A program made the translations under genes and the position numbers. Positions 1 to 64,000 of a stretch of DNA of 64,000 nucleotides are shown here, piece after piece. A model generated the notes under the pieces. The model worked only from the letters and a program-made list of their open reading frames with translations. It was not told where the DNA came from and did no database searches. Origin of the DNA: Hydrogenophaga sp. (GTDB lineage: Bacteria; Pseudomonadota; Gammaproteobacteria; Burkholderiales; Burkholderiaceae_C); the NCBI GenBank assembly GCA_030696525.1, contig JAUYSB010000021.1:31166-95165 (forward strand), in the 5' to 3' direction. Position 1 is the first letter of the stretch. Every line of letters starts with the position of its first letter.

Positions 1-247
1 CCACGCCCAGGCTGTCGCGGTGGATGATTTCGCCGCCCAGCAGGTAGCTGAAGGTGGACAGGCCGATGTGCGGGTGCGGGCGCACGTCGGCCGCGCGCAC
101 CGCCTCGGGCGGCAGGCTCACCGGGCCGGCGTGATCAAAAAAAACAAAGGGCCCGACCATGCGGCGGCGGGCGTAGGGCAGCACGCGCCGCACCTTGAGG
201 CCGTTGCCCAGGTCGCCTTCGCGGGCGGTGATCAACATCGACACCAT
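1..247 (-). CDS. Pirin family protein (N-terminal part, truncated by window edge)
   Basis: Reverse-strand translation MVSMLITAREGDLGNGLKVRRVLPYARRRMVGPFVFFDHAGPVSLPPEAVRAADVRPHPHIGLSTFSYLLGGEIIHRDSLG has the pirin signature (VRRxLP...GPFVFFDH...VRPHPHIGL.T.TYL..GEI.HRDSLG). Confidence 0.9.
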   Translation of the reverse strand, partial: MVSMLITAREGDLGNGLKVRRVLPYARRRMVGPFVFFDHAGPVSLPPEAVRAADVRPHPHIGLSTFSYLLGGEIIHRDSLGV

Positions 248-317
248 GTTCGCTTCCTTGCTGTGCGCCAAGCCGGCACCGCAGCATACGGCGAAATGGT
301 GGCGCGGACAGCGGGGG

Positions 318-1103
318 TCAGCGGGGCCTGAGCGATGCCGCCGCGCCGTCCAGCATGGCGTGCAGCATGTCCAGGCGCGGGTGCATGGGCACGGGGTAGC
401 CCACGCGGCTGTGCGCCAGGCCCAGCGCCAGCGCCGCCTCGGCCACCTTGTAGCTCAGCGGGCCGGGGTTGATGATCGGCACCGGCAAGCGCGCACTCAG
501 GTAGGCGTGCGACTGGTGCATGGTGGTGGAGCCCAGGATCAGCACCTCGGCGCCGTCTTCCTCGATGGCACGGCGGCCCGCCGCCTCCAGCAGCGGGAAC
601 ACGTCTTCTTCCTTGCCCGAGAGCAGGTTCTGGTTGTCGGGCGGCACCTCGATGGCGCGCACCGAAGCGCACTTGTGGTGCAGGCCCAGCTCGTCCAGCG
701 CCTTCTTGTACAGCGGCTTCCAGCGGCTGGCCATGGTGAGGATGGAGAAACGGTCGCCAAGGGTCAGCGCCATCAGCATCGATGTGCGACCGGGCCCGAA
801 GACAGGAATGTCCAGCACCGAACGCAGCGCGGCCACGCCCGAGTCGCTCATGGTGTCGATGCACACGGCGTCAAAACCTTCGGCCTGCGCGCGGCAGCCG
901 GCTTCGAAGTTGGCGGCATCGGCCAGCACGAAGTCGTGGTGGCTGGAATAGTTCATCGGGCCGGCCTTGACGGCGCGGTACTCGAAGCGGATGCCGTCGC
1001 CAAACGACAAGCCCTCCAGTTGCGCCTGGCGCAGCAGCAGGTTGTCGGCCGACATGGCAAAGGGCACGACCACGAGCACGCGTTTGACCACCGGCTCAGA
1101 CAT
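318..1103 (-). CDS. Asp/Glu racemase superfamily protein (HupH/hydantoin-racemase-like)
   Basis: VCIDTMSDSGVAALRSVLDIPVFGPGRTS, LILGSTTM..., PIINPGPLSYKVAEAALALGL; start chosen at MSEPVVKRV. Confidence 0.75.
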   Translation of the reverse strand: MSEPVVKRVLVVVPFAMSADNLLLRQAQLEGLSFGDGIRFEYRAVKAGPMNYSSHHDFVLADAANFEAGCRAQAEGFDAVCIDTMSDSGVAALRSVLDIPVFGPGRTSMLMALTLGDRFSILTMASRWKPLYKKALDELGLHHKCASVRAIEVPPDNQNLLSGKEEDVFPLLEAAGRRAIEEDGAEVLILGSTTMHQSHAYLSARLPVPIINPGPLSYKVAEAALALGLAHSRVGYPVPMHPRLDMLHAMLDGAAASLRPR

Positions 1104-1773
1104 GCACTGCCCCCAGCTCGGCCAGCGATTCGGCGGTGCTGCACACGCGGCCAAACAGGCGCTGGAAGTTGCGCATGGTGTTGTGGTGCAGGTCCTCGTG
1201 GGTGGTGCCGCAGGCGTCTTCCACCAGGGTCACGCCGTAGCCGCGGTCGGCTGCCTCGCGGGCGGTGGTTTCCACGCACATGTTGGTGGACACGCCGGTC
1301 AGGTAGAGCTGTTCGCAGCCCAGTGCGCGCAGCAGGCTGTCGATGTTCGTGGAGGCAAAGGCGCCGATGGTGGTCTTGCGCAGCACGTGTTCGCCAGGCC
1401 GGGGTTTGAGCTCGTCCACGATCTCGTGCTCGCGGCTGCCGAGGTGGTTTTTGAACTCCACGAACAGCTTGCGCATGTGCAGCGGCGCATCGCTGGCGTC
1501 GGGCAGGGCCGCGCCCACGGTCACGTGCAGCACCGGGCGGCCGAGCACGCCAAAGTGCTCGCGCAGGCGCTGGGTGTGGGGCAGCACGAAGCGCTCGATG
1601 CGGTCGAAACGGTAGTCGCCCACGCTGGAGCCTTCGGCCAACAGCTTGCGCGCCAGCGCGCCCTGGCGCGAGCCGGTGGCGTACTGCATGTCGATGATCA
1701 CGAGGGCGGCACGCGTGGCGTCCACCGTGCGTTCGGCCAGGTAAGCCCGGATGTAGTCGTTGGAGGTGCTCAT
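1096..1773 (-). CDS. Isochorismatase family cysteine hydrolase
   Basis: ALVIIDMQ (Asp), LRKTTIGAF (Lys), TGVSTNMCVETTAREA (Cys) catalytic triad motifs; start MSTSNDYIRAY. Confidence 0.9.
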   Translation of the reverse strand: MSTSNDYIRAYLAERTVDATRAALVIIDMQYATGSRQGALARKLLAEGSSVGDYRFDRIERFVLPHTQRLREHFGVLGRPVLHVTVGAALPDASDAPLHMRKLFVEFKNHLGSREHEIVDELKPRPGEHVLRKTTIGAFASTNIDSLLRALGCEQLYLTGVSTNMCVETTAREAADRGYGVTLVEDACGTTHEDLHHNTMRNFQRLFGRVCSTAESLAELGAVHV

Positions 1774-2666
1774 GTGGTTTCTGCGGGCGTGGTCTGCCGC
1801 CGGTAGCAGTCGATGATTTGCGAGCCGGTGGCGCACCACACGCCGCTGTGGCCCAGGATGTGGTCCAGCGCGCGCGCCAGGTGCTCGATGCGGTGCGGCT
1901 GGCCCATGATGAAGGGGTGAACGGCGATGTTCATCACCTGCCCGCCCTCGGCGTAGAGGGTGTCGAACTCGTCGCAGATTTTTTGCGCAAAGGCCTCGCC
2001 CTCCATGCCCCGGCGCCAGGCGATGCTGTCGTTGATTTCCATGCTGTAGGGCAGCGAAAACAGCTCGCCCTGGCGCACGCGGATGGGCGTGGGCTGGTCG
2101 TCGTGGTAGAGGTCACAGAGGTAGCTCATGCCGGCCTCGGCCACCAGGTCGGGCGTGTTCAGCGTGTTGGACGCGGCGGGCGAAAACCAGCCGCTCAAAT
2201 CGCGCCCGGTGTGGCGGCGGTGGATGGCCTGGCATTCGGCGATGGCGGCGCGTTCCTCGTCTTCGCTCAAGCCCCAGTGGTAGCGCGTGTTGTAGAGACC
2301 GTGCGACATGAACTCCCATTGGCGTGCCAGCATGGCTTCAGCGATCTCGGGGTACATGTCGAGCACCGCCATCGACAGCGAGACGGTGCAAGGCAGGCTG
2401 AAGCGGTCGAACACCTCCATCAGGCGCCACACGCCCACGCGGTTGCCGTAGTCGCGCAGTCCGTAGCCCAGGATGTCGGGATGGGGCACGCGAGGCCAGG
2501 GGTTGCGCACCCGCACCTGCTGCGGCAGGTACTCGTAGTGCTCGATGTTGGGCGCCACCCACAGGGCGATGCGCGCGCCATCGGGCCAGGCGATGGGCGG
2601 CCGATCAGGCCAGGCCGAGTAGGCGATGCGCTCGTGCATGGCCACCACGGCGCCGCCTCCACTCAC
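1770..2666 (-). CDS. Polysaccharide deacetylase family protein (PuuE/imidase-like), copy 1
   Basis: WPDGARIALWVAPNIEHYEY...LRDYGNRVGVWRLMEVF...WEFMSHGLYNTRY...GWFSPAASNTLNTPDLVAEAGMSYLCDLYHDDQP; GTG start overlaps upstream TGA. Confidence 0.9.
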   Translation of the reverse strand: MSGGGAVVAMHERIAYSAWPDRPPIAWPDGARIALWVAPNIEHYEYLPQQVRVRNPWPRVPHPDILGYGLRDYGNRVGVWRLMEVFDRFSLPCTVSLSMAVLDMYPEIAEAMLARQWEFMSHGLYNTRYHWGLSEDEERAAIAECQAIHRRHTGRDLSGWFSPAASNTLNTPDLVAEAGMSYLCDLYHDDQPTPIRVRQGELFSLPYSMEINDSIAWRRGMEGEAFAQKICDEFDTLYAEGGQVMNIAVHPFIMGQPHRIEHLARALDHILGHSGVWCATGSQIIDCYRRQTTPAETT

Positions 2667-3223
2667 GCGCTTGGCCTGGCTTCGGCCAGGTCGTTCCACA
2701 CGTCCTGCCGCGTGATCATCCCGTCCACGATCTCGAAGCGGTCGATGAAACGGATGCCTTCAAAGGCCGATCCATCGAGCCACACGCCGTGCAGCGTGCC
2801 GCTGCAGTACACCACGGTGGCTTCATCGCCCCAGCTCTCGTCGAAGCGTTCGTAGGTTTTGCCCACGCGCTGGTAGCGGCCGCGGCCCCATTCGACCAGC
2901 TGCTCCAGCCGCGACATGGGCGCAGCGCCCGGGAAACGCATCTCGAAGCCCGGTGCCAGCATCTGCTGGGCGGTGGGCAGGTCGCGCGCCTGCATGGTCT
3001 CCAGAAAACGCCGCACCAGCGCCGATGCGTCGGGCCGCGCCGGACCCCCTGCGCTGAACACGCGGCCGTCGCGCTGGTAGGTGCTGGCGTTGCGCACAAA
3101 CACCACGGTGCCCGCCGCCTGCGCCGCGATCACCGAGCGCGTGGCCTGCGCCACGCGCTGCACCAGCCGGCCTTCGACCTCGGGGCCGTAGCCGGGCAAG
3201 AGGGTGATGTCGATCACGGGCAT
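2663..3223 (-). CDS. Tautomerase-like (Pro-2) domain fused to SnoaL/NTF2-like domain
   Basis: N-term MPVIDITLLPGYGPEVEGRLVQRVAQATRSVIAAQAAGTVVFVRNAS resembles 4-OT-like tautomerase; C-term VRRFLETMQARDLPTAQQMLAPGFEMRFPG...RFEIVDGMITRQDVWND resembles SnoaL. Confidence 0.75.
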   Translation of the reverse strand: MPVIDITLLPGYGPEVEGRLVQRVAQATRSVIAAQAAGTVVFVRNASTYQRDGRVFSAGGPARPDASALVRRFLETMQARDLPTAQQMLAPGFEMRFPGAAPMSRLEQLVEWGRGRYQRVGKTYERFDESWGDEATVVYCSGTLHGVWLDGSAFEGIRFIDRFEIVDGMITRQDVWNDLAEARPSA

Positions 3224-3237
3224 GGCACGCTCCCGGT

Positions 3238-4176
3238 TCAGGCCTGGGGCTGCGCGGCGCGCCACGCGTCAAGGATCTGGCTGCCGGTGGCGGCCCACAC
3301 CCCGCGGTGTCGCATGATGTGTGCGAGTGCTTCTTCCAGCGCGCCGATGCGGTAAGGCTGGCCGATCACCCACGGGTGCAGCGAGATGGCCATGACACGC
3401 CCGTTGTCCTCAGTGGCTTCGCGGTAGAGCAGGTCGAACTGGTCGGTCAGCGCGTCGCGGAAGTCGTCTTCGGTGTGGTGGTTCTGCACCAGGATGGTGG
3501 TGTCGTCGATGTCGATGGGGTGCGGCATGGCCACCAGCGGGCCGTGCTCGGTGCGCATGGCGTAGGGCATGTCGTCGTTGACCCAGTCGCACACGTAGTC
3601 CAGCCCGGCCTGGGCCAGCAGGTCCGGCGTCTTGAACGACTCGGACTTGGCCGGCGACAACCAGCCGCGCACCTTCTGCCCGGTGGCCCGCTGGAGGATG
3701 TCCAGCGTCTGCGCGATCCAGGCGCGTTCCTGCTCGTGGTCCAGCCCCCCGTGGTGCAGGTGGTCCATGTCCAGCCCGTTGGCGATGATTTCCCAGCCGC
3801 GCTGCACGCAGGCCTCGATCAGCGCCGGGTAGCGCACGGCCACCGCCGCGTTGACGGCCGCCGTGGCCGGGATGCCATGGCGCTCCAGCGCCTGCATGAT
3901 GCGGAAAATGCCCACCCGGTTGCCGTAGTCGCGCAGCGTGTAGTGGCGCAGATCCGGGTAGGCGGTCTGCATGGCGCCTGGCGGCTTGAAGGGCTGGCCC
4001 TTCATGTCCAGCGGGAACCACTCCAGCGCCGGCACCACCCACAAGGCGATGCGCGCCCCGCCCGGCCAGCGCACCGGCGTGCGACGCGGCAGCATCGACC
4101 AACCGTACCGGTCGTGGTCCATGCCATGTCGGCGCAGCGGATAGTCGAGGTAGTCGTTGGGCAGCACAGCGCTCAT
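3238..4176 (-). CDS. Polysaccharide deacetylase family protein, copy 2
   Basis: MDHDRYGWSMLPRRTPVRWPGGARIALWVVPALEWFPLD...LRDYGNRVGIFRIMQALERHGIPATAAVNAAV...IANGLDMDHLHHGGL...GWLSPAKSES. Confidence 0.9.
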   Translation of the reverse strand: MSAVLPNDYLDYPLRRHGMDHDRYGWSMLPRRTPVRWPGGARIALWVVPALEWFPLDMKGQPFKPPGAMQTAYPDLRHYTLRDYGNRVGIFRIMQALERHGIPATAAVNAAVAVRYPALIEACVQRGWEIIANGLDMDHLHHGGLDHEQERAWIAQTLDILQRATGQKVRGWLSPAKSESFKTPDLLAQAGLDYVCDWVNDDMPYAMRTEHGPLVAMPHPIDIDDTTILVQNHHTEDDFRDALTDQFDLLYREATEDNGRVMAISLHPWVIGQPYRIGALEEALAHIMRHRGVWAATGSQILDAWRAAQPQA

Positions 4177-4237
4177 TGCAAAACCTCCGTGCTTCGCACT
4201 GCGGTGCGAGCTTGCTTGGGACGGCCCGGCGCGGCGC

Positions 4238-5152
4238 TCATGGGGCTTCTCCGACCGGCAGCGCCGCAGCGGCAAACGCATCGTGGTAATGCGCGTTGTA
4301 GTGGGCCGCGATCTCGCGGCCGGTGGCCAGCCACACCTTGTCGTGGCTGGTGATGTAGGACAGTGCCTCTTCAAACGCCGCCAGCCGGTAAGGCTGGCCG
4401 ATCAGGTAGGGGTGCAGCGGGATGCACATCACCGTGCCCGATTGTTCACCTTCGGCATACAGGCGATCGAACTGGCGCTTGAGGATGTCGGCGTATCGGC
4501 GCGGCGAGACCAGGTTGACGTTGTAGACGATGGTGTCGTTCATCTCCAGCGAGTAGGGGATGCTGGTGAGCTTGCCCGTTTTCACCTTGACCGGGCCGGG
4601 CTGGTCGTCGTGGAACAGGTCGCACACATAGGTCAGACCCATCTCGGCCACCAGGTCCATGGTGCGCTCGGTGTAGGTCAGCGCGGGCGCGAGCCAGCCG
4701 TCGAGCTTCTGGCCGGTGTGCTTCTTGATGGTGTCGATGGAATCCTGGATGACCGCACGCTCCTGCGCCTCGTCCATGCCCATCAGGTAGCGCGTGTTGT
4801 AGGTGCCGTGCGAGTAGAACTCCCAGCCGTTCTCGGCGCAGGCGGCGATCACCTCGGGGTGGTGCTCGCACACCGCCACATTGAGCGAGACGCTGCCGCG
4901 CATGTTGCAGCGCTTCATGGCGTCGAGCATGCGCCAGAAGCCGACGCGGTTGCCGTAGTCGCGGTAGCTGTAGTTCAGCACATCGGGCGCCGGCCGCGCC
5001 CAGGGCGCACGCGCCGGGTTGCGCGGCGGGTTGAGCTCGTAGAACTCCACATTGGGCGCCACCCAGAAGGCCACGCGCGCGCCGCCCGGCCAGCGGATGA
5101 CGGGCCGCTTGTCGTAGGGCAGGTAGTCGTAAAAGCCGGGATCGCGTGCCAC
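4238..5152 (-). CDS. Polysaccharide deacetylase family protein, copy 3
   Basis: WPGGARVAFWVAPNVEFYELNPPR...YRDYGNRVGFWRMLDAMKR...EFYSHGTYNTRYLMG...GWLAPALTYTERTMDLVAEMG; likely GTG start adjacent to upstream stop. Confidence 0.9.
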   Translation of the reverse strand: MARDPGFYDYLPYDKRPVIRWPGGARVAFWVAPNVEFYELNPPRNPARAPWARPAPDVLNYSYRDYGNRVGFWRMLDAMKRCNMRGSVSLNVAVCEHHPEVIAACAENGWEFYSHGTYNTRYLMGMDEAQERAVIQDSIDTIKKHTGQKLDGWLAPALTYTERTMDLVAEMGLTYVCDLFHDDQPGPVKVKTGKLTSIPYSLEMNDTIVYNVNLVSPRRYADILKRQFDRLYAEGEQSGTVMCIPLHPYLIGQPYRLAAFEEALSYITSHDKVWLATGREIAAHYNAHYHDAFAAAALPVGEAP

Positions 5153-5154
5153 CG

Positions 5155-5865
5155 TCAGCCTCCGCGTGGCGCGCGTGCGGGCACCTGCTTGAGCTGCGCC
5201 AGGGTTTCCTCGATGGTCAGCACATCGGCGTACTTGAGGGCCATGTCGTACAGGTTGGAGAAGTGCGGGCTCTCGTGTTTGTCGGCCACACACTCCTCGG
5301 GCACGATGGTGCGGAAGCTGCGCTGCAGGCTGTCCACCACGGTGGCCCGCACGCAACCCGAGGTGGAGCCGCCGGTGACCACCACCGTGTCCACCCCGTG
5401 GAAGGTGAAGAGACTGCCGAGGTTGGTCTCGAAGAAGGCCGAGGCCATGCGCTTGTTGATGATGATGTCGCGCTGGTGGTCGATCACGAGGCGGTCATCG
5501 AACTCCGAACGGCGGCTGCCGACCTTGATGTTCTGCAGCGAGTCGGGCGTGTGGGTGCGGGTGCCCCAGATGCCGCAGTCCTCGCCCGAGTCCATATAGG
5601 CCACGTAGGTCCAGACCACAGGGAATCCGCGTGCGCGGAACTCGGCCGCCAACGTGTTGATGTACTCCAGCTGGCGCGGATCGGTCTCGTAGGCGGTGGC
5701 AAATTCGCCCACGCAGGTGTAGGCCTTCTGCGGGTCCACGTTGATCAGCGCCGGCATGCGACCGAAACCGAATCGCTTGCGGGTGGGATTGGCCTTCACT
5801 TCGGCAAACAGTTGCCGGGCGGTCTTGTCGGAGGTTTGCATGGCGGGTACTTTTGAGTCAAACAA
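5155..5865 (-). CDS. Isochorismatase family protein (N-carbamoylsarcosine amidase-like)
   Basis: ALINVDPQKAYT, IINKRMASAFFETNL, VVTGGSTSGCVRATVVDSLQRSFR. Confidence 0.9.
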   Translation of the reverse strand: MFDSKVPAMQTSDKTARQLFAEVKANPTRKRFGFGRMPALINVDPQKAYTCVGEFATAYETDPRQLEYINTLAAEFRARGFPVVWTYVAYMDSGEDCGIWGTRTHTPDSLQNIKVGSRRSEFDDRLVIDHQRDIIINKRMASAFFETNLGSLFTFHGVDTVVVTGGSTSGCVRATVVDSLQRSFRTIVPEECVADKHESPHFSNLYDMALKYADVLTIEETLAQLKQVPARAPRGG

Positions 5866-5905
5866 TCAGGCGTCGAAGTGGGTAGGAATACTGCATCCCT
5901 CTATT

Positions 5906-5923
5906 TGTTCTGTCAATAGAACA
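5906..5923. promoter_or_regulatory. Candidate operator TGTTCT-N6-AGAACA (site 1)
   Basis: Perfect 6-bp inverted repeat; on the minus strand a TTGACA hexamer falls inside it (TGTTCTATTGACAGAACA). Same motif at 8287-8304. Confidence 0.65.
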
Positions 5924-5936
5924 TTTGACATCGCCG

Positions 5937-7298
5937 TCAGCGCAACGGCACCCGGCGCAGGAGCTGCAGCCAGTCGCCCAGGCCCCCCTGGCCCCGCGTG
6001 AGCGCCAACGTACCGTGCAGCACCCGCTCGGCGTGCGCCTCGGGCCACACGCGGGTGCACAGCTCCATGAACTTGGCGCCCAGTTCCTGCGCTGTGTAGG
6101 GCGAGGCGTCGTCGCCGCGGTTGACGCCCACCTCGGCCTGCAGCACGCGGCCGTCAGTGGTGGTGATGCGCACCAGCGCAGGGCGCTCCTGGGGCAGGCG
6201 CGCGGTCATGGCGGGGTCCTCCTGCACCGACACCCGCTGGGCCAGCGCCAGCACGCGCTCGTCGCGCACCGCGTCCCAGGTGAAGCTGGCCATGCCGCTG
6301 CTGCCGTGGATGAGGCGCGTGGCCACCGCGAAGGGCACCGAGAACTTGGCCGCCAGCGTGTTGCGCGGCGCAGGGTCGCTCAGCTCGGCGGCCAGGCTGT
6401 AGGTGCGCACCTCCACCCGCGCCACCTGCTCGGCCGCCGGCAGGCCATCGCGCTGGTCCAGCAGATCGAGCGCGTCCAGGGTGCCGTGGTTGTAGCGGCA
6501 GCACGAGTGGCGCTTGAAGTAGTTGTGCGACACATGCCAGTCGGAGCCCAGCTCGCGCAGCAGCTCGGCGCTGTCGTAGCGCTCCGAGACAATCTGCCCG
6601 AACAGCGAAGCCACACCGTCGCGCTCGCCGGTGAAGCCACAGGCCGCCAGCTGCGCGGCCAGCATGCCGTTGTGGTTGCTCAGACCCGCGTAGACGTTGC
6701 GCACCAGACCGCCCTCCAGCATCGTCTTCTTGGACGTGGCGATGGTCATGGAGGCGCTGACGTTGATGGCCTCCTTCATCAGCGCCGGCGTGTGGCCGTG
6801 CGCGCGCGCACAGGCCGCGGCCGCGCCGATGGTGCCCCAGGTGCCATGGGGGTGCATGGCACTGCGCAGTTGTGACGCCGCGCCGATGCGCGAGCCGACC
6901 TCGTAGCCCACCACCAGCGCGGCCAGAAAATCCGACCGCTCCAGCCGCTGGGTGTCGGCCAGGGCCAACAAGGCGGGCAACACGTGCACGGCGGGGTGGC
7001 CGCGCGAGAAGCGGTTGCCTTCGTCCATTTCGAGGAAGGTGCCCGCCGTGCCGTTGATGAGTGCGGCCATGGCCGGCTGTGTGCACCGGCCCAAGCCCAC
7101 CAGGGTGGCGCCCCCGCTGGCCGTCTGGCGCGCCGCCCACTGGCGCAGTTCGGGCTCGACGGAGCCCGCCACGATGGCAGCCACCGTGTCGGCCAGTACC
7201 CAGCCGATGTGGCTGCGCAGATCGGCGGGCAGGGTGTCGTACCGCAGGCCGGCGGCCCAGTCGCTCAGCACGTGCAAGGTGTCGGTGGAGGTGTTCAC
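5937..7298 (-). CDS. MmgE/PrpD family protein
   Basis: LADTVAAIVAGS...NGTAGTFLEMDEGNRFSRGHPAVHVLPALLALAD...MHPHGTWGTIGAAAACARA...YFKRHSCCRYNHGTLDAL. Confidence 0.93.
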   Translation of the reverse strand: MNTSTDTLHVLSDWAAGLRYDTLPADLRSHIGWVLADTVAAIVAGSVEPELRQWAARQTASGGATLVGLGRCTQPAMAALINGTAGTFLEMDEGNRFSRGHPAVHVLPALLALADTQRLERSDFLAALVVGYEVGSRIGAASQLRSAMHPHGTWGTIGAAAACARAHGHTPALMKEAINVSASMTIATSKKTMLEGGLVRNVYAGLSNHNGMLAAQLAACGFTGERDGVASLFGQIVSERYDSAELLRELGSDWHVSHNYFKRHSCCRYNHGTLDALDLLDQRDGLPAAEQVARVEVRTYSLAAELSDPAPRNTLAAKFSVPFAVATRLIHGSSGMASFTWDAVRDERVLALAQRVSVQEDPAMTARLPQERPALVRITTTDGRVLQAEVGVNRGDDASPYTAQELGAKFMELCTRVWPEAHAERVLHGTLALTRGQGGLGDWLQLLRRVPLR

Positions 7299-8221
7299 GG
7301 TGTGGGGGTTGAATCCGAGGTGTTGGAAAAGCGCGCCGCTTGGGGCAGCAGCAGTTCAGCCGGCTGCACCCAGGCCACGCCGTCGTGCGCGCGCAGTGTC
7401 TGCAGCAGGCCACGCAGCGCGCCGATGCGGCTGGGCATGCCACACACCCAAGGGTGCAGGGCCAGGCCAAACACCGCACCGCGGCGGTGCGCCACACACT
7501 CGTGCTGCAGCCGCCCGAAAGCCTGCCGCGCCAAGTCGGCGTGAGCGGCCGGCGTCAGGTGGCGCAGCCACTGGCACTGCACATCGTCCCACTCGGCAGA
7601 CAGCGGGATCGCGGTCAGCGCGGGCGTGGTGCGCAGGGCATAGGGCTGGTCGTCGTTGCACCAGTCGAGTGTGTAGCGCAGGCCCGCCGCGGCCAGCAGC
7701 TCGAAGGTGTCGGGGCTGGTGCCCCAGTCCTGGCTCAGCCAGCCCAGAGGGCGCGCGCCCAGCACCTCGTCGAAGGCGGCCAGGCTGCGCGCGATGTGAT
7801 CACGCTGCGCCTCGTGTGGCATGTCGCCGTGCATCAGGTCGTTGGCGGCCAGTCCGTGGCCGATGAATTCACAGCCTTGCGCCGCCAGGCGCCGCGCAAG
7901 TTCAGGCAGCCGCAGCAGGGCCCGCGCATTGGCCGCCACCGCCGGTGTGATGCCGGCCTCGCGCAGCGCGTCGAGCACCCGGAACAGGCCCAGCCGCAAG
8001 CCGTATTCGCGCTGGGTCCAGCTCCGGTAGTCGGGACTGAAGCTGCCGAACTCGCCCACAAAACGCGGGTCTCGCAGCGCGTCGGGAATGGGCTCGGCGT
8101 CCCAGTGCTCCAGGCACAGCACCACGAAGGCATGCAGTCGCGGCCCCTGCGCAAACGCCACCGCCAGGCGCCGGGGCAAGGCCGAGTAGCCGTAGTGGGC
8201 GTGGTCCATGGAGCGAGACAT
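7295..8221 (-). CDS. Polysaccharide deacetylase family protein, copy 4
   Basis: MSRSMDHAHYGYSALPRRLAVAFAQG...QREYGLRLGLFRVLDALREAGITPAVAANARALLR...EFIGHGLAANDLMH...GWLSQDWGTS; start uncertain (8221 or 8254). Confidence 0.85.
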   Translation of the reverse strand: MSRSMDHAHYGYSALPRRLAVAFAQGPRLHAFVVLCLEHWDAEPIPDALRDPRFVGEFGSFSPDYRSWTQREYGLRLGLFRVLDALREAGITPAVAANARALLRLPELARRLAAQGCEFIGHGLAANDLMHGDMPHEAQRDHIARSLAAFDEVLGARPLGWLSQDWGTSPDTFELLAAAGLRYTLDWCNDDQPYALRTTPALTAIPLSAEWDDVQCQWLRHLTPAAHADLARQAFGRLQHECVAHRRGAVFGLALHPWVCGMPSRIGALRGLLQTLRAHDGVAWVQPAELLLPQAARFSNTSDSTPTP

Positions 8222-8247
8222 TTTTGAGGGTTTCTCTGGCGCGGGTC

Positions 8248-8276
8248 TTGACACCGCGTTGCCATCGATTCATAGT
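8248..8276 (+). promoter_or_regulatory. Candidate sigma70 promoter TTGACA-N17-CATAGT for the Liv-type operon
   Basis: Consensus -35, 17-bp spacer, 4/6 -10; upstream of ORF 8339. Confidence 0.5.
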
Positions 8277-8283
8277 CTAGCCC

Positions 8284-8307
8284 AATTGTTCTATGTTTAG
8301 AACAATT
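8284..8307. promoter_or_regulatory. Candidate operator AATTGTTCTA-tgtt-TAGAACAATT (contains TGTTCT-N6-AGAACA, site 2)
   Basis: Perfect 10-bp inverted repeat with 4-bp spacer, between divergent genes and just downstream of the predicted -10. Confidence 0.75.
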
Positions 8308-8338
8308 TAATCCACCCCCACTTCCCCGAGGACACGCC

Positions 8339-9556
8339 ATGACTTCCAACGCTCATCTGTCTCGCCGATTGATTCTCCAGGCTGGTGCGGCCAGCACCGT
8401 TCTGGGTGCGCCCGGTGTGCTGTTCGCGCAACCCAAACCCATCAAGATCGGCCTGGTGCATCCGGTCAGCGGCGGCCTGGCGTACAGCGGCGGTCAAGGC
8501 CGTCTGGGCTGCCAACTGGCCATCGACGCCATCAACGCGGCCGGTGGCATCAAGTCCATGGGGGGTGCCAAGCTCGAGGCGGCGCTGGGTGATTCGCAGT
8601 CGCGCCCCGAGGTCGGTGTGTCCGAGGTCGAGCGCCTGCATGGCGAGGGCGTGTCGGCCTACGTGGGCTGCTTCTCCAGCGCCATCGCGCTGCCGGCCAC
8701 CCAGGCCGCGGCCAAGTACAACACGCCCTTCCTGATCGACGTCGGTGTGTCCGACAACATCGTCAACCGCGGCCTCAAGAACGTGTTCCGTCTGGCGCCC
8801 GGTTTCGGCAAGTGTGTGGACGACGCCATCATGGCGCTGGGCCAGGTCAATACGGCGGCCGGCAATGTGGCCAAGACCGCGGTGCTGATCCACGAAGAAT
8901 CCGAGTTCGGCACCGGCACCGCGCGGCTGCTGGCCGGCAAGCTGCCGTCGATCAACATCCAGGCGGTGGAGACCATCAAACACGCCAACCCCACACGCGA
9001 CTTCTCCAACGTGGCGCTGCGCATCCGCAGCCTCAAGCCCGATGTCGTGATCATGAGCAACTACCAGAACGAGTACGTGCTGCTGGCCCGCAGCCTGCAC
9101 CAGCAGCGCATCGACGTGGCGGCCATGTTCAGCGTGCTGGGCGGCGGCTTCAACTACCGCCTGGTCAAGGAGCAGCCCCAGGTGGCGCAGCACATGATGG
9201 ACTTCAACCACTGGTTCGACCCCAAGAACCCCAAGGCGCTGGAGATGAAGCGCAAGGTGGAAGCCACGGGCAACCTGTTCACCTTCGAGGTCTACTGCGG
9301 CTGGAACTCGGTGATGCTGTACGCCGACGCCCTGGAGCGCGCCGCCACCGCCGACAAGGAAAAAGTGATCGCCGCGCTGGAGAGCAGCACCTGGTCCAAC
9401 CACTTCATGCCCTACGGCACCACCAAGTTCGTCAACGGCCAGAACACCGGTGGCACCGGCGTGCTGCTGCAGGCGTCCACCACCGACATCGAGACGGTCT
9501 GGCCCAACCAGTTCGCCTCCGCCAAGGCGGTCTTCCCCCGCCCCAAGCTGAGCTGA
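8339..9556 (+). CDS. ABC transporter substrate-binding protein (branched-chain amino acid/urea-type)
   Basis: SRRLILQAGAASTVLGAPGVLFAQPKPIKIGLVHPVSGGLAYSGGQGRLGCQLAIDAINAAGGI; Tat-like leader; followed by Liv permease/ATPase genes. Confidence 0.92.
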   Translation: MTSNAHLSRRLILQAGAASTVLGAPGVLFAQPKPIKIGLVHPVSGGLAYSGGQGRLGCQLAIDAINAAGGIKSMGGAKLEAALGDSQSRPEVGVSEVERLHGEGVSAYVGCFSSAIALPATQAAAKYNTPFLIDVGVSDNIVNRGLKNVFRLAPGFGKCVDDAIMALGQVNTAAGNVAKTAVLIHEESEFGTGTARLLAGKLPSINIQAVETIKHANPTRDFSNVALRIRSLKPDVVIMSNYQNEYVLLARSLHQQRIDVAAMFSVLGGGFNYRLVKEQPQVAQHMMDFNHWFDPKNPKALEMKRKVEATGNLFTFEVYCGWNSVMLYADALERAATADKEKVIAALESSTWSNHFMPYGTTKFVNGQNTGGTGVLLQASTTDIETVWPNQFASAKAVFPRPKLS

Positions 9557-9664
9557 TGACACCGCGCCCGACCGCTGGGCGCGCATGAATTTTTGAGGCA
9601 GCACACACCCGCCCCCGCAGGCGGGTGGTGGCCGCTTTGCGCCCATCCGAACCGGGGAACTCCT

Positions 9665-10534
9665 TTGGACCTGACCATCCTTGTCTCAGCCGCCCTCAAC
9701 GGCCTGCTCATCGGGGGCATCTACACCCTGGTGGCGTCGGGCCTCACCTTGATCTACGGCGTGCTGCACATCATCAACTTCGCCCACGGCAGCATGCTCA
9801 TGTTGGCCATGTTCGGCGTCTACTACCTGCTCACCAAGTTCGGGCTGGACCCCTACCTGTCGCTGCTGGTCATGGTGCCGCTCATGTTTGCGCTGGGCTA
9901 CCTGCTCTACAAGGGGCTGATCGGCAAACTGGCCAAGGGCAAGGACGAGAACATCCTGCTCATCACGCTGGGCCTGTCCATCCTGATCGAAAACCTGGCG
10001 CTGATGTTCTTCAAGGGCGACACGCGCACCATCTCGGTGTCCTACTCCGACACCATGGTCGATCTCGGCCCCCATCTGGTGTCCTTGCCCAAGATCATTT
10101 CCTTCGTCGCCGCCATGGCCTTGTGCGCGGTGCTGGGGCTGGTGATCCAGCGCACCGACATCGGCAAGGCCATCCGCGCGGTGGCCAAGGAACGTGTGGG
10201 TGCGCGCCTGGTGGGCATCGACGTGGACCGCGTGTTTGCCATCTCCTACGGTATCGGGCTGGCCACGCTGGGCGCAGCGGCCTGTCTGCTCATGCCGATC
10301 TTCTACGTCTCACCCACCACCGGGCACGTGTTCGTGCTGGTGGCCTTCACCGTGGTGGTGCTGGGCGGCATGGGCAGCTTCCTGGGCGCGGTGATCGGCG
10401 GCCTGCTGGTGGGGCTCACCGAGTCCTTCGGCGGTCTCTTCCTGGGCGAGAGCCTGGGTCAGATCGGCATCTCGCTGATCTTCATCCTGATCCTGCTGTT
10501 CCGCCCCTCGGGCCTGTTTGGAGCCAAACAATGA
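9665..10534 (+). CDS. livH: Branched-chain amino acid-type ABC transporter permease (LivH family)
   Basis: ALNGLLIGGIYTLVASGLTLIYGVLHIINFAHGSMLML...GAVIGGLLVGLTESFGG; TTG start, ATGA overlap with next gene. Confidence 0.92.
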   Translation: MDLTILVSAALNGLLIGGIYTLVASGLTLIYGVLHIINFAHGSMLMLAMFGVYYLLTKFGLDPYLSLLVMVPLMFALGYLLYKGLIGKLAKGKDENILLITLGLSILIENLALMFFKGDTRTISVSYSDTMVDLGPHLVSLPKIISFVAAMALCAVLGLVIQRTDIGKAIRAVAKERVGARLVGIDVDRVFAISYGIGLATLGAAACLLMPIFYVSPTTGHVFVLVAFTVVVLGGMGSFLGAVIGGLLVGLTESFGGLFLGESLGQIGISLIFILILLFRPSGLFGAKQ

Positions 10535-11513
10535 ACACGCTCAGCCGCAACCAAGGCTGGATGCTGCACGGCGGCCTGCTGGCCATCGCCGTGGCCTTTC
10601 CCTTCGTCTTCTCGTCCTCGTTCGCGGTCAACTTCGGGGTGCTGGCCCTGTTCTACGCCTTCATCGGCCAGTCGTGGAACATCGCCGGCGGCTTTGCCGG
10701 CCAGCTGTCTTTTGGCCACGTGGTGTTTTTTGGTGCCGGCGCCTACGCCTCCACCATCCTGCAACTGCGCTTCGGCTTCAACCCCTGGATGGGGCTGCCG
10801 GCCAGTGCGCTGGCGGGGGGGCTGGTCGGCTTCGTGATCGCCTTCCTGTCGTTCCGTGCCGGCCTCAAGGGCTCCTACTTTGCCCTCATCACCCTGGCCT
10901 TTGCCGAGGTGCTGCGCATCGTGGCCAACTCGGTGGAGATCACCGGCGGTGGCCTGGGCCTGCTGATCCCGGCCAAACCCAGCGCGGCCAACTTCCAGTT
11001 TCCCGAACGCATCGGTTTCTACTTCGTGATCCTGGCGCTCACGGTGCTGTCCATCGCCATCGCCATCTGGCTCAAGCACTCGCGTTTCGGCGCGCAGCTC
11101 GCAGCCATCCGCGAAAACGAAGACGCCGCACGCGCGCTGGGCATCAACATCTTCAACGAAAAGGTCAAGGTGCTGATGCTCTCGGGCGCGCTGTGTGGCA
11201 TGGGTGGCGCCTTCTTCTCGCAGTATTTCCTCTACATCGACCCGACCATCGTCTTCGGCGTGGACAAGTCGGTGGAGATGCTGCTGGTCAGCATGGTGGG
11301 CGGTGCCGGCACGGTGTATGGCCCGCTCATCGGTGCGGTGCTGCTGGCCGCGGTGGGCGACGCCGCGCGGGTGCTGACCAACGTGCAAGGCCTGTCGCTG
11401 GTGATCTACGGCACGCTGCTGGTGGTCATCATCGCCTTCCTGCCCAACGGGCTGATCGATCTGTTCCAGCGCCTGTTCAAACGACGCAACGGCGCCGGCC
11501 GCAAAGGGGACGC

Positions 11514-11517
<4 letters not shown>
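10531..11517 (+). CDS. livM: Branched-chain amino acid-type ABC transporter permease (LivM family)
   Basis: AFIGQSWNIAGGFAGQLSFGHVVFFGAGAYAS...FSQYFLYIDPTIVFGVDKSVEMLLVSMVGGAGTVYGPLIGAVLL. Confidence 0.92.
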
Positions 11518-12264
<747 letters not shown>

Positions 12265-12272
<8 letters not shown>

Positions 12273-12966
12273 GATCCGTGGCCTGCGCGCCGGCTATGGC
12301 AAGGTCGAAATCCTGCGCGGCATCGACCTCGATGTCGGCCAGGGCGAGATCGTCGCCGTGCTGGGCAGCAACGGCGTGGGCAAGTCCACGCTCAACAACA
12401 ACATCTCGGCTCTGTACCGGCCCTTCTCGGGCTCGATCCGCTTCAAGGGCGAGGAGCTGGTCGGGCGCAGCTCCACCGACATCGTCCGACGCGGCGTGAT
12501 CCATGTGCCCGAAGGCCGGCGCATCTTCCCCAACCTCAATGTGCTGGAGAACCTCGAACTCGGCAGCCTGGTGCGCGGCACCGCGCGGCGCAAGCAGAAC
12601 ATCGAGCACGTGGTCGGCATCTTTCCGCGCCTGAAGGAACGCTTCACCCAGCTGGCGGGCACGCTGTCGGGCGGCGAGCAGCAGATGGTGGCCATCGGCC
12701 GCGGCCTCATGGGCGAACCCGAGCTGCTGATCATGGACGAGCCCTCGCTGGGCCTGTCGCCCCTGCTGGTGGAAGAGATGTTCGCGCTGATCCAGCGGAT
12801 CAACCGCGAAGGCCAGTCCATCCTGCTGATGGAGCAGAACGCGGTGCAGACGCTGGCCATCGCCCACCGCGGCTACATCATCGAAAACGGCCACGTGGCC
12901 ATGCAGGGCAAGGCCGCCGACCTGATGCACGACCCCGACCTGCGCAAGAACTACCTCGGGCTCTGA
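12265..12966 (+). CDS. livF: ABC transporter ATP-binding protein (LivF family)
   Basis: [10 protein letters not shown] Walker [35 protein letters not shown]. Confidence 0.93.
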
Positions 12967-12967
12967 G

Positions 12968-13729
12968 ATGACCACCGCGCCGCCGCCCGAACTGCAAGGC
13001 CGCCACATCCTCGTCACGGGTGCCGGCTCGGGCATTGGCCTGGCCTGCGTGGCCGTGGCCCAGGCGCGGGGCGCCCGCGTGGCCGCGGTGGTGCAGAACG
13101 ACGAACAACGCGCCGCGGTGGCTGCTACCGCACCCGATGCCGAGGTGCTGGTGCAGGACCTGCTGGACGACGCCGGCACCGCCGCCCTGCCCGGGCGCGC
13201 TGCGCTGGCGCTGGGCGGGCTCGATGGCCTGGTGTGCTGCGCTGGCGTCTTCTACAAAAAGGGCTCGGACGACACCGCGCTGCACGAGTGGCGCCACACG
13301 CTGGACCTGAACCTCACCAGCAGCTTTGTGCTGAGCCGCGCCGCCATTGCCCACATGCGCCAGCAGCGTGTGGCCGGCGCCAGCGTGGTGCTCATCAGCA
13401 GCCAGATCGGCCACGTGGGGCACGCACGCGGGGCGGCCTACGCGGCGTCCAAGGCGGGCATCAACGGTTTGGTGCGCTCGCTGGCGCTCGAGTGGGCGGC
13501 CGAGGGCGTGCGCGTCAACGCGGTGGGGCCCGGCCCAGTGGACACACCCATGGTGGCAGCGGCCAAGGCCGACGCCGCCACACTGGCCGCCCTGCAGGCC
13601 AGCATCCCGATGGCGCGCCTGGGGCAGCCGCAGGAGATCGCCGAACTGGTGTCCTTCCTGCTGTCGGGCCGCGCGTCCTTCATCACCGGGCAGCTCATCT
13701 GTGCCGACGGTGGCTTCACCGCCCGCTGA
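12968..13729 (+). CDS. SDR family oxidoreductase
   Basis: [59 protein letters not shown]. Confidence 0.93.
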
Positions 13730-13740
13730 AAGCGTCTGCC

Positions 13741-14067
13741 ATGGCCCTTGCCACCCACCCCCTTGTGCCGCTGACCGAACTGGCGCCGGTGATCCGCAGC
13801 AAGAACGCGGGCCCGACGCAGCTCACGCTGGACCTGTTCTTCCGCGATGCGGCCGCCTTTGCGCGGGCGGCAGCCAGCCCTGCGCTGCAGACCGCGGCGG
13901 TGGCACACCTGTACGACTGTCCGGCGCAAGCGGTGCAGCGCTTTGAGCTGCCGGCCATCTGCGCCCTGAAGTTCACCCTGCCGCGCCGCGTGTGTGCCGG
14001 CACACCGGGCGACGGCGATGTGTACGGCGCGCAGCAGCACGGTCCCCTGCTGGAGGTGCGGCTTTGA
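13741..14067 (+). CDS. DUF4387 family protein
   Basis: PLTELAPVIRSKNAGPTQLTLDLFFRD... typical DUF4387; adjacent to AtuA-type gene. Confidence 0.8.
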   Translation: MALATHPLVPLTELAPVIRSKNAGPTQLTLDLFFRDAAAFARAAASPALQTAAVAHLYDCPAQAVQRFELPAICALKFTLPRRVCAGTPGDGDVYGAQQHGPLLEVRL

Positions 14068-15482
14068 CCGAAGCCCTGCACGGCCCGCGCGCCACCCAGC
14101 GCCTGCTGCAACGGCACCGCCCCGGTGCTGAGCCACTGCGCGTGCTGTCGGCCTCGGGCCAGCTGGGTTATGGCATTCCGGCCGACAGCCTGGCGCGCGG
14201 CATGGCGCGCCAACCGCACTTCATCGGCGCCGACATGGGCTCCATCGATCCCGGGCCGCACTACCTGGGTTCGGGCACGCTGGCCGCGCCGCTGTCCATG
14301 GTCAGACGCGACCTGGCGCTGGTGCTGGACGCGGCACTGGGCGCCGGCATTCCGCTGGTGATTGGCAGCGCCGGCACGGCCGGTGCCGCGCCGCACCTGG
14401 CAAGCACGGTGGCGGTGCTGCGCGAACTCGCGGCCGAACGCGGCCACCACCTGCGCCTGACCACCGTGCACAGCGATGTGCCTGCCGACACCGTGGTGCA
14501 GGCCCAGCGGGATGGCCGACTGGCGCCCATCGGCCCCATGGCCGAGCCCAGCGAGGCCGACATCCGCGCCTGCCGCCACATCGTGGCCCAGTGCGGCACC
14601 GACACCCTGGCCCGCGCGCTGTCGACCGATCCCGACGTGCTGATCGCCGGCCGCGCCTGCGACACCGCCATCTTTGCCGCGCTGCCGCAGCTGCTGGGCT
14701 ATCCGCTGGGGCTGGCACTGCACATGGCCAAGATCATCGAATGCACTTCACTGTGCTGCGTGCCCGGCGGGCGCGACGCCATGCTGGCCGAGCTGGACAT
14801 GGAAGGCTTCACGCTGGAGAGCATGCACCCGCAGCGCCACGCCACGCCGGCCTCGGTGGCGGCACACGCGCTGTACGAACAGGCCGACCCGTTTTTTGTC
14901 GAAGAGCCCGAGGGCACGCTCGATCTGATTGAGGCCCGCTACACCGCGCTGGACGCCCACCGCACCCGCGTCAGCGGCGCGCGTTTTGTGCCCCGTGCGC
15001 AGCCCAGCCTCAAGATCGAGGGCGCGGCCCGCGTGGGCGCGCGCGCCGTGCTGCTGGCCGGCGTGGCCGACCCCACGCTGCTGCAACACATCGGCCCCGT
15101 GCTGGCCGCCGTGGAAGCCAAAGTGCGCGAGCTGGTGCCGGGCGACTGGCAGCTTTTCCCCCATGTGTACGGCCACGGCGCGGTGCACCCCCTGCCGCCC
15201 GCGCAGCGCAGCAGCCACGAGGCGGGCCTGGTGATCGAATGCATCGCGGCCGACGCCGAGCTGGCCCGCACCGTGGCAGCCGTGTTCAAGCAGAACCTGC
15301 TGCACCACGGCTACCCGGGTCGCGTGAGCACCGCCGGCAACCTGGCCTTTGCCTTCACGCCGAGCGAGCTCGACGCGCACGACAGCCACCGTTTCGTGCT
15401 CTACCACGTGATGGCGCAGGCGCCCGTGCATGATCTCTTCCCCGTCACCGTTGAAGACATCAACGGCGGCGCAGCGCACTGA
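14064..15482 (+). CDS. Acyclic terpene utilization AtuA family protein (DUF1446-like)
   Basis: LSASGQLGYGIPADSLARG...FIGADMGSIDPGPHYLGSG...DVLIAGRACDTAIFAALP; TTG start overlapping DUF4387 stop. Confidence 0.82.
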   Translation: MTEALHGPRATQRLLQRHRPGAEPLRVLSASGQLGYGIPADSLARGMARQPHFIGADMGSIDPGPHYLGSGTLAAPLSMVRRDLALVLDAALGAGIPLVIGSAGTAGAAPHLASTVAVLRELAAERGHHLRLTTVHSDVPADTVVQAQRDGRLAPIGPMAEPSEADIRACRHIVAQCGTDTLARALSTDPDVLIAGRACDTAIFAALPQLLGYPLGLALHMAKIIECTSLCCVPGGRDAMLAELDMEGFTLESMHPQRHATPASVAAHALYEQADPFFVEEPEGTLDLIEARYTALDAHRTRVSGARFVPRAQPSLKIEGAARVGARAVLLAGVADPTLLQHIGPVLAAVEAKVRELVPGDWQLFPHVYGHGAVHPLPPAQRSSHEAGLVIECIAADAELARTVAAVFKQNLLHHGYPGRVSTAGNLAFAFTPSELDAHDSHRFVLYHVMAQAPVHDLFPVTVEDINGGAAH

Positions 15483-15501
15483 CAACAAGGGAGGAACACA
15501 C

Positions 15502-16293
15502 ATGCCGGCATCGCTGCCCCTGACCAAATACCACCAGATCTACCTGGTGCTGCGCGAACAGCTGCAGGAAGGCCGCTTTGTGCATGGCCTGCCGGGCGAG
15601 CTGGAGCTGACGCGGCAGTTCGGCGTCGGGCGGGTGACCGTGCGCCGGGCGCTGGAGCAGCTGGTCGACGAGGGCCTGATCGTGCGCGAGGCGGGGCGCG
15701 GCACACGCCCCACCACCCGCGCCGAACAGGGCCGCAACCCGCCCGCCCAGGCACCGGTGGAACACGCCAGCTCGCGCCTGAGCGGGCTGCTCGAGAACCT
15801 GGTGCAGGTCAGCCGCAGCACCTCGGTCAAGGTGCTGGACTGGCGCATCATCCAAGCCTCGCCCGAGATGGCGCAGGCCCTGCAGGTGCCCGAGGGCACC
15901 AAACTGCGCAAGGCCGTGCGCCGGCGCAGCGCCAGCGCCGGCCCGGTGTCGCTGATCACCACCTACGTGCCCGATGAGCTGGTGCGCGGCTATGGCCGCA
16001 AGGAACTGGCGGTCAAGCCCATGCTGCAGCTGCTGGAGGAGTCCGGCATCGTGCCCGGGCGCGCGCGCCAGACCATCTCGGCCCGCCAGGCCGATGCCCA
16101 GGTGGCCGCCGAACTGCAGGTGGCCGTGGGCACCGCGCTGCTGCAGGTGCGCCGGCTGGTGTACGACACCCAGGACCGCCCGGTGCAGCTGCTGCACGGC
16201 CTGTACCGCCCGGACCGCTACGAATACCAGATGGAGCTGTCGCAGGTCGGCGCCATCGACGCGCGCATCGTCGCCAAGGAAATCCTCCCATGA
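15502..16293 (+). CDS. GntR family regulator with UTRA domain (HutC subfamily)
   Basis: KYHQIYLVLREQLQEGRFVHGLPGELELTRQFGVGRVTVRRALEQLVDEGLIVREAGRGT + UTRA-like C-term. Confidence 0.92.
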   Translation: MPASLPLTKYHQIYLVLREQLQEGRFVHGLPGELELTRQFGVGRVTVRRALEQLVDEGLIVREAGRGTRPTTRAEQGRNPPAQAPVEHASSRLSGLLENLVQVSRSTSVKVLDWRIIQASPEMAQALQVPEGTKLRKAVRRRSASAGPVSLITTYVPDELVRGYGRKELAVKPMLQLLEESGIVPGRARQTISARQADAQVAAELQVAVGTALLQVRRLVYDTQDRPVQLLHGLYRPDRYEYQMELSQVGAIDARIVAKEILP

Positions 16294-16306
16294 CAAGGTG
16301 CCTTTC

Positions 16307-17599
16307 ATGAACACCGCACAGCGGCCGGCCCAGACGCTGGCCCAGAAACTCATTGCCAAAGCCTGTGGCCGCGAGCATGTGGCCGCGGGCGAGATCGTGA
16401 ACTGCCGGGTCGATCTCGCCATGTTCCACGACTCGTCGGGCCCGCGCCGGCTCAAGCCCATGCTGGAGGAACTGGGCGCGCCCATCTGGGACAAGAACCG
16501 CGTGGTGCTGGTGATGGACCACTACGTGCCCGAGCAGGATGAGGACTCGCGCCGCATCGTGCGCATCGCCCGCGACTGGGCAGCCGAGCAACGCCTGCCA
16601 CACGTCTACGACAGCCAGGGCATCTGCCATGTGGTGCTGCCGCAGAAAGGGCACCTGCGCCCGGGCATGTTCTGTGTCGGTGGCGATTCACATTCACCCA
16701 CCGGCGGTGCGTTTGGCGCCTACATGTTTGGCATCGGCAGCACCGAAATGCTGGGCGTGGTGGTGACCGGCGAGCTGTGGGTGCGTGTGCCACAGACCTA
16801 CCGCATGTGGTGGGACGGCCGCCTGCCCGCAGGCGTGAGCGCCAAGGACATGATGCTGCACATGATCGGCCGCTTCGGCATGAACGGCGGCGCCTACCAG
16901 GCGGTGGAGTTCTGCGGCCCGGCCGTGAGCGCGCTGTCGATGCAGGAGCGCATGACGCTGTCCAACATGAGCGCCGAGATGGGCGCGCAGGCCGGCCTGA
17001 TCGCGCCCGACGGCACCACCCGCGACTGGCTGCTCGCCACCGGCGTGCCGGCGCACGACATCGACACCACCCGATGGTTCACCGACGAGGACGTGAGCGA
17101 AGCCGACGCGCGCACCTGGCGGTTTGACGCCAGCACGCTGGCGCCCCAGGTGGCCGCGCCGCACAGCCCGGCCAACACGCACCCGGTTGACCACTTCGTT
17201 GACGTGGCCGTGCAGGTGGCCTACATCGGTGCCTGCACCGGCGCCAAGCTCGACGACCTGCGGGCCGCCGCCCAGGTCTTCCGCGGCCAGCAGGTGGCCA
17301 GCGGCGTGCGCCTGATGGTGGCACCCGCCAGCCTGCAGGACCAGCAGCAGGCCGAGGCCGAAGGCGTGCTCGGTGTGCTGCGCGCCGCCGGTGCCGAACT
17401 GCTTCCCACCGCCTGCGGCGCCTGCTCGGGCTACGGCGGCAACATCCCCGACGGCGCCAATGTGATCGCCACCACGGCGCGCAACTTCAAGGGCCGCATG
17501 GGCTCGGCCAGCGCGCAGGTCTACCTGGCCTCGCCCTACACCGTGGCGGCGTCCGCGCTGCGCGGGCGCATCACCGATCCGCGCGAGGTGATGGCATGA
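16307..17599 (+). CDS. Aconitase/3-isopropylmalate dehydratase large-subunit family protein
   Basis: GDSHSPTGGAFGAYMFGIGSTEM, YIGACTGAKLDDL, LLPTACGACSGYGGNIPDG. Confidence 0.9.
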   Translation: MNTAQRPAQTLAQKLIAKACGREHVAAGEIVNCRVDLAMFHDSSGPRRLKPMLEELGAPIWDKNRVVLVMDHYVPEQDEDSRRIVRIARDWAAEQRLPHVYDSQGICHVVLPQKGHLRPGMFCVGGDSHSPTGGAFGAYMFGIGSTEMLGVVVTGELWVRVPQTYRMWWDGRLPAGVSAKDMMLHMIGRFGMNGGAYQAVEFCGPAVSALSMQERMTLSNMSAEMGAQAGLIAPDGTTRDWLLATGVPAHDIDTTRWFTDEDVSEADARTWRFDASTLAPQVAAPHSPANTHPVDHFVDVAVQVAYIGACTGAKLDDLRAAAQVFRGQQVASGVRLMVAPASLQDQQQAEAEGVLGVLRAAGAELLPTACGACSGYGGNIPDGANVIATTARNFKGRMGSASAQVYLASPYTVAASALRGRITDPREVMA

Positions 17600-18096
17600 G
17601 CAACCTCCACAAGGTCTGGACATTCGGCGCCGACATCGACACCGATCAGCTGGCCCCAGGCGCCTACATGAAGCTGAGCATCGAGGGCATCGCGCCCCAT
17701 TGCCTCGAAGGCGTGCGGCCCGAATTTGCCAGCCAGGTGCGGCCGGGCGATGTGATCGCGGCCGGCCCGAATTTCGGCATCGGCTCCTCGCGCGAGCAGG
17801 CCGCCGCGGCGCTGGTGCGCCTGGGCGTCAAGGCGGTGATCGCGCCCTCGTTCAGCGGGCTGTACTTCCGCAACGCCTTCAACCTGGGCCTGCTGCTGTT
17901 GACCTGCCCCGAAGCCGAACAGCTGCAGGAAGGCGAGCCGGTTGCGCTGGACATGGGGCAGCAGCCCGACATCTGCGTGCGGCGCGCCGACGGCAGCACC
18001 CTGCCCTGCGAGCCCATTCCCGGCTTCCTGCTCGACATGGTCGAGGCCGGCGGCCTGCTCAACCAACTCCGCCAGCGACTGCAATCCACCGCATGA
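17596..18096 (+). CDS. 3-isopropylmalate dehydratase small-subunit family protein (LeuD-like)
   Basis: VWTFGADIDTDQLAPGAYMK...GPNFGIGSSREQAAAALVRLGVKAVIAPSFSGLYFRNAFNLGL. Confidence 0.93.
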   Translation: MSNLHKVWTFGADIDTDQLAPGAYMKLSIEGIAPHCLEGVRPEFASQVRPGDVIAAGPNFGIGSSREQAAAALVRLGVKAVIAPSFSGLYFRNAFNLGLLLLTCPEAEQLQEGEPVALDMGQQPDICVRRADGSTLPCEPIPGFLLDMVEAGGLLNQLRQRLQSTA

Positions 18097-19496
18097 CTTC
18101 AGACACTGCTTCCGCCCCGCGCGTGCTGCGCGCCGCCGCCATGCCCGCCGACGCACCCCACGTGGCGGTGGCCATCGTCGGCGCCGGCGCCTGTGGCCTG
18201 ACCACCGCCATCCGCCTGCGGCAAGCGGGCGTCGAGTGTGTGCTGCTGGAGCGCGACACCGTGCCCAGCGGCTCGACCGCACTGTCCTCGGGCCTGATCC
18301 CGGCGGCCGGCACACGGCTGCAGAAGTCCCTGGGCATCGCCGATTCGCAGACGCTGCTGGCCGAGGACATCATCGCCAAGACCGGCGGCGAGGCGCCCCC
18401 GCACCTGGTGCACGCCTATGTGGCCGCCGTGCCCCAGGCGCTGGACACGCTGGAGTCGCTGGGCATCGCGTTCGAGGTGCAGGACGGTTTTCTCTACCCC
18501 GGCCACCGCGTGCGCCGCATGCACGGCGTGCCCGAGCACACCGGCGCCGCGCTGATGGCCGCGCTGGAGCGCACCGCCACCGGCCTGGGCGCCGACCTGC
18601 TGACCGAGGCCCTGGTGCGCGAAGTCTGGGCCGATGCCGGGGACCGCGTGATCGGCGTGGGCTACCAGCGCCCCGACGGCAGCCTGGAGCACCTGGCCTG
18701 CGACGCGTTGGTGCTGGCCTGCAACGGCTTTGGCGGCAACGCCGACATGGTGCGCGAGCTGCTGCCGCCAATGGCCGATGCCGCTTTCGGCGGCCACGTG
18801 GGCAACGATGGCAGCGCCATTGCCTGGGGCCGCGGGCTGGGCGCGGCCCTGGCCGACCTGCACGGCTACCAGGGCCACGGCTCGTGGATCACGCCGCAAG
18901 GCGCCTTGATGAGCTGGGCCACCATCATGGAAGGCGGCATCCAGGTCAACACGCGCGGCGAGCGCTTCCACGACGAATCGCAGGGCTACTCCGAGGCCGC
19001 CGTGCATGTGCTGCACCAGCCCGGCAGCGTGGCCTGGGAGGTGTTTGACGAAGCGCTGCTGCCGCTGACACGCAGCTTCCCCGACTTCATCCCGGCCGAG
19101 GCCGCCGGTGCGCTCAGGCGCGCCGACGGGGTGGCCCAGCTCGCGGCCCTCATCGGCTGCGACGCGGCGGTGCTGCAAGCCACGCTGGACAGCGTGGACC
19201 CAGCCCGCACCGATGCGCTCGGCCGGCGTTTCAAGCGCCGCCTGCAGGCACCGTTCTATGCGGTCAAGGTCACCGGCGCGCTGTTCCACACCCAGGGCGG
19301 GCTGGACGTCGACGCCCACTGCCGCGTGCGCCGCGCCGATGGTTCGGTGCTGCCCAACCTGCTGGCCGCGGGCGGCGCGGCGCGCGGCGTCTCGGGCAAC
19401 GACGCCTGGGGCTACCTGGCCGGCAACGGCCTGCTCAGCGCCGTGGCCGGCGGCTGGGTGGCGGCCACCACCCTCATCGAACAACACCCGGGCTGA
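18093..19496 (+). CDS. FAD-dependent oxidoreductase (fumarate reductase/flavocytochrome c-like)
   Basis: VAIVGAGACGLTTAIRLRQAGVECVLLERD; C-term RGVSGNDAWGYLAGNGLLSAVAGG. Confidence 0.9.
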   Translation: MTSDTASAPRVLRAAAMPADAPHVAVAIVGAGACGLTTAIRLRQAGVECVLLERDTVPSGSTALSSGLIPAAGTRLQKSLGIADSQTLLAEDIIAKTGGEAPPHLVHAYVAAVPQALDTLESLGIAFEVQDGFLYPGHRVRRMHGVPEHTGAALMAALERTATGLGADLLTEALVREVWADAGDRVIGVGYQRPDGSLEHLACDALVLACNGFGGNADMVRELLPPMADAAFGGHVGNDGSAIAWGRGLGAALADLHGYQGHGSWITPQGALMSWATIMEGGIQVNTRGERFHDESQGYSEAAVHVLHQPGSVAWEVFDEALLPLTRSFPDFIPAEAAGALRRADGVAQLAALIGCDAAVLQATLDSVDPARTDALGRRFKRRLQAPFYAVKVTGALFHTQGGLDVDAHCRVRRADGSVLPNLLAAGGAARGVSGNDAWGYLAGNGLLSAVAGGWVAATTLIEQHPG

Positions 19497-19506
19497 GGCC
19501 ACCACC

Positions 19507-20379
19507 ATGCACACCCACCAAACTCCCTTGAAACAACGCCTGCAGCAACCCGGTGCCGTGTTGGCCCCCGGCATTTACGACGCCTTCACCGCCCTGGTGG
19601 CCGAGCAGGCGGGTTTCGAGGCCCTGTACCTCTCAGGCGCCTCGATTGCCTACACGCGCCTGGGGCGCTCCGACATCGGCCTGACCACCGCCACCGAGGT
19701 GGCCGACACGCTGGCCCGCATCACCGAGCGGGTGGCCACGCCAGTGATCGTGGACGCCGACACCGGCTTTGGCAACGCACTCAACACCCAGCGCACGGTG
19801 CGCGCTTTCGAACGTGCGGGTGCGGCCATGGTGCAGCTCGAAGACCAGACCTTCCCCAAACGCTGCGGCCACCTGGACGGCAAGGGCGTGGTATCCGTGG
19901 CCGAGATGTGCGGCAAGCTGCGCGCCGCGCTGGACGCCCGCCACTCCGATCAGACCCTCATCCTGGCGCGCACCGACGCGGTGGCGGTGGAAGGTTTTGA
20001 CGCCGCGATGGAACGCGCCGAGGCCTACCTGGCCTGCGGCGTGGACGCGCTCTTCATCGAGGCCGTGCGCAGCCGCGAGCAGATGGACGCCGCCTGCGGC
20101 CGCTTTGCCCACCGCGTGCCCATGCTGGCCAACATGGTCGAAGGCGGCAAGACGCCGGTGCAGAGCTCGGACGTGCTGGGCGAGATCGGCTACCGCATCG
20201 TCATCTTCCCGGGTGGCACCGCGCGCGCCGTGGCGCACACCCTGCGCCGCTACTACGGCAGCCTGCACCAGCACCACACCACCGCACCCTTCAAGGACGA
20301 GATGCTGGACTTCGACCAGCTCAACGCGTTGATCGGCACGCCCGAGCTGCTGGCCCTGGGCAAACACTACGAGAACTGA
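19507..20379 (+). CDS. Isocitrate lyase/PEP mutase family protein (2-methylisocitrate/2,3-dimethylmalate lyase-like)
   Basis: GIYDAFTALVAEQAGFEALYLSGASIAYTRLGRSDIGLTTATEV...VDADTGFGN...LEDQTFPKRCGHLDGK...ARTDA. Confidence 0.92.
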   Translation: MHTHQTPLKQRLQQPGAVLAPGIYDAFTALVAEQAGFEALYLSGASIAYTRLGRSDIGLTTATEVADTLARITERVATPVIVDADTGFGNALNTQRTVRAFERAGAAMVQLEDQTFPKRCGHLDGKGVVSVAEMCGKLRAALDARHSDQTLILARTDAVAVEGFDAAMERAEAYLACGVDALFIEAVRSREQMDAACGRFAHRVPMLANMVEGGKTPVQSSDVLGEIGYRIVIFPGGTARAVAHTLRRYYGSLHQHHTTAPFKDEMLDFDQLNALIGTPELLALGKHYEN

Positions 20380-20386
20380 GGCCGCC

Positions 20387-20677
20387 ATGGAATTCCTGGT
20401 TCACATCGAGATCGAGTGGCCGCCCGGCAACGACCCCCAGCTCAAGGACGAGATCTTTGCCGCCGAGCTGCTGCAGGGTCAGCAGCTGGCGCGCGAAGGC
20501 AAGCTCAAGCGGCTGTGGCGCATCCCGGGCCGCTGGGCCAACTGGAGCCTCTACGACGTGGCCGACGCCACCGAGCTGCACGCCGCGCTCACGTCGTTGC
20601 CGCTGTACCCGTGGATGAACATCCAGGTGCACGCCCTCGCCGAACACCCCAACGACCCGCGCGCGCTGGGCTTGTGA
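20387..20677 (+). CDS. Muconolactone delta-isomerase family protein
   Basis: MEFLVHIEIEWPPGNDP...LWRIPGRWANWSLYDVADATELHAALTSLPLYPWMNIQVHALAEHPNDP. Confidence 0.88.
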   Translation: MEFLVHIEIEWPPGNDPQLKDEIFAAELLQGQQLAREGKLKRLWRIPGRWANWSLYDVADATELHAALTSLPLYPWMNIQVHALAEHPNDPRALGL

Positions 20678-20719
20678 CGCCATCCACTGCGGCAGCGGCG
20701 GCCGGTGAATAATCGCTGC

Positions 20720-22297
20720 ATGTCCACCGCCGCGTCCATCTGGAGCCCCCTTCGCCAACCCGCCTTCCGTGGCCTGTGGCTGTGTGGCGCCGCCTTCTTC
20801 ATCGGCAACGGCATGCAGGTCATGGTGGCGGCCTGGCTGATGGTCGAGATGACCGGCTCGTCCTTCCTGGCCGCGCTGGTGCAGACCGCCGTTTTCCTGC
20901 CCATGTTCGTGCTGGCGCTGCCGGCCGGCGTGCTGGCCGACACCACCGACCGCCGACGCCTCATCAGCATGGCGCTGGTGGCGCAGCTGGTGGCCAGCGC
21001 CTTGCTGGCGGTGCTGGCGCTGGGCGGCTGGGGCGGGCCCGCCTCGGTGCTGTTCCTCGTGTTTGTGTGCGGCTGCTGCCTGGCCATGCTGACGCCGGCA
21101 TGGAACTCCTCGGTGGTGGACCCGGTGCCACGCGAGGAATGGCCGCAGGCCATCACCGTCATCAGCATCGCCTACAACGCCGCGCGCGCCGTGGGCCCCA
21201 CGCTGGCCGGCCTGATGTTCACCCGGCTGGGTGCCGGCTGGGTGTTTGCGGTGACGGTGCTGACCACCGCGCTGATGTGGGAGTCCACCCGCCGCTGACC
21301 GCCCAAGGCCCACCCGCCGAGCCGGCTGCCGGCCGAGCGCCTGTGGGGCGGCACGCTCAGCGGCCTGCGTTTCGCCTGGCACTCGCGCATCATCCTGGCC
21401 CAGCTGCTGCGGGTGATGGCGTTCGGTGCCGCCGGCTCGGCCCTGTGGGCGCTGTTGCCCACCATCGCCCAGCGCATGGGCACGGGTGCCGAAGGCTTCG
21501 GTCTGCTGATGGGCTGCATGGGCACGGGCGCGGTGATGGCCGGCCTGGTGGTGGGCCGTCTGCGCGCGCGCTTTTCGCTCGACCGCATCGTCATGGCCAC
21601 CATCGCGGTGTTCGCGCTGGTGCTCACGCTGGCGGCCCTGGTGCGCCTGCCCTGGCTGATCTACCTGGCCATGGGCGCCGGCGGCGCCGCGTGGATGACA
21701 TCGATGTCCATCTTCAACAGCGCCACCCAGGCCAGCGCCCCGCCCTGGGTGCGCTCACGCGCGGTGGCGCTGCACATGGTGGCGGCGCTGGGCGCCTACG
21801 CCATCGGCTCGGCCTTCTGGGGTGCCGCGTCCGACATCCTGGGCCTGAACACCGCCCTGATGAGCGCCGCCGTGCTCATGGCCGCCGGCCTGCTGCTGGT
21901 CAAACCCTTTCCGCTGCGGGTGGGCAACACCCACGAGGTGACACAGGGCACGCCGTGGGACGAGCTGTTCATCGAAGCCGAACCGGCGCCCGAGGCCGGC
22001 CCCATCGCGGTGGAAATCAGCTACCGCATACGCCCTGGCACCGACGAGGCCTTTCTGGACGCCGCTGCCCGCCTGCGTGCGCCGCGCAAACGCGATGGCG
22101 CCACCTTCTGGCGCATCTATAAGGACCTGGGCCAGCCGGCACGCTACACCGAACGGTTCATCGTCGAATCCTGGGCCGAGTACCTGCACCAGCGCGCCCG
22201 CGCCACCGTGGCCGACCAGGCGCTGGAGGCGCAGCTGCGGGCGTTTCTGGCCGACGGAGAAAGTGCGCGGATGGCGCACTACATCGCGGAGTTGTAG
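20720..22297 (+). pseudogene. MFS transporter (MFS_3/DUF894-type with C-terminal extension) interrupted by in-frame TGA at 21296-21298
   Basis: Frame from ATG 20720 encodes MFS N-half ending ...MWESTRR*; the same frame continues PPKAHPPSRLPAERLWGGTLSGLRFAWHSRIILAQLLRVMAFGAAGSALW... to stop at 22297. Confidence 0.75.
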
Positions 22298-22382
22298 CCC
22301 GGCGACCCAGCGCAGCGGGTCCTCCACTCCGCGGGTTTCCCCCATCGCCCTGCACCACCTTGATCCCTACCATGCACTCATT

Positions 22383-22403
22383 AAACCTATTGATAGGTTT
22401 TAA
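22383..22403. promoter_or_regulatory. Candidate operator AAACCTAT-TG-ATAGGTTT
   Basis: Perfect 8-bp inverted repeat immediately upstream of the CoA-transferase operon that ends in a GntR/UTRA gene. Confidence 0.6.
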
Positions 22404-22412
22404 GGTGCAAGA

Positions 22413-23630
22413 TTGACTTCAACAGAAACGCCCCGCGCCGGCCCGCTTTCGGGTGTGAGGGTCATCGACATGACGGCCGTGTTCATGGGCCCGTCGGCCA
22501 CGCAGATGCTGGCCGATCTGGGGGCCGACGTGATCAAGGTCGAAGCGCCCGGCGGCGACGTGATCCGGGGCATAGGCCCGCAAGGCGCGCAGGGCCTGGG
22601 GCCACTGTTCCTGGGGCTGAACCGCAACAAGCGCAGCGTGGTGCTGGACGTGAAACACCCCGACGGCAAACAGGCGCTGCTTGACTTGCTGCGCGACGCC
22701 GACGTGTTGACCTACAACGTGCGCCCGCCGGCCATGCGCCGGCTGGGGCTGGACTTTGACACCCTGGCCGCGCTGTACCCGCGCCTGATCTACGTGGGCA
22801 TGTTCGGCTTTTCCGAGCGCGGGCGTTACGCCGGCAACGCGGCCTTCGACGACCTGATCCAGGCCGCGTGTGCCCTGCCGCAAGCCGTGGCCCTGGGCGG
22901 CGGCGGCGTGCCGCGTTATGTGCCCTTCACCCTGGCCGACCGCATGGTGGGCCAACACGCGTTTGGCGTCATCTGCGCAGCGCTCTACGCCCGCGAAAAA
23001 ACGGGGCTGGGCCAACGGGTGGACGTGCCCATGTTCGAAACCTTGCTGCCCCAGGTGCTGGGCGACCACCTCTACGGCCAGACCTTTGTGCCGGCGCAAG
23101 GCGGCTTTGGCTACCCGCGCCTGCTCTCGCCCGAGCGCCGCCCCTACGCCACCCGCGACGGCTTTGTGTGCTGCCTGATCTACACCGACACGCAGTGGCG
23201 CCAGTTCCTGGCGGCCATCGGCCAGCCCGATGCGTTCGATGCCGATTCGCGCCTGGCCAACATCGGCACCCGCACGCAGCACATCAGCGCGCTCTACCAA
23301 TGGGTGTCCGACGAGATCGCGCAGCGCAGCACGGCCGAGCTGCAGGCGCTGCTGGCCGGCACCGACATCCCGGTGTTTCCCATGCACACCTTCGAGTCGG
23401 TGCTGGACGACCCGCACCTGCAGGACATTGGTTTTTTCAACGAACTGCAACACCCGCAGGTGGGCACGGTGCGCAACACCACCGTGCCCAGCGAGTGGTC
23501 GGGCACGCCGCCCGGCCCGGCCACCCCCGCACCGCGCGCGGGCGCCCACAGCCGCAGCGTGTTGCGCGAGGCCGGCTTTGACGAAACACGCATCAACGCC
23601 CTGCTGGCCAGCGGCGCCCTGCGCGAATGA
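22413..23630 (+). CDS. CaiB/BaiF CoA-transferase family protein
   Basis: LSGVRVIDMTAVFMGPSATQMLADLGADVIKVEAPGGD...LGLNRNKRSVVLDVK; TTG start. Confidence 0.93.
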   Translation: MTSTETPRAGPLSGVRVIDMTAVFMGPSATQMLADLGADVIKVEAPGGDVIRGIGPQGAQGLGPLFLGLNRNKRSVVLDVKHPDGKQALLDLLRDADVLTYNVRPPAMRRLGLDFDTLAALYPRLIYVGMFGFSERGRYAGNAAFDDLIQAACALPQAVALGGGGVPRYVPFTLADRMVGQHAFGVICAALYAREKTGLGQRVDVPMFETLLPQVLGDHLYGQTFVPAQGGFGYPRLLSPERRPYATRDGFVCCLIYTDTQWRQFLAAIGQPDAFDADSRLANIGTRTQHISALYQWVSDEIAQRSTAELQALLAGTDIPVFPMHTFESVLDDPHLQDIGFFNELQHPQVGTVRNTTVPSEWSGTPPGPATPAPRAGAHSRSVLREAGFDETRINALLASGALRE

Positions 23631-23647
23631 ACACCTGAAAGGACAGC

Positions 23648-24421
23648 ATGACCGATTCCCTTGAACTCAGCGAAGAACAACGCGGCCCTGTGTTGTGGCT
23701 GACCATACAACGCGAAGAACGCCGCAACGCCATGAACGCCGCCGTGCTCGGTGGCATCAGCGCGGCCATCACCCGCGTCAACCGCACGCGCGAGGCCCAG
23801 GCCATCGTCATCACCGGCGCGGGCAGCAAGGCCTTCTGCGCGGGGGCCGACCTGCAGACCGGCAACTCCTTCAAGTTCGACCACTCCGAGCCCAACCAGG
23901 GATTTGCCAACACGCTGCGCGTGGCGCGCGCCAGCCATGTGCCGCTGATCGCACGCGTCAACGGCGCGTGTATGGCCGGCGGCATGGGCCTCATGGGCAT
24001 GTGCGATTTGGTGGTGGCCGCGCGCCACGCCATCTTCGGCCTGCCCGAGGTCAAGGTGGGCGTGTTCCCAGCCCAGGTGCTCAGCGTGCTGGGCGACCTG
24101 CTGCCGCGCCGTGTGCTCAACGAGTGGTGCCTGACCGGCGAGCCCGTGAGCGCCGAACGCGCGCTGGACGTGGGCCTGGTCAACGGCGTGGCCGACAACG
24201 TGGACGACGCCTTGCAGGCACTGCTGGACAAGCTGCTCGACAAATCGCCCGCTGCCATAAGGCGTGGCCTCTACACGCTCAAACAAACCGAACACATGAC
24301 GTTTGAACAATCGCTGGCCTTCACCGAAAGCCAGATCGCGCTGTTTGCCATGACCGAAGACGCCGCCGAAGGCCAGCTGGCTTTCCGCGAAAAACGCAAA
24401 CCCCAATGGACCGACCGATGA
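23648..24421 (+). CDS. Enoyl-CoA hydratase/isomerase family protein
   Basis: RNAMNAAVLGGI, ITGAGSKAFCAGADLQTG, ARVNGACMAGGMGLMGMCDLVVAA. Confidence 0.93.
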   Translation: MTDSLELSEEQRGPVLWLTIQREERRNAMNAAVLGGISAAITRVNRTREAQAIVITGAGSKAFCAGADLQTGNSFKFDHSEPNQGFANTLRVARASHVPLIARVNGACMAGGMGLMGMCDLVVAARHAIFGLPEVKVGVFPAQVLSVLGDLLPRRVLNEWCLTGEPVSAERALDVGLVNGVADNVDDALQALLDKLLDKSPAAIRRGLYTLKQTEHMTFEQSLAFTESQIALFAMTEDAAEGQLAFREKRKPQWTDR

Positions 24422-24434
24422 ACTGGCCCCCACG

Positions 24435-24505
24435 CTCATCACTTCGTGTATTCGCTGCCCCCCAAGGGGGCGCTGGCCTCCCTTGGGGCGGCCCGGCGGG
24501 AGGCC
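24435..24505. repeat. Intergenic hairpin element: CCCCCC-aa-GGGGG followed by GGCCTCCC-N15-GGGAGGCC
   Basis: Two adjacent inverted repeats directly upstream of ORF 24510; looks like a dispersed intergenic repeat type, copy number not checkable here. Confidence 0.5.
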
Positions 24506-24509
24506 ATTC

Positions 24510-26282
24510 ATGACCCAAACCATACGCATAGGCGGCGCCTCCGGCTTCTGGGGCGACAGTGCCGTGGGCGCGCCACAACTGGTGCGCAGCGGCCAGATCG
24601 ACTACCTGGTGTTCGACTACCTGGCCGAACTCACCATGTCGCTGCTGGCCGGCGCGCGCCTGAAAAAGCCCGAGCTGGGTTACGCCACCGACTTCGTTGC
24701 GGTGGCCATGAAGCAGGTGCTCAAAGACGTGGTGGACAAGGGCATCCGTGTCGTCAGCAACGCGGGCGGCGTCAACCCGCAGGGCTGTGCCGACGCGCTG
24801 GCCGCGCTGGCGGCCGAACAGGGCGTCGCGCTCAAGATCTCGGTGGTCACGGGCGACGACCTGATGCCGCAGATGGCAGCGCTGCGCGAAGCCGACCCAC
24901 CGGTGCGCGAGATACAAAGCGGCGCGCCGCTGCCGGAGAAACTGGTCAGCGCCAACGCCTACCTGGGCGCACTGCCGGTCAAGGCCGCGCTCGATGCGGG
25001 CGCACAGGTGGTCATCACCGGGCGCTGTGTGGATTCGGCGGTGACGCTGGGCGTGCTGATGCACGCATTTGGCTGGACGCCGGAGCAGCACGACCTGCTG
25101 GCGGCCGGCGCGCTGGCCGGCCACATCATCGAATGTGGCGCCCAGGGCACGGGCGGCCTGCACACCGACTGGGAGCGGGTGCCCGACTGGGCCCACATCG
25201 GCTACCCCATCGTCGAATGCGAAGCCAACGGCGACTTCACCGTGACCAAACCCGCCGGCACCGGCGGCCTGGTGGTGCCGGCCGTGGTGGCCGAGCAGAT
25301 GTTGTACGAAATTGGCGACCCCACCGCCTACCTGCTGCCCGACGTGGTGTGCGACTTCAGCCGGGTGACGATGGCACAGGACGGCGAACACCGGGTGCGC
25401 GTGAGCGGCGCGCGCGGCCGCCCACCCACACCTTTCTACAAGGTCAGCGCCACCTACATGGCGGGCTTTCGCTGTTCGGCGCAGCTCACCATCGTGGGCC
25501 TGGACGCGGTGGCCAAAGCACGCCGCACCGGCGAGGCCATCCTGATCCGCAGCACCGAGATGCTGGAGGCGCTGGGCCTGGGCGCCTACAAAGAACACCA
25601 CCTGGAGGTGCTGGGCGCCGAGTCCTGCTACGGCCCACACGCGCGCCATGCCAACACCCGCGAGGCCGTGTTGCGCCTGACCGTGACCCACCGCAGCAAG
25701 GAGGCGCTGGAGCTGTTCGCGCGCGAAATCGCGCCGGCCGGCACCTCGTGGTCGCCCGGCACCACGGGCGCGGCGGGCCGGCCCTCGGTGTCGCCGTCGA
25801 TACGGCAGTACGCGTTTCTGGTGGACAAGGCCCGCCTGCAACCGCAGGTGCATGTGGGCGGCCAGGTGATCGACATCACCGTGCCGGCAGGCACGCCCTT
25901 CACCGCTTCAACGCAACAACCCATCAGCGACACGCAAACGCCCGGCGCCGACGCGGTCGAGCTGCCCCTGGTGCGCCTGGCATGGGCCCGCAGCGGCGAC
26001 AAGGGCGACACCTCCAACATCGGCGTGATCGCGCGCCGGCCCGAGCTGCTGCCGCTGCTGCGCGCGCAACTCACGCCCGAGCGCGTGGCCGCTTGGCTGG
26101 CGCATCTGGTGCAAGGCTCCGTCACGCGTTTTGAAGTGCCCGGCATCCACGCCTTCAACTTCGTGTGCGAACAGGCGCTGGGCGGCGGCGGCATGGCCTC
26201 GCTGCGCAACGACCCGCTGGGCAAGGGCATGGCCCAGATCCTTCTTTCCATGCCCGTTCGAGTGCCCCCTCATCTGCTGTAA
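24510..26282 (+). CDS. AtuA family protein, fused two-domain form (DUF1446 + C-terminal AtuA-like domain)
   Basis: IRIGGASGFWGDSAVGAPQLVRSGQIDYLVFDYLAELTMSLLA...ITGRCVDSAVTLG...; C-term LVRLAWARSGDKGDTSNIGVIAR...FNFVCEQALGGGGMASLRNDPLGKGMAQILL. Confidence 0.9.
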   Translation: MTQTIRIGGASGFWGDSAVGAPQLVRSGQIDYLVFDYLAELTMSLLAGARLKKPELGYATDFVAVAMKQVLKDVVDKGIRVVSNAGGVNPQGCADALAALAAEQGVALKISVVTGDDLMPQMAALREADPPVREIQSGAPLPEKLVSANAYLGALPVKAALDAGAQVVITGRCVDSAVTLGVLMHAFGWTPEQHDLLAAGALAGHIIECGAQGTGGLHTDWERVPDWAHIGYPIVECEANGDFTVTKPAGTGGLVVPAVVAEQMLYEIGDPTAYLLPDVVCDFSRVTMAQDGEHRVRVSGARGRPPTPFYKVSATYMAGFRCSAQLTIVGLDAVAKARRTGEAILIRSTEMLEALGLGAYKEHHLEVLGAESCYGPHARHANTREAVLRLTVTHRSKEALELFAREIAPAGTSWSPGTTGAAGRPSVSPSIRQYAFLVDKARLQPQVHVGGQVIDITVPAGTPFTASTQQPISDTQTPGADAVELPLVRLAWARSGDKGDTSNIGVIARRPELLPLLRAQLTPERVAAWLAHLVQGSVTRFEVPGIHAFNFVCEQALGGGGMASLRNDPLGKGMAQILLSMPVRVPPHLL

Positions 26283-26293
26283 GGAGACCCACC

Positions 26294-27262
26294 ATGGACC
26301 GCCGCCAATCCCTCGCCGCCCTGCTCGCCACCACCTTGGCGCCCGCCGCATCGTGGGCGCAGGACTTCCCCAGCAAACCCATCAAGCTGATCGTGGCCTT
26401 TGGCGCCGGCAGCGGCAACGACCTGATCGCCCGCGAGCTGGCCAAACACATGAGCGAGTCCTTGGCTCAGCCAGTGGTGGTGGAAAACCGCCCCGGTGGC
26501 GGTGGCTCGGTGGGCACCGACGCGGTGGCCAAGGCCCAAGCCGACGGTCACACCATCGGCCTGGGCACCAGCTCGCAGATGGTGATGAACGTGGGCCTGT
26601 ACAAAACCCTGCCCTTTGACGTGGAGCGCGACCTGCGCAGCGTGGGCCTGGTGGCGCGCACCGGCATGATCCTGGTGGCCAGCAGCAAGATGCCACCCAC
26701 ACTGGCCGGGCTGATCGCCCAGGCCAAGGCGCAGCCGGGCAAGATCACCTACGGCTCGGGCGGGCCGGGCTCCATCAGTCACATTGTGGGCGAGGCCTTT
26801 GCCAAGGCCGCCGGCATCTCGCTGCTGCACGTGCCCTACAAGGGCAACGGCCCCGCGCTGGCCGACCTGGCCGGCGGCCACGTGGACCTGCTGTTCGACG
26901 GCTTCCTCGCCACCAACCCGCTGGTGCAACAGGGCAAGGCGCAGATCCTCGCGCTGTCGGCCCCGCAGCGCAGCGCCATGGGCCCGCAGGTGCCCACCTT
27001 TGCCGAGGCCGGCCTGCCCGACTACCAGGCCTACACCTGGAACAACCTGTTTGCACCGGCCGCCACACCGCAGCCCATCATCGACCGGCTCAACCGCGCG
27101 CTCAACCAGGCCCTGGCCCAACCCGGCCTGCAACAGCGCCTGGCGCAAGGCGGCTCCGAAGCGCTGGGCCCCAGCACACCGGTGGAGGCCGACAGCTTCG
27201 GCCAGCGCGAACGCGCGCGCTGGGTGCCTTTTGTGCGGGCGCTCAACATCGAAACGGCATGA
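26294..27262 (+). CDS. Tripartite tricarboxylate transporter substrate-binding protein (Bug family)
   Basis: FPSKPIKLIVAFGAGSGNDLIARELAKHMSESLAQPVVVENRPGGGGSVGTDAVAKA; signal peptide. Confidence 0.93.
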   Translation: MDRRQSLAALLATTLAPAASWAQDFPSKPIKLIVAFGAGSGNDLIARELAKHMSESLAQPVVVENRPGGGGSVGTDAVAKAQADGHTIGLGTSSQMVMNVGLYKTLPFDVERDLRSVGLVARTGMILVASSKMPPTLAGLIAQAKAQPGKITYGSGGPGSISHIVGEAFAKAAGISLLHVPYKGNGPALADLAGGHVDLLFDGFLATNPLVQQGKAQILALSAPQRSAMGPQVPTFAEAGLPDYQAYTWNNLFAPAATPQPIIDRLNRALNQALAQPGLQQRLAQGGSEALGPSTPVEADSFGQRERARWVPFVRALNIETA

Positions 27263-28041
27263 AAACCGCGATGGACGCGGGCGTGGCGCAGTACGTGCAA
27301 CTGGCCAGCGTGTTGCGCCACCAGATCGCACAGGGCGAGCTGCCCGCCGGCCAGCGCCTGCCCACGGTGGCCGAGCTGGCCACCGCACACGGCGTGGCCC
27401 GCATCACCGCGCGCCAGGCCTACGGCGTGCTGGCGCGCGAAGGCCTGCTCACCAGCACACGCGGGCGCGGCACCTTTGTGGCCGATGTGCCCGCCCAACG
27501 CGGTGCCGGCCTGGACGCCCATTTGCGTGCCGCCATCAACGACCCCGCCACCGCCGAGTTGCGCATCGAGCTGATCGAGCAAAAGCGCCGCCAGCCGCTG
27601 CCGCCCGACCTGCTCGGTCCCTTCAAAGCCTGCACCAGCTACGACGTGGTGAAGAAGCGCCACATCCACCAGGGCGAGCCGTTCTGCCTGATCGAGATGT
27701 TTGTGGACAGCAGCATCCGCGCGCTGTTTCCGCGCGGCGCCGAGAAGCGCCACAAGATCGCCTGGCTGATCAACCAGCACGCGCCCGGCCGCCTGCACGA
27801 GGTGCAACAGACCCTGAGCCTGGCGCCGGCCGATTTGCCGCTCTCGCGCGCGCTGGATTGCTCCTTCACCACCCCGGTGCTGCACATGACGCGCCGCGTG
27901 CTCGACCGCCAGGGCCAGGTGGTGCTGGCCGGGCGCTTCTGGTACCGGGGCGACCGCTTCGTGATGGACCAGTCCATCCCTTTCGATGTGTGGCTGCACC
28001 ACCCGGGTTTGGTGATCCCCGATTACCATCGCGGGCAATGA
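27259..28041 (+). CDS. GntR family regulator with UTRA domain
   Basis: VQLASVLRHQIAQGELPAGQRLPTVAELATAHGVARITARQAYGVLAREGLLTSTRGRGTFV. Confidence 0.92.
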   Translation: MKTAMDAGVAQYVQLASVLRHQIAQGELPAGQRLPTVAELATAHGVARITARQAYGVLAREGLLTSTRGRGTFVADVPAQRGAGLDAHLRAAINDPATAELRIELIEQKRRQPLPPDLLGPFKACTSYDVVKKRHIHQGEPFCLIEMFVDSSIRALFPRGAEKRHKIAWLINQHAPGRLHEVQQTLSLAPADLPLSRALDCSFTTPVLHMTRRVLDRQGQVVLAGRFWYRGDRFVMDQSIPFDVWLHHPGLVIPDYHRGQ

Positions 28042-28691
28042 CACTGAACCCGCTGGTCACCCAGACGCTGTCCACCGCGCAGATCACCATCGAGATCGCG
28101 GCCACCGCCGCCTTTGCGCTCTCGGGCATCCTGGAAGCGGTGCGCAAAAAGCTGGACGTGGTCGGCATGACGGTGGTGGCATTTCTGGCGGCCTTTGGCG
28201 GCGGCACCTTGCGCGACGTGCTGCTGGACCGCCGACCCTTCTTCTGGGTGGAACACAGCTGGTACGTGTGGGCCGTGCTGGGCCTGTGTGTGGCCACCGG
28301 CGCCTGGCTGCGCGGCCACCACCTGGCACCCACCCAGCGGGCCATGCAGTGGCCCGACGCGCTGGGCCTGGGCCTGTTCGCGGCCAGCGGCACGCAGATC
28401 GCGCTGGCGGCCCAGATGCCGCCGCTGATCGCGGTGCTCATGGGCGTGATGACGGCGGTGTTCGGCGGTGTGCTGCGCGATGTCGTGTGCAACGAAATCC
28501 CCTCCGCCTTTCACGGCCACCAGCCTTATGCGGTGTGCGCCTTTGCGGGCGGCTGGGTGGTGGTGGGCGCGCAGGCGTTGGGCCTCTCAAGTGAAGCGGG
28601 TCTGGCGCTGGGCGCCGTGGCGGCCAGCGGGCTGCGCCTGCTGGCCATGTGGCGCGACTGGCGCCTGCCGGACCTGCGCATCCACCGCTGA
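28038..28691 (+). CDS. TRIC cation channel family/UPF0126 membrane protein
   Basis: AFALSGILEAVRKKLDVVGMTVVAFLAAFGGGTLRDVLLDRRPFFW...GVMTAVFGGVLRDVVCNEIP repeats. Confidence 0.9.
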   Translation: MTLNPLVTQTLSTAQITIEIAATAAFALSGILEAVRKKLDVVGMTVVAFLAAFGGGTLRDVLLDRRPFFWVEHSWYVWAVLGLCVATGAWLRGHHLAPTQRAMQWPDALGLGLFAASGTQIALAAQMPPLIAVLMGVMTAVFGGVLRDVVCNEIPSAFHGHQPYAVCAFAGGWVVVGAQALGLSSEAGLALGAVAASGLRLLAMWRDWRLPDLRIHR

Positions 28692-28703
28692 AGCGGCGCT
28701 GGA

Positions 28704-29723
28704 CTAAGCCTCGCCCAACGCCGCCTTGAGCGGCTCGCCAAACCGGTCGGCCACGGCACGCACCTCGGGCATCAGGCCGATGAAACGTTCGACCAGCGCG
28801 GGGTCGAAATGCCGGCCCGACTGCTCGCGCAGGTGGGCCACCGCATCGTCGAAGGACCACGCACGTTTGTAGGGCCGCACGCTGGTCAGGGCGTCGAACA
28901 CATCGGCCACGGCCACGATGCGCGCCTCCAGCGGTATGGCCTCGCCGGCCAGGCCGTGGGGGTAGCCGCTGCCGTCCCATTTTTCGTGGTGGTACAGGGC
29001 AATGCGGTGCGCCATGGCCAGCATGCCGTCGGCGTGCTGGCCGATGATGCGGGCGCCAATTTCCGGGTGCTGGCGCATCACCAGCATTTCGTCGTCGTCG
29101 AGCCGGCCGGGCTTGCGCAGGATGGCGTCGGGGATGCCGATCTTGCCGACGTCGTGCATGGGCGCGGCGCTGAACAGGTCTTCGAGCAGCGCCTTGGGCA
29201 TGTCCAGGGCCTGGCCGATCAGGCGCGAGTAGTGGCTCATGCGCACCACGTGCAGGCCGGTTTCGTTGTCCTTGAATTCGGCCGCTGCGCCCAGGCATTG
29301 CACCACCTGCTGGCGCGTGGCCAGCAGCACCTCGGCGCGCACCAGCGAGAGCTGGGTCTTGATGCGGGCGCGCACCACCGCGTTGCTGAAGGGCTTGGTG
29401 ATGTAGTCCACGGCACCCAGCGCAAAACCGCGGGCTTCGTCGGTGTCCTCGCTCAAGGCGGTGACAAAAATCACCGGCACGGCCTGCGTCTCGGGCGAGG
29501 CCTTGAGGCGTTCACAGACCTCGTGCCCGCTCATGCCCGGCATCATGACGTCGAGCAGCACGAGGTCGGGTCGGGCACTGGCGGCCAGCGCCAGCGCACG
29601 CGGTCCGTCCTTGGCGATCAGCAGGCGGTAGTCGTCCTGCAGGATTTGCTGCAGCAGCCGCAGGTTGACCGGTTCGTCGTCCACCAGCAGCAGCAGTTTG
29701 CGCGTGTCTTGTTGCAAGTCCAT
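28704..29723 (-). CDS. Response regulator with HD-GYP domain (c-di-GMP phosphodiesterase, RpfG-like)
   Basis: LLLVDDEPVNLRLL...LVLLDVMMPGMSGHEVCE; MHDVGKIGIPD; HHEKWDGSGYPHGLAGEAIPLEARIVAVADVFDAL. Confidence 0.93.
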   Translation of the reverse strand: MDLQQDTRKLLLLVDDEPVNLRLLQQILQDDYRLLIAKDGPRALALAASARPDLVLLDVMMPGMSGHEVCERLKASPETQAVPVIFVTALSEDTDEARGFALGAVDYITKPFSNAVVRARIKTQLSLVRAEVLLATRQQVVQCLGAAAEFKDNETGLHVVRMSHYSRLIGQALDMPKALLEDLFSAAPMHDVGKIGIPDAILRKPGRLDDDEMLVMRQHPEIGARIIGQHADGMLAMAHRIALYHHEKWDGSGYPHGLAGEAIPLEARIVAVADVFDALTSVRPYKRAWSFDDAVAHLREQSGRHFDPALVERFIGLMPEVRAVADRFGEPLKAALGEA

Positions 29724-29752
29724 GCCCGTTCTCCGTGTGTGCGCAGCGCGGC

Positions 29753-31552
<1,800 letters not shown>

Positions 31553-31651
31553 GGGAGGGCGCGGGCCAGGCCATCGGGCACAAGCACGCGACTGTATTAA
31601 ATTATCAATTAATTGTCAAATATAGGTTCATTTTGGCGCGTTATTGCCATT

Positions 31652-33457
31652 TCAGATCGCGCTTGGGGCGGCCCGCACCAGCTGCTGCTTGCCCGCCTGT
31701 TTGCCGGCGTACATGGCGGCGTCGGCGCGTTTGAGGAGTTCCACCGCCTCGCGTCCGTCCAGCGGCGACAGCGCGTAACCGGCGGTCAGGCCCACCCGCA
31801 CCGGCGCGCCGGCCACCTCGAACGGCGGCACAAAGGCGTCGCACAGCTTGACGCCGAGTTCGTGCGCGCTGCGCTCGTCGGGCAAGGCGGTGGCCATGAG
31901 CACAAACTCGTCGCCGCCCACCCGCGCCACCACGTCGCTGCTGCGGATGTGGGCGCGCAGGCGCTGGGCCACCGCCACCAGCAGCTCGTCGCCCACGTCG
32001 TGGCCGTAGCGGTCGTTGACGGGCTTGAAGCCGTCGAGGTCCAGCACGTAGAGCGCGACCAGGCGGCCGGGACCGGCGTGCGGCAGTGTGTCGGCCAGCG
32101 CGGCGTTGAGGCCGCGCCGGTTGGGCAGGCCGGTCAGCGGGTCGGTGTGGGCCAGCGAGGCCATCACGCCGAGGTCGCGCCGGGCCTGGCGCGCGGCCTG
32201 CGCCATGGCGTGGGTGCGCAGGCCCAGCACGCGCATGAAGAGCAGCATGTCCAGCGTGGCGCCGAACTGGAAGGCGTGTTGGGTCCAGAAGTTCACCGGC
32301 ATCCAGCCGCGGATGACGCCGATCATCACCGCCGTGGCCAGCACGTACACGGCCCAGGCCAGCAGCAGGGTCAGGCCGACCTGATCGCCGGCACGCGCGC
32401 GGCGAAACGCACCGCGCAGGCCCATCAGGGCCGGCACCACGCCCAGCACGCTCATGAGCGCCGTGACCACCCGCAGCGGCAGCAGGCCCAGCGCGTAGCC
32501 CAGGGCCACCAGCCCACACAGGGCCGCGCCGCCGCGCATGGCCAGGCGCCACCAGCGCGCCTGGTCGGGCCCGCGCAAGGTGTGCTCGATGAACAGAAAG
32601 GAGCCCGCTGCCGCCGCCAGCGCCGAGAAGCCGGCGGCGTGCTGTTCGATCCAGGGCCAGTCGCCCCACAGGTACTGCCGGCCGACGCCGAACAGCTGCA
32701 GCGAAAAGCACAGGCTGCCCAGCAGCAGCAGGCTGTACTTGAGGAACAGGGTGTCGCGCAGCGTGAGCCACTGCGCCAGGCTGTAGAACAGCAGGCACAG
32801 GGCCAGGCCGGTGAGCAGGCCCTGCAGCATCTGCTCGTTGAGCGCGCGGGCATAAAAGACCGCCGTGCGGCTCAGCGTCATGGGCAGCACCATGGCGCCG
32901 CTGGTCTGCACCTGCAGCCAGAGGTCGTAGCGGCCTTCGCTCAGGGTGAACTGGGTGGCCGGCGCGCGGCCGGGCTGGCGGCGCTCGCTGCGGGTGATGT
33001 GGTTGCCGATCTTGTCCTGCGCCACCAGCATGTCGTCGCGCACCAGGTAGAGCGACACCAGGTTGAGCGGCGGGTAGTCGATGTCCAGCACCCACACGCC
33101 CTCTGCGCCGGGCAGCACGCGCAGCGGCAGGCGCAGCCACACGGGCTCGGGCTGCAGGCCCAGGGTGGCGTTGACGCCCGGCATGGGCACAAAGCGGTCA
33201 CGCCACAGGCTGGCGTGGGTCCAGTCGCGCAGGGGTTCGGCGCCCTCGTAGCGTTGCAGGGCCGGCCACGCCGGCGCAGACGGCGTGCCGGGCGCCAGCA
33301 CCAGTTCGGCCGGCGCGCCCGCCGAGGGCGCCGCCGGCTGCTGTGCCCGCACTGGCCCGCCCACCAGCAGCAGCGCGACCAGGCAAAGCCACACGGCGCA
33401 GGCCAGCCAGCCAGCGGGCACCGAGAGGCGGAGCGGCGCGCGCACCAGACCGGTCAA
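31652..33457 (-). CDS. 7TM-DISM sensor diguanylate cyclase (GGDEF)
   Basis: 7TMR-DISM-type N-terminal region, multiple TM segments, LTGLPNRRGLNAAL...VARVGGDEFVLM. Confidence 0.92.
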   Translation of the reverse strand: MTGLVRAPLRLSVPAGWLACAVWLCLVALLLVGGPVRAQQPAAPSAGAPAELVLAPGTPSAPAWPALQRYEGAEPLRDWTHASLWRDRFVPMPGVNATLGLQPEPVWLRLPLRVLPGAEGVWVLDIDYPPLNLVSLYLVRDDMLVAQDKIGNHITRSERRQPGRAPATQFTLSEGRYDLWLQVQTSGAMVLPMTLSRTAVFYARALNEQMLQGLLTGLALCLLFYSLAQWLTLRDTLFLKYSLLLLGSLCFSLQLFGVGRQYLWGDWPWIEQHAAGFSALAAAAGSFLFIEHTLRGPDQARWWRLAMRGGAALCGLVALGYALGLLPLRVVTALMSVLGVVPALMGLRGAFRRARAGDQVGLTLLLAWAVYVLATAVMIGVIRGWMPVNFWTQHAFQFGATLDMLLFMRVLGLRTHAMAQAARQARRDLGVMASLAHTDPLTGLPNRRGLNAALADTLPHAGPGRLVALYVLDLDGFKPVNDRYGHDVGDELLVAVAQRLRAHIRSSDVVARVGGDEFVLMATALPDERSAHELGVKLCDAFVPPFEVAGAPVRVGLTAGYALSPLDGREAVELLKRADAAMYAGKQAGKQQLVRAAPSAI

Positions 33458-33834
33458 TCGAAGGACGGCGGCACGGGCTTGTGCACCGGCTTGCCGGCCG
33501 CCACCCAGGCGTCATAGCCCCCGGCCAGCGACGCCACCTGCAGGTAGCCCATGTCGAGCAGGGCGCAGGCCGCCAGGGCAGCGCGGCCGCTGGTCTTGCA
33601 GTACAGCACCACCTTCTGATCGCGCGCGGCCAGGGCCGGTGTGGCGCTGAGCTTGAACTCCAGCAGACCACGCGACATGTGCACCGCGCCCGGCAGGTGG
33701 CCGGCGGCGTATTCGTCGGCCTCGCGCACGTCGATCAGCAGATCGGCGTCGAGGATGGCCTGTTCGGCCTGCGCCAGCGGCACTTCGGTGACTCGGCTTT
33801 TGGCGGCAACAACCAGATCGTGAGCGGATTTCAT
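33454..33834 (-). CDS. Rhodanese-like domain protein
   Basis: LLIDVREADEYAAGHLPGAVHMSRG...VVLYCKTSGRAALAACALLDMGYLQVASLAGGYDAW; Cys present in YCKTSGR. Confidence 0.92.
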   Translation of the reverse strand: MKSAHDLVVAAKSRVTEVPLAQAEQAILDADLLIDVREADEYAAGHLPGAVHMSRGLLEFKLSATPALAARDQKVVLYCKTSGRAALAACALLDMGYLQVASLAGGYDAWVAAGKPVHKPVPPSFD

Positions 33835-33861
33835 ACAGCGGCTTTCAGTTAATTTGACATT

Positions 33862-36429
33862 CTAGGGACATGGCGTCTCGGCGGGTGTGCGGGCATGTAC
33901 CCAGGCGCACAGGGCCTCGCCGGGCAGCGGGCGGCTGATCCAGTAGCCCTGGGCCACGTCGCAGCACATGGTAGCCAGTTGATCGAAGTCCGATGCCTGC
34001 TCCACCCCTTCGGCCACCACCTTGAGGCCCAGCGCGTGGGCCATGGCGATGGTGGATGCGACGATGACGCGGTCGCCTGGGCTGTGCGACAGGCCGGCCA
34101 CAAAGGAGCGGTCCAGCTTGAGCTCCTGCACCGGCAGTTGCTGCAGGTAGGCCAGGGACGAATGCCCGGTGCCGAAGTCGTCGATGGACAGCCTGAAACC
34201 CAGGCGCGCGAGCTGGGCCAGCGTGGTCTGTGCCCGGGGCAGGTCGTCCATGACCGCGCTTTCGGTGATTTCGAGCACCAAACGCTGGGCGGCCACCCCG
34301 TGGCGCTGCAGGATGTCGGCGGCACGCTGCGGCAGGCGCAGGTCCATGAGGTCGCGCGACGACAGGTTGACGGCGATCGCGATGTCCAGCCCCTGCTCCA
34401 GCCACAGGCGGCTCTGGCGCGCCGCCTGCTCCAGCACCCAGACGCTGAGCTCGCGCACAAACCCGCTCTGCTCGGCGAACGGCATGAACTCGGCGGGCGA
34501 GAGCAAGCCGCGCTCGGGGTGCTGCCAGCGCACCAGGGCCTCGGCGCTGACCACACACCCGCTCGCCACCTCCAGCTTGGGCTGGTAGAGCAGGCGGAAC
34601 TGGCCTTCGCGCAAGGCGGTCTGCAGCTCCGACATCAGGCTCAGACGCACCGGGCTCTGGGGCGCCAGCGCCGGCACGTAGGCGCACACCTCCAGCCCCA
34701 GCCGCCTGGCCTGCCGCGTGGCCGCCAGGGCAGCCACGACCAGGCCATCGGCGTCATCGGCACCATCGACATCCTGCGGCCAGCAGGCCAGCCCGACGCG
34801 GGCATGCACGTCCACCGCGTGGTCGTCCAGCACCACGGGATCATGAAAACCCTGGGCCAGGCGCTGCGCCCAGCGCGTGGCCAGCGCCCGGTCGCTGCCG
34901 GGCAGCAGGATGCCGAACTCGTCGCCGCCCAGCCGCGCCAGCACATGCGGCGCCTGGCCCAGGGCCTGCTGCAGGCGCAGCGCCACCTCGCACAGGAGGT
35001 CGTCGCCCGAGGCATGGCCCAGCACCTCGTTGACCTGCTTGAAGCGCTGCAGGTTGAGCACCAGCAACGCAAAGCCGGCGCGCGCCGGCGCCGCACGCGC
35101 GATCAGCCCCTGTGCGGCCAGCACCAGGCGCTCGCGGTTGGGCAGGCCGGTGAGCCGGTCTTCAAACGCCATGCGCGTCATGGCCGCCTGCTGGCTGGCC
35201 AGGCTGTGGCGCATGCGCACAAAACTGCGCGACAGGCGGGCCACCTCGGGCGACGCCGAGGCGGTGTCCACCGGCGCATCGAAGCGGCCCTGCTGCAGGG
35301 CTTGCGCGGCCTGGTCCAGCGTGTTGAGCGGGCGGACCACCCGACGCAGCAGCCGCGACGTGGCCGTGGCAAACAGCAGCGCGCCCACCACGCTGAGGCC
35401 GGCCAGCGCCCACCACAGGCGCTGGTAGGGTGCGGCCGCGCTGGCCAGCGAGCGCAGCAGCAGGATCTCGATCTGGCCGCCTTGTGCTGCCAGGCTCAGC
35501 GGGCGCAGCGCGTGCTCGCCGCGCGCGAGCGACACACCAGGCGGCCAGCCGCCGCCCTGCGCTGCGGCGCCCAACAGCAAGGCATCGTGCTGCCGGTCCA
35601 GCGTGGTGGCCACCACCACCGCCGCGGCGCCCTCGTCATCGGCCCGCCGCACCACCACGCCCATGTCCACCGACAGCAGGGTTTTCATGTCGGCCACCAG
35701 CGCCTGGTCGATGGGGGCGCCCAGCAGCAGCCAGCCGGGCTGGGCCGTGGGCACCAGCACAAACTGGAACGGCGCACCGGCCACCACACCCATGCCGCTG
35801 CGTTCGGGCAGGCGCAGCAGGTGCAACGCCACCTGCTCCAGCGCGGCCACCACGGCATCGTCACCGTGCAGCCCCGGCAGGCCCATCTGCGGGTAGGAGG
35901 CGGTTTGCAGCCACAGCATGAACAAGGCGTCCAGCGGCCGGGTGGCGCGCACCCGGCCGCTGGCGTCGAGCACGGCACCCAGGCGCGCACCATGCCGCGC
36001 GTCCACCTGCTCCAGCGCCCCCACCAGGGCGGCGGGGTCATTGGCACGCTGGGCTTGCGCGAAGGCTTCGTCGCTGCCCAGCTGGCGCGCGCCCTCGCGC
36101 AACAGCCGGGTCTGCTCGGCGGCCATGCGCAGCCAGACGCGCTCGGCCGTCTCCAGCTCGTGCTGCACCTGCTGCAGGGCCTGGCGTTCCACGCGCTGCT
36201 CGAAGGTCCACAACACCACCGCCTGCGTGAGCGCCAGCAGACCCAGCACCAGCAACAGCACGCGGGCCGCGAGGCCGCAGCGGCGCCACAGGCGCTGCAC
36301 GCGACGCACACCCAGGCGCGCGCCGCGCACCAAGCGCAAGCTTGCACAGCGCGCCCCGCGCTGGCGCCGCTGGCCTGCGGGCGGGTTGAAGGCATGGGCA
36401 GCGGCGAAGGCAGAGGTCAAGGACGGCAT
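33862..36429 (-). CDS. Membrane GGDEF-EAL bifunctional protein
   Basis: DRLTGLPNRERLVLAAQ...LARLGGDEFGILLPG; EALVRWQHPERGLLSP; DDFGTGHSSLAYLQQLPVQELKLDRSFV; start uncertain (see promoter finding). Confidence 0.92.
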   Translation of the reverse strand: MPSLTSAFAAAHAFNPPAGQRRQRGARCASLRLVRGARLGVRRVQRLWRRCGLAARVLLLVLGLLALTQAVVLWTFEQRVERQALQQVQHELETAERVWLRMAAEQTRLLREGARQLGSDEAFAQAQRANDPAALVGALEQVDARHGARLGAVLDASGRVRATRPLDALFMLWLQTASYPQMGLPGLHGDDAVVAALEQVALHLLRLPERSGMGVVAGAPFQFVLVPTAQPGWLLLGAPIDQALVADMKTLLSVDMGVVVRRADDEGAAAVVVATTLDRQHDALLLGAAAQGGGWPPGVSLARGEHALRPLSLAAQGGQIEILLLRSLASAAAPYQRLWWALAGLSVVGALLFATATSRLLRRVVRPLNTLDQAAQALQQGRFDAPVDTASASPEVARLSRSFVRMRHSLASQQAAMTRMAFEDRLTGLPNRERLVLAAQGLIARAAPARAGFALLVLNLQRFKQVNEVLGHASGDDLLCEVALRLQQALGQAPHVLARLGGDEFGILLPGSDRALATRWAQRLAQGFHDPVVLDDHAVDVHARVGLACWPQDVDGADDADGLVVAALAATRQARRLGLEVCAYVPALAPQSPVRLSLMSELQTALREGQFRLLYQPKLEVASGCVVSAEALVRWQHPERGLLSPAEFMPFAEQSGFVRELSVWVLEQAARQSRLWLEQGLDIAIAVNLSSRDLMDLRLPQRAADILQRHGVAAQRLVLEITESAVMDDLPRAQTTLAQLARLGFRLSIDDFGTGHSSLAYLQQLPVQELKLDRSFVAGLSHSPGDRVIVASTIAMAHALGLKVVAEGVEQASDFDQLATMCCDVAQGYWISRPLPGEALCAWVHARTPAETPCP

Positions 36430-36435
36430 GCACAG

Positions 36436-36462
36436 ACAACGCGTGTGTGGCGCGTTTATTCC
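36436..36462 (-). promoter_or_regulatory. Candidate ECF promoter GGAATAA-N14-CGTTGT upstream of the GGDEF-EAL gene
   Basis: TTATTCC 36456-36462 and ACAACG 36436-36441 on the plus strand; exact motif and spacing shared with 38620, 49105, 50192. Confidence 0.75.
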
Positions 36463-36530
36463 GCGCACCACCGCCGTCCACACACAACCCTGCGCACGCG
36501 CTGCCCTTTGCCGGTCCGGATAATCCACCC

Positions 36531-37268
36531 ATGCACCTGCCGCCCCGCCGCCAACACCTTGCCGTGGCCGCCCTGAGCACGCTGCTCCTGAGCGCCTGCT
36601 CGGGGCTGCCGCAGCTCAGCGACGACCTGCCCCCGGGTGCCGACAGCCGCACGCCGCCGGCCACGGTACCCGTGGCCCTGGCGCCCGCGCCCAGGCCCAG
36701 CCTGCGACCGGGCGACACGTTTTTTTATGGCCGCAGCACGGTGCTGCGCCTGCTGCGCCAGGACGACCGCGCGCACTGGAGCCGCACCAGCGCGCCCACG
36801 GCTTTTGCCAGCACGGGCGATTTTTTTGCGCCGCCGCTGCGCACCGAAAGCCCCAGCCTGCTCACCGAGTCCACGCTGGAGGGCCGCCCGGCCGACCTCT
36901 GGCCGCTGGCGGCCGGCAAAACGGTGCGCTTCAGCGAGCGCCGGCAGATGACCTGGCCCGCGCTGCGCCTGAGCCGCGCGGCCCGCTTCGACTGGAACTG
37001 CCAGGTGGTCGATGCCCGCATGAGCTATGTGCCGGCCGGCGATTTCGAGACCTTCCACGTGCGCTGCGAAGGCCGCTCCGACAGCCTGCTGTTCCCGACC
37101 GAACGCCTGAGCTGGGACTACGCGCCGCAGATGGGCCACCCCGTGCGCCAGACCTGGTTTGCGGGCGGGCGCGAGCGCGTGGCCACGCTGTCGGCGTCGC
37201 TGCCGGGCGCCCTGGCCAGCGAAGAACGCATTGCCGGCGTGCTGCGCCGGCTGGCGACACAGCGCTGA
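36531..37268 (+). CDS. Putative lipoprotein of unknown function
   Basis: Signal peptide with lipobox LLLSACSG; rest without recognised motif. Confidence 0.75.
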   Translation: MHLPPRRQHLAVAALSTLLLSACSGLPQLSDDLPPGADSRTPPATVPVALAPAPRPSLRPGDTFFYGRSTVLRLLRQDDRAHWSRTSAPTAFASTGDFFAPPLRTESPSLLTESTLEGRPADLWPLAAGKTVRFSERRQMTWPALRLSRAARFDWNCQVVDARMSYVPAGDFETFHVRCEGRSDSLLFPTERLSWDYAPQMGHPVRQTWFAGGRERVATLSASLPGALASEERIAGVLRRLATQR

Positions 37269-37272
37269 GCCT

Positions 37273-38547
37273 TCAGCGGCAGGCCTGCGCCAGCCGGGGC
37301 AGGCCCCAGCCGAACACCGCATCGCGGCCGGGCGCACCCAGGTCTTGCACCAGGCGGCTGGCGCCGCGCTGCCAGTCGTCAGCTCCCAGCAGGCCTTGCT
37401 GCAGGGTTTGCGAGGCCAGCGCCACCACAAAAGGCACGGCAAACGAGGTGCCGCTGCGCGCGCCGGGGCCGTCGGCGGCGGCCAGCCCGGCCAGGCCCAC
37501 GCCGGGCGCCGCGAAATCGATGTGTTCGCCCTGCTGGGCGCGGCGGTAGGGGCGGCCGGCGGCGTCGATGGCGGTGACCGCCAGCACCGGCGACCACGCC
37601 GCCGGGTAGGCCGGTGGCGCGTTGGGCCCGCCGTTGCCGGCCGCGGCCACCACCAGCACACCGCGCCGGTGCGCCTGTTCAATGGCGGCGGCCAGCGCGC
37701 GGTTGGGCGGCCCGGCCAGGCTCATGCCCACCACACGCACGCGCTGCGTGACCAGCCAGTCGAGCGCCTTGATCAGGTCCAGCGCGTCGGCGCTGGTGCT
37801 GCCCGAAGGCAGGCGATGAAAGCTGTTGGCCGCCAGCAACCGCGCGCGCGGCACCAGCCCGGCGCCGGCCTGCGGCGAGGGCGCGGCCACCAGCAGGCCG
37901 GCCACCACGGTGCCGTGGTCGTCGTCCGAGGGCGTGCGGCCGTCGGCCAGAAAACGCATGCGCACGATGTCGGCACCGCGCAGCGCCGGGTGCTCGGCCG
38001 CCACTTCGGTGTCGATGATGCCGATGCGTTGCGCCCGGCCGCAGGCCGCCGCATCGGCCGGCCAGGCCACCTGGGCCCAGCTGCCGCAGTGCGCACCCTG
38101 GCAGGCCGGCGCAGCGGGGGCCTGGGCCAGCGCATAGCGGTGGTGCAGGTCGAAGGTGTCGGGGTGTGCGGGCGCGAGCACGTCCAGCGCGCTGCGGGCG
38201 TCCAGGCCGGCGGGCAGGCGCAGGCGCACCACCCGCAGCGACAAACCGGGCTGCGTCGAACGCTCGACCACGCTCAGGCCCAGGCGGGCGGCGCTGGCCA
38301 GTGCGGCGTTGCTGGGGTTGAGGGCGACCAGCTCGTTGACCGAAAAACTTTCGGCATCGACCGCCAGCGGCACCTCCTCGATCTCGACCTGCTGCGAGCC
38401 ATCGCTGGCGTCGCTGCTGCCGCCATCGTCGCCGTCGTCGGCCCAGACAGGCGTCGCGCACAGGCCGGCCAGCAGCGCCACCAGCACGGGCCAGGCGCGC
38501 CAGCGGGGCAGGTGGGGGGCAGAACACGGGGTCAGCAGGATTCGCAT
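37273..38547 (-). CDS. S8 family serine peptidase (subtilase), secreted
   Basis: IGIIDTEV (Asp), DDHGTVVAGLL (His), SGTSFAVPFVVAL (Ser) catalytic triad; N-terminal signal sequence. Confidence 0.9.
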   Translation of the reverse strand: MRILLTPCSAPHLPRWRAWPVLVALLAGLCATPVWADDGDDGGSSDASDGSQQVEIEEVPLAVDAESFSVNELVALNPSNAALASAARLGLSVVERSTQPGLSLRVVRLRLPAGLDARSALDVLAPAHPDTFDLHHRYALAQAPAAPACQGAHCGSWAQVAWPADAAACGRAQRIGIIDTEVAAEHPALRGADIVRMRFLADGRTPSDDDHGTVVAGLLVAAPSPQAGAGLVPRARLLAANSFHRLPSGSTSADALDLIKALDWLVTQRVRVVGMSLAGPPNRALAAAIEQAHRRGVLVVAAAGNGGPNAPPAYPAAWSPVLAVTAIDAAGRPYRRAQQGEHIDFAAPGVGLAGLAAADGPGARSGTSFAVPFVVALASQTLQQGLLGADDWQRGASRLVQDLGAPGRDAVFGWGLPRLAQACR

Positions 38548-38581
38548 GGCGGGCTGGTACAAACAGGGCGAGATGCAGCAC

Positions 38582-38609
38582 ACAACGCCCCAGACGCACC
38601 AAGTATTCC
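38582..38609 (-). promoter_or_regulatory. Near-match ECF promoter GGAATAC-N15-CGTTGT for the subtilase
   Basis: TATTCC 38604-38609 and ACAACG 38582-38587 on plus strand; 35 bp upstream of the minus-strand ATG. Confidence 0.55.
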
Positions 38610-38619
38610 CATTTTTGGT

Positions 38620-38646
38620 GGAATAAGTTGGCGCGCCACGCGTTGT
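38620..38646 (+). promoter_or_regulatory. Candidate ECF promoter GGAATAA-N14-CGTTGT upstream of the sigma factor gene (autoregulation)
   Basis: GGAATAA 38620-38626, CGTTGT 38641-38646; 27 bp upstream of ATG 38673. Confidence 0.75.
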
Positions 38647-38672
38647 CCCCACACAACCACCCACACCCGACC

Positions 38673-39161
38673 ATGGACCCACGAGCCGAACTGGTGAGCC
38701 TGCTGCCGCGATTGCGCCGCTTTGCCTACGGGCTGACCGGCGACACGCACACCGCCGACGACCTGGTGCAGGCCGGCTGCGTCAAGGCGCTGGAACGCTG
38801 GCACCAGTGGCAGCCCGGCACCAGCCTGGCGAGCTGGATGTTCCGCATCCTGCAGACCACCTGGCTGGACGAGTACCGCACCCGCCAGCGCCAGAAGACC
38901 GACACCACCGACGAGCTGCCCGAGCTGGTGGGCGAGGACGGCCGCATCGTGGTGGAGCAGCGCAGCGACGCCCGCGCGGTGCGCCGCGCCGTGGCCGAGC
39001 TGCCCGAAGACCAGCGCGCGGTGGTCATGCTGGTGACGGTGGACGGCCTGTCGTACAGGGACGCGGCCGAGGCCCTGGGTGTGCCCATGGGCACGGTGAT
39101 GAGCCGCCTGGCGCGCGCCCGCGCCAAACTGGCCGATGCGCTCGGCCCGAAAGGACACTGA
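38673..39161 (+). CDS. ECF-type RNA polymerase sigma factor
   Basis: RLRRFAYGLTGDTHTADDLVQAGCVKALERW...FRILQTTWLDEYR...LPEDQRAVVMLVTVDGLSYRDAAEALGVPMGTVMSRLARARAKL. Confidence 0.95.
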   Translation: MDPRAELVSLLPRLRRFAYGLTGDTHTADDLVQAGCVKALERWHQWQPGTSLASWMFRILQTTWLDEYRTRQRQKTDTTDELPELVGEDGRIVVEQRSDARAVRRAVAELPEDQRAVVMLVTVDGLSYRDAAEALGVPMGTVMSRLARARAKLADALGPKGH

Positions 39162-39983
39162 ATGCTGATCGACGACACCGTGCTGCTGGCCTACCTCGAT
39201 GGCCAGCTCGACGACGCGCAGTACGCGCCGGTGGAAGACGCGCTGGCCGAAAGCGCGACCCTGCGCGAACGCCTGCAAGCCCTGGTGGACAGCGGCGAGC
39301 GGGTGCAGCGCGCCTTCGACGCCAAGCTGCAGGAGGCCGTGCCCACCCACCTGGTGGAGGCCATCATGCACGCGCCACTGAACCTGGTGCCGCCTGAGCG
39401 CGTGGCCACGTCCGCGCCGCTCAGCCGCCCCCGCCAGCGCGTGGCCCGGGCGTGGGGCAGCCTGTTGGACCACTGGTGGGCCGCGCCCGCCCAGGGCGGC
39501 TGGGGCCGCGCGGCCTTTGCCTCGGTGGCGGTGCTGGCCATGGGCGTGTGGCTGGGCCAATCGCTGCAGGACGGTGCCGGCCCGAGCACCACCACGCTGG
39601 CGCAAGGCCAGGCGGTGCCTGACGCGGCCCTGGCCTCGGTGCTGGAACTGGCGCCCAGCGGGCGCCGCCTGGCCACGCCGCAGGGCCACCTGGAGGTGCT
39701 GGCCACCTTTGAACGCCAGGACGGCGCGCTGTGCCGCGAGTTCGAGCGGCTGCAGGACATGCGGGTGGACGCCGGCATTGCCTGCCGCAGCGGCAGCGCC
39801 AGCGGTGTGCCCTGGCAGGTGGCCATGGTGGCGTCCGAAACCCGGCTGGCCGGTGACCGCTACCAGACCGCCAGCGACGCCCTGCACCAGGCGGTGAACC
39901 GCTACGTGGACGCGCAACTGCCCGGCGCCCCGCTGGACGCCGCGGCCGAGCGCGCGCTGATCGCCCGCGCCTGGACGCGCTGA
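39162..39983 (+). CDS. Anti-sigma factor, single TM
   Basis: LAYLDGQLDDAQYAPVEDALAESATLRERLQALV, TM AAFASVAVLAMGVWLG; immediately downstream of sigma gene. Confidence 0.85.
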   Translation: MLIDDTVLLAYLDGQLDDAQYAPVEDALAESATLRERLQALVDSGERVQRAFDAKLQEAVPTHLVEAIMHAPLNLVPPERVATSAPLSRPRQRVARAWGSLLDHWWAAPAQGGWGRAAFASVAVLAMGVWLGQSLQDGAGPSTTTLAQGQAVPDAALASVLELAPSGRRLATPQGHLEVLATFERQDGALCREFERLQDMRVDAGIACRSGSASGVPWQVAMVASETRLAGDRYQTASDALHQAVNRYVDAQLPGAPLDAAAERALIARAWTR

Positions 39984-40013
39984 GCGCGTGTGCGTCAGCG
40001 GCTGACGGCCGGG

Positions 40014-41525
40014 TCAGGCCGCGGCGCTGTGGTTGAGCTGCGGCCGTGCCCGCAGTCGCAGCAGCAGCGGCACCACGAGCATGAGCACGGCCGCCACCCA
40101 CAAGCCCATGGCAATCGGGCTCTCAACCAGGATGGCGGCGTCGCCATTGCTGATGGACAGGGCGCGGCGCAGGTTCTGCTCCATCATGTCGCCGAGCACA
40201 AAGCCCAGGATCAGCGGTGCCATGGGCACGCCCTGCTTGCGCAGCAGGTAGGCGGCAAAACCCAGTGCGGTCATCAGCACCAGGTCGAAGGTGGTGGCGT
40301 GCACCGCGTACACGCCCACACTGCTGACCGCCACGATGCCGGGCACCAGCAGCCAGTTGGGCACGCTCAGCACCTTGGTGAACACACCCACCAGCGGGAT
40401 GTTCATCACCAGCAGGATCACGTTGGCGATGAACAGCGAGGCGATCAGGCCCCACACCAGGTCAGGCTGCTGGGTGAACAGCGCCGGGCCGGGCGTGATG
40501 TTGTAGAGCGAGAGCGCACCCACCATCACCGCTGTGGTGCCCGAGCCTGGCACGCCGAGCGTGAGCATGGGCACGAAGGAGCCGGTGGCGGCCGAGTTGT
40601 TGGCCGCCTCGGGCGCGGCCACGCCGCGGATGTCGCCCTTGCCGAAGGTGCCGTCCTTGTCGGTCAGGCGCTTTTCCATCGAGTAGGTCATGGCGCTGGC
40701 GATGGTGGCACCCGCGCCCGGCAGCACGCCCACCACAAATCCCACCACGCTGGAGCGCACGGTGCCCCACCAGGTGTGGGCCAGCTCCTTGAGGTTGAAC
40801 ATCATGCGCCCGGTCTGCGTCACCAGGCCGGTGCTGCTGTGGTGCTCCTGCAGCATCAGCAGCAGCTCGCTGATGGAGAACACGCCGATGACCACCACCA
40901 CAAACTGGATGCCGTCGGACAAATGGATATCCCCCCCAGTGAAGCGGTAGACGCCGGAGTTGGAGTCCAGGCCCACGCAGGACATGGAGAGGCCGATGAG
41001 GGCAGCCAGACCGGCCTTGACCGGTGCGTCGCCCATCAGGCCCGCGATGCAGGCGAAGGCAAAACACATCAGCGCGAAGTACTCGGCCGGCCCGAAGGAC
41101 AGCGCCCAGCTGGCCAGCAGCGGCGCGAACAACACGATGCCGATGGTGGCAATCAGCGAACCCACAAACGAGCTCCAGGCCGAGATGGACAGCGCCACGC
41201 CGCCCAAGCCCTGGCGCGCCATGGGGTAACCATCCAGCGCTGTCATGATCGCGCCCGCGTCGCCCGGCACGTTGAGCAGGATGGATGAGATGCGGCCACC
41301 GTACTCGCAGCCGATGTAGACGGCCGCCAGCAGAATCAGCGAGGTCTCGGCCGGCAGCTTCATGGCAAAGGCCAGCGGCATGAGGATGGCAACGCCGTTG
41401 ATAGGCCCCAGCCCCGGCAGCAGGCCAACGACGGTGCCGATGAGGCAGCCGATGGCGGCGATCAGCAGGTTGGTGGGGCTGAGCGCGACGCCAAAGCCCG
41501 CCACCAGGTGTTGCAGTATGTCCAT
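40014..41525 (-). CDS. tctA: Tripartite tricarboxylate transporter permease TctA
   Basis: GLLPGLGPINGVAILMPLAFAMK...AVYIGCEYGGRISSILLNVPGDAGAIMTALDGYPMARQG. Confidence 0.95.
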   Translation of the reverse strand: MDILQHLVAGFGVALSPTNLLIAAIGCLIGTVVGLLPGLGPINGVAILMPLAFAMKLPAETSLILLAAVYIGCEYGGRISSILLNVPGDAGAIMTALDGYPMARQGLGGVALSISAWSSFVGSLIATIGIVLFAPLLASWALSFGPAEYFALMCFAFACIAGLMGDAPVKAGLAALIGLSMSCVGLDSNSGVYRFTGGDIHLSDGIQFVVVVIGVFSISELLLMLQEHHSSTGLVTQTGRMMFNLKELAHTWWGTVRSSVVGFVVGVLPGAGATIASAMTYSMEKRLTDKDGTFGKGDIRGVAAPEAANNSAATGSFVPMLTLGVPGSGTTAVMVGALSLYNITPGPALFTQQPDLVWGLIASLFIANVILLVMNIPLVGVFTKVLSVPNWLLVPGIVAVSSVGVYAVHATTFDLVLMTALGFAAYLLRKQGVPMAPLILGFVLGDMMEQNLRRALSISNGDAAILVESPIAMGLWVAAVLMLVVPLLLRLRARPQLNHSAAA

Positions 41526-41526
41526 G

Positions 41527-41973
41527 TCAGTTGCCCCCCAACAGGGTGGCCAGCGGGCCGGCGGGCAACACCACGTCCAGCAGCTTGTCGAACAGCAGGT
41601 AGAGCACCCCGCCCAGCGCCGCGCCGCCGACGAGCGACTGCTTCCAGCTGCCGCCAAAGGCCATGCCCACGGGCACCGCCATCAGCGCCGTGGCCAGCGG
41701 AAAGCCCAGCCACTGGAACAGCAGCGCATAGGCCAGCACGGCGGCGGCGCACAGGGCGGTGGGCCTCCAGGGCACGCCGTGAAAGGCCTCGGCACCGGCG
41801 CTGGGCCGCAACACCAGCCACAAGCCCGACAGGCCCAGGCCACAGGCCAGCAGCAGCGGGAAGGCACGCGGGCCGACGGGTTCGTAAGAGATGGCGGCGG
41901 CGTAGTCGTGCGCGGCCCAGGCCATGGCGGCGGACGCAACAACACACACCGCTCCGAGGACGCGGTCACTCAT
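41527..41973 (-). CDS. tctB: Tripartite tricarboxylate transporter TctB family protein
   Basis: Small membrane protein between tctA and tctC; GPRAFPLLLACGLGLSGLWLVLRP, LGFPLATALMAVPVGMAFGG. Confidence 0.9.
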   Translation of the reverse strand: MSDRVLGAVCVVASAAMAWAAHDYAAAISYEPVGPRAFPLLLACGLGLSGLWLVLRPSAGAEAFHGVPWRPTALCAAAVLAYALLFQWLGFPLATALMAVPVGMAFGGSWKQSLVGGAALGGVLYLLFDKLLDVVLPAGPLATLLGGN

Positions 41974-42055
41974 GGGGAACTCCCTTGGAAAACAGAAGGC
42001 GGGCGACCCCAAAGGGTGGCGCCGCGGTGCAGGGCCGTGGCGGCCCTGCCGGGGA

Positions 42056-43042
42056 TCATTTGGCCTGCACGACGTTCAGGCCAAACTCTTCGGCCAGCTT
42101 GCGGTAGCCAGCCACCTGCTTCTTGACGTAGGCGTCCAGCGGCGCGCCGGTCAGGGCCATGGGGAACAGGCCACGTTCGTTGCGCAGCTTGTCGTAGGCG
42201 GGCGTGGCCATCAGCTTGCTGAAGGTGTCGACCCAGACCTTGTAATCAGCGTCGCTGACCTTGGGGCCGACGTAGAAGCCGCGCACGATGGGCCACTCCA
42301 CATCAAAGCCCTGCTCAGTGGCGGTGGGGATGTTGGCCATGTCACCGCTCAGGCGCTTGTCGTTCATCACCGCCAGGATGCGCACCTTGGCACCGGCTTT
42401 GATCTGCTGCCCGGCCTCTGCCGCGTCGCCGGTGAAAACATGGATGTGGCCACCCTGCAGCGCGGTCAGCGCCTCGCCGCCCCCTTCAAAGGCCACGTAG
42501 CGCATGGTCTTGGGGTTGACGCCGCCGGCGCGCGCGGTCAGCGCGGCCTTCATCCAGTCCTGGCTGCCCACGGTGCCACCCGCGCCCAGCACCACCTTGG
42601 TCGGGTCGGCCTTCATGGCGGCCATCACGTCCTTCAGTGATTTGAAGGGCGAATTTTCGGCCACCACCACGGCGCCGTAGTCGGTGCCGATGGCGGCCAG
42701 CCAGCGCACATCGTTCTCGGTGTAGCGGCCGAACTTGCCCTGTGCCAGGTTCAGCAGCGAACCGCCCGAGAAGGCGACGATGGCGTTGGCCGCGTCGGGC
42801 TTTTGCGCGATCACGGTGTTGTAGGCCACGGCGCCGATGCCGCCGGGCATGTAGGTCACGCGCATCGGGTCGGCGATGAACTTGCCGTCGTGCAAAGCGC
42901 TCTGCACCAGCTTGCAGGTGAGGTCGAATCCGCCGCCGGGCTTGGCCGGTGCGATGCACTCGGTCTTGTCGAGCGGGTTGGCGGCAGCGGCCAGTGCGGC
43001 GGCCGAGAGCGCGGCGGCGATGAATTTGGAAGCGATGCGCAT
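42056..43042 (-). CDS. tctC: Tripartite tricarboxylate transporter substrate-binding protein TctC
   Basis: ECIAPAKPGGGFDLTCKLVQSAL...VTYMPGGIGAVAYNTVIAQ. Confidence 0.93.
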   Translation of the reverse strand: MRIASKFIAAALSAAALAAAANPLDKTECIAPAKPGGGFDLTCKLVQSALHDGKFIADPMRVTYMPGGIGAVAYNTVIAQKPDAANAIVAFSGGSLLNLAQGKFGRYTENDVRWLAAIGTDYGAVVVAENSPFKSLKDVMAAMKADPTKVVLGAGGTVGSQDWMKAALTARAGGVNPKTMRYVAFEGGGEALTALQGGHIHVFTGDAAEAGQQIKAGAKVRILAVMNDKRLSGDMANIPTATEQGFDVEWPIVRGFYVGPKVSDADYKVWVDTFSKLMATPAYDKLRNERGLFPMALTGAPLDAYVKKQVAGYRKLAEEFGLNVVQAK

Positions 43043-43117
43043 GGAAGTGTCTCCTCGAAGGGGTGAAACGCTCGCAGCGGAATGTGCGGCGATGAGGGCA
43101 CTGTAGAAACTGGGCAC

Positions 43118-43154
43118 TTTCAGCGTGCTTTCAGGCCGCGCTGGAATTTTTCAG
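43118..43154 (-). promoter_or_regulatory. Three CTGAAA direct repeats upstream of tctC (candidate TctD sites)
   Basis: Minus strand CTGAAA at 43154-43149, 43134-43129 and 43123-43118; the last two are 11 bp apart. Confidence 0.4.
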
Positions 43155-43157
43155 GGT

Positions 43158-44612
43158 TTACCCGGACCTTTGGACGGTCGTCGGGCCCTGGACCACGTTG
43201 GCATCATCGCCAATCGCCAGCTTGATGCTCACCGTCAGGCCGCGCCCCTCGGTCCCGGCATCCACCCGCAAATCACCGCCATGTCGCGCGGCCACGGTGC
43301 GTGCGATCGCCAGCCCCAGGCCAGAGCCCTGCACCTTCGCCTGGCGACCCCGGAAGAAGCGCTCGCCCGCTCGTGCCAGTTCGCTGGGCGGCAGACCAGG
43401 GCCGTCGTCGACCACAAAAAAGTGCACATGCGTGCCATCTGTGGCCACCGAAAGCGTCACGTGACAACCGATGCCACCGTGGCGAATGGCGTTGTGCAGC
43501 ACGTTGGACAGCGCCTCATCCAACAAGCCGGACTCGCCACGGAAGGGCAACGTTGCCATAGGCGCATGAAGGCCCAGATCCACGCCGTGCTCGCGGGCAA
43601 CCGGCCACCAGCGACGCACAAGACCCTCGGCCAGGACCACCGCGTCCAGTGCCTCCAGTTCGGGCTCGGTGCTGTCGGCCTTGGCCAGTGACAGCATCTG
43701 GTTGGTCTGGCGAATGGTTTCGTCCAGTTGCTGGCGAATATTCGAAAGCACCTGACGCTGCGCCAACGGGTCGACCTCCCGCTGCGCATAAGCCACCTGC
43801 GTGGCCAGCGTCGTCAGTGGCGTGCGCAACTGGTGCGAGGCGTCGTCCACAAACTGACGACGCGCTTCGGTCTGCTCGCGATTGCGCTGGATGTGGTGGT
43901 TGATGGCACCCACCAGCGGCAGCAACTCAGCGGGGACACCGTCGCTGTCCATCGGTGTGAGATCGTGCGGTGGGCGGGCTTCGACGTCCTGGCGAAGCCG
44001 CGCGAGCGGCCGCATGGCCCATGCGATGGCGAGACCGAACAAGGTACTGGCCACCACCACCAGCATGAAATCGCGGGCCACCGACTGCAGCACCAGGCTG
44101 TGCTGGAAACCAGTGCGGGCTTCCAGCGTCTCAGCCACCTGGATCACCACACGTTGAGGCTCGGCATGTCCAGCCAGCGGGGTGGCCAGTTCACGTGCAT
44201 AACTGCCCACACGCACCAGTTCGCCAAAGTACTCGCCTTCGTGAAACTGCGGTTTGCCAGACAACAAGGGCTGGGCAGGCAATGGCAGGCCAGAGCTGCC
44301 GATTTCGACCAAGCCGTCTTCGGTGGCCACACGGTAGTAAACCTTGCCATTCGCAGTGAGCTCGAAGAACTCCAGCATGCGGTACGGCAACTCCACGCCC
44401 AGCCCACCACTGGCGGTGGAGATGCTGGAGTCGATGGACTTCACCGCACCGAGCAATGAGCGGTCGTATGCGCCGTCGGCCGCTTCGCTGGCGGTGCGCC
44501 AGGCCAGCCAGAGCTCGCCGCCAAACACCAGGAGCATGCCCGGAATCAACACGCTGAGCAGCTTGCGGCGGATGCTGCTCCCCAACCAGCGCGGCAGCCT
44601 CATGGCGGGCAC
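43158..44612 (-). CDS. tctE: Sensor histidine kinase (TctE-like)
   Basis: FVDDASHQLRTPLTTLATQVAYAQRE; HATPase VDDGPGLPPSELARAGERFFRG; adjacent to tctD. Confidence 0.9.
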   Translation of the reverse strand: MPAMRLPRWLGSSIRRKLLSVLIPGMLLVFGGELWLAWRTASEAADGAYDRSLLGAVKSIDSSISTASGGLGVELPYRMLEFFELTANGKVYYRVATEDGLVEIGSSGLPLPAQPLLSGKPQFHEGEYFGELVRVGSYARELATPLAGHAEPQRVVIQVAETLEARTGFQHSLVLQSVARDFMLVVVASTLFGLAIAWAMRPLARLRQDVEARPPHDLTPMDSDGVPAELLPLVGAINHHIQRNREQTEARRQFVDDASHQLRTPLTTLATQVAYAQREVDPLAQRQVLSNIRQQLDETIRQTNQMLSLAKADSTEPELEALDAVVLAEGLVRRWWPVAREHGVDLGLHAPMATLPFRGESGLLDEALSNVLHNAIRHGGIGCHVTLSVATDGTHVHFFVVDDGPGLPPSELARAGERFFRGRQAKVQGSGLGLAIARTVAARHGGDLRVDAGTEGRGLTVSIKLAIGDDANVVQGPTTVQRSG

Positions 44613-45268
44613 TCCAACAGGTAGCCCATGCCGCGCAAGGTCGTGATGCTGACCGGGGCGTTTTCAAGCCGCTTGCGCAGGCGGTGCACCAGAACCTCGA
44701 TGGCTTCGGGGTGCACGTCCTGCTCGTCGGAGAACACCCGCTCCAGCAGTTCGCGCTTGGACATCGCCTCTCCGCTGTGCTGGATCAGCGCACGCAACAC
44801 CGCATGTTCGCGCGGCGTGAGCGTGAGGGGTTCGTGCTGCAGTCGGAACTGTTTGGTGGCACTGTCGTAGCTGAGCGGACCACAGGCAAAGCGCGGGTGT
44901 TCATTGCCTCGCGAGCGGCGTATCAGTGCGATCAGTCGCGCTTCGAGTTCAGTGAGTTCAAACGGCTTGGTCAGAAAATCGTCAGCCCCGCCATGAAGGC
45001 AGCTGACCCGTTCTTTCAGTGAGTCCCTTGCAGTGAGTATCAGGACAGGAAGGGTTTCACCTGCTTCGCGCAGGTCATCCAGAACGTGGTGCCCTTCGAC
45101 GCCTGGCAAACCCAAATCCAGGATGAGTGCGTCATAACGTGTGGACTTGAGACTGCGACGCACCAGTCGTCCATCGTTGACCCAGTCAACCTGGAAATCG
45201 CTTTGCGCCAGTGCCTTTGTGAGCCAGTTGCCCAGCTCCGTTTCGTCTTCGGCGAGAAGCACTCTCAT
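44600..45268 (-). CDS. tctD: OmpR-family response regulator (TctD-like)
   Basis: MRVLLAEDETELGNWLTKALAQ...LDLGLPGVEGHHVLDDLR...winged-helix LTPREHAVLRALIQHSGEAMSKRELLERVF. Confidence 0.92.
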   Translation of the reverse strand: MRVLLAEDETELGNWLTKALAQSDFQVDWVNDGRLVRRSLKSTRYDALILDLGLPGVEGHHVLDDLREAGETLPVLILTARDSLKERVSCLHGGADDFLTKPFELTELEARLIALIRRSRGNEHPRFACGPLSYDSATKQFRLQHEPLTLTPREHAVLRALIQHSGEAMSKRELLERVFSDEQDVHPEAIEVLVHRLRKRLENAPVSITTLRGMGYLLECPP

Positions 45269-45552
45269 ATCAAACCCCATGACCAAAAGTTTCGGGAATA
45301 TAGCCGCGACGTGCGTGAGCGCAAGTGGTGATGTGTAAGGCGCTCACACCGCTGTCTGGCCATCGGCGTAACGAAAGGTGCTGACCGAGGGTATTCCCGA
45401 CAGGTGCGTGAAAGCCGACCGACAGGCTCCGATTTCTACGATCGCGCCCAAGATGGGGATGGCTCGGCACCGAGGACTCCATCGATCGGGGTGTGACCAT
45501 GACCACAGTGGCCACAACCAAACGCTGAATCCGTTCTCATCAGGAACCACAC

Positions 45553-46623
45553 ATGAAAAAAGCTTTGAGGCTGTCGCTTCTGGCCACTGCCACAACCGCA
45601 GCGGTGATCGCCATTGCCGCCTGCGGTGGCGGCGACGACGTTGCAGAAGCAGATGCGCCGACCAATGTTCGAATGACCTGGTTTGGCATCACCAACTGGC
45701 ACTACCAGGTCGGCGACCTGGGCATCATGTTGGACGGTGCAGTGGGTTTCCCAGCCAACGATCCCAATCCCGCGGTGGTGACCCGTGTGCACGACGCGCT
45801 CAAACTCAAGGGCGACGTGGACGTGGTGCTGTTGGGGCATCTGCACGGTGACCACTCGGTGGACACGCCTGAATGGGCCAAACAAACCGGCGCCCAGTAC
45901 TACGGCTCCAAGGCTGCTTGCGAAGAAGCCGTGACCTACGGCATCGCCGCAGACAAATGCTCGCCACTCTATGGCGGCGAAAAAGTGGAACTCAACAAAT
46001 TCGTGACGATGCGCGTCGTCCGCTGGGTGCACAGCATCGGTTGCGATCTGCTTCAAAACGGCGGTGGCATCGAGACCTTCGGCTACCTCTTCACCGCCAA
46101 AACGCCGGACAAGACGCTCACGTGGTACGTGACCGACAGCGGCGCCGGTGGGCGCGACCTGACGATCGATCAGGTCGATGCGGACGGCGTCAACCGGGGT
46201 GCACCGCTGACCAATCTCAGCAAGGCGGTCAGGGATGCAGGCATCAACGGCTTTGAGGTGTGGCAGGGCGGTCCGGAGTCCCGCGTTGTGAACCAGGCCC
46301 GCACCGTGGTGCCGGCCTTCAATGTCAAGTACTTCATGCCACACCACTTCGGGGCCAGAGGCGGGTTCAACATCCTGGGCGGGTTGCACTACCCGTACGT
46401 TGAAGACGAGATGCCCAAGCTGAAACAGCTGTTGATCGACAACAACGTGCCCCAGTTCTACTCGACCAACTTCTTCGATGCGTTTGTCTACGACAAGAAC
46501 GGCATTCGCTCGGTGGACAACGCCGAGGTGAAATTGGCCATGGGGTTGCCCGCTTCAGGCACGGGCCCCACGGTACAAGGTGTCAACCCCCGCGCTGGCC
46601 AGATGGAGTGCGCGAGTGACTGA
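45553..46623 (+). CDS. MBL-fold metallohydrolase lipoprotein
   Basis: Lipobox AIAACGGG; LLGHLHGDHSVDTPEWAK (HxHxDH); MPHHFGARGG. Confidence 0.87.
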   Translation: MKKALRLSLLATATTAAVIAIAACGGGDDVAEADAPTNVRMTWFGITNWHYQVGDLGIMLDGAVGFPANDPNPAVVTRVHDALKLKGDVDVVLLGHLHGDHSVDTPEWAKQTGAQYYGSKAACEEAVTYGIAADKCSPLYGGEKVELNKFVTMRVVRWVHSIGCDLLQNGGGIETFGYLFTAKTPDKTLTWYVTDSGAGGRDLTIDQVDADGVNRGAPLTNLSKAVRDAGINGFEVWQGGPESRVVNQARTVVPAFNVKYFMPHHFGARGGFNILGGLHYPYVEDEMPKLKQLLIDNNVPQFYSTNFFDAFVYDKNGIRSVDNAEVKLAMGLPASGTGPTVQGVNPRAGQMECASD

Positions 46624-47299
46624 TCGTGGCTCGGCCATGATCGAGGTGGTGGGTCTGCGGCACGACTACGGCAATGCGCCGGTGCTGCAGATCGATCACT
46701 GGACCCTCGCCAGAGGGGCGGTGTGCTGCGTCACCGGGCCCTCCGGGAGTGGCAAGACCACTTTCCTGGACATGCTCTGCGCGCTGCGCCGCCCCACGGC
46801 CGGCACGGTGTCCGTTGGGGGCGTCAGCCTGGCCGCGCTTGGCGAGCGGCAAGCTGACCGCTGGCGGGGTCAAACGGTGGGGGTCGTGTCCCAGGTGCCA
46901 CACCTCTTCGAATGGCTGAGTGCCCTTGAAAACGTCGAAATGTCGTCAACGATGGCGCGCGTGCCAGCCAGTCGCGCACGGGCACTGGCTTTGCTCGATC
47001 AACAGGGCATCGTGCATCTCGCAGACCAAAGAGCCGACCGGTTGTCAGTGGGTCAACGCCAACGGGTCGCGGTGGCCCGGGCACTGCTCCTGCAGCCACC
47101 TCTTGTGGTGGCCGACGAGCCGACAGCCAATCTGGACGATTTGGCTTGTGACGACGTTCTGGAAGCGCTGATGAAGGCATCGACCGAAGGTGGCACAACC
47201 ATCGTGCTGTCGTCTCACGACGACCGGGTCAAGCAGCGGATTGATCGTCGCTTGCATCTCACCGCCACAGTTGCCTCTCGGGGCACACGAAGAACATGA
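46616..47299 (+). CDS. ABC transporter ATP-binding protein (MacB/LolD type)
   Basis: GPSGSGKTTFLDMLCAL; LSVGQRQRVAVARALLLQPPLVVADEPTANLD; GTG start. Confidence 0.9.
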   Translation: MTDRGSAMIEVVGLRHDYGNAPVLQIDHWTLARGAVCCVTGPSGSGKTTFLDMLCALRRPTAGTVSVGGVSLAALGERQADRWRGQTVGVVSQVPHLFEWLSALENVEMSSTMARVPASRARALALLDQQGIVHLADQRADRLSVGQRQRVAVARALLLQPPLVVADEPTANLDDLACDDVLEALMKASTEGGTTIVLSSHDDRVKQRIDRRLHLTATVASRGTRRT

Positions 47300-48570
47300 C
47301 ACCGATCCAGCTGCTCCTTCGTCGACTGGCCTACCGCCCGGTCACCACTTGTCTGAACGTGTTGCTGATCACACTGGGTGTTGCCGCCATGACCACGGTG
47401 CTGCTGACGACCGAGCAGGTCGAGCGCGCGTTCGAGCGCAATGCCAGCCCGATCGACTTGATCATCGGCTCCAGGGGCAGCCCTCTTCAGATGGTGCTCG
47501 CGGGGGTGTACCACCTGGAGGCGCCGACACCCCCATTTCCCTTGGAGGCGACGGCATCCGTTGCATCAGATCCGTTGGTAAAAATGAGTGTGCCCATCGC
47601 CCTGGGTGACTCTCACGCCGGATTTCGCATCGTCGGAACCCAGCCCTCGGATTTGGTGGCGCTCTATGGTGGCTCGCTGGCATCCGGCGCGCTGCCGGTG
47701 CAATCGATGGATGCCGTGCTGGGCGCCGAGGTGGCAGACACCTTGAAGGTCGGGGTGGGGGACAGGTTTTTTGGCAACCACGGCCTCGCACAAGAAGGCG
47801 ACGTGCACGGCGACGCCGCCTACCGCATCACAGGCGTTCTGAATCGCGCGGGCTCGGTGATGGACCGCTTGATCGTGACGCCCTTGGACTCTGTCTGGCA
47901 ATCACATGGTCTTGCTGAAGAGCTTGCGGAACATGCACAGGCGGACCCCCATGAGGAGGAGCATGGGCATGACGCGACGGACCATTCAGATCAGGCACAC
48001 GGCGCAGGGGGCAGCCGTGCGGGTGTCACCGGACAGGTCAGTTTCCTGTTGCTGTCCTACAAGTCACCGCTCGCTGCAGCCACCTTGCCTGCAAAGGTCA
48101 AGGCGACCGAGAGCCTCCAGGCCGTCTCACCCGCCAAGGAAACCTCCCGGCTGCTGTCTTTGGTTCAGGTGGGGGCCGACAGCATTCGCGCCGTTGCGCT
48201 TGTCCTGCTGATGTGTGCCGCCTTGTCCATCTGTGCGGGTTTGCTGGGCTCATGGTCCGAGCGCCGCCGTGAGCTGGCTGTCATGCGGTTGCTGGGCGCG
48301 TCTAGGCTGCAAACCGCCCTCACGGTCGCACTCGAAGCGGCATTGAGCGCCATCATCGGCGTGGCTTTGGGACTGTTCACCGCCCATGCCGTGCTCGAAA
48401 GTTTGGGGCGGATGCTGCCTGCGTCAGCGCTCACCCTGACAGGTCAAACCTGGGCGCCTGCAGAGATGTACGTCGCCGGTGCCGCCACCCTCGCCGCAGT
48501 GCTGGGCGCCCTCGTTCCAGCACTGCTTGCCCATCGCACGCCGGTGGCCGATGTTCTCAGATCCGCCTAG
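47296..48570 (+). CDS. FtsX-like ABC transporter permease with His-rich insert
   Basis: LLRRLAYRPVTTCLNVLLITLGVAAMT...; C-term ELAVMRLLGASRLQTALTVALEAALSAIIG; insert AEHAQADPHEEEHGHDATDHSDQAHG. Confidence 0.9.
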   Translation: MTPIQLLLRRLAYRPVTTCLNVLLITLGVAAMTTVLLTTEQVERAFERNASPIDLIIGSRGSPLQMVLAGVYHLEAPTPPFPLEATASVASDPLVKMSVPIALGDSHAGFRIVGTQPSDLVALYGGSLASGALPVQSMDAVLGAEVADTLKVGVGDRFFGNHGLAQEGDVHGDAAYRITGVLNRAGSVMDRLIVTPLDSVWQSHGLAEELAEHAQADPHEEEHGHDATDHSDQAHGAGGSRAGVTGQVSFLLLSYKSPLAAATLPAKVKATESLQAVSPAKETSRLLSLVQVGADSIRAVALVLLMCAALSICAGLLGSWSERRRELAVMRLLGASRLQTALTVALEAALSAIIGVALGLFTAHAVLESLGRMLPASALTLTGQTWAPAEMYVAGAATLAAVLGALVPALLAHRTPVADVLRSA

Positions 48571-48579
48571 GAGGCTTAC

Positions 48580-49044
48580 ATGAATTTGCGCTCGATCTTT
48601 TCCCCTGGCACCTGGTTTCTGGGTGCACTGTTGGGTGTGTCACCGTGCTTGGCATGGTCGCAGGCGAGCAGCCATGGCGCGACCCAGACCATCACCTGGG
48701 AAAGCATGGCCATGGCAAAAAGCAAGCACAAGGACAAAAAATCAGGCGTTGAGTTCCCTGTTGTCTTGTCTGGCTTGAACGGGAAGCAGGTGAAGCTTCG
48801 AGGGTTCATGGTGCCGCTGGAGGCCAAGCCCGCACAAGTTCACTTTTTGCTGACGAGCAAGCCGCAGGATTGCGAGTTCTGCATCGAAGGCGGTCCCTCG
48901 TCGTATGTGGAAGTGAAATCCAGCGTTCCCCTCAAATTCTCGACCCAGCCGCTGAACTTGGTCGGTCGTTTTTTACTGCTCAAGGACGATCCATCCGGGG
49001 TGTACTACCGCCTGGTGGATGCTCGTCCCGCTTCCCAGCCCTGA
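48580..49044 (+). CDS. DUF3299 domain-containing periplasmic protein
   Basis: KQVKLRGFMVPLEAKPAQVHFLLTSKPQDCEFCIEGGPSSYVEV; signal peptide. Confidence 0.82.
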   Translation: MNLRSIFSPGTWFLGALLGVSPCLAWSQASSHGATQTITWESMAMAKSKHKDKKSGVEFPVVLSGLNGKQVKLRGFMVPLEAKPAQVHFLLTSKPQDCEFCIEGGPSSYVEVKSSVPLKFSTQPLNLVGRFLLLKDDPSGVYYRLVDARPASQP

Positions 49045-49104
49045 TGGAAGGCGCTGTGTGGCCAGGCGGCTCACATCTCTGGCTCGTGCGCGCCGGCACA
49101 GCGT

Positions 49105-49131
49105 GGAATAAATCCAGCCGCCGCGCGTTGT
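49105..49131 (+). promoter_or_regulatory. Candidate ECF promoter GGAATAA-N14-CGTTGT upstream of CsgG-like lipoprotein
   Basis: GGAATAA 49105-49111, CGTTGT 49126-49131. Confidence 0.75.
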
Positions 49132-49181
49132 GAGGTCATGCAGGGTGTTTTCCCTGCGAACCGACCCCACGGAGCACGGCC

Positions 49182-50198
49182 ATGACATCCCCTTCCCACC
49201 CCACCCCGGCGCGGCCCTGGACCCTGGCCGCTGCCTGCGTCGCCAGCCTCGGCCTGGGCGGCTGCGCCACCCTCGTCAACGACCAGCCCAGCCGCTACCA
49301 GCACCCTGTGGCGCCGGTGATGACCGAACACTCGCAGGCGCTGATGTGCCTGGGCCAGCTGATTGAGCGCAGCGGCCGCTCGGCGCTGACCGTGCTGGTC
49401 GCAGGCGTGCCCGACACCACGGTGCCGCGCAACTTCGAGGACCGGCGCCTGAGCCACGGCGGCCAGTGGCTGCTGCACACCGCCATCCACCGCCTGGGCA
49501 CCGACCGGGTCAGCTCGGTGACCGAAGCCGCCGGCAAGGCCGCGCTGGCGGGCCACCACATCGTGTTGTCGGGCGCATGGACGCAGGACGACGGCGGTGT
49601 GGGCAAGGCCGGTGCCGAAGGCGGCGTGGCACGCAAGACGGCCAGCAGCTTTTTCGATTTCGGCCTGGGCACGCGCCGGCGCGTCGATGTGATCGCGGGC
49701 GATTTCCTGTCCTCTCGCCAGGGCCGCGTGCTGCACGCCAGCGCCATCAGCCTGGCGCTGGGCAACACCGACAGCGGCCTGCGCCTGAAGGTGGAAGACG
49801 GCGCCAACAGCTTCGGCATCGACATGAGCCAGAGCGCCTCGGAAGGCCCGCAGTTCGCGCAGCGCCGCATTGCCGAGGCGGCGGTGCTGGTGCACGTCTC
49901 GCGCGCCTTTGGCGTGGACTACCGCCCCTGTGTGGAAAGCGCCTGGGCCGCACCGGCCACCCACGAGGCCACGGTGCGCGGCTACGCCCAGATGAGCGAG
50001 GCCGAGCGCCACAAGGCGGTGCAGCAGGCGCTGGCCAGCCAGGGCAACAACGACGTGGTGGCCGACGGCGTGTGGGGCGAACGCAGCGCGCGCGCGCTGA
50101 TGCGCTTTCAGGCCCAGCAGGGCCTGCCCGTGACCGGCCGCCACACGGCCGAGGTGTACGCGCATTTGTTGCGACAACGCGCCGCCGGCAAGGAATAA
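49182..50198 (+). CDS. Lipoprotein with CsgG/HfaB-like region and C-terminal peptidoglycan-binding domain
   Basis: Lipobox LGGCAT; RRVDVIAGDFLSSRQGRVLHAS...IAEAAVLVHVSRAFGVDY; C-term VVADGVWGERSARALMRFQAQQGLPVTGRHTAEVYAHL (PG_binding_1-like). Confidence 0.7.
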   Translation: MTSPSHPTPARPWTLAAACVASLGLGGCATLVNDQPSRYQHPVAPVMTEHSQALMCLGQLIERSGRSALTVLVAGVPDTTVPRNFEDRRLSHGGQWLLHTAIHRLGTDRVSSVTEAAGKAALAGHHIVLSGAWTQDDGGVGKAGAEGGVARKTASSFFDFGLGTRRRVDVIAGDFLSSRQGRVLHASAISLALGNTDSGLRLKVEDGANSFGIDMSQSASEGPQFAQRRIAEAAVLVHVSRAFGVDYRPCVESAWAAPATHEATVRGYAQMSEAERHKAVQQALASQGNNDVVADGVWGERSARALMRFQAQQGLPVTGRHTAEVYAHLLRQRAAGKE

Positions 50199-50218
50199 AT
50201 CCGCGCGCCACGCGTTGT
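50192..50218 (+). promoter_or_regulatory. Candidate ECF promoter GGAATAA-N14-CGTTGT upstream of the DUF4956-VTC operon
   Basis: GGAATAA 50192-50198 (its TAA is the stop codon of the preceding gene), CGTTGT 50213-50218. Confidence 0.75.
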
Positions 50219-50276
50219 CCCTGCACCGACCCCACAGATCGGCCCCCTTCACTTTTTTGGATACCCGGAGAACCAC

Positions 50277-50861
50277 ATGAACCTCGAACTGATGTCTTCA
50301 CCGCTGACCGAAGTGCTGCTGCGCTTTGTGCTGGATGTCGCGGCCATGGTGGCCCTGGTGTTCGGCATGTACTACCCGCGCTACCGCGACAAGGAACTGG
50401 TCACCGCGGCCGCGCTGTTCAACATCTTCGCCTTTGCGGTGCTCAGCATCCTCTCGGTGGTGGAGTTCAGCGTGGCGGCGGGCTTCGGCCTGTTCGCCAT
50501 CCTCGCGCTGTTCTCGCTGCGCTCGGAGCAGATCAGCAAGACCGAGATCACCTACTTCTTCGGCAGCATCGCCATCGCGGTCATCTGCTCGGTGCAGGGC
50601 ACGACGCTGGGCTTTGTGGCCACCGTGGTCGCGCTCATCCTGCTGGCCGCCTGGATCATTGACCACCCGCGCATGCTGCACGCCGCCGACGGCGTGAAGA
50701 TCACGCTCGACAAGATCGACGCGCACGCCCTGTCCGACCCCGGCGTGATGCGCGCCGACCTCTCGCAGCGCCTGGGCGTGGAGGTGATGTCCTACCAGAT
50801 CACCGCGCTCGACTACATCAACGACATGGCCCGCATCAACGTCTTCTACCGCAAGCGCTGA
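50277..50861 (+). CDS. DUF4956 domain-containing membrane protein
   Basis: GMYYPRYRDKELVTAAALFNIFAFAVLSIL...GFGLFAILALFSLRSEQISKTEITYFFGSIAIAVI. Confidence 0.88.
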   Translation: MNLELMSSPLTEVLLRFVLDVAAMVALVFGMYYPRYRDKELVTAAALFNIFAFAVLSILSVVEFSVAAGFGLFAILALFSLRSEQISKTEITYFFGSIAIAVICSVQGTTLGFVATVVALILLAAWIIDHPRMLHAADGVKITLDKIDAHALSDPGVMRADLSQRLGVEVMSYQITALDYINDMARINVFYRKR

Positions 50862-50883
50862 ACCCCACCCCAGGAGCACGACC

Positions 50884-51693
50884 ATGACCGATACCCCCCT
50901 CTGCGTCAGCGACAAGAGCGCGCTGTTTGCCGGCTTCGCCCCCGTCTCGCTGGATGCCCTGAACCAGAAGGCCGCCATGCTCGAGCGGCTGGACAACAAG
51001 TACCTGGTGCGCGAATCCGTGCTGCGCGATGCGCTGCCCGAGCTGATGCGCCACTTCGATGTGCTGGAGATCGACGGCAAACGCGCCTTCACCTACGACA
51101 CCTGCTATTTCGACGACGCCGACCACCACAGCTACTTCGACCACCACCAGGGCCGGCGGCGCCGCTGCAAGGTGCGGGTGCGCCGCTACAACGACGCGCA
51201 GCTGTGTTTTGTCGAGGTCAAGCTCAAGGACCGGCGCGGCCAGACCATCAAGAAGCGCATGCCCTACGCACTGGACAAATACGGCACGCTGGACGCCTCG
51301 GCCAACGACCATGTGAACCGCTGCTATCTGGGCCTCTACGGCCAGGCTTTTGAACACCAGCTGCAGCCCGTGATTGAAATGCGCTACCGGCGCATCACCC
51401 TGGTGGCGCGCGAGGGTGGCGAGCGCATGACCATAGACGCGGAGCTGAGTTTCCGCGCCGGCGAACACTGCCGTCATGCGGCCGACGACGTGCTGGTGAT
51501 AGAAACCAAATCGGCCAACGGCAACGGGCTGGCCGACAAGATTTTGCGTGCCCTGCACCAGCACCCCACCAACGGCTGCTCCAAATACTGCGTGGGCATG
51601 GCGGCATTGCAGGCGGTGCAGCGCCACAACAAGTTTCTGCCTGCGCTGCGCAAGCTCGACGTGCTGCCGGCGGGCACACGGAGCACCCCATGA
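50884..51693 (+). CDS. VTC-domain protein (polyphosphate polymerase-like)
   Basis: MLERLDNKYLVRESVL...TCYFDDADHHSYFDHHQGRRRRCKVRVRRYNDAQLCFVEVKLKDRRGQTIKKR...LVIETKSANG. Confidence 0.9.
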   Translation: MTDTPLCVSDKSALFAGFAPVSLDALNQKAAMLERLDNKYLVRESVLRDALPELMRHFDVLEIDGKRAFTYDTCYFDDADHHSYFDHHQGRRRRCKVRVRRYNDAQLCFVEVKLKDRRGQTIKKRMPYALDKYGTLDASANDHVNRCYLGLYGQAFEHQLQPVIEMRYRRITLVAREGGERMTIDAELSFRAGEHCRHAADDVLVIETKSANGNGLADKILRALHQHPTNGCSKYCVGMAALQAVQRHNKFLPALRKLDVLPAGTRSTP

Positions 51694-52589
51694 CGGCACG
51701 CCTGGCACTGGGCGCCCTGCTGCTGGCCGCGTGTGGTGCGTGGGCACAAACCCCCGCCGGCCCCAGCGCGACGTTGCACGGCGCTCAGGCCGACGGCCAC
51801 CGCCTGACCGAGGTCTCGGGCCTGGCCTGGGACACGGCAGCACAGCAGCTGTACGCGGTGTCGGACCGCGGCCTGCTCTACCGGCTGGCACTCACTCGCA
51901 GCAGCGAACAGCCGCTGGCGCTGCAACTGCTGAGCGCGCACCCGCTCAAAGCGCCCGATGGCCGCCGCGTGGACGCCGAAGGCCTGAGCCTGCTGGCGGC
52001 CAGCGAGAGCCCCAGCGGCCAGACCGAGCTGCTGGTGGCCAGCGAAGGCCCGGCACGCGTGCTGCGTTTCAGCACCGACGGCGCGCTGCTGGGCGAATGG
52101 GCGCTGCCCACGGCGCTGGCGGCTTCGCGCGCGCTGCGCCGGGGCAACAGCCAGCTGGAGGCCTTGGCCATGCACCCGCGCCTGGGCCCGCTGGTGGCGG
52201 CCGAAGCGCCGTCGGCAGGTGGCGGCCGGGCCGCGCACGAGGTCCACAGCGCCACCCGCAGCTGGACCTTTGCCGCCGGCAGCGGCCGCCAGGTGCGGCT
52301 CAAGGCCATGGACGTGTTGCCCGACGGCCGCCTGCTGGTGCTCGAGCGCGCGCAAGCCGGCGGTGGCCTGGTCAACCGCCTGCTGGAGGTCGATCTGAGC
52401 GCCTGTGGCGGGACCGCCACCTGCGGTGTGACCGAGCGTGTGGTGCTGGAGGGCGAGGTGGACGCCGCCAACCACGAAGGCATGGCCTGGCTGGGTGAGG
52501 ACGGCGGGCAGACGTGGGTGCTGCTGGTCAGCGACGACCGGGGCGCGCGCCAGACCGGCACACGTTTTCAGCTCATCGCGCTGCCCTGA
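51690..52589 (+). CDS. Esterase-like activity of phytase family protein
   Basis: EVSGLAWDTAAQQLYAVSDRGLLYRL...VDAEGLSLLA...EGPARVLRFSTDG...NHEGMAWLGEDGGQTWVLLVSDD; signal peptide. Confidence 0.82.
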   Translation: MTARLALGALLLAACGAWAQTPAGPSATLHGAQADGHRLTEVSGLAWDTAAQQLYAVSDRGLLYRLALTRSSEQPLALQLLSAHPLKAPDGRRVDAEGLSLLAASESPSGQTELLVASEGPARVLRFSTDGALLGEWALPTALAASRALRRGNSQLEALAMHPRLGPLVAAEAPSAGGGRAAHEVHSATRSWTFAAGSGRQVRLKAMDVLPDGRLLVLERAQAGGGLVNRLLEVDLSACGGTATCGVTERVVLEGEVDAANHEGMAWLGEDGGQTWVLLVSDDRGARQTGTRFQLIALP

Positions 52590-52644
52590 ACGGGCACAAT
52601 CGTCCCAGCCCGCGCGGCCACCGCGCGCACGAAAGGATGGCCCC

Positions 52645-53985
52645 ATGACCCTGCGCATTGGCGCCGGTGCCGGTTTTGCCGGTGACCGCATTGCCCCCGC
52701 CCGCGACCTGGCCGAACGTGGCCGGCTCGACTACATCGCCTTCGAGTGCCTGGCCGAACGCACCCTGGCCTTTGGCCACCTGCAGCGCGCCGCCGACCCC
52801 GCCAAAGGCTTCCACCCGCTGCTGGACAAACGCCTGGGCGCGGTGCTGGCGGCCTGCGTGAAAAACGGCACCACCATCATCACCAACATGGGCGTGGCCA
52901 ACCCGCGCGCCGCCGGCCGCGCCGCGCAGGCGCTGGCGCAGCGGCTGGGGCTGAAGATTCGCATTGCTGTGGTGACGGGCGACGACATCACCGCCGACGT
53001 GGGCCCCGACACCTGGCTGCCCGAAATCGGCCGCAGCGTGCGCGAGCACGGCCAGCGTGTCACTGGCGCCAACACCTATCTTGGCATCGACGCCATCCTC
53101 CCGGCGCTGGACGAACAACCGCACCTGGTCATCACCGGCCGCGTGGCCGACCCGTCGCTGTTCCTCGCGCCGCTGGTGCATCGCTTCGGCTGGGCGCGCG
53201 ACGACTGGGCGCTGCTGGGCGCGGGCACGGCCGTGGGGCATTTGCTCGAATGCAGCATGCAGGTCACCGGTGGCTACTTTGCCGACCCGCCGCACAAGCT
53301 GGTGCCCAACATCGCCCACCTGGGTTTTCCGCTGGCCGAGGTGTTGGCCGACGGCCGTGCCGTGGTCACCAAACTCGACGGCACCGGCGGCCTGGTGAGC
53401 GAGCTGACCGTGAAGGAGCAACTGATGTACGAGGTGCACGACCCGGCGGCCTACCTCACACCCGACGTGACGGCCGACTTTTCCACGGCACACATCACGC
53501 AGGCCGGCACCGACCGCGTGGCCGTGAGTGGCGTGGGCGGGCGCGAGCGGCCGCGCCAGCTCAAGGCCATCGTGGGTTTTGACGGCGGCTTCCTGGCCGA
53601 AGGCGAGATCAGCTACGCCGGCCCCGGCGCGGCCACACGCGCGCAACTGGCCGGCGAGATCGTGCGCGAACGTTTGGCCACCGTTCATGGCAACACCGAC
53701 GCGCTGCGGCTGGACCTGATCGGCCTCAACGCGCTGCACGGCACCGCCATGCAAGGCTTGCCGGCCTGGGCCACACAGAACACCGATGTGCGCCTGCGCG
53801 CCGCGCTGCGCACGCCGTCGCGCGCCATGGCGGAAAACCTGCTCGAAGAAGTGGAAAGCCTGTGGCTGGGCGGCCCGGCCGGCGGCGGTGGGTACCGGGG
53901 GCACATCACGCCCTCGGTGACGACCCAGCCCATCTATGTGGACCGCGATGCGATCGCGCTGAACATCGAGGTGCTGACGTCATGA
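52645..53985 (+). CDS. AtuA family protein (DUF1446), split form large part
   Basis: IGAGAGFAGDRIAPARDLAERGRLDYIAFECLAERTLA...TNMGVANPRAAGRAA...ITGRVADPSLFLAPLVHRFGW. Confidence 0.9.
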   Translation: MTLRIGAGAGFAGDRIAPARDLAERGRLDYIAFECLAERTLAFGHLQRAADPAKGFHPLLDKRLGAVLAACVKNGTTIITNMGVANPRAAGRAAQALAQRLGLKIRIAVVTGDDITADVGPDTWLPEIGRSVREHGQRVTGANTYLGIDAILPALDEQPHLVITGRVADPSLFLAPLVHRFGWARDDWALLGAGTAVGHLLECSMQVTGGYFADPPHKLVPNIAHLGFPLAEVLADGRAVVTKLDGTGGLVSELTVKEQLMYEVHDPAAYLTPDVTADFSTAHITQAGTDRVAVSGVGGRERPRQLKAIVGFDGGFLAEGEISYAGPGAATRAQLAGEIVRERLATVHGNTDALRLDLIGLNALHGTAMQGLPAWATQNTDVRLRAALRTPSRAMAENLLEEVESLWLGGPAGGGGYRGHITPSVTTQPIYVDRDAIALNIEVLTS

Positions 53986-54320
53986 GCACACGCACCGTTG
54001 CACTGCGCGACATCGCCTCCGCCCGCTCGGGCGACAAGGGCAACATCTCCAACGTCTGCGTCTGGGTCTACGAGCCGCGCCACTACGAGGCCGTCAAAGC
54101 GGCGCTCACCGTGGAGCGCCTCAAGGCCACCCACCCAGTGCTGTGGACCGGCCGCATCGAACGTTTTGAACTGCCAGACCTGGGCGGCATCAACTTCGTG
54201 TTCCACGACGCGCTGGAAGGCGGGGTCAACGCCTCGCTCAACCTCGACGCGCACGGCAAGTCCTTCGGCTTTTTGTTGCTGGCCCTGCCCATCGCACTCG
54301 ACGACACATCTCCGCACTAA
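53982..54320 (+). CDS. AtuA C-terminal-domain-like small protein
   Basis: VALRDIASARSGDKGNISNVCVWVYEP...FELPDLGGINFVFHDALEGGVNASLNLDAHGKSFGFLLLALPI parallels the C-terminus of ORF 24510-26282. Confidence 0.85.
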   Translation: MSTRTVALRDIASARSGDKGNISNVCVWVYEPRHYEAVKAALTVERLKATHPVLWTGRIERFELPDLGGINFVFHDALEGGVNASLNLDAHGKSFGFLLLALPIALDDTSPH

Positions 54321-54395
54321 CCATGAGGCCCAGTTGGTTCGGCAGCCTCTACACTCGAATGTGAACTTTTCACTCACAACACAGGAGACCGCCAG

Positions 54396-55373
54396 ATGAA
54401 CAAACTCACCCGACGCGTGGCCATTGCAGCCGCCGCCGCAGCCGCGTGTTTCGGCCCTGCCCTGGCCCAGGCCCAGAGCTACCCCAGCAAACCCATCCGG
54501 GTGATCGTGCCCTTTGCCCCCGGCAGCGCCACCGACCAGATCGGCCGCGCCTTCATGGCCAAGGTGTCCGAAACCCTGGGTCAGACCGTGGTGGTGGAGA
54601 ACAAACCCGGCGTCAACGGCATGCTGGGTGCGGCCGAAGTGGCCAAGGCCGCGCCCGACGGCTACACCTTCCTGCTGGGCACCAACAGCACCAACGCAGC
54701 GCTCAAGTTCCTGATGAAGCAGCTGCCCTACGACCAGGACACGGCGTTTGCACCCGTGGCCTACGTGGGCTCGGTGCCGCTGATGGTGGCGGTCAACAAC
54801 GACGTGCCGGCCAAGACCCTCAAAGAGCTGATCGACCTGGCCAAGGCCAAACCCGGCCAGGTCAGCGTGGCCTATGCCAGCACCTCGCAGCAGGTCAGTT
54901 CGGCCGTGCTGGCCAGTATGACGGGCGTGCAGTTCAACAACATCCCCTACAAGAGCGGCCCCACCGCCATGACCGACCTGATCGGCGGCCAGGTGATGGT
55001 GTTCACCGCCGACTTCGGCGTCACCGTGCCGCAACACAAGGGCGGCAAGATCCGTGGCCTGGCCGTGACCTCGACCAAGCGCGCCGCCGCTGTACCCGAA
55101 CTGCCCACCGTCAACGAAGCCCTGGGCTTGAAGGACTACGAACTGACCGCCTACTTTGCGGTGTTCGCGCCCGCCGGCACCCCGGCCGAGGCCATCACCA
55201 AGATGAACGCGGCCGTCAACGCCGCCGCCGCCAGCAAGGACATCCAGGACAAGTTCGCGCCCAACGGCTTTGCCATCGACCCCGGCACGCCGGCGCAGTT
55301 GGCCGAGCGCAACAAGATCGAAACGGTCAAGTGGGAAAAGGCCATCCGCGAAGCCAAGATCGAGCCGCAATAA
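54396..55373 (+). CDS. Bug family tripartite tricarboxylate transporter substrate-binding protein
   Basis: YPSKPIRVIVPFAPGSATDQIGRAFMAKVSETLGQTVVVENKPGVNGMLGAAEVAKAAPDGYTFLLG. Confidence 0.94.
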   Translation: MNKLTRRVAIAAAAAAACFGPALAQAQSYPSKPIRVIVPFAPGSATDQIGRAFMAKVSETLGQTVVVENKPGVNGMLGAAEVAKAAPDGYTFLLGTNSTNAALKFLMKQLPYDQDTAFAPVAYVGSVPLMVAVNNDVPAKTLKELIDLAKAKPGQVSVAYASTSQQVSSAVLASMTGVQFNNIPYKSGPTAMTDLIGGQVMVFTADFGVTVPQHKGGKIRGLAVTSTKRAAAVPELPTVNEALGLKDYELTAYFAVFAPAGTPAEAITKMNAAVNAAAASKDIQDKFAPNGFAIDPGTPAQLAERNKIETVKWEKAIREAKIEPQ

Positions 55374-55396
55374 GCCGCTGGCTTCTGGCATCCAGC

Positions 55397-55430
55397 AACC
55401 CGCCCGCCTTCTGGCCGGCGGGTTTTTTGT
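55397..55430 (+). terminator. Rho-independent terminator
   Basis: AACCCGCC...GGCGGGTT stem followed by TTTTTT, downstream of Bug gene stop at 55373. Confidence 0.8.
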
Positions 55431-55457
55431 TGTGGCGCGGGCAGCAAGGGGCAGGCG

Positions 55458-56093
55458 TCACTGCCGCCGCTCAAGGGCAAGAATGGAAAGACCCGCCGCG
55501 ATGAAGGTGAGACCGGCACCCACATTGGCTGCAGCGACCACCTTGGGCCGACGAGACAGCCACTGGGCAAGCTGCGCCGAGAAGCAGCCCAACAACGTGA
55601 AAATGAGGGCCGTGAGGACCGCAAAGATGGCGCCAAAGACGAGCATTTGAATGTGCACCGGGCCACGCTCGACAGAGACGAACTGCGGAATGAACGCGAC
55701 CACAAAAAGACCGGGCTTGGGGTTCAGGACGTTGGACAGCAGGCCCGTCGCGAAGACGCGCCAAAGGGGCTGCTGATCGGCGGGCGCGAACGAGATGAGG
55801 CTGCGCGCGGAGACGGCCTTGTAACCCAGCCAGAGCAGGTAAGCGGCGCCTGCTGCCTTGACGGCCCAAAAGGCCACTGGCGATGTTTGCAAGACCAGCG
55901 CGAGACCGAGTGTGGCGGCGACCGTGTGAAACATGATGCCCAAACCCGCGCCCACCGACGACAGCGCAGCCGCCGCACGGCCTTGGCTCAAGCCGCGACC
56001 GATGGCCAGGATGTTGTCTGGCCCGGGCGCAATGACCACCACCAGCACGGCGGCGAGGTAGGCCGCCAGGATCTCAGAAGGAAACATCAGCAT
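55458..56093 (-). CDS. LysE/RhtB family translocator
   Basis: LAAVLVVVIAPGPDNILAIGRGLSQGRAAALSSVGAGLGIMFHTVAATLGL. Confidence 0.92.
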   Translation of the reverse strand: MLMFPSEILAAYLAAVLVVVIAPGPDNILAIGRGLSQGRAAAALSSVGAGLGIMFHTVAATLGLALVLQTSPVAFWAVKAAGAAYLLWLGYKAVSARSLISFAPADQQPLWRVFATGLLSNVLNPKPGLFVVAFIPQFVSVERGPVHIQMLVFGAIFAVLTALIFTLLGCFSAQLAQWLSRRPKVVAAANVGAGLTFIAAGLSILALERRQ

Positions 56094-56230
56094 GGCGGCG
56101 ATTGTGCCCCCGATGCCCCAGGTGAATGTGCCGCCGAGCAGGATGGGCCGCACCGTCTGTGACCCGCCCGCTCAGATTGTTAAAGTGTCAGCCTCCCACC
56201 CCAACTTGCAGCCGACCCTGCGCCGCCACC

Positions 56231-57682
56231 ATGCCCGCCCGTTCCGACTTTGAGCAGATGTTCGACCTTGCCCCCGCCTCGCTCTGGCTGGAGGACTACA
56301 GCGGCATCAAGCGGCTGTTTGACGCCTGGCGCGCCGAGGGCGTGAGCGACCTGGCAGCCATGTTCATCGCCCAGCCCGAACGCCTGGCCCAGGTGGCAAC
56401 CGCGCCCATGGTGCTGCGGGTCAACCAGCGCACGCTGCAGATGTTCGAGGCGGCCACTCAGGACGAGCTGGTGGGCCAGCTGAGCAAGGTGTTTGGCGAC
56501 GGCACGCTGGACCAGTTCGGGCGCGAGATGGTGCAGCTGTGGGACTCGGGCCGCGAGTTCAGCGGCGCCTCGGTCAACTATTCGCTCAGCGGCCGGCGAA
56601 TCGATGTGGAAATCCAGGCGCGGGTGCTGGAAGGCCACGAAGCGACCTGGGACCGGGTGCTGGTGTCGCTGCAGGACGTGACCGCGCGCGTGTTGGCCAC
56701 GCAGCAACTGCAGCTCAGCGAGGCCTACGCGCACAACCTGTTCAAGTTCTCGCCGGTGTCGCTGTGGGTGGAAGATTTCAGCGGTGTGCGGGTGCTGATG
56801 GACGAGGTGCGCGAGCGCGGCATCGAGGACCTGCGCACCTTCATCAACGTGCACCCCGAGTTCGTCACCCGCTGCATGCGCGAGATCCGCGTGATCGACG
56901 TCAACCAGCAGACGCTGCGCATGTTTGGCGCCGCCGACCGCGATACCCTGCTGCGCCAGCTCGACCGCGTGTTCCGCGGCGAGATGCACGAGTGTTTTGC
57001 CGAGCAGCTGATCGACCTCTGGAAAGGCCAGACCTTCCAGCAGCGCGAGGTGGTCAACTACTCGCTGGCCGGCAACCTGATGCACGTGCACATGCAGTTT
57101 GGTGTGCTCGAAGGCCACGAGGCGAAATGGGACCTGGTGCTGGTGTCGCTGATCGACATCACCGCGCGCAAGAAGGCCGAGGCCTACCTGGAGTACCTGG
57201 GCAAACACGACACCCTGACCAAGCTGCGCAACCGCACCTTCTACATCGAGGAACTCAACCGCCTCTCGCGCAAGGGCCCGTGGCCGGTGAGCGTGCTGGC
57301 CATCGACCTCAACGGCCTGAAAAACGCCAACGACAGCAACGGGCATGCGGCGGGCGACGCGTTGTTGCGGCGCGCGGGCGAGGTCTTGTCCAAGGCGGTG
57401 AGCGAGCCGGCCTGCGCCGCGCGCATCGGCGGCGACGAGTTCATGGTGCTGATGCCCGGCACCGACCGCGCGGGCGCCGAGCGCCTCAAAGACCACATCG
57501 ACTCGATGCTCGAACTCAACAACCAGTTCTACCCCGGCCAGCCGCTGAGCCTGGCCATCGGCATTGCCACCGGCCGGCACGCGGGCGACCTCGAACTGAC
57601 CTGCCAGGACGCCGACCGCGAGATGTACGCCGCCAAGGCGCACTACTACGCCACCCACCAAATCGAGCGGCGCAAGGGCTGA
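56231..57682 (+). CDS. Sensor diguanylate cyclase with two tandem PAS-like modules and GGDEF
   Basis: Two related modules (PASLWLEDYSGI.. and PVSLWVEDFSGV..), KHDTLTKLRNRTFYIEEL, ARIGGDEFMVLMPG. Confidence 0.92.
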   Translation: MPARSDFEQMFDLAPASLWLEDYSGIKRLFDAWRAEGVSDLAAMFIAQPERLAQVATAPMVLRVNQRTLQMFEAATQDELVGQLSKVFGDGTLDQFGREMVQLWDSGREFSGASVNYSLSGRRIDVEIQARVLEGHEATWDRVLVSLQDVTARVLATQQLQLSEAYAHNLFKFSPVSLWVEDFSGVRVLMDEVRERGIEDLRTFINVHPEFVTRCMREIRVIDVNQQTLRMFGAADRDTLLRQLDRVFRGEMHECFAEQLIDLWKGQTFQQREVVNYSLAGNLMHVHMQFGVLEGHEAKWDLVLVSLIDITARKKAEAYLEYLGKHDTLTKLRNRTFYIEELNRLSRKGPWPVSVLAIDLNGLKNANDSNGHAAGDALLRRAGEVLSKAVSEPACAARIGGDEFMVLMPGTDRAGAERLKDHIDSMLELNNQFYPGQPLSLAIGIATGRHAGDLELTCQDADREMYAAKAHYYATHQIERRKG

Positions 57683-57692
57683 GCAGGCCGGC

Positions 57693-58496
57693 TCAGCGCC
57701 CGCTGAAACGCGCCGGCCGCTTGGCCAGGAACGCCGACACACCTTCGGCAAAGTCGGCCGTGCCGGCGCAGGCCACAAAGTCGCGCGCCTCGGCCTGCAG
57801 TTGCGTGTGCAGGTCGTTCTGGTCGGATTGGCGCATCAGCCGCTTGAGCCGGCCCAGCGCCAGCGGCGCCGAGGCTTCGAGCTGCCGCGCCAGCGCCAGC
57901 GTGTGTTCGGCCAGCGCATCGGCCGGCACCACGCGGTTGATCATGCCCAGACGCAGGGCTTCGGCGGCGTCAAAGGGTTCGCACAACAAGGCAATTTCAA
58001 GTGCCTTGCGCAGGCCCACCCAGCGCGGCAGGCCCCAGGAGGTGCCGCAGTCCGAACTGGTGCCGATGCGGGTGTAGGCCAGGTTGAAACGTGTGCCCTC
58101 GGCCGCCACGATCAGGTCGCAGGCCAGGGCCAGGCCCAGGCCACCACCGGCCACCGCGCCGTGCACCGAGGCGATCACCGGCGCTGGCAGGTCGGCCAGC
58201 AGTTCGATGCCAGCGTGCATCTCGCCGATCAGTTCGGCGGCCACCGCCGTGGGGTCGGCCGCCATGCTTTGCAAATCGCCCCCGGCCATGAAGGCCCGGC
58301 CCTCACCGCTGAGCACCAGCACCTGCACGGCGGGGTCGTCGCTGATCTGCCGGCAGGCCTGGTGAAAGGCCTGCGCCATGGGCAAATCGATGGCGTTCAT
58401 GGCCTGCGGCCGGTTGAAGCGCAGGTGGGCGATGCCGCCTTCGCGCCAGCAGCGCAGCGGGGCCACGTCCTGTGGCACGGATTCGGGAAGGGCCAT
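57693..58496 (-). CDS. Enoyl-CoA hydratase/isomerase family protein
   Basis: MNAIDLPMAQAFHQ, LSGEGRAFMAGGDLQSM, ASVHGAVAGGGLGLALACDLIVAAEGTRFNLAYTRIG. Confidence 0.92.
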   Translation of the reverse strand: MALPESVPQDVAPLRCWREGGIAHLRFNRPQAMNAIDLPMAQAFHQACRQISDDPAVQVLVLSGEGRAFMAGGDLQSMAADPTAVAAELIGEMHAGIELLADLPAPVIASVHGAVAGGGLGLALACDLIVAAEGTRFNLAYTRIGTSSDCGTSWGLPRWVGLRKALEIALLCEPFDAAEALRLGMINRVVPADALAEHTLALARQLEASAPLALGRLKRLMRQSDQNDLHTQLQAEARDFVACAGTADFAEGVSAFLAKRPARFSGR

Positions 58497-58575
58497 GCTC
58501 TTGTCTCCTGATGCGGGTGTGCAACAGCACCCATTTCAATCGACAAACCGCCGCGCGCTTGTGCCGCAGACGACA

Positions 58576-58604
58576 AAAAGAGCTGCCTTGTGGGCAGCCC
58601 TTTT
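58576..58604. terminator. Hairpin terminator (bidirectional appearance)
   Basis: AAAAAGAGCTGCC-ttgt-GGGCAGCCCTTTT between convergent/tandem genes. Confidence 0.6.
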
Positions 58605-58655
58605 GCTGGAGATCTTCACGCTGCCCTAGAACGGGCATCAGGCAGCTGGCGTTGA

Positions 58656-58967
58656 TCAGGCGCCGATGTGGTTCAGCACGGTGCCGTCGCGCAGGGCGGT
58701 GGCCAACTCGGCGCGGACCTCATCGCGGCTCTTGCCAGCGGTCTGGATAGCGGCCTGCGCCGGGATTTCACCGTTCTGGGCCAGAACGCCAGCGCGGGTG
58801 GCTTCAGCCAGCTCGGCCTTCACTTGTGCACGGGTGACGGTGGAGCTCTGTGCCACTGCGTCTGCCGGGTAGATTTCGCCGTTGACGATGGGGCCGGCGG
58901 CCATGGCCTGACCAGCAGACAGGGCGGCGAAAGCGATGGCGATGGCGGAGAAGCGGGTGCGGTTCAT
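58656..58967 (-). CDS. DUF4148 domain-containing small secreted protein
   Basis: Signal peptide; NGEIYPADAVAQSSTVTRAQVKAELAEATRAG...KSRDEVRAELATALRDG. Confidence 0.85.
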   Translation of the reverse strand: MNRTRFSAIAIAFAALSAGQAMAAGPIVNGEIYPADAVAQSSTVTRAQVKAELAEATRAGVLAQNGEIPAQAAIQTAGKSRDEVRAELATALRDGTVLNHIGA

Positions 58968-59126
58968 TTCAGTTTCCTTTGACGATGATGATGTGGTGGT
59001 CGGGTCGTCGGGTGGACGGCGCCAGGGCCACATCGATGCCGCTTGTTGTGTGTGCTGCATCGATGGGATGAACTGTAAAGTTTCCATCCAAGAAGATAAA
59101 CAACCGTCATAGAACTTACACATTTC

Positions 59127-59164
59127 TGTTTTAGGAACAATAATCGGGCTTGTTTTGGGAACAA
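59127..59164. promoter_or_regulatory. Two LysR-type boxes TGTTTTAGGAACAA / TGTTTTGGGAACAA, 24 bp apart
   Basis: 14-bp direct repeats with one mismatch; each contains T-N11-A (TGTTTTRGGAACA); second is part of CTTGTT-ttggg-AACAAG. Confidence 0.65.
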
Positions 59165-59207
59165 GTGCCCCCAAACCCCGCTCACAGAACGCTTGCTCAG
59201 GAGACCT

Positions 59208-60176
59208 ATGGACCGATTGATGTCGATGCGCGTGTTTGACCGCGTGGTGCAGGAAGGCGGTTTTGCCGCTGCGGCGCGGGCGCTGGACATGTCGCCCCCG
59301 GTGGTGACGCGCCTGGTGGCCGACCTGGAGGAACACCTAGGCGCGCGCCTGCTGCAGCGCACCACCCGGCGCCTGTCGCTGACCGAAGCCGGCCAGCACT
59401 ACCTGGGCCGGGTGCGCAACATCCTGCAGGACATCGAGGAGGCCGACTCGGTGGCCCGCGCCCACACCCAGGAGCTGGCTGGCATGCTGCGGGTGCACGC
59501 ACCACCGGTGCTGGCCAGCTACGTGGTGGCGCCGCTGCTGGCGGGGTTTCGCCAGCGCTACCCCAAGATCCAGGTGGACATCGATGTGGAGACCATGAGC
59601 GAACCGCCGGTGGAGGATTTCGACGTCACCCTGCTGGGCACCGACGACCGCTTCGACGCCGACATCGTGGCGCGCAAGGTCATCGAGTCCGAGGCCATCC
59701 TGGTGGCTGCGCCCGAGTACGTGCAGCGCATGGGCCTGCCGCAATCGCCACAAGACCTGCTGCAACACCACTGCCTGCGCCTGCGCGTGCCCAATGGCCG
59801 CACCCGCGTCTGGCAGATGTGGTGCCCCGAGCAGCCCGACGTGCCCATCGACGCCGAGATTGCGCCGGTGCTGCTGGCCAACCACACCGACACCCTGCTG
59901 CGCGCCACGCTGGACGGCGCCGGCATCACCTCGGTGGCGGTGGACGTGGTGGCGCCCTACCTGAGCCGGGGCGAGCTGGTGCGCGTGCTGTCGCCGTGGA
60001 TCACCGGCAAACTCGCCATGTACGCCGCCCTGCCCAGCCGCAAGTTCATCCCGCAGCGCACCCGCGCTTTTGTGGACTACCTGGTGGAGATGACCCGCGA
60101 GCAGACCACGCGCGCGCTGGCGGCCTGCGAGGGCTGCGAATCGCCGGCGCTGGCAGCGCGGCGGCTGATCGTCTGA
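59208..60176 (+). CDS. LysR family transcriptional regulator
   Basis: MDRLMSMRVFDRVVQEGGFAAAARALDMSPPVVTRLVADLEEHLGARLLQRTTRRLSLTEAG. Confidence 0.94.
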   Translation: MDRLMSMRVFDRVVQEGGFAAAARALDMSPPVVTRLVADLEEHLGARLLQRTTRRLSLTEAGQHYLGRVRNILQDIEEADSVARAHTQELAGMLRVHAPPVLASYVVAPLLAGFRQRYPKIQVDIDVETMSEPPVEDFDVTLLGTDDRFDADIVARKVIESEAILVAAPEYVQRMGLPQSPQDLLQHHCLRLRVPNGRTRVWQMWCPEQPDVPIDAEIAPVLLANHTDTLLRATLDGAGITSVAVDVVAPYLSRGELVRVLSPWITGKLAMYAALPSRKFIPQRTRAFVDYLVEMTREQTTRALAACEGCESPALAARRLIV

Positions 60177-60186
60177 ACGGGCGGAT

Positions 60187-60903
60187 TCAGGCCCCGGTCT
60201 GCGGCACGGTCTGGTACAGCTCGCTGGCGCGCAGCAGGTGGTCGCGCATGGCTTGTTCGGCGGCAACCGGGTTGCGCGCGGCGATGGCGTCCAGGATACG
60301 GGTGTGTTCGGCCAGGGTCACCTGCTCAGCGCCGGGCGCGCGCACGATGGTCTGGTAGTAGGCGCTGGCCCAGTTGAACAGGGCTTCGACGATGGCCGGG
60401 AAGATGGGGTTGCCGGCGATGGTAGCGATCTCGCGGTGGAACAGCATGTCGCGCTGCAAGAACAGGTCCATGGCCGAGAGCGCGGCGCGGTGGTCGTCCA
60501 GCCGCTGGCGCAGGCGGGCCACGTCGGCGTCGGTGGCGCGCTCGGCGGCAATGCGGCACAGGCCGGCCTCAAGGAACACCCGCGCATCCTTCAGGTGCTC
60601 GAGCATCACGGGCTGCATGCGCAGCAGGTGCTGGGCGCCGCCGGCAATCTGCTCGATCAGCAGATCGGCCGTGGGCACCACCACACGGGCGCGCTCGCCG
60701 TGGGCAATTTCCACGATGCCGGAGCGGGCCATGTCCTGCAGCGCCTCGCGCACGGCCGGGCGGCCGACGCCGTAGAACTCCATGAGCTCGCGCTCTGAAG
60801 GCAGCTGGTCGCCGGGTTTCCATTCGCCGGCGCGTATGCGCAGCAACAGGCGGTCCAGCACCTCCTGGTAAATCTTGCGACGCTGTATCTGCTCAACACT
60901 CAT
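60187..60903 (-). CDS. GntR/FadR-family (FCD) transcriptional regulator
   Basis: RKIYQEVLDRLLLRIRAGEWKPGDQLPSERELMEFYGVGRPAVREALQDMARSGIVEIAHGERARV; FCD C-term. Confidence 0.93.
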   Translation of the reverse strand: MSVEQIQRRKIYQEVLDRLLLRIRAGEWKPGDQLPSERELMEFYGVGRPAVREALQDMARSGIVEIAHGERARVVVPTADLLIEQIAGGAQHLLRMQPVMLEHLKDARVFLEAGLCRIAAERATDADVARLRQRLDDHRAALSAMDLFLQRDMLFHREIATIAGNPIFPAIVEALFNWASAYYQTIVRAPGAEQVTLAEHTRILDAIAARNPVAAEQAMRDHLLRASELYQTVPQTGA

Positions 60904-60943
60904 GGGCAAAAAGCATAACGCAGGGCCGGCATGGCAAGCCGGC

Positions 60944-62311
60944 TCATGTGATGCCGTGCAGAACGCGGCCAAAAAAGTCGGCCTGGCCCATCTGCCCGCC
61001 TTTGAGCACCACCTCCATGCCGTCCATGCCGGGCGCGTCGGACCAGACGCGGCACAGCGGCGCACCGGGCACCAGTTGGGCGGCCACGGTCAGTGCGGCG
61101 ATGTCCAGCGCGCTGGCCACGGCGCCCGAACTGTCGCCCCCGGCAATGGCCAGGCGGCGCACGCCGGAGCCCGCGACCAGGCGGCGCATGATGTCGGCCA
61201 AGGCATCGCCCACGCGGGCGCTGGCTTCGCTCACGCTCAGGCCGGCGGCCTGGGCCTGGGCGGCAAAGGTGGTCACGGCCGGGTCGTCGGGGCCGGCGGC
61301 GGAATAGATCAGCGGGCTGCGGCCGGCTTTGAGCGCGGCCAGCGCCAAGCTCAGCACGCGCGCGATCTCAGCCTCGCGGCGCTCGGGCCACAGCACCGCA
61401 CCCACGTCCAGCCGCTCGGTGGCAAAACCGTGTTCGGCCGCCCAGGCAATCTGCGCGGCCGTCATGGGCGAACAGCTGCCGCTGATGGCGGCGATGGTGG
61501 GCACGACCTGGGTGGGCGGCAGCGCGGTCGGCTCGGGCAAGGCTTTATTGCGCCGCCAGTGGGCGGCCAGCGCGTATTCCAGGCCCGACGACGCCGCGCT
61601 GAACAGCCCCTCACCCCGGTGCTCCCAGATGAGCCGGCCGGCCTCGGCCAGTGTGTCTTCGTCCACCACGTCCAGCATCACCACCGGCACGTCCTCGCCC
61701 ATCAGGGCCAACAACGCGGCGTCGCCCTGCCCAGCCTTGAGCGTCACCAGATCGATCAGACCGATGCGCCGTGAGGTCTGCTGCGCCAGGTGCAAGCGCA
61801 GGTCGGACTCGCCCATGGGCGTGACCGGGTGGCGCGACATGGTGGGGTGGCGGTCGAGCCGAAACACCGCGTCGCCCATGGCCGCGAACAGGTGGCCGAA
61901 AGCCTGGTAGCGGCGCAGGCGCGGCGCACCCACCACCATGGGCGACCAGCGCCCGCGCATGTGGGGCACACCCAGGTCGATGGCCTGGCCAATGCTGCCA
62001 CGCTCGGGGCTGGAGTCGAAGGTGGAGCAAACCTTGTACTGCAGCAGCGGCGCGCCGAAGGCCTGGAGGCTGGCGAAGGCCGCGGGCAGGTGTTCGCGCA
62101 TCCACGCCGGTGCATGGCCACGCGCGGTGCCGGCCAGACCGATGCAGCGCATGTGGGCAAAACGCGCGACCCACTCGGGGCCGGGCGTGCGCAGGAAGAG
62201 CACGGTGGGCACACCGGCTGCCGTGAAGGCTTCCATCACGTCGGTGGAGCCGGTGAAATCGTCGCCGTGGTAGGCCAGCAGCGGGCCGGCGGGCAGGGTG
62301 GTCTCGGTCAT
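60944..62311 (-). CDS. Four-carbon acid sugar kinase family protein (DUF1537/OtnK-like, possible 3-oxo-isoapionate kinase)
   Basis: LLAYHGDDFTGSTDVMEAFTAAGVPTVLFL; ISGSCSPMTAAQIAWA; IAGGDSSGAVASAL. Confidence 0.88.
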   Translation of the reverse strand: MTETTLPAGPLLAYHGDDFTGSTDVMEAFTAAGVPTVLFLRTPGPEWVARFAHMRCIGLAGTARGHAPAWMREHLPAAFASLQAFGAPLLQYKVCSTFDSSPERGSIGQAIDLGVPHMRGRWSPMVVGAPRLRRYQAFGHLFAAMGDAVFRLDRHPTMSRHPVTPMGESDLRLHLAQQTSRRIGLIDLVTLKAGQGDAALLALMGEDVPVVMLDVVDEDTLAEAGRLIWEHRGEGLFSAASSGLEYALAAHWRRNKALPEPTALPPTQVVPTIAAISGSCSPMTAAQIAWAAEHGFATERLDVGAVLWPERREAEIARVLSLALAALKAGRSPLIYSAAGPDDPAVTTFAAQAQAAGLSVSEASARVGDALADIMRRLVAGSGVRRLAIAGGDSSGAVASALDIAALTVAAQLVPGAPLCRVWSDAPGMDGMEVVLKGGQMGQADFFGRVLHGIT

Positions 62312-62316
62312 GCGGA

Positions 62317-63561
62317 TCACCAGAACCCGAGGGCGGCTTTGAGTTCGGGGTGGCGCTCGGCGTGGGCGTGTATGTCCACACCGGCCACAGCCGCATCCCA
62401 GGCCTGGCGCAGCGCGCTCACGCCCTGGGCCACGCCGCCGGGGTGGCCGAAGATGCCGCCACCGGCCGCAAAAATCAGGTCGGTGCCACCGGCCAAGGCG
62501 TGGGTGGCAGCAGCCACCAAGCCGGTCTGGCCCGAGCTGAACACCGGCATGGCGGCCATGGGGGCATCGGCCCACAAGGGCTTCAACACCGCTTGTGCGG
62601 CGGCGGCCACCTCGGCGTCACTTTCACTGAACTTGTTGCCCAGGCCGTTGACGTGCAGGTGGTCGGCGCCGGCCAGGCGCCACAGCTGGTGCCAGGGCGC
62701 GTAGTCCCAACCCAGCGCGGGGTGGCGGCTGAGGTAGCCCCAGCCGTTGCGGTGGGCGTGGATGGGGAGCTGGCTGTGGCGGCGCAGTTCGCGCAGGCCC
62801 ACCAGGCCCACCGAATTAAGGCTCACCATCACACAGGTGCCGCCCAGCGCGAGCACCAGGTCGTGCCGGCGCTTCATCTCGTCCAGATCGCCGGTGAGGT
62901 TGAAGGCGTACATGGGTTTGCGGCCCAGACGCTCGGCGGCGGCATTCACTTCACGCATCACCGCGCGCGCGCGCTCGTCAAACGGGCAGTGCGGGCCGTC
63001 GGCCTGCAGCTCGTCGTCCTTGATGAAGTCGATGCCGCCGTCCAGCAACTTGCGCACCTCGGCCGCCGTCTGCGCCGGGTCAAGCCCCACGCTGGGTTTG
63101 ATGATGGTGCCGATCAGTGGCCCCTGCGCCACGCCGGCCAGGCGGCGCGTGCCGGCAATGCCAAAGGCCGGCCCGGGGCTGGCCTGGGCGAAGGCGATGG
63201 GCAGTTGCAGGTCGGTCAGGCGCAGGCCTGAGACACATTGCAGCTCGAACAGGTTGCCGGCCACGGTGGCCATGACGTTGGGCAGGCTCAGGCCCATGTT
63301 GTCCACCGACCACGACAGCTCCAGCCGCGCGCGCTGGAACCGCGCACCCGGCTTGTAGCGGCCGGGCAGGCTGGGCTGGTCCACCACGTCGAGCAGCTCC
63401 AGCCGCTCCACGCGCGCACCGCAGCGGGCTTTGAGTTCAGGGGTTTCGTTGGCCAGGGCGAGGAAGGTGCCGCTGGACTGTTCGCCGGCAATCACCTCCG
63501 CAGCGCGTGCGGGGTTGTCGGGGGTTTCGAGCCAGTAGCTGGCGTGGATGCGGTCGGACAT
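62317..63561 (-). CDS. RuBisCO large chain-like protein (RLP, form IV)
   Basis: GPLIGTIIKPSVGLDPAQTAAEVRKLLDGGIDFIKDDELQADGPHCPFDERARAVM (KDDE equivalent to carbamate-Lys/Asp/Glu motif); HAHRNGWGYLSRHP; FAAGGGIFGHPGG. Confidence 0.92.
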   Translation of the reverse strand: MSDRIHASYWLETPDNPARAAEVIAGEQSSGTFLALANETPELKARCGARVERLELLDVVDQPSLPGRYKPGARFQRARLELSWSVDNMGLSLPNVMATVAGNLFELQCVSGLRLTDLQLPIAFAQASPGPAFGIAGTRRLAGVAQGPLIGTIIKPSVGLDPAQTAAEVRKLLDGGIDFIKDDELQADGPHCPFDERARAVMREVNAAAERLGRKPMYAFNLTGDLDEMKRRHDLVLALGGTCVMVSLNSVGLVGLRELRRHSQLPIHAHRNGWGYLSRHPALGWDYAPWHQLWRLAGADHLHVNGLGNKFSESDAEVAAAAQAVLKPLWADAPMAAMPVFSSGQTGLVAAATHALAGGTDLIFAAGGGIFGHPGGVAQGVSALRQAWDAAVAGVDIHAHAERHPELKAALGFW

Positions 63562-63575
63562 GATCAGAACGTTTT

Positions 63576-64000
63576 TTATTGAGGGCCAATGGCTGGAGCC
63601 GGCCCAATGGGCGCAACGGCCGCCTTGGGATACACCGCATCACGCAGCGTGAGCGAGATGGCCGGGATGTAGGTGATGAGGGCCAGGCAGCCCAGGATGA
63701 CCAGCACGAAAGGTAGCAGGTGGCCCACGATGCGGTCCAGCGAGATCTTGGCCACCGTGCAGGCCGCGAACAGGTTCACCCCGAACGGCGGTGTGATCAT
63801 GCCCAGCGCCAGGTTGACCACCATGATCATGCCGAAGTGCACCGGGTCGATGCCGAAGTAGATGGCCACCGGCACGATGCTGGGCGCCAGCACGATGATG
63901 GCCGCCGAGGTCTCGATGAACATGCCGATGACAAACAGCGCCGCGTTCACCCCCAGCAGGAAGTAGGCCGGCGACTGAAGCACGTCCTTGAGCCACACGC
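63576..64000 (-). CDS. TRAP transporter large permease (DctM) C-terminal part, truncated by window edge
   Basis: VIGMFIETSAAIIVLAPSIVPVAIYFGIDPVHFGMIMVVNLALGMITPPFGVNLFAACTVAKISLDRIVGHLLPFV. Confidence 0.92.
   Translation of the reverse strand, partial: VWLKDVLQSPAYFLLGVNAALFVIGMFIETSAAIIVLAPSIVPVAIYFGIDPVHFGMIMVVNLALGMITPPFGVNLFAACTVAKISLDRIVGHLLPFVLVILGCLALITYIPAISLTLRDAVYPKAAVAPIGPAPAIGPQ

Follow-up and report, generated by a model that had tools for sequence, protein, structure and literature searches.

In yeast, polyphosphate (polyP) is handled by the VTC complex, in which the Vtc4 polymerase is combined with a membrane channel of Vtc1 and Vtc3. Passage of polyP through the vacuolar membrane requires basic residues of the TM1 helices, and the triple change R264A/R266A/E426N abolishes the activity of the complex (PMC9911596). 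The catalytic domain is a triphosphate tunnel (TTM) domain, a type also known from tripolyphosphatases, cyclases and RNA triphosphatases (PMC4641920). In streptococci, clostridia and bifidobacteria, genes for CotH, a poly-phosphate polymerase and DUF4956, a family without known function, are contiguous with pel clusters (PMC7112168), and we found a CotH-VTC-DUF4956 operon in Deinococcus. Annotations call bacterial VTC proteins polyphosphate polymerases, but our literature searches found no paper that tests one, and no paper treating DUF4956 and VTC jointly under those words. On the regulatory side, the Sinorhizobium meliloti sigma factor RpoE6 (EcfR6) belongs to group ECF26, in which a divergent serine protease (SMa0142 in S. 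meliloti) is widely conserved and promoters have a -35 element GGAATA and a -10 element containing GT; what RpoE6 does in S. meliloti was not defined (PMC6180224).

The window, by which we mean the whole 64,000-nucleotide stretch of Hydrogenophaga sp. DNA that was analysed, carries genes for a lipoprotein (LP), a DUF4956 protein, a VTC-domain protein and a phytase-like protein, with an ECF sigma/anti-sigma pair approximately 10 kb upstream (Table 1). The parts are known and the combination is new. The module shares with the yeast complex a VTC/TTM catalytic domain that keeps the active-site residues mapped in Vtc4, and a constant membrane partner with conserved basic residues, which is compatible with coupled synthesis and translocation. 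Unlike the yeast complex, it has no SPX domain, belongs to a bacterial inner membrane, is preceded by ECF promoters, and has as its membrane partner a separate DUF4956 protein without a fold match to known structures. It has the same VTC and DUF4956 core as the CotH sets, but contains a phytase-like protein and neither CotH nor a pel operon, and adds the lipoprotein, the ECF promoter and, in relatives, phosphate transport genes. The divergent protease-sigma layout and the GGAATA/CGTT promoters are shared with S. meliloti. In contrast, rpoE6 on pSymA has neither VTC nor DUF4956 as a neighbour, and polyphosphate is unmentioned in PMC6180224, whereas DUF4956 and VTC are predicted direct targets of the window sigma factor. 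We consider it probable, if far from certain, that an envelope-stress regulon of the ECF26 type (RpoE6-like) has this locus as its output arm and switches on an inner-membrane VTC-type polyphosphate polymerase.

Table 1. Features of the locus, with positions in the window.
Feature	Positions	Strand
HAMP-GGDEF-EAL protein (candidate for a fourth target; uncertain start codon)	33862..36429	-
Fourth perfect ECF motif copy, before the GGDEF/EAL gene	36436..36462	-
Lipoprotein gene	36532-37268	
S8 (subtilase) protease, secreted; gene divergent from that of the sigma factor	37273..38547	-
ECF promoter motif of the sigma/anti-sigma operon	38620..38646	+
ECF sigma factor, RpoE6/ECF26-like	38673..39161	+
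Anti-sigma factor, one TM segment (residues 117-136)	39162..39983	+
ECF promoter motif GGAATAA-N14-CGTTGT of LP	49105..49131	+
LP: lipoprotein, N-terminal domain without Pfam family and C-terminal PG_binding_1	49182..50198	+
ECF promoter motif of DUF4956-VTC-phytase-like; LP stop codon inside its GGAATAA	50192..50218	+
DUF4956 protein, 5 predicted TM helices and C-terminal alpha/beta domain	50277..50861	+
VTC-domain (triphosphate tunnel) protein, probable polyphosphate polymerase	50884..51693	+
Phytase-like secreted protein (PF13449)	51690..52589	+

An earlier note on this DNA, made from the sequence alone, had described four open reading frames at these positions, and both the coordinates and the Pfam searches agree with it. 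The DUF4956 (PF16316, 3.5e-48), VTC (PF09359, 4.9e-35, 121.6 bits against a cut-off of 23) and phytase-like (PF13449, 2.8e-33) assignments all have strong scores, and the peptidoglycan-binding region that it had read in the lipoprotein is a PG_binding_1 domain at residues 278-329 (1.5e-10). The LP lipobox (LGGC) occupies residues 25-28. The VTC and phytase-like genes overlap by four nucleotides (ATGA). The VTC protein has no hydrophobic segment, whereas the DUF4956 protein has several. The phytase-like protein has a signal-like N-terminus, and acidic residues and a pair of cysteines are conserved in it; sequence searches with its family against the PDB returned nothing significant. A placement at the envelope fits this predicted set of a five-TM protein, a secreted protein and a lipoprotein.

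The dedicated ECF-type promoter proposed earlier proved better supported than had been claimed, with perfect copies of GGAATAA-N14-CGTTGT upstream of both LP and DUF4956. Exactly four copies exist in the 4 Mb assembly, which is about 80% complete and may be missing further copies, and all four are inside the window. With one mismatch allowed, only one more site appears in the rest of the assembly, and the expectation in the shuffled window is 0.3 even at two mismatches. Just a few bases separate the fourth copy from the start codon assumed for the GGDEF/EAL gene, so the start of this gene is uncertain. A relaxed form of the motif matched 40 times in the related loci (0.95 Mb in total), compared with none for its scrambled control and 0-2 in Markov simulations, and in both beta- and alphaproteobacteria its positions are before LP, DUF4956, S8 protease, sigma and anti-sigma genes. 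A few relaxed matches precede response-regulator genes (cluster c4), which may reflect chance or cross-talk. The motif is within 200 bp of DUF4956 in only 24 of 64 loci; clades without it there use other regulators. With a spacer of 12-14, the exact motif occurs ten times in six of the 12 genomes reached via related loci, before sigma, LP or DUF4956 genes, and was absent from the tested family genomes without LP and from a same-genus genome without VTC. Two LP genomes outside this pattern have the motif with a spacer of 15.

The window sigma factor is 48% identical to S. meliloti RpoE6 over 156 amino acids, and the anti-sigma factor and S8 protease are 29% and 38% identical to their pSymA counterparts. 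The gene order is that of the RpoE6 type, with a divergent S8 protease followed by the sigma factor and an anti-sigma factor with one TM segment and a periplasmic C-terminus, and the window motif recovers mapped RpoE6 promoters (promoter list from PMC6180224). Judged by motif, context and identity to RpoE6, we assign the sigma factor to ECF26, and it is probably the switch of the four genes. A conserved regulon extending from beta- to alphaproteobacteria, with binding of sigma factor to promoter as we infer it from the motif, is well supported. An annotated Nitratireductor plasmid has, in a row, a divergent S8 peptidase, sigma, anti-sigma, MsrB, MsrA, DUF4956, a polyphosphate polymerase domain protein, an inorganic phosphate transporter and a phytase-family esterase. 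On S. meliloti and Agrobacterium plasmids, the sigma/S8 unit is present without VTC nearby, suggesting that only some genomes have recruited VTC as a target and that it is not a universal output. A link of the S8 protein to anti-phage defence was also considered and dropped, as only generic subtilase models matched. These findings point to a possible output of ECF26 sigma factors of the RpoE6 type.

Within the family, VTC is rare: it was found in six of 201 genomes, a count that includes the window's own genome and one marginal CYTH-like match. We therefore compared 65 related loci of beta- and alphaproteobacteria from a scan of GTDB representatives; their gene calls are mechanical, and the loci share ancestry, so that counts are not independent events. 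DUF4956 precedes VTC in all 65, as expected from the earlier remark that it commonly neighbours bacterial VTC genes, and a phytase-like gene is present in 36. The gene neighbourhood is thus conserved, as that note had asked to see, and its description of the combination as unusual does not hold for these three genes. The genome context concerns phosphate: a PHO4 phosphate permease is found in 12 loci and a phosphate-selective porin in six (17 of 65 loci together), and several of the phosphate-transport genes are co-oriented with VTC and the phytase-like gene and lie between the two.

The four VTC motifs quoted earlier (NKYLVRE, CKVRVRRY, FVEVKLK and VIETKSA) are present in the translation. The VTC profile had no PDB match until distant bacterial VTCs were added, after which it matched yeast Vtc4 (3g3q) at 2e-9. 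Residue correspondences come from aligning the profile to 3g3q and 8i6v_E, with numbering taken from 8i6v_E, the full-length chain. Eight window residues correspond to Vtc4 active-site residues (R35 to R196, K39 to K200, R98 to R264, R100 to R266, R170 to R361, E207 to E426, K209 to K428 and K234 to K458), and K113 corresponds to K281 by the common FVExK motif only, as the profile alignment is shifted there. With K281 counted by motif, the entire Vtc4 set is kept. The tripolyphosphatase AtTTM3 has an acidic patch that includes E2, E4, E171 and Glu-90 (PMC4641920). The equivalents of E2 and E171 in the window protein are the basic residues R35 and K209, and that of E4 is D37, still acidic.

These residues bear on an alternative in which the VTC-domain protein is a CYTH-like triphosphate tunnel hydrolase or nucleotide sensor, and the module recycles phosphate under stress and makes no polyP. 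The breadth of activities among TTM proteins and the co-occurrence with phosphate import and a phytase-like protein would both agree with it. Against it are the basic R35 and K209 where AtTTM3 is acidic, the retention of the catalytic lysine of Vtc4 (K458) as K234, and the constant pairing with an integral membrane protein, and we consider it unlikely. The basic pair and the kept Vtc4 residues favour a polymerase, without proving one, and the one acidic residue retained from the phosphatase patch (D37) counts against it. PPK1 is also encoded in the genome, so polyP synthesis alone would not need VTC, and the VTC module would be a second, inducible polyP route, probably at the membrane.

The predicted model of the DUF4956 protein (pLDDT 81) has five TM helices followed by the C-terminal alpha/beta domain, and a fold search found no PDB match. 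R35, R37, K39, R82 and K88 are invariant or nearly so among 35 sequences. The model places these residues within or next to loops that face the side of the C-terminal domain, and this side is therefore probably cytosolic. By analogy to the yeast channel, DUF4956 may have a role in translocation.

The earlier description of LP as CsgG-like was not borne out. None of eight LP homologues has a CsgG Pfam match even at E<=10, and the fold comparison that the earlier note had called for found no CsgG among the 50 PDB matches listed, with a low-confidence query model (pLDDT 54). Single-sequence and profile searches of LP against the PDB gave no convincing relative. The best fold match, from the same poor model, is PelC (5t11_C and 5t11_D; E 0.07, probability 0.89-0.92, TM-score 0.5 by target), which forms a ring of twelve lipoproteins on PelB and serves Pel export (PMC12141448). 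Both are lipoproteins, but they have no detectable sequence similarity, LP has its additional C-terminal peptidoglycan-binding domain, and no pel genes were seen nearby. A PelC-like fold is a weak lead only; its interest comes from the Gram-positive pel operons that have VTC and DUF4956 genes next to them (PMC7112168).

This lead enters a second alternative, in which VTC-DUF4956 yields no free polyP and instead produces or transfers a phosphoryl group that modifies a surface protein or polymer, with the phytase-like protein in the place of CotH and LP as a PelC-like polymer guide. It would agree with the gene sets beside Gram-positive pel clusters, with the Deinococcus operon and with the PelC match. 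Polysaccharide synthase genes, however, were seen neither in the window module nor among the identified recurrent gene clusters of related loci, and we regard this alternative as doubtful.

The LP N-terminal domain is found in 7 of the 65 related loci, and the peptidoglycan-binding tail only in the window and two Thauera loci. LP is not a general protein of the class: in 368 other genomes, the N-terminal domain was not found as such, and essentially only the peptidoglycan-binding region matched. LP was present in all eight tested genomes of the LP group, in two of them (Thauera phenolivorans and a Hydrogenophaga MAG) apart from VTC and with the same promoter kept. Its rarity would be expected if LP and the phytase-like gene were unrelated neighbours of the DUF4956-VTC pair in a fortuitous cluster, a reading that is very improbable and largely refuted by the shared promoter, which LP keeps even when unlinked from VTC, and is also opposed by the frequency of the phytase-like gene and its overlap with VTC.

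The preferred reading, an ECF26-type regulon with a VTC-type polymerase as output, most likely amounts to stress-induced polyP synthesis coupled to the inner membrane, plus periplasmic phosphate processing. A periplasmic signal would free the sigma factor from its single-TM anti-sigma factor, with a possible part for the secreted S8 protease in sensing or clean-up. The sigma factor would then transcribe its own operon, LP and DUF4956-VTC-phytase from the GGAATAA-N14-CGTTGT promoters. Cytosolic VTC, docked on DUF4956, would convert the gamma-phosphate of ATP to polyP, and the basic residues on the predicted cytosolic face of DUF4956 would guide or thread the chain, by analogy with the TM1 channel and Vtc4 of yeast. 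The phytase-like protein may hydrolyse phosphoesters or process the product in the periplasm; PHO4 permeases and phosphate porins would supply phosphate in some relatives, and LP might act as a polymer guide or anchor. We infer polyP as the product, its translocation, and these roles of DUF4956, the phytase-like protein and LP. The envelope polyP module of the earlier note is supported in part, by its active-site residues, the two basic positions, the phosphate-gene context, the envelope-type proteins and the dedicated ECF control, and loses its CsgG homology and its unusual composition. A bolder version, to which we give little credence, would make VTC-DUF4956 the bacterial counterpart of the eukaryotic VTC machine, coupling polyP synthesis to inner-membrane export under ECF26 stress sigma control, with LP extending the path to the outer membrane; this would be an inducible surface or periplasmic polyP system apart from PPK. 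The defined regulon (sigma factor, promoter, partner genes and unlinked targets with the same promoter) offers a handle to switch the system on and to ask what the product is, where it is placed, and why cells with PPK1 need it.

Two further arrangements were observed among relatives. In T. phenolivorans, VTC and the phytase-like protein form one open frame with a hydrophobic segment between them. In Rubrivivax, Methylibium and Ideonella loci, the module adjoins genes for an S8 protease, a TPR-CHAT protein and a different ECF.

The putative lipoprotein gene beside the sigma block probably belongs to the regulon neighbourhood, because a 50% identical relative in Thauera phenolivorans (related locus L132) adjoins both LP (the lipoprotein that in the window precedes DUF4956-VTC) and an S8 protease gene. 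As with the HAMP-GGDEF-EAL gene of the window, an EAL gene also lies close to the sigma gene rpoE6 and the S8 protease gene on S. meliloti pSymA, and output of the regulon via cyclic-di-GMP is possible. The sigma block is separated from the VTC block by a region of lower G+C content (0.61-0.63), which may have been inserted.

Features of the window, with positions and strands
Feature	Position	Strand	Remark
HAMP-GGDEF-EAL protein gene	33862-36429	-	perfect regulon promoter copy in front
Regulon promoter motif of HAMP-GGDEF-EAL gene	36436-36462	-	perfect match
Putative lipoprotein	36532-37268	+	
Lower-G+C region	44000-48600		two-component system, metallo-beta-lactamase-fold protein, ABC/FtsX pair

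The same VTC core is found under a second regulatory wiring in the related loci L008, L009, L010, L036, L042, L051, L055, L057 and L058, where a different ECF sigma factor and/or a TPR-CHAT protein and an S8 subtilase adjoin the VTC modules. In L114 and L115 the gene divergent from the sigma gene is alpha/beta-hydrolase-like, and each of the two genes has its own copy of the motif. A single unbroken frame in L031 (8001-9806) encompasses the VTC and phytase-like proteins with a hydrophobic segment inside, possibly representing a natural fusion, and a stop interrupts the VTC frame of Roseovarius tolerans (L063, 7971-8750).
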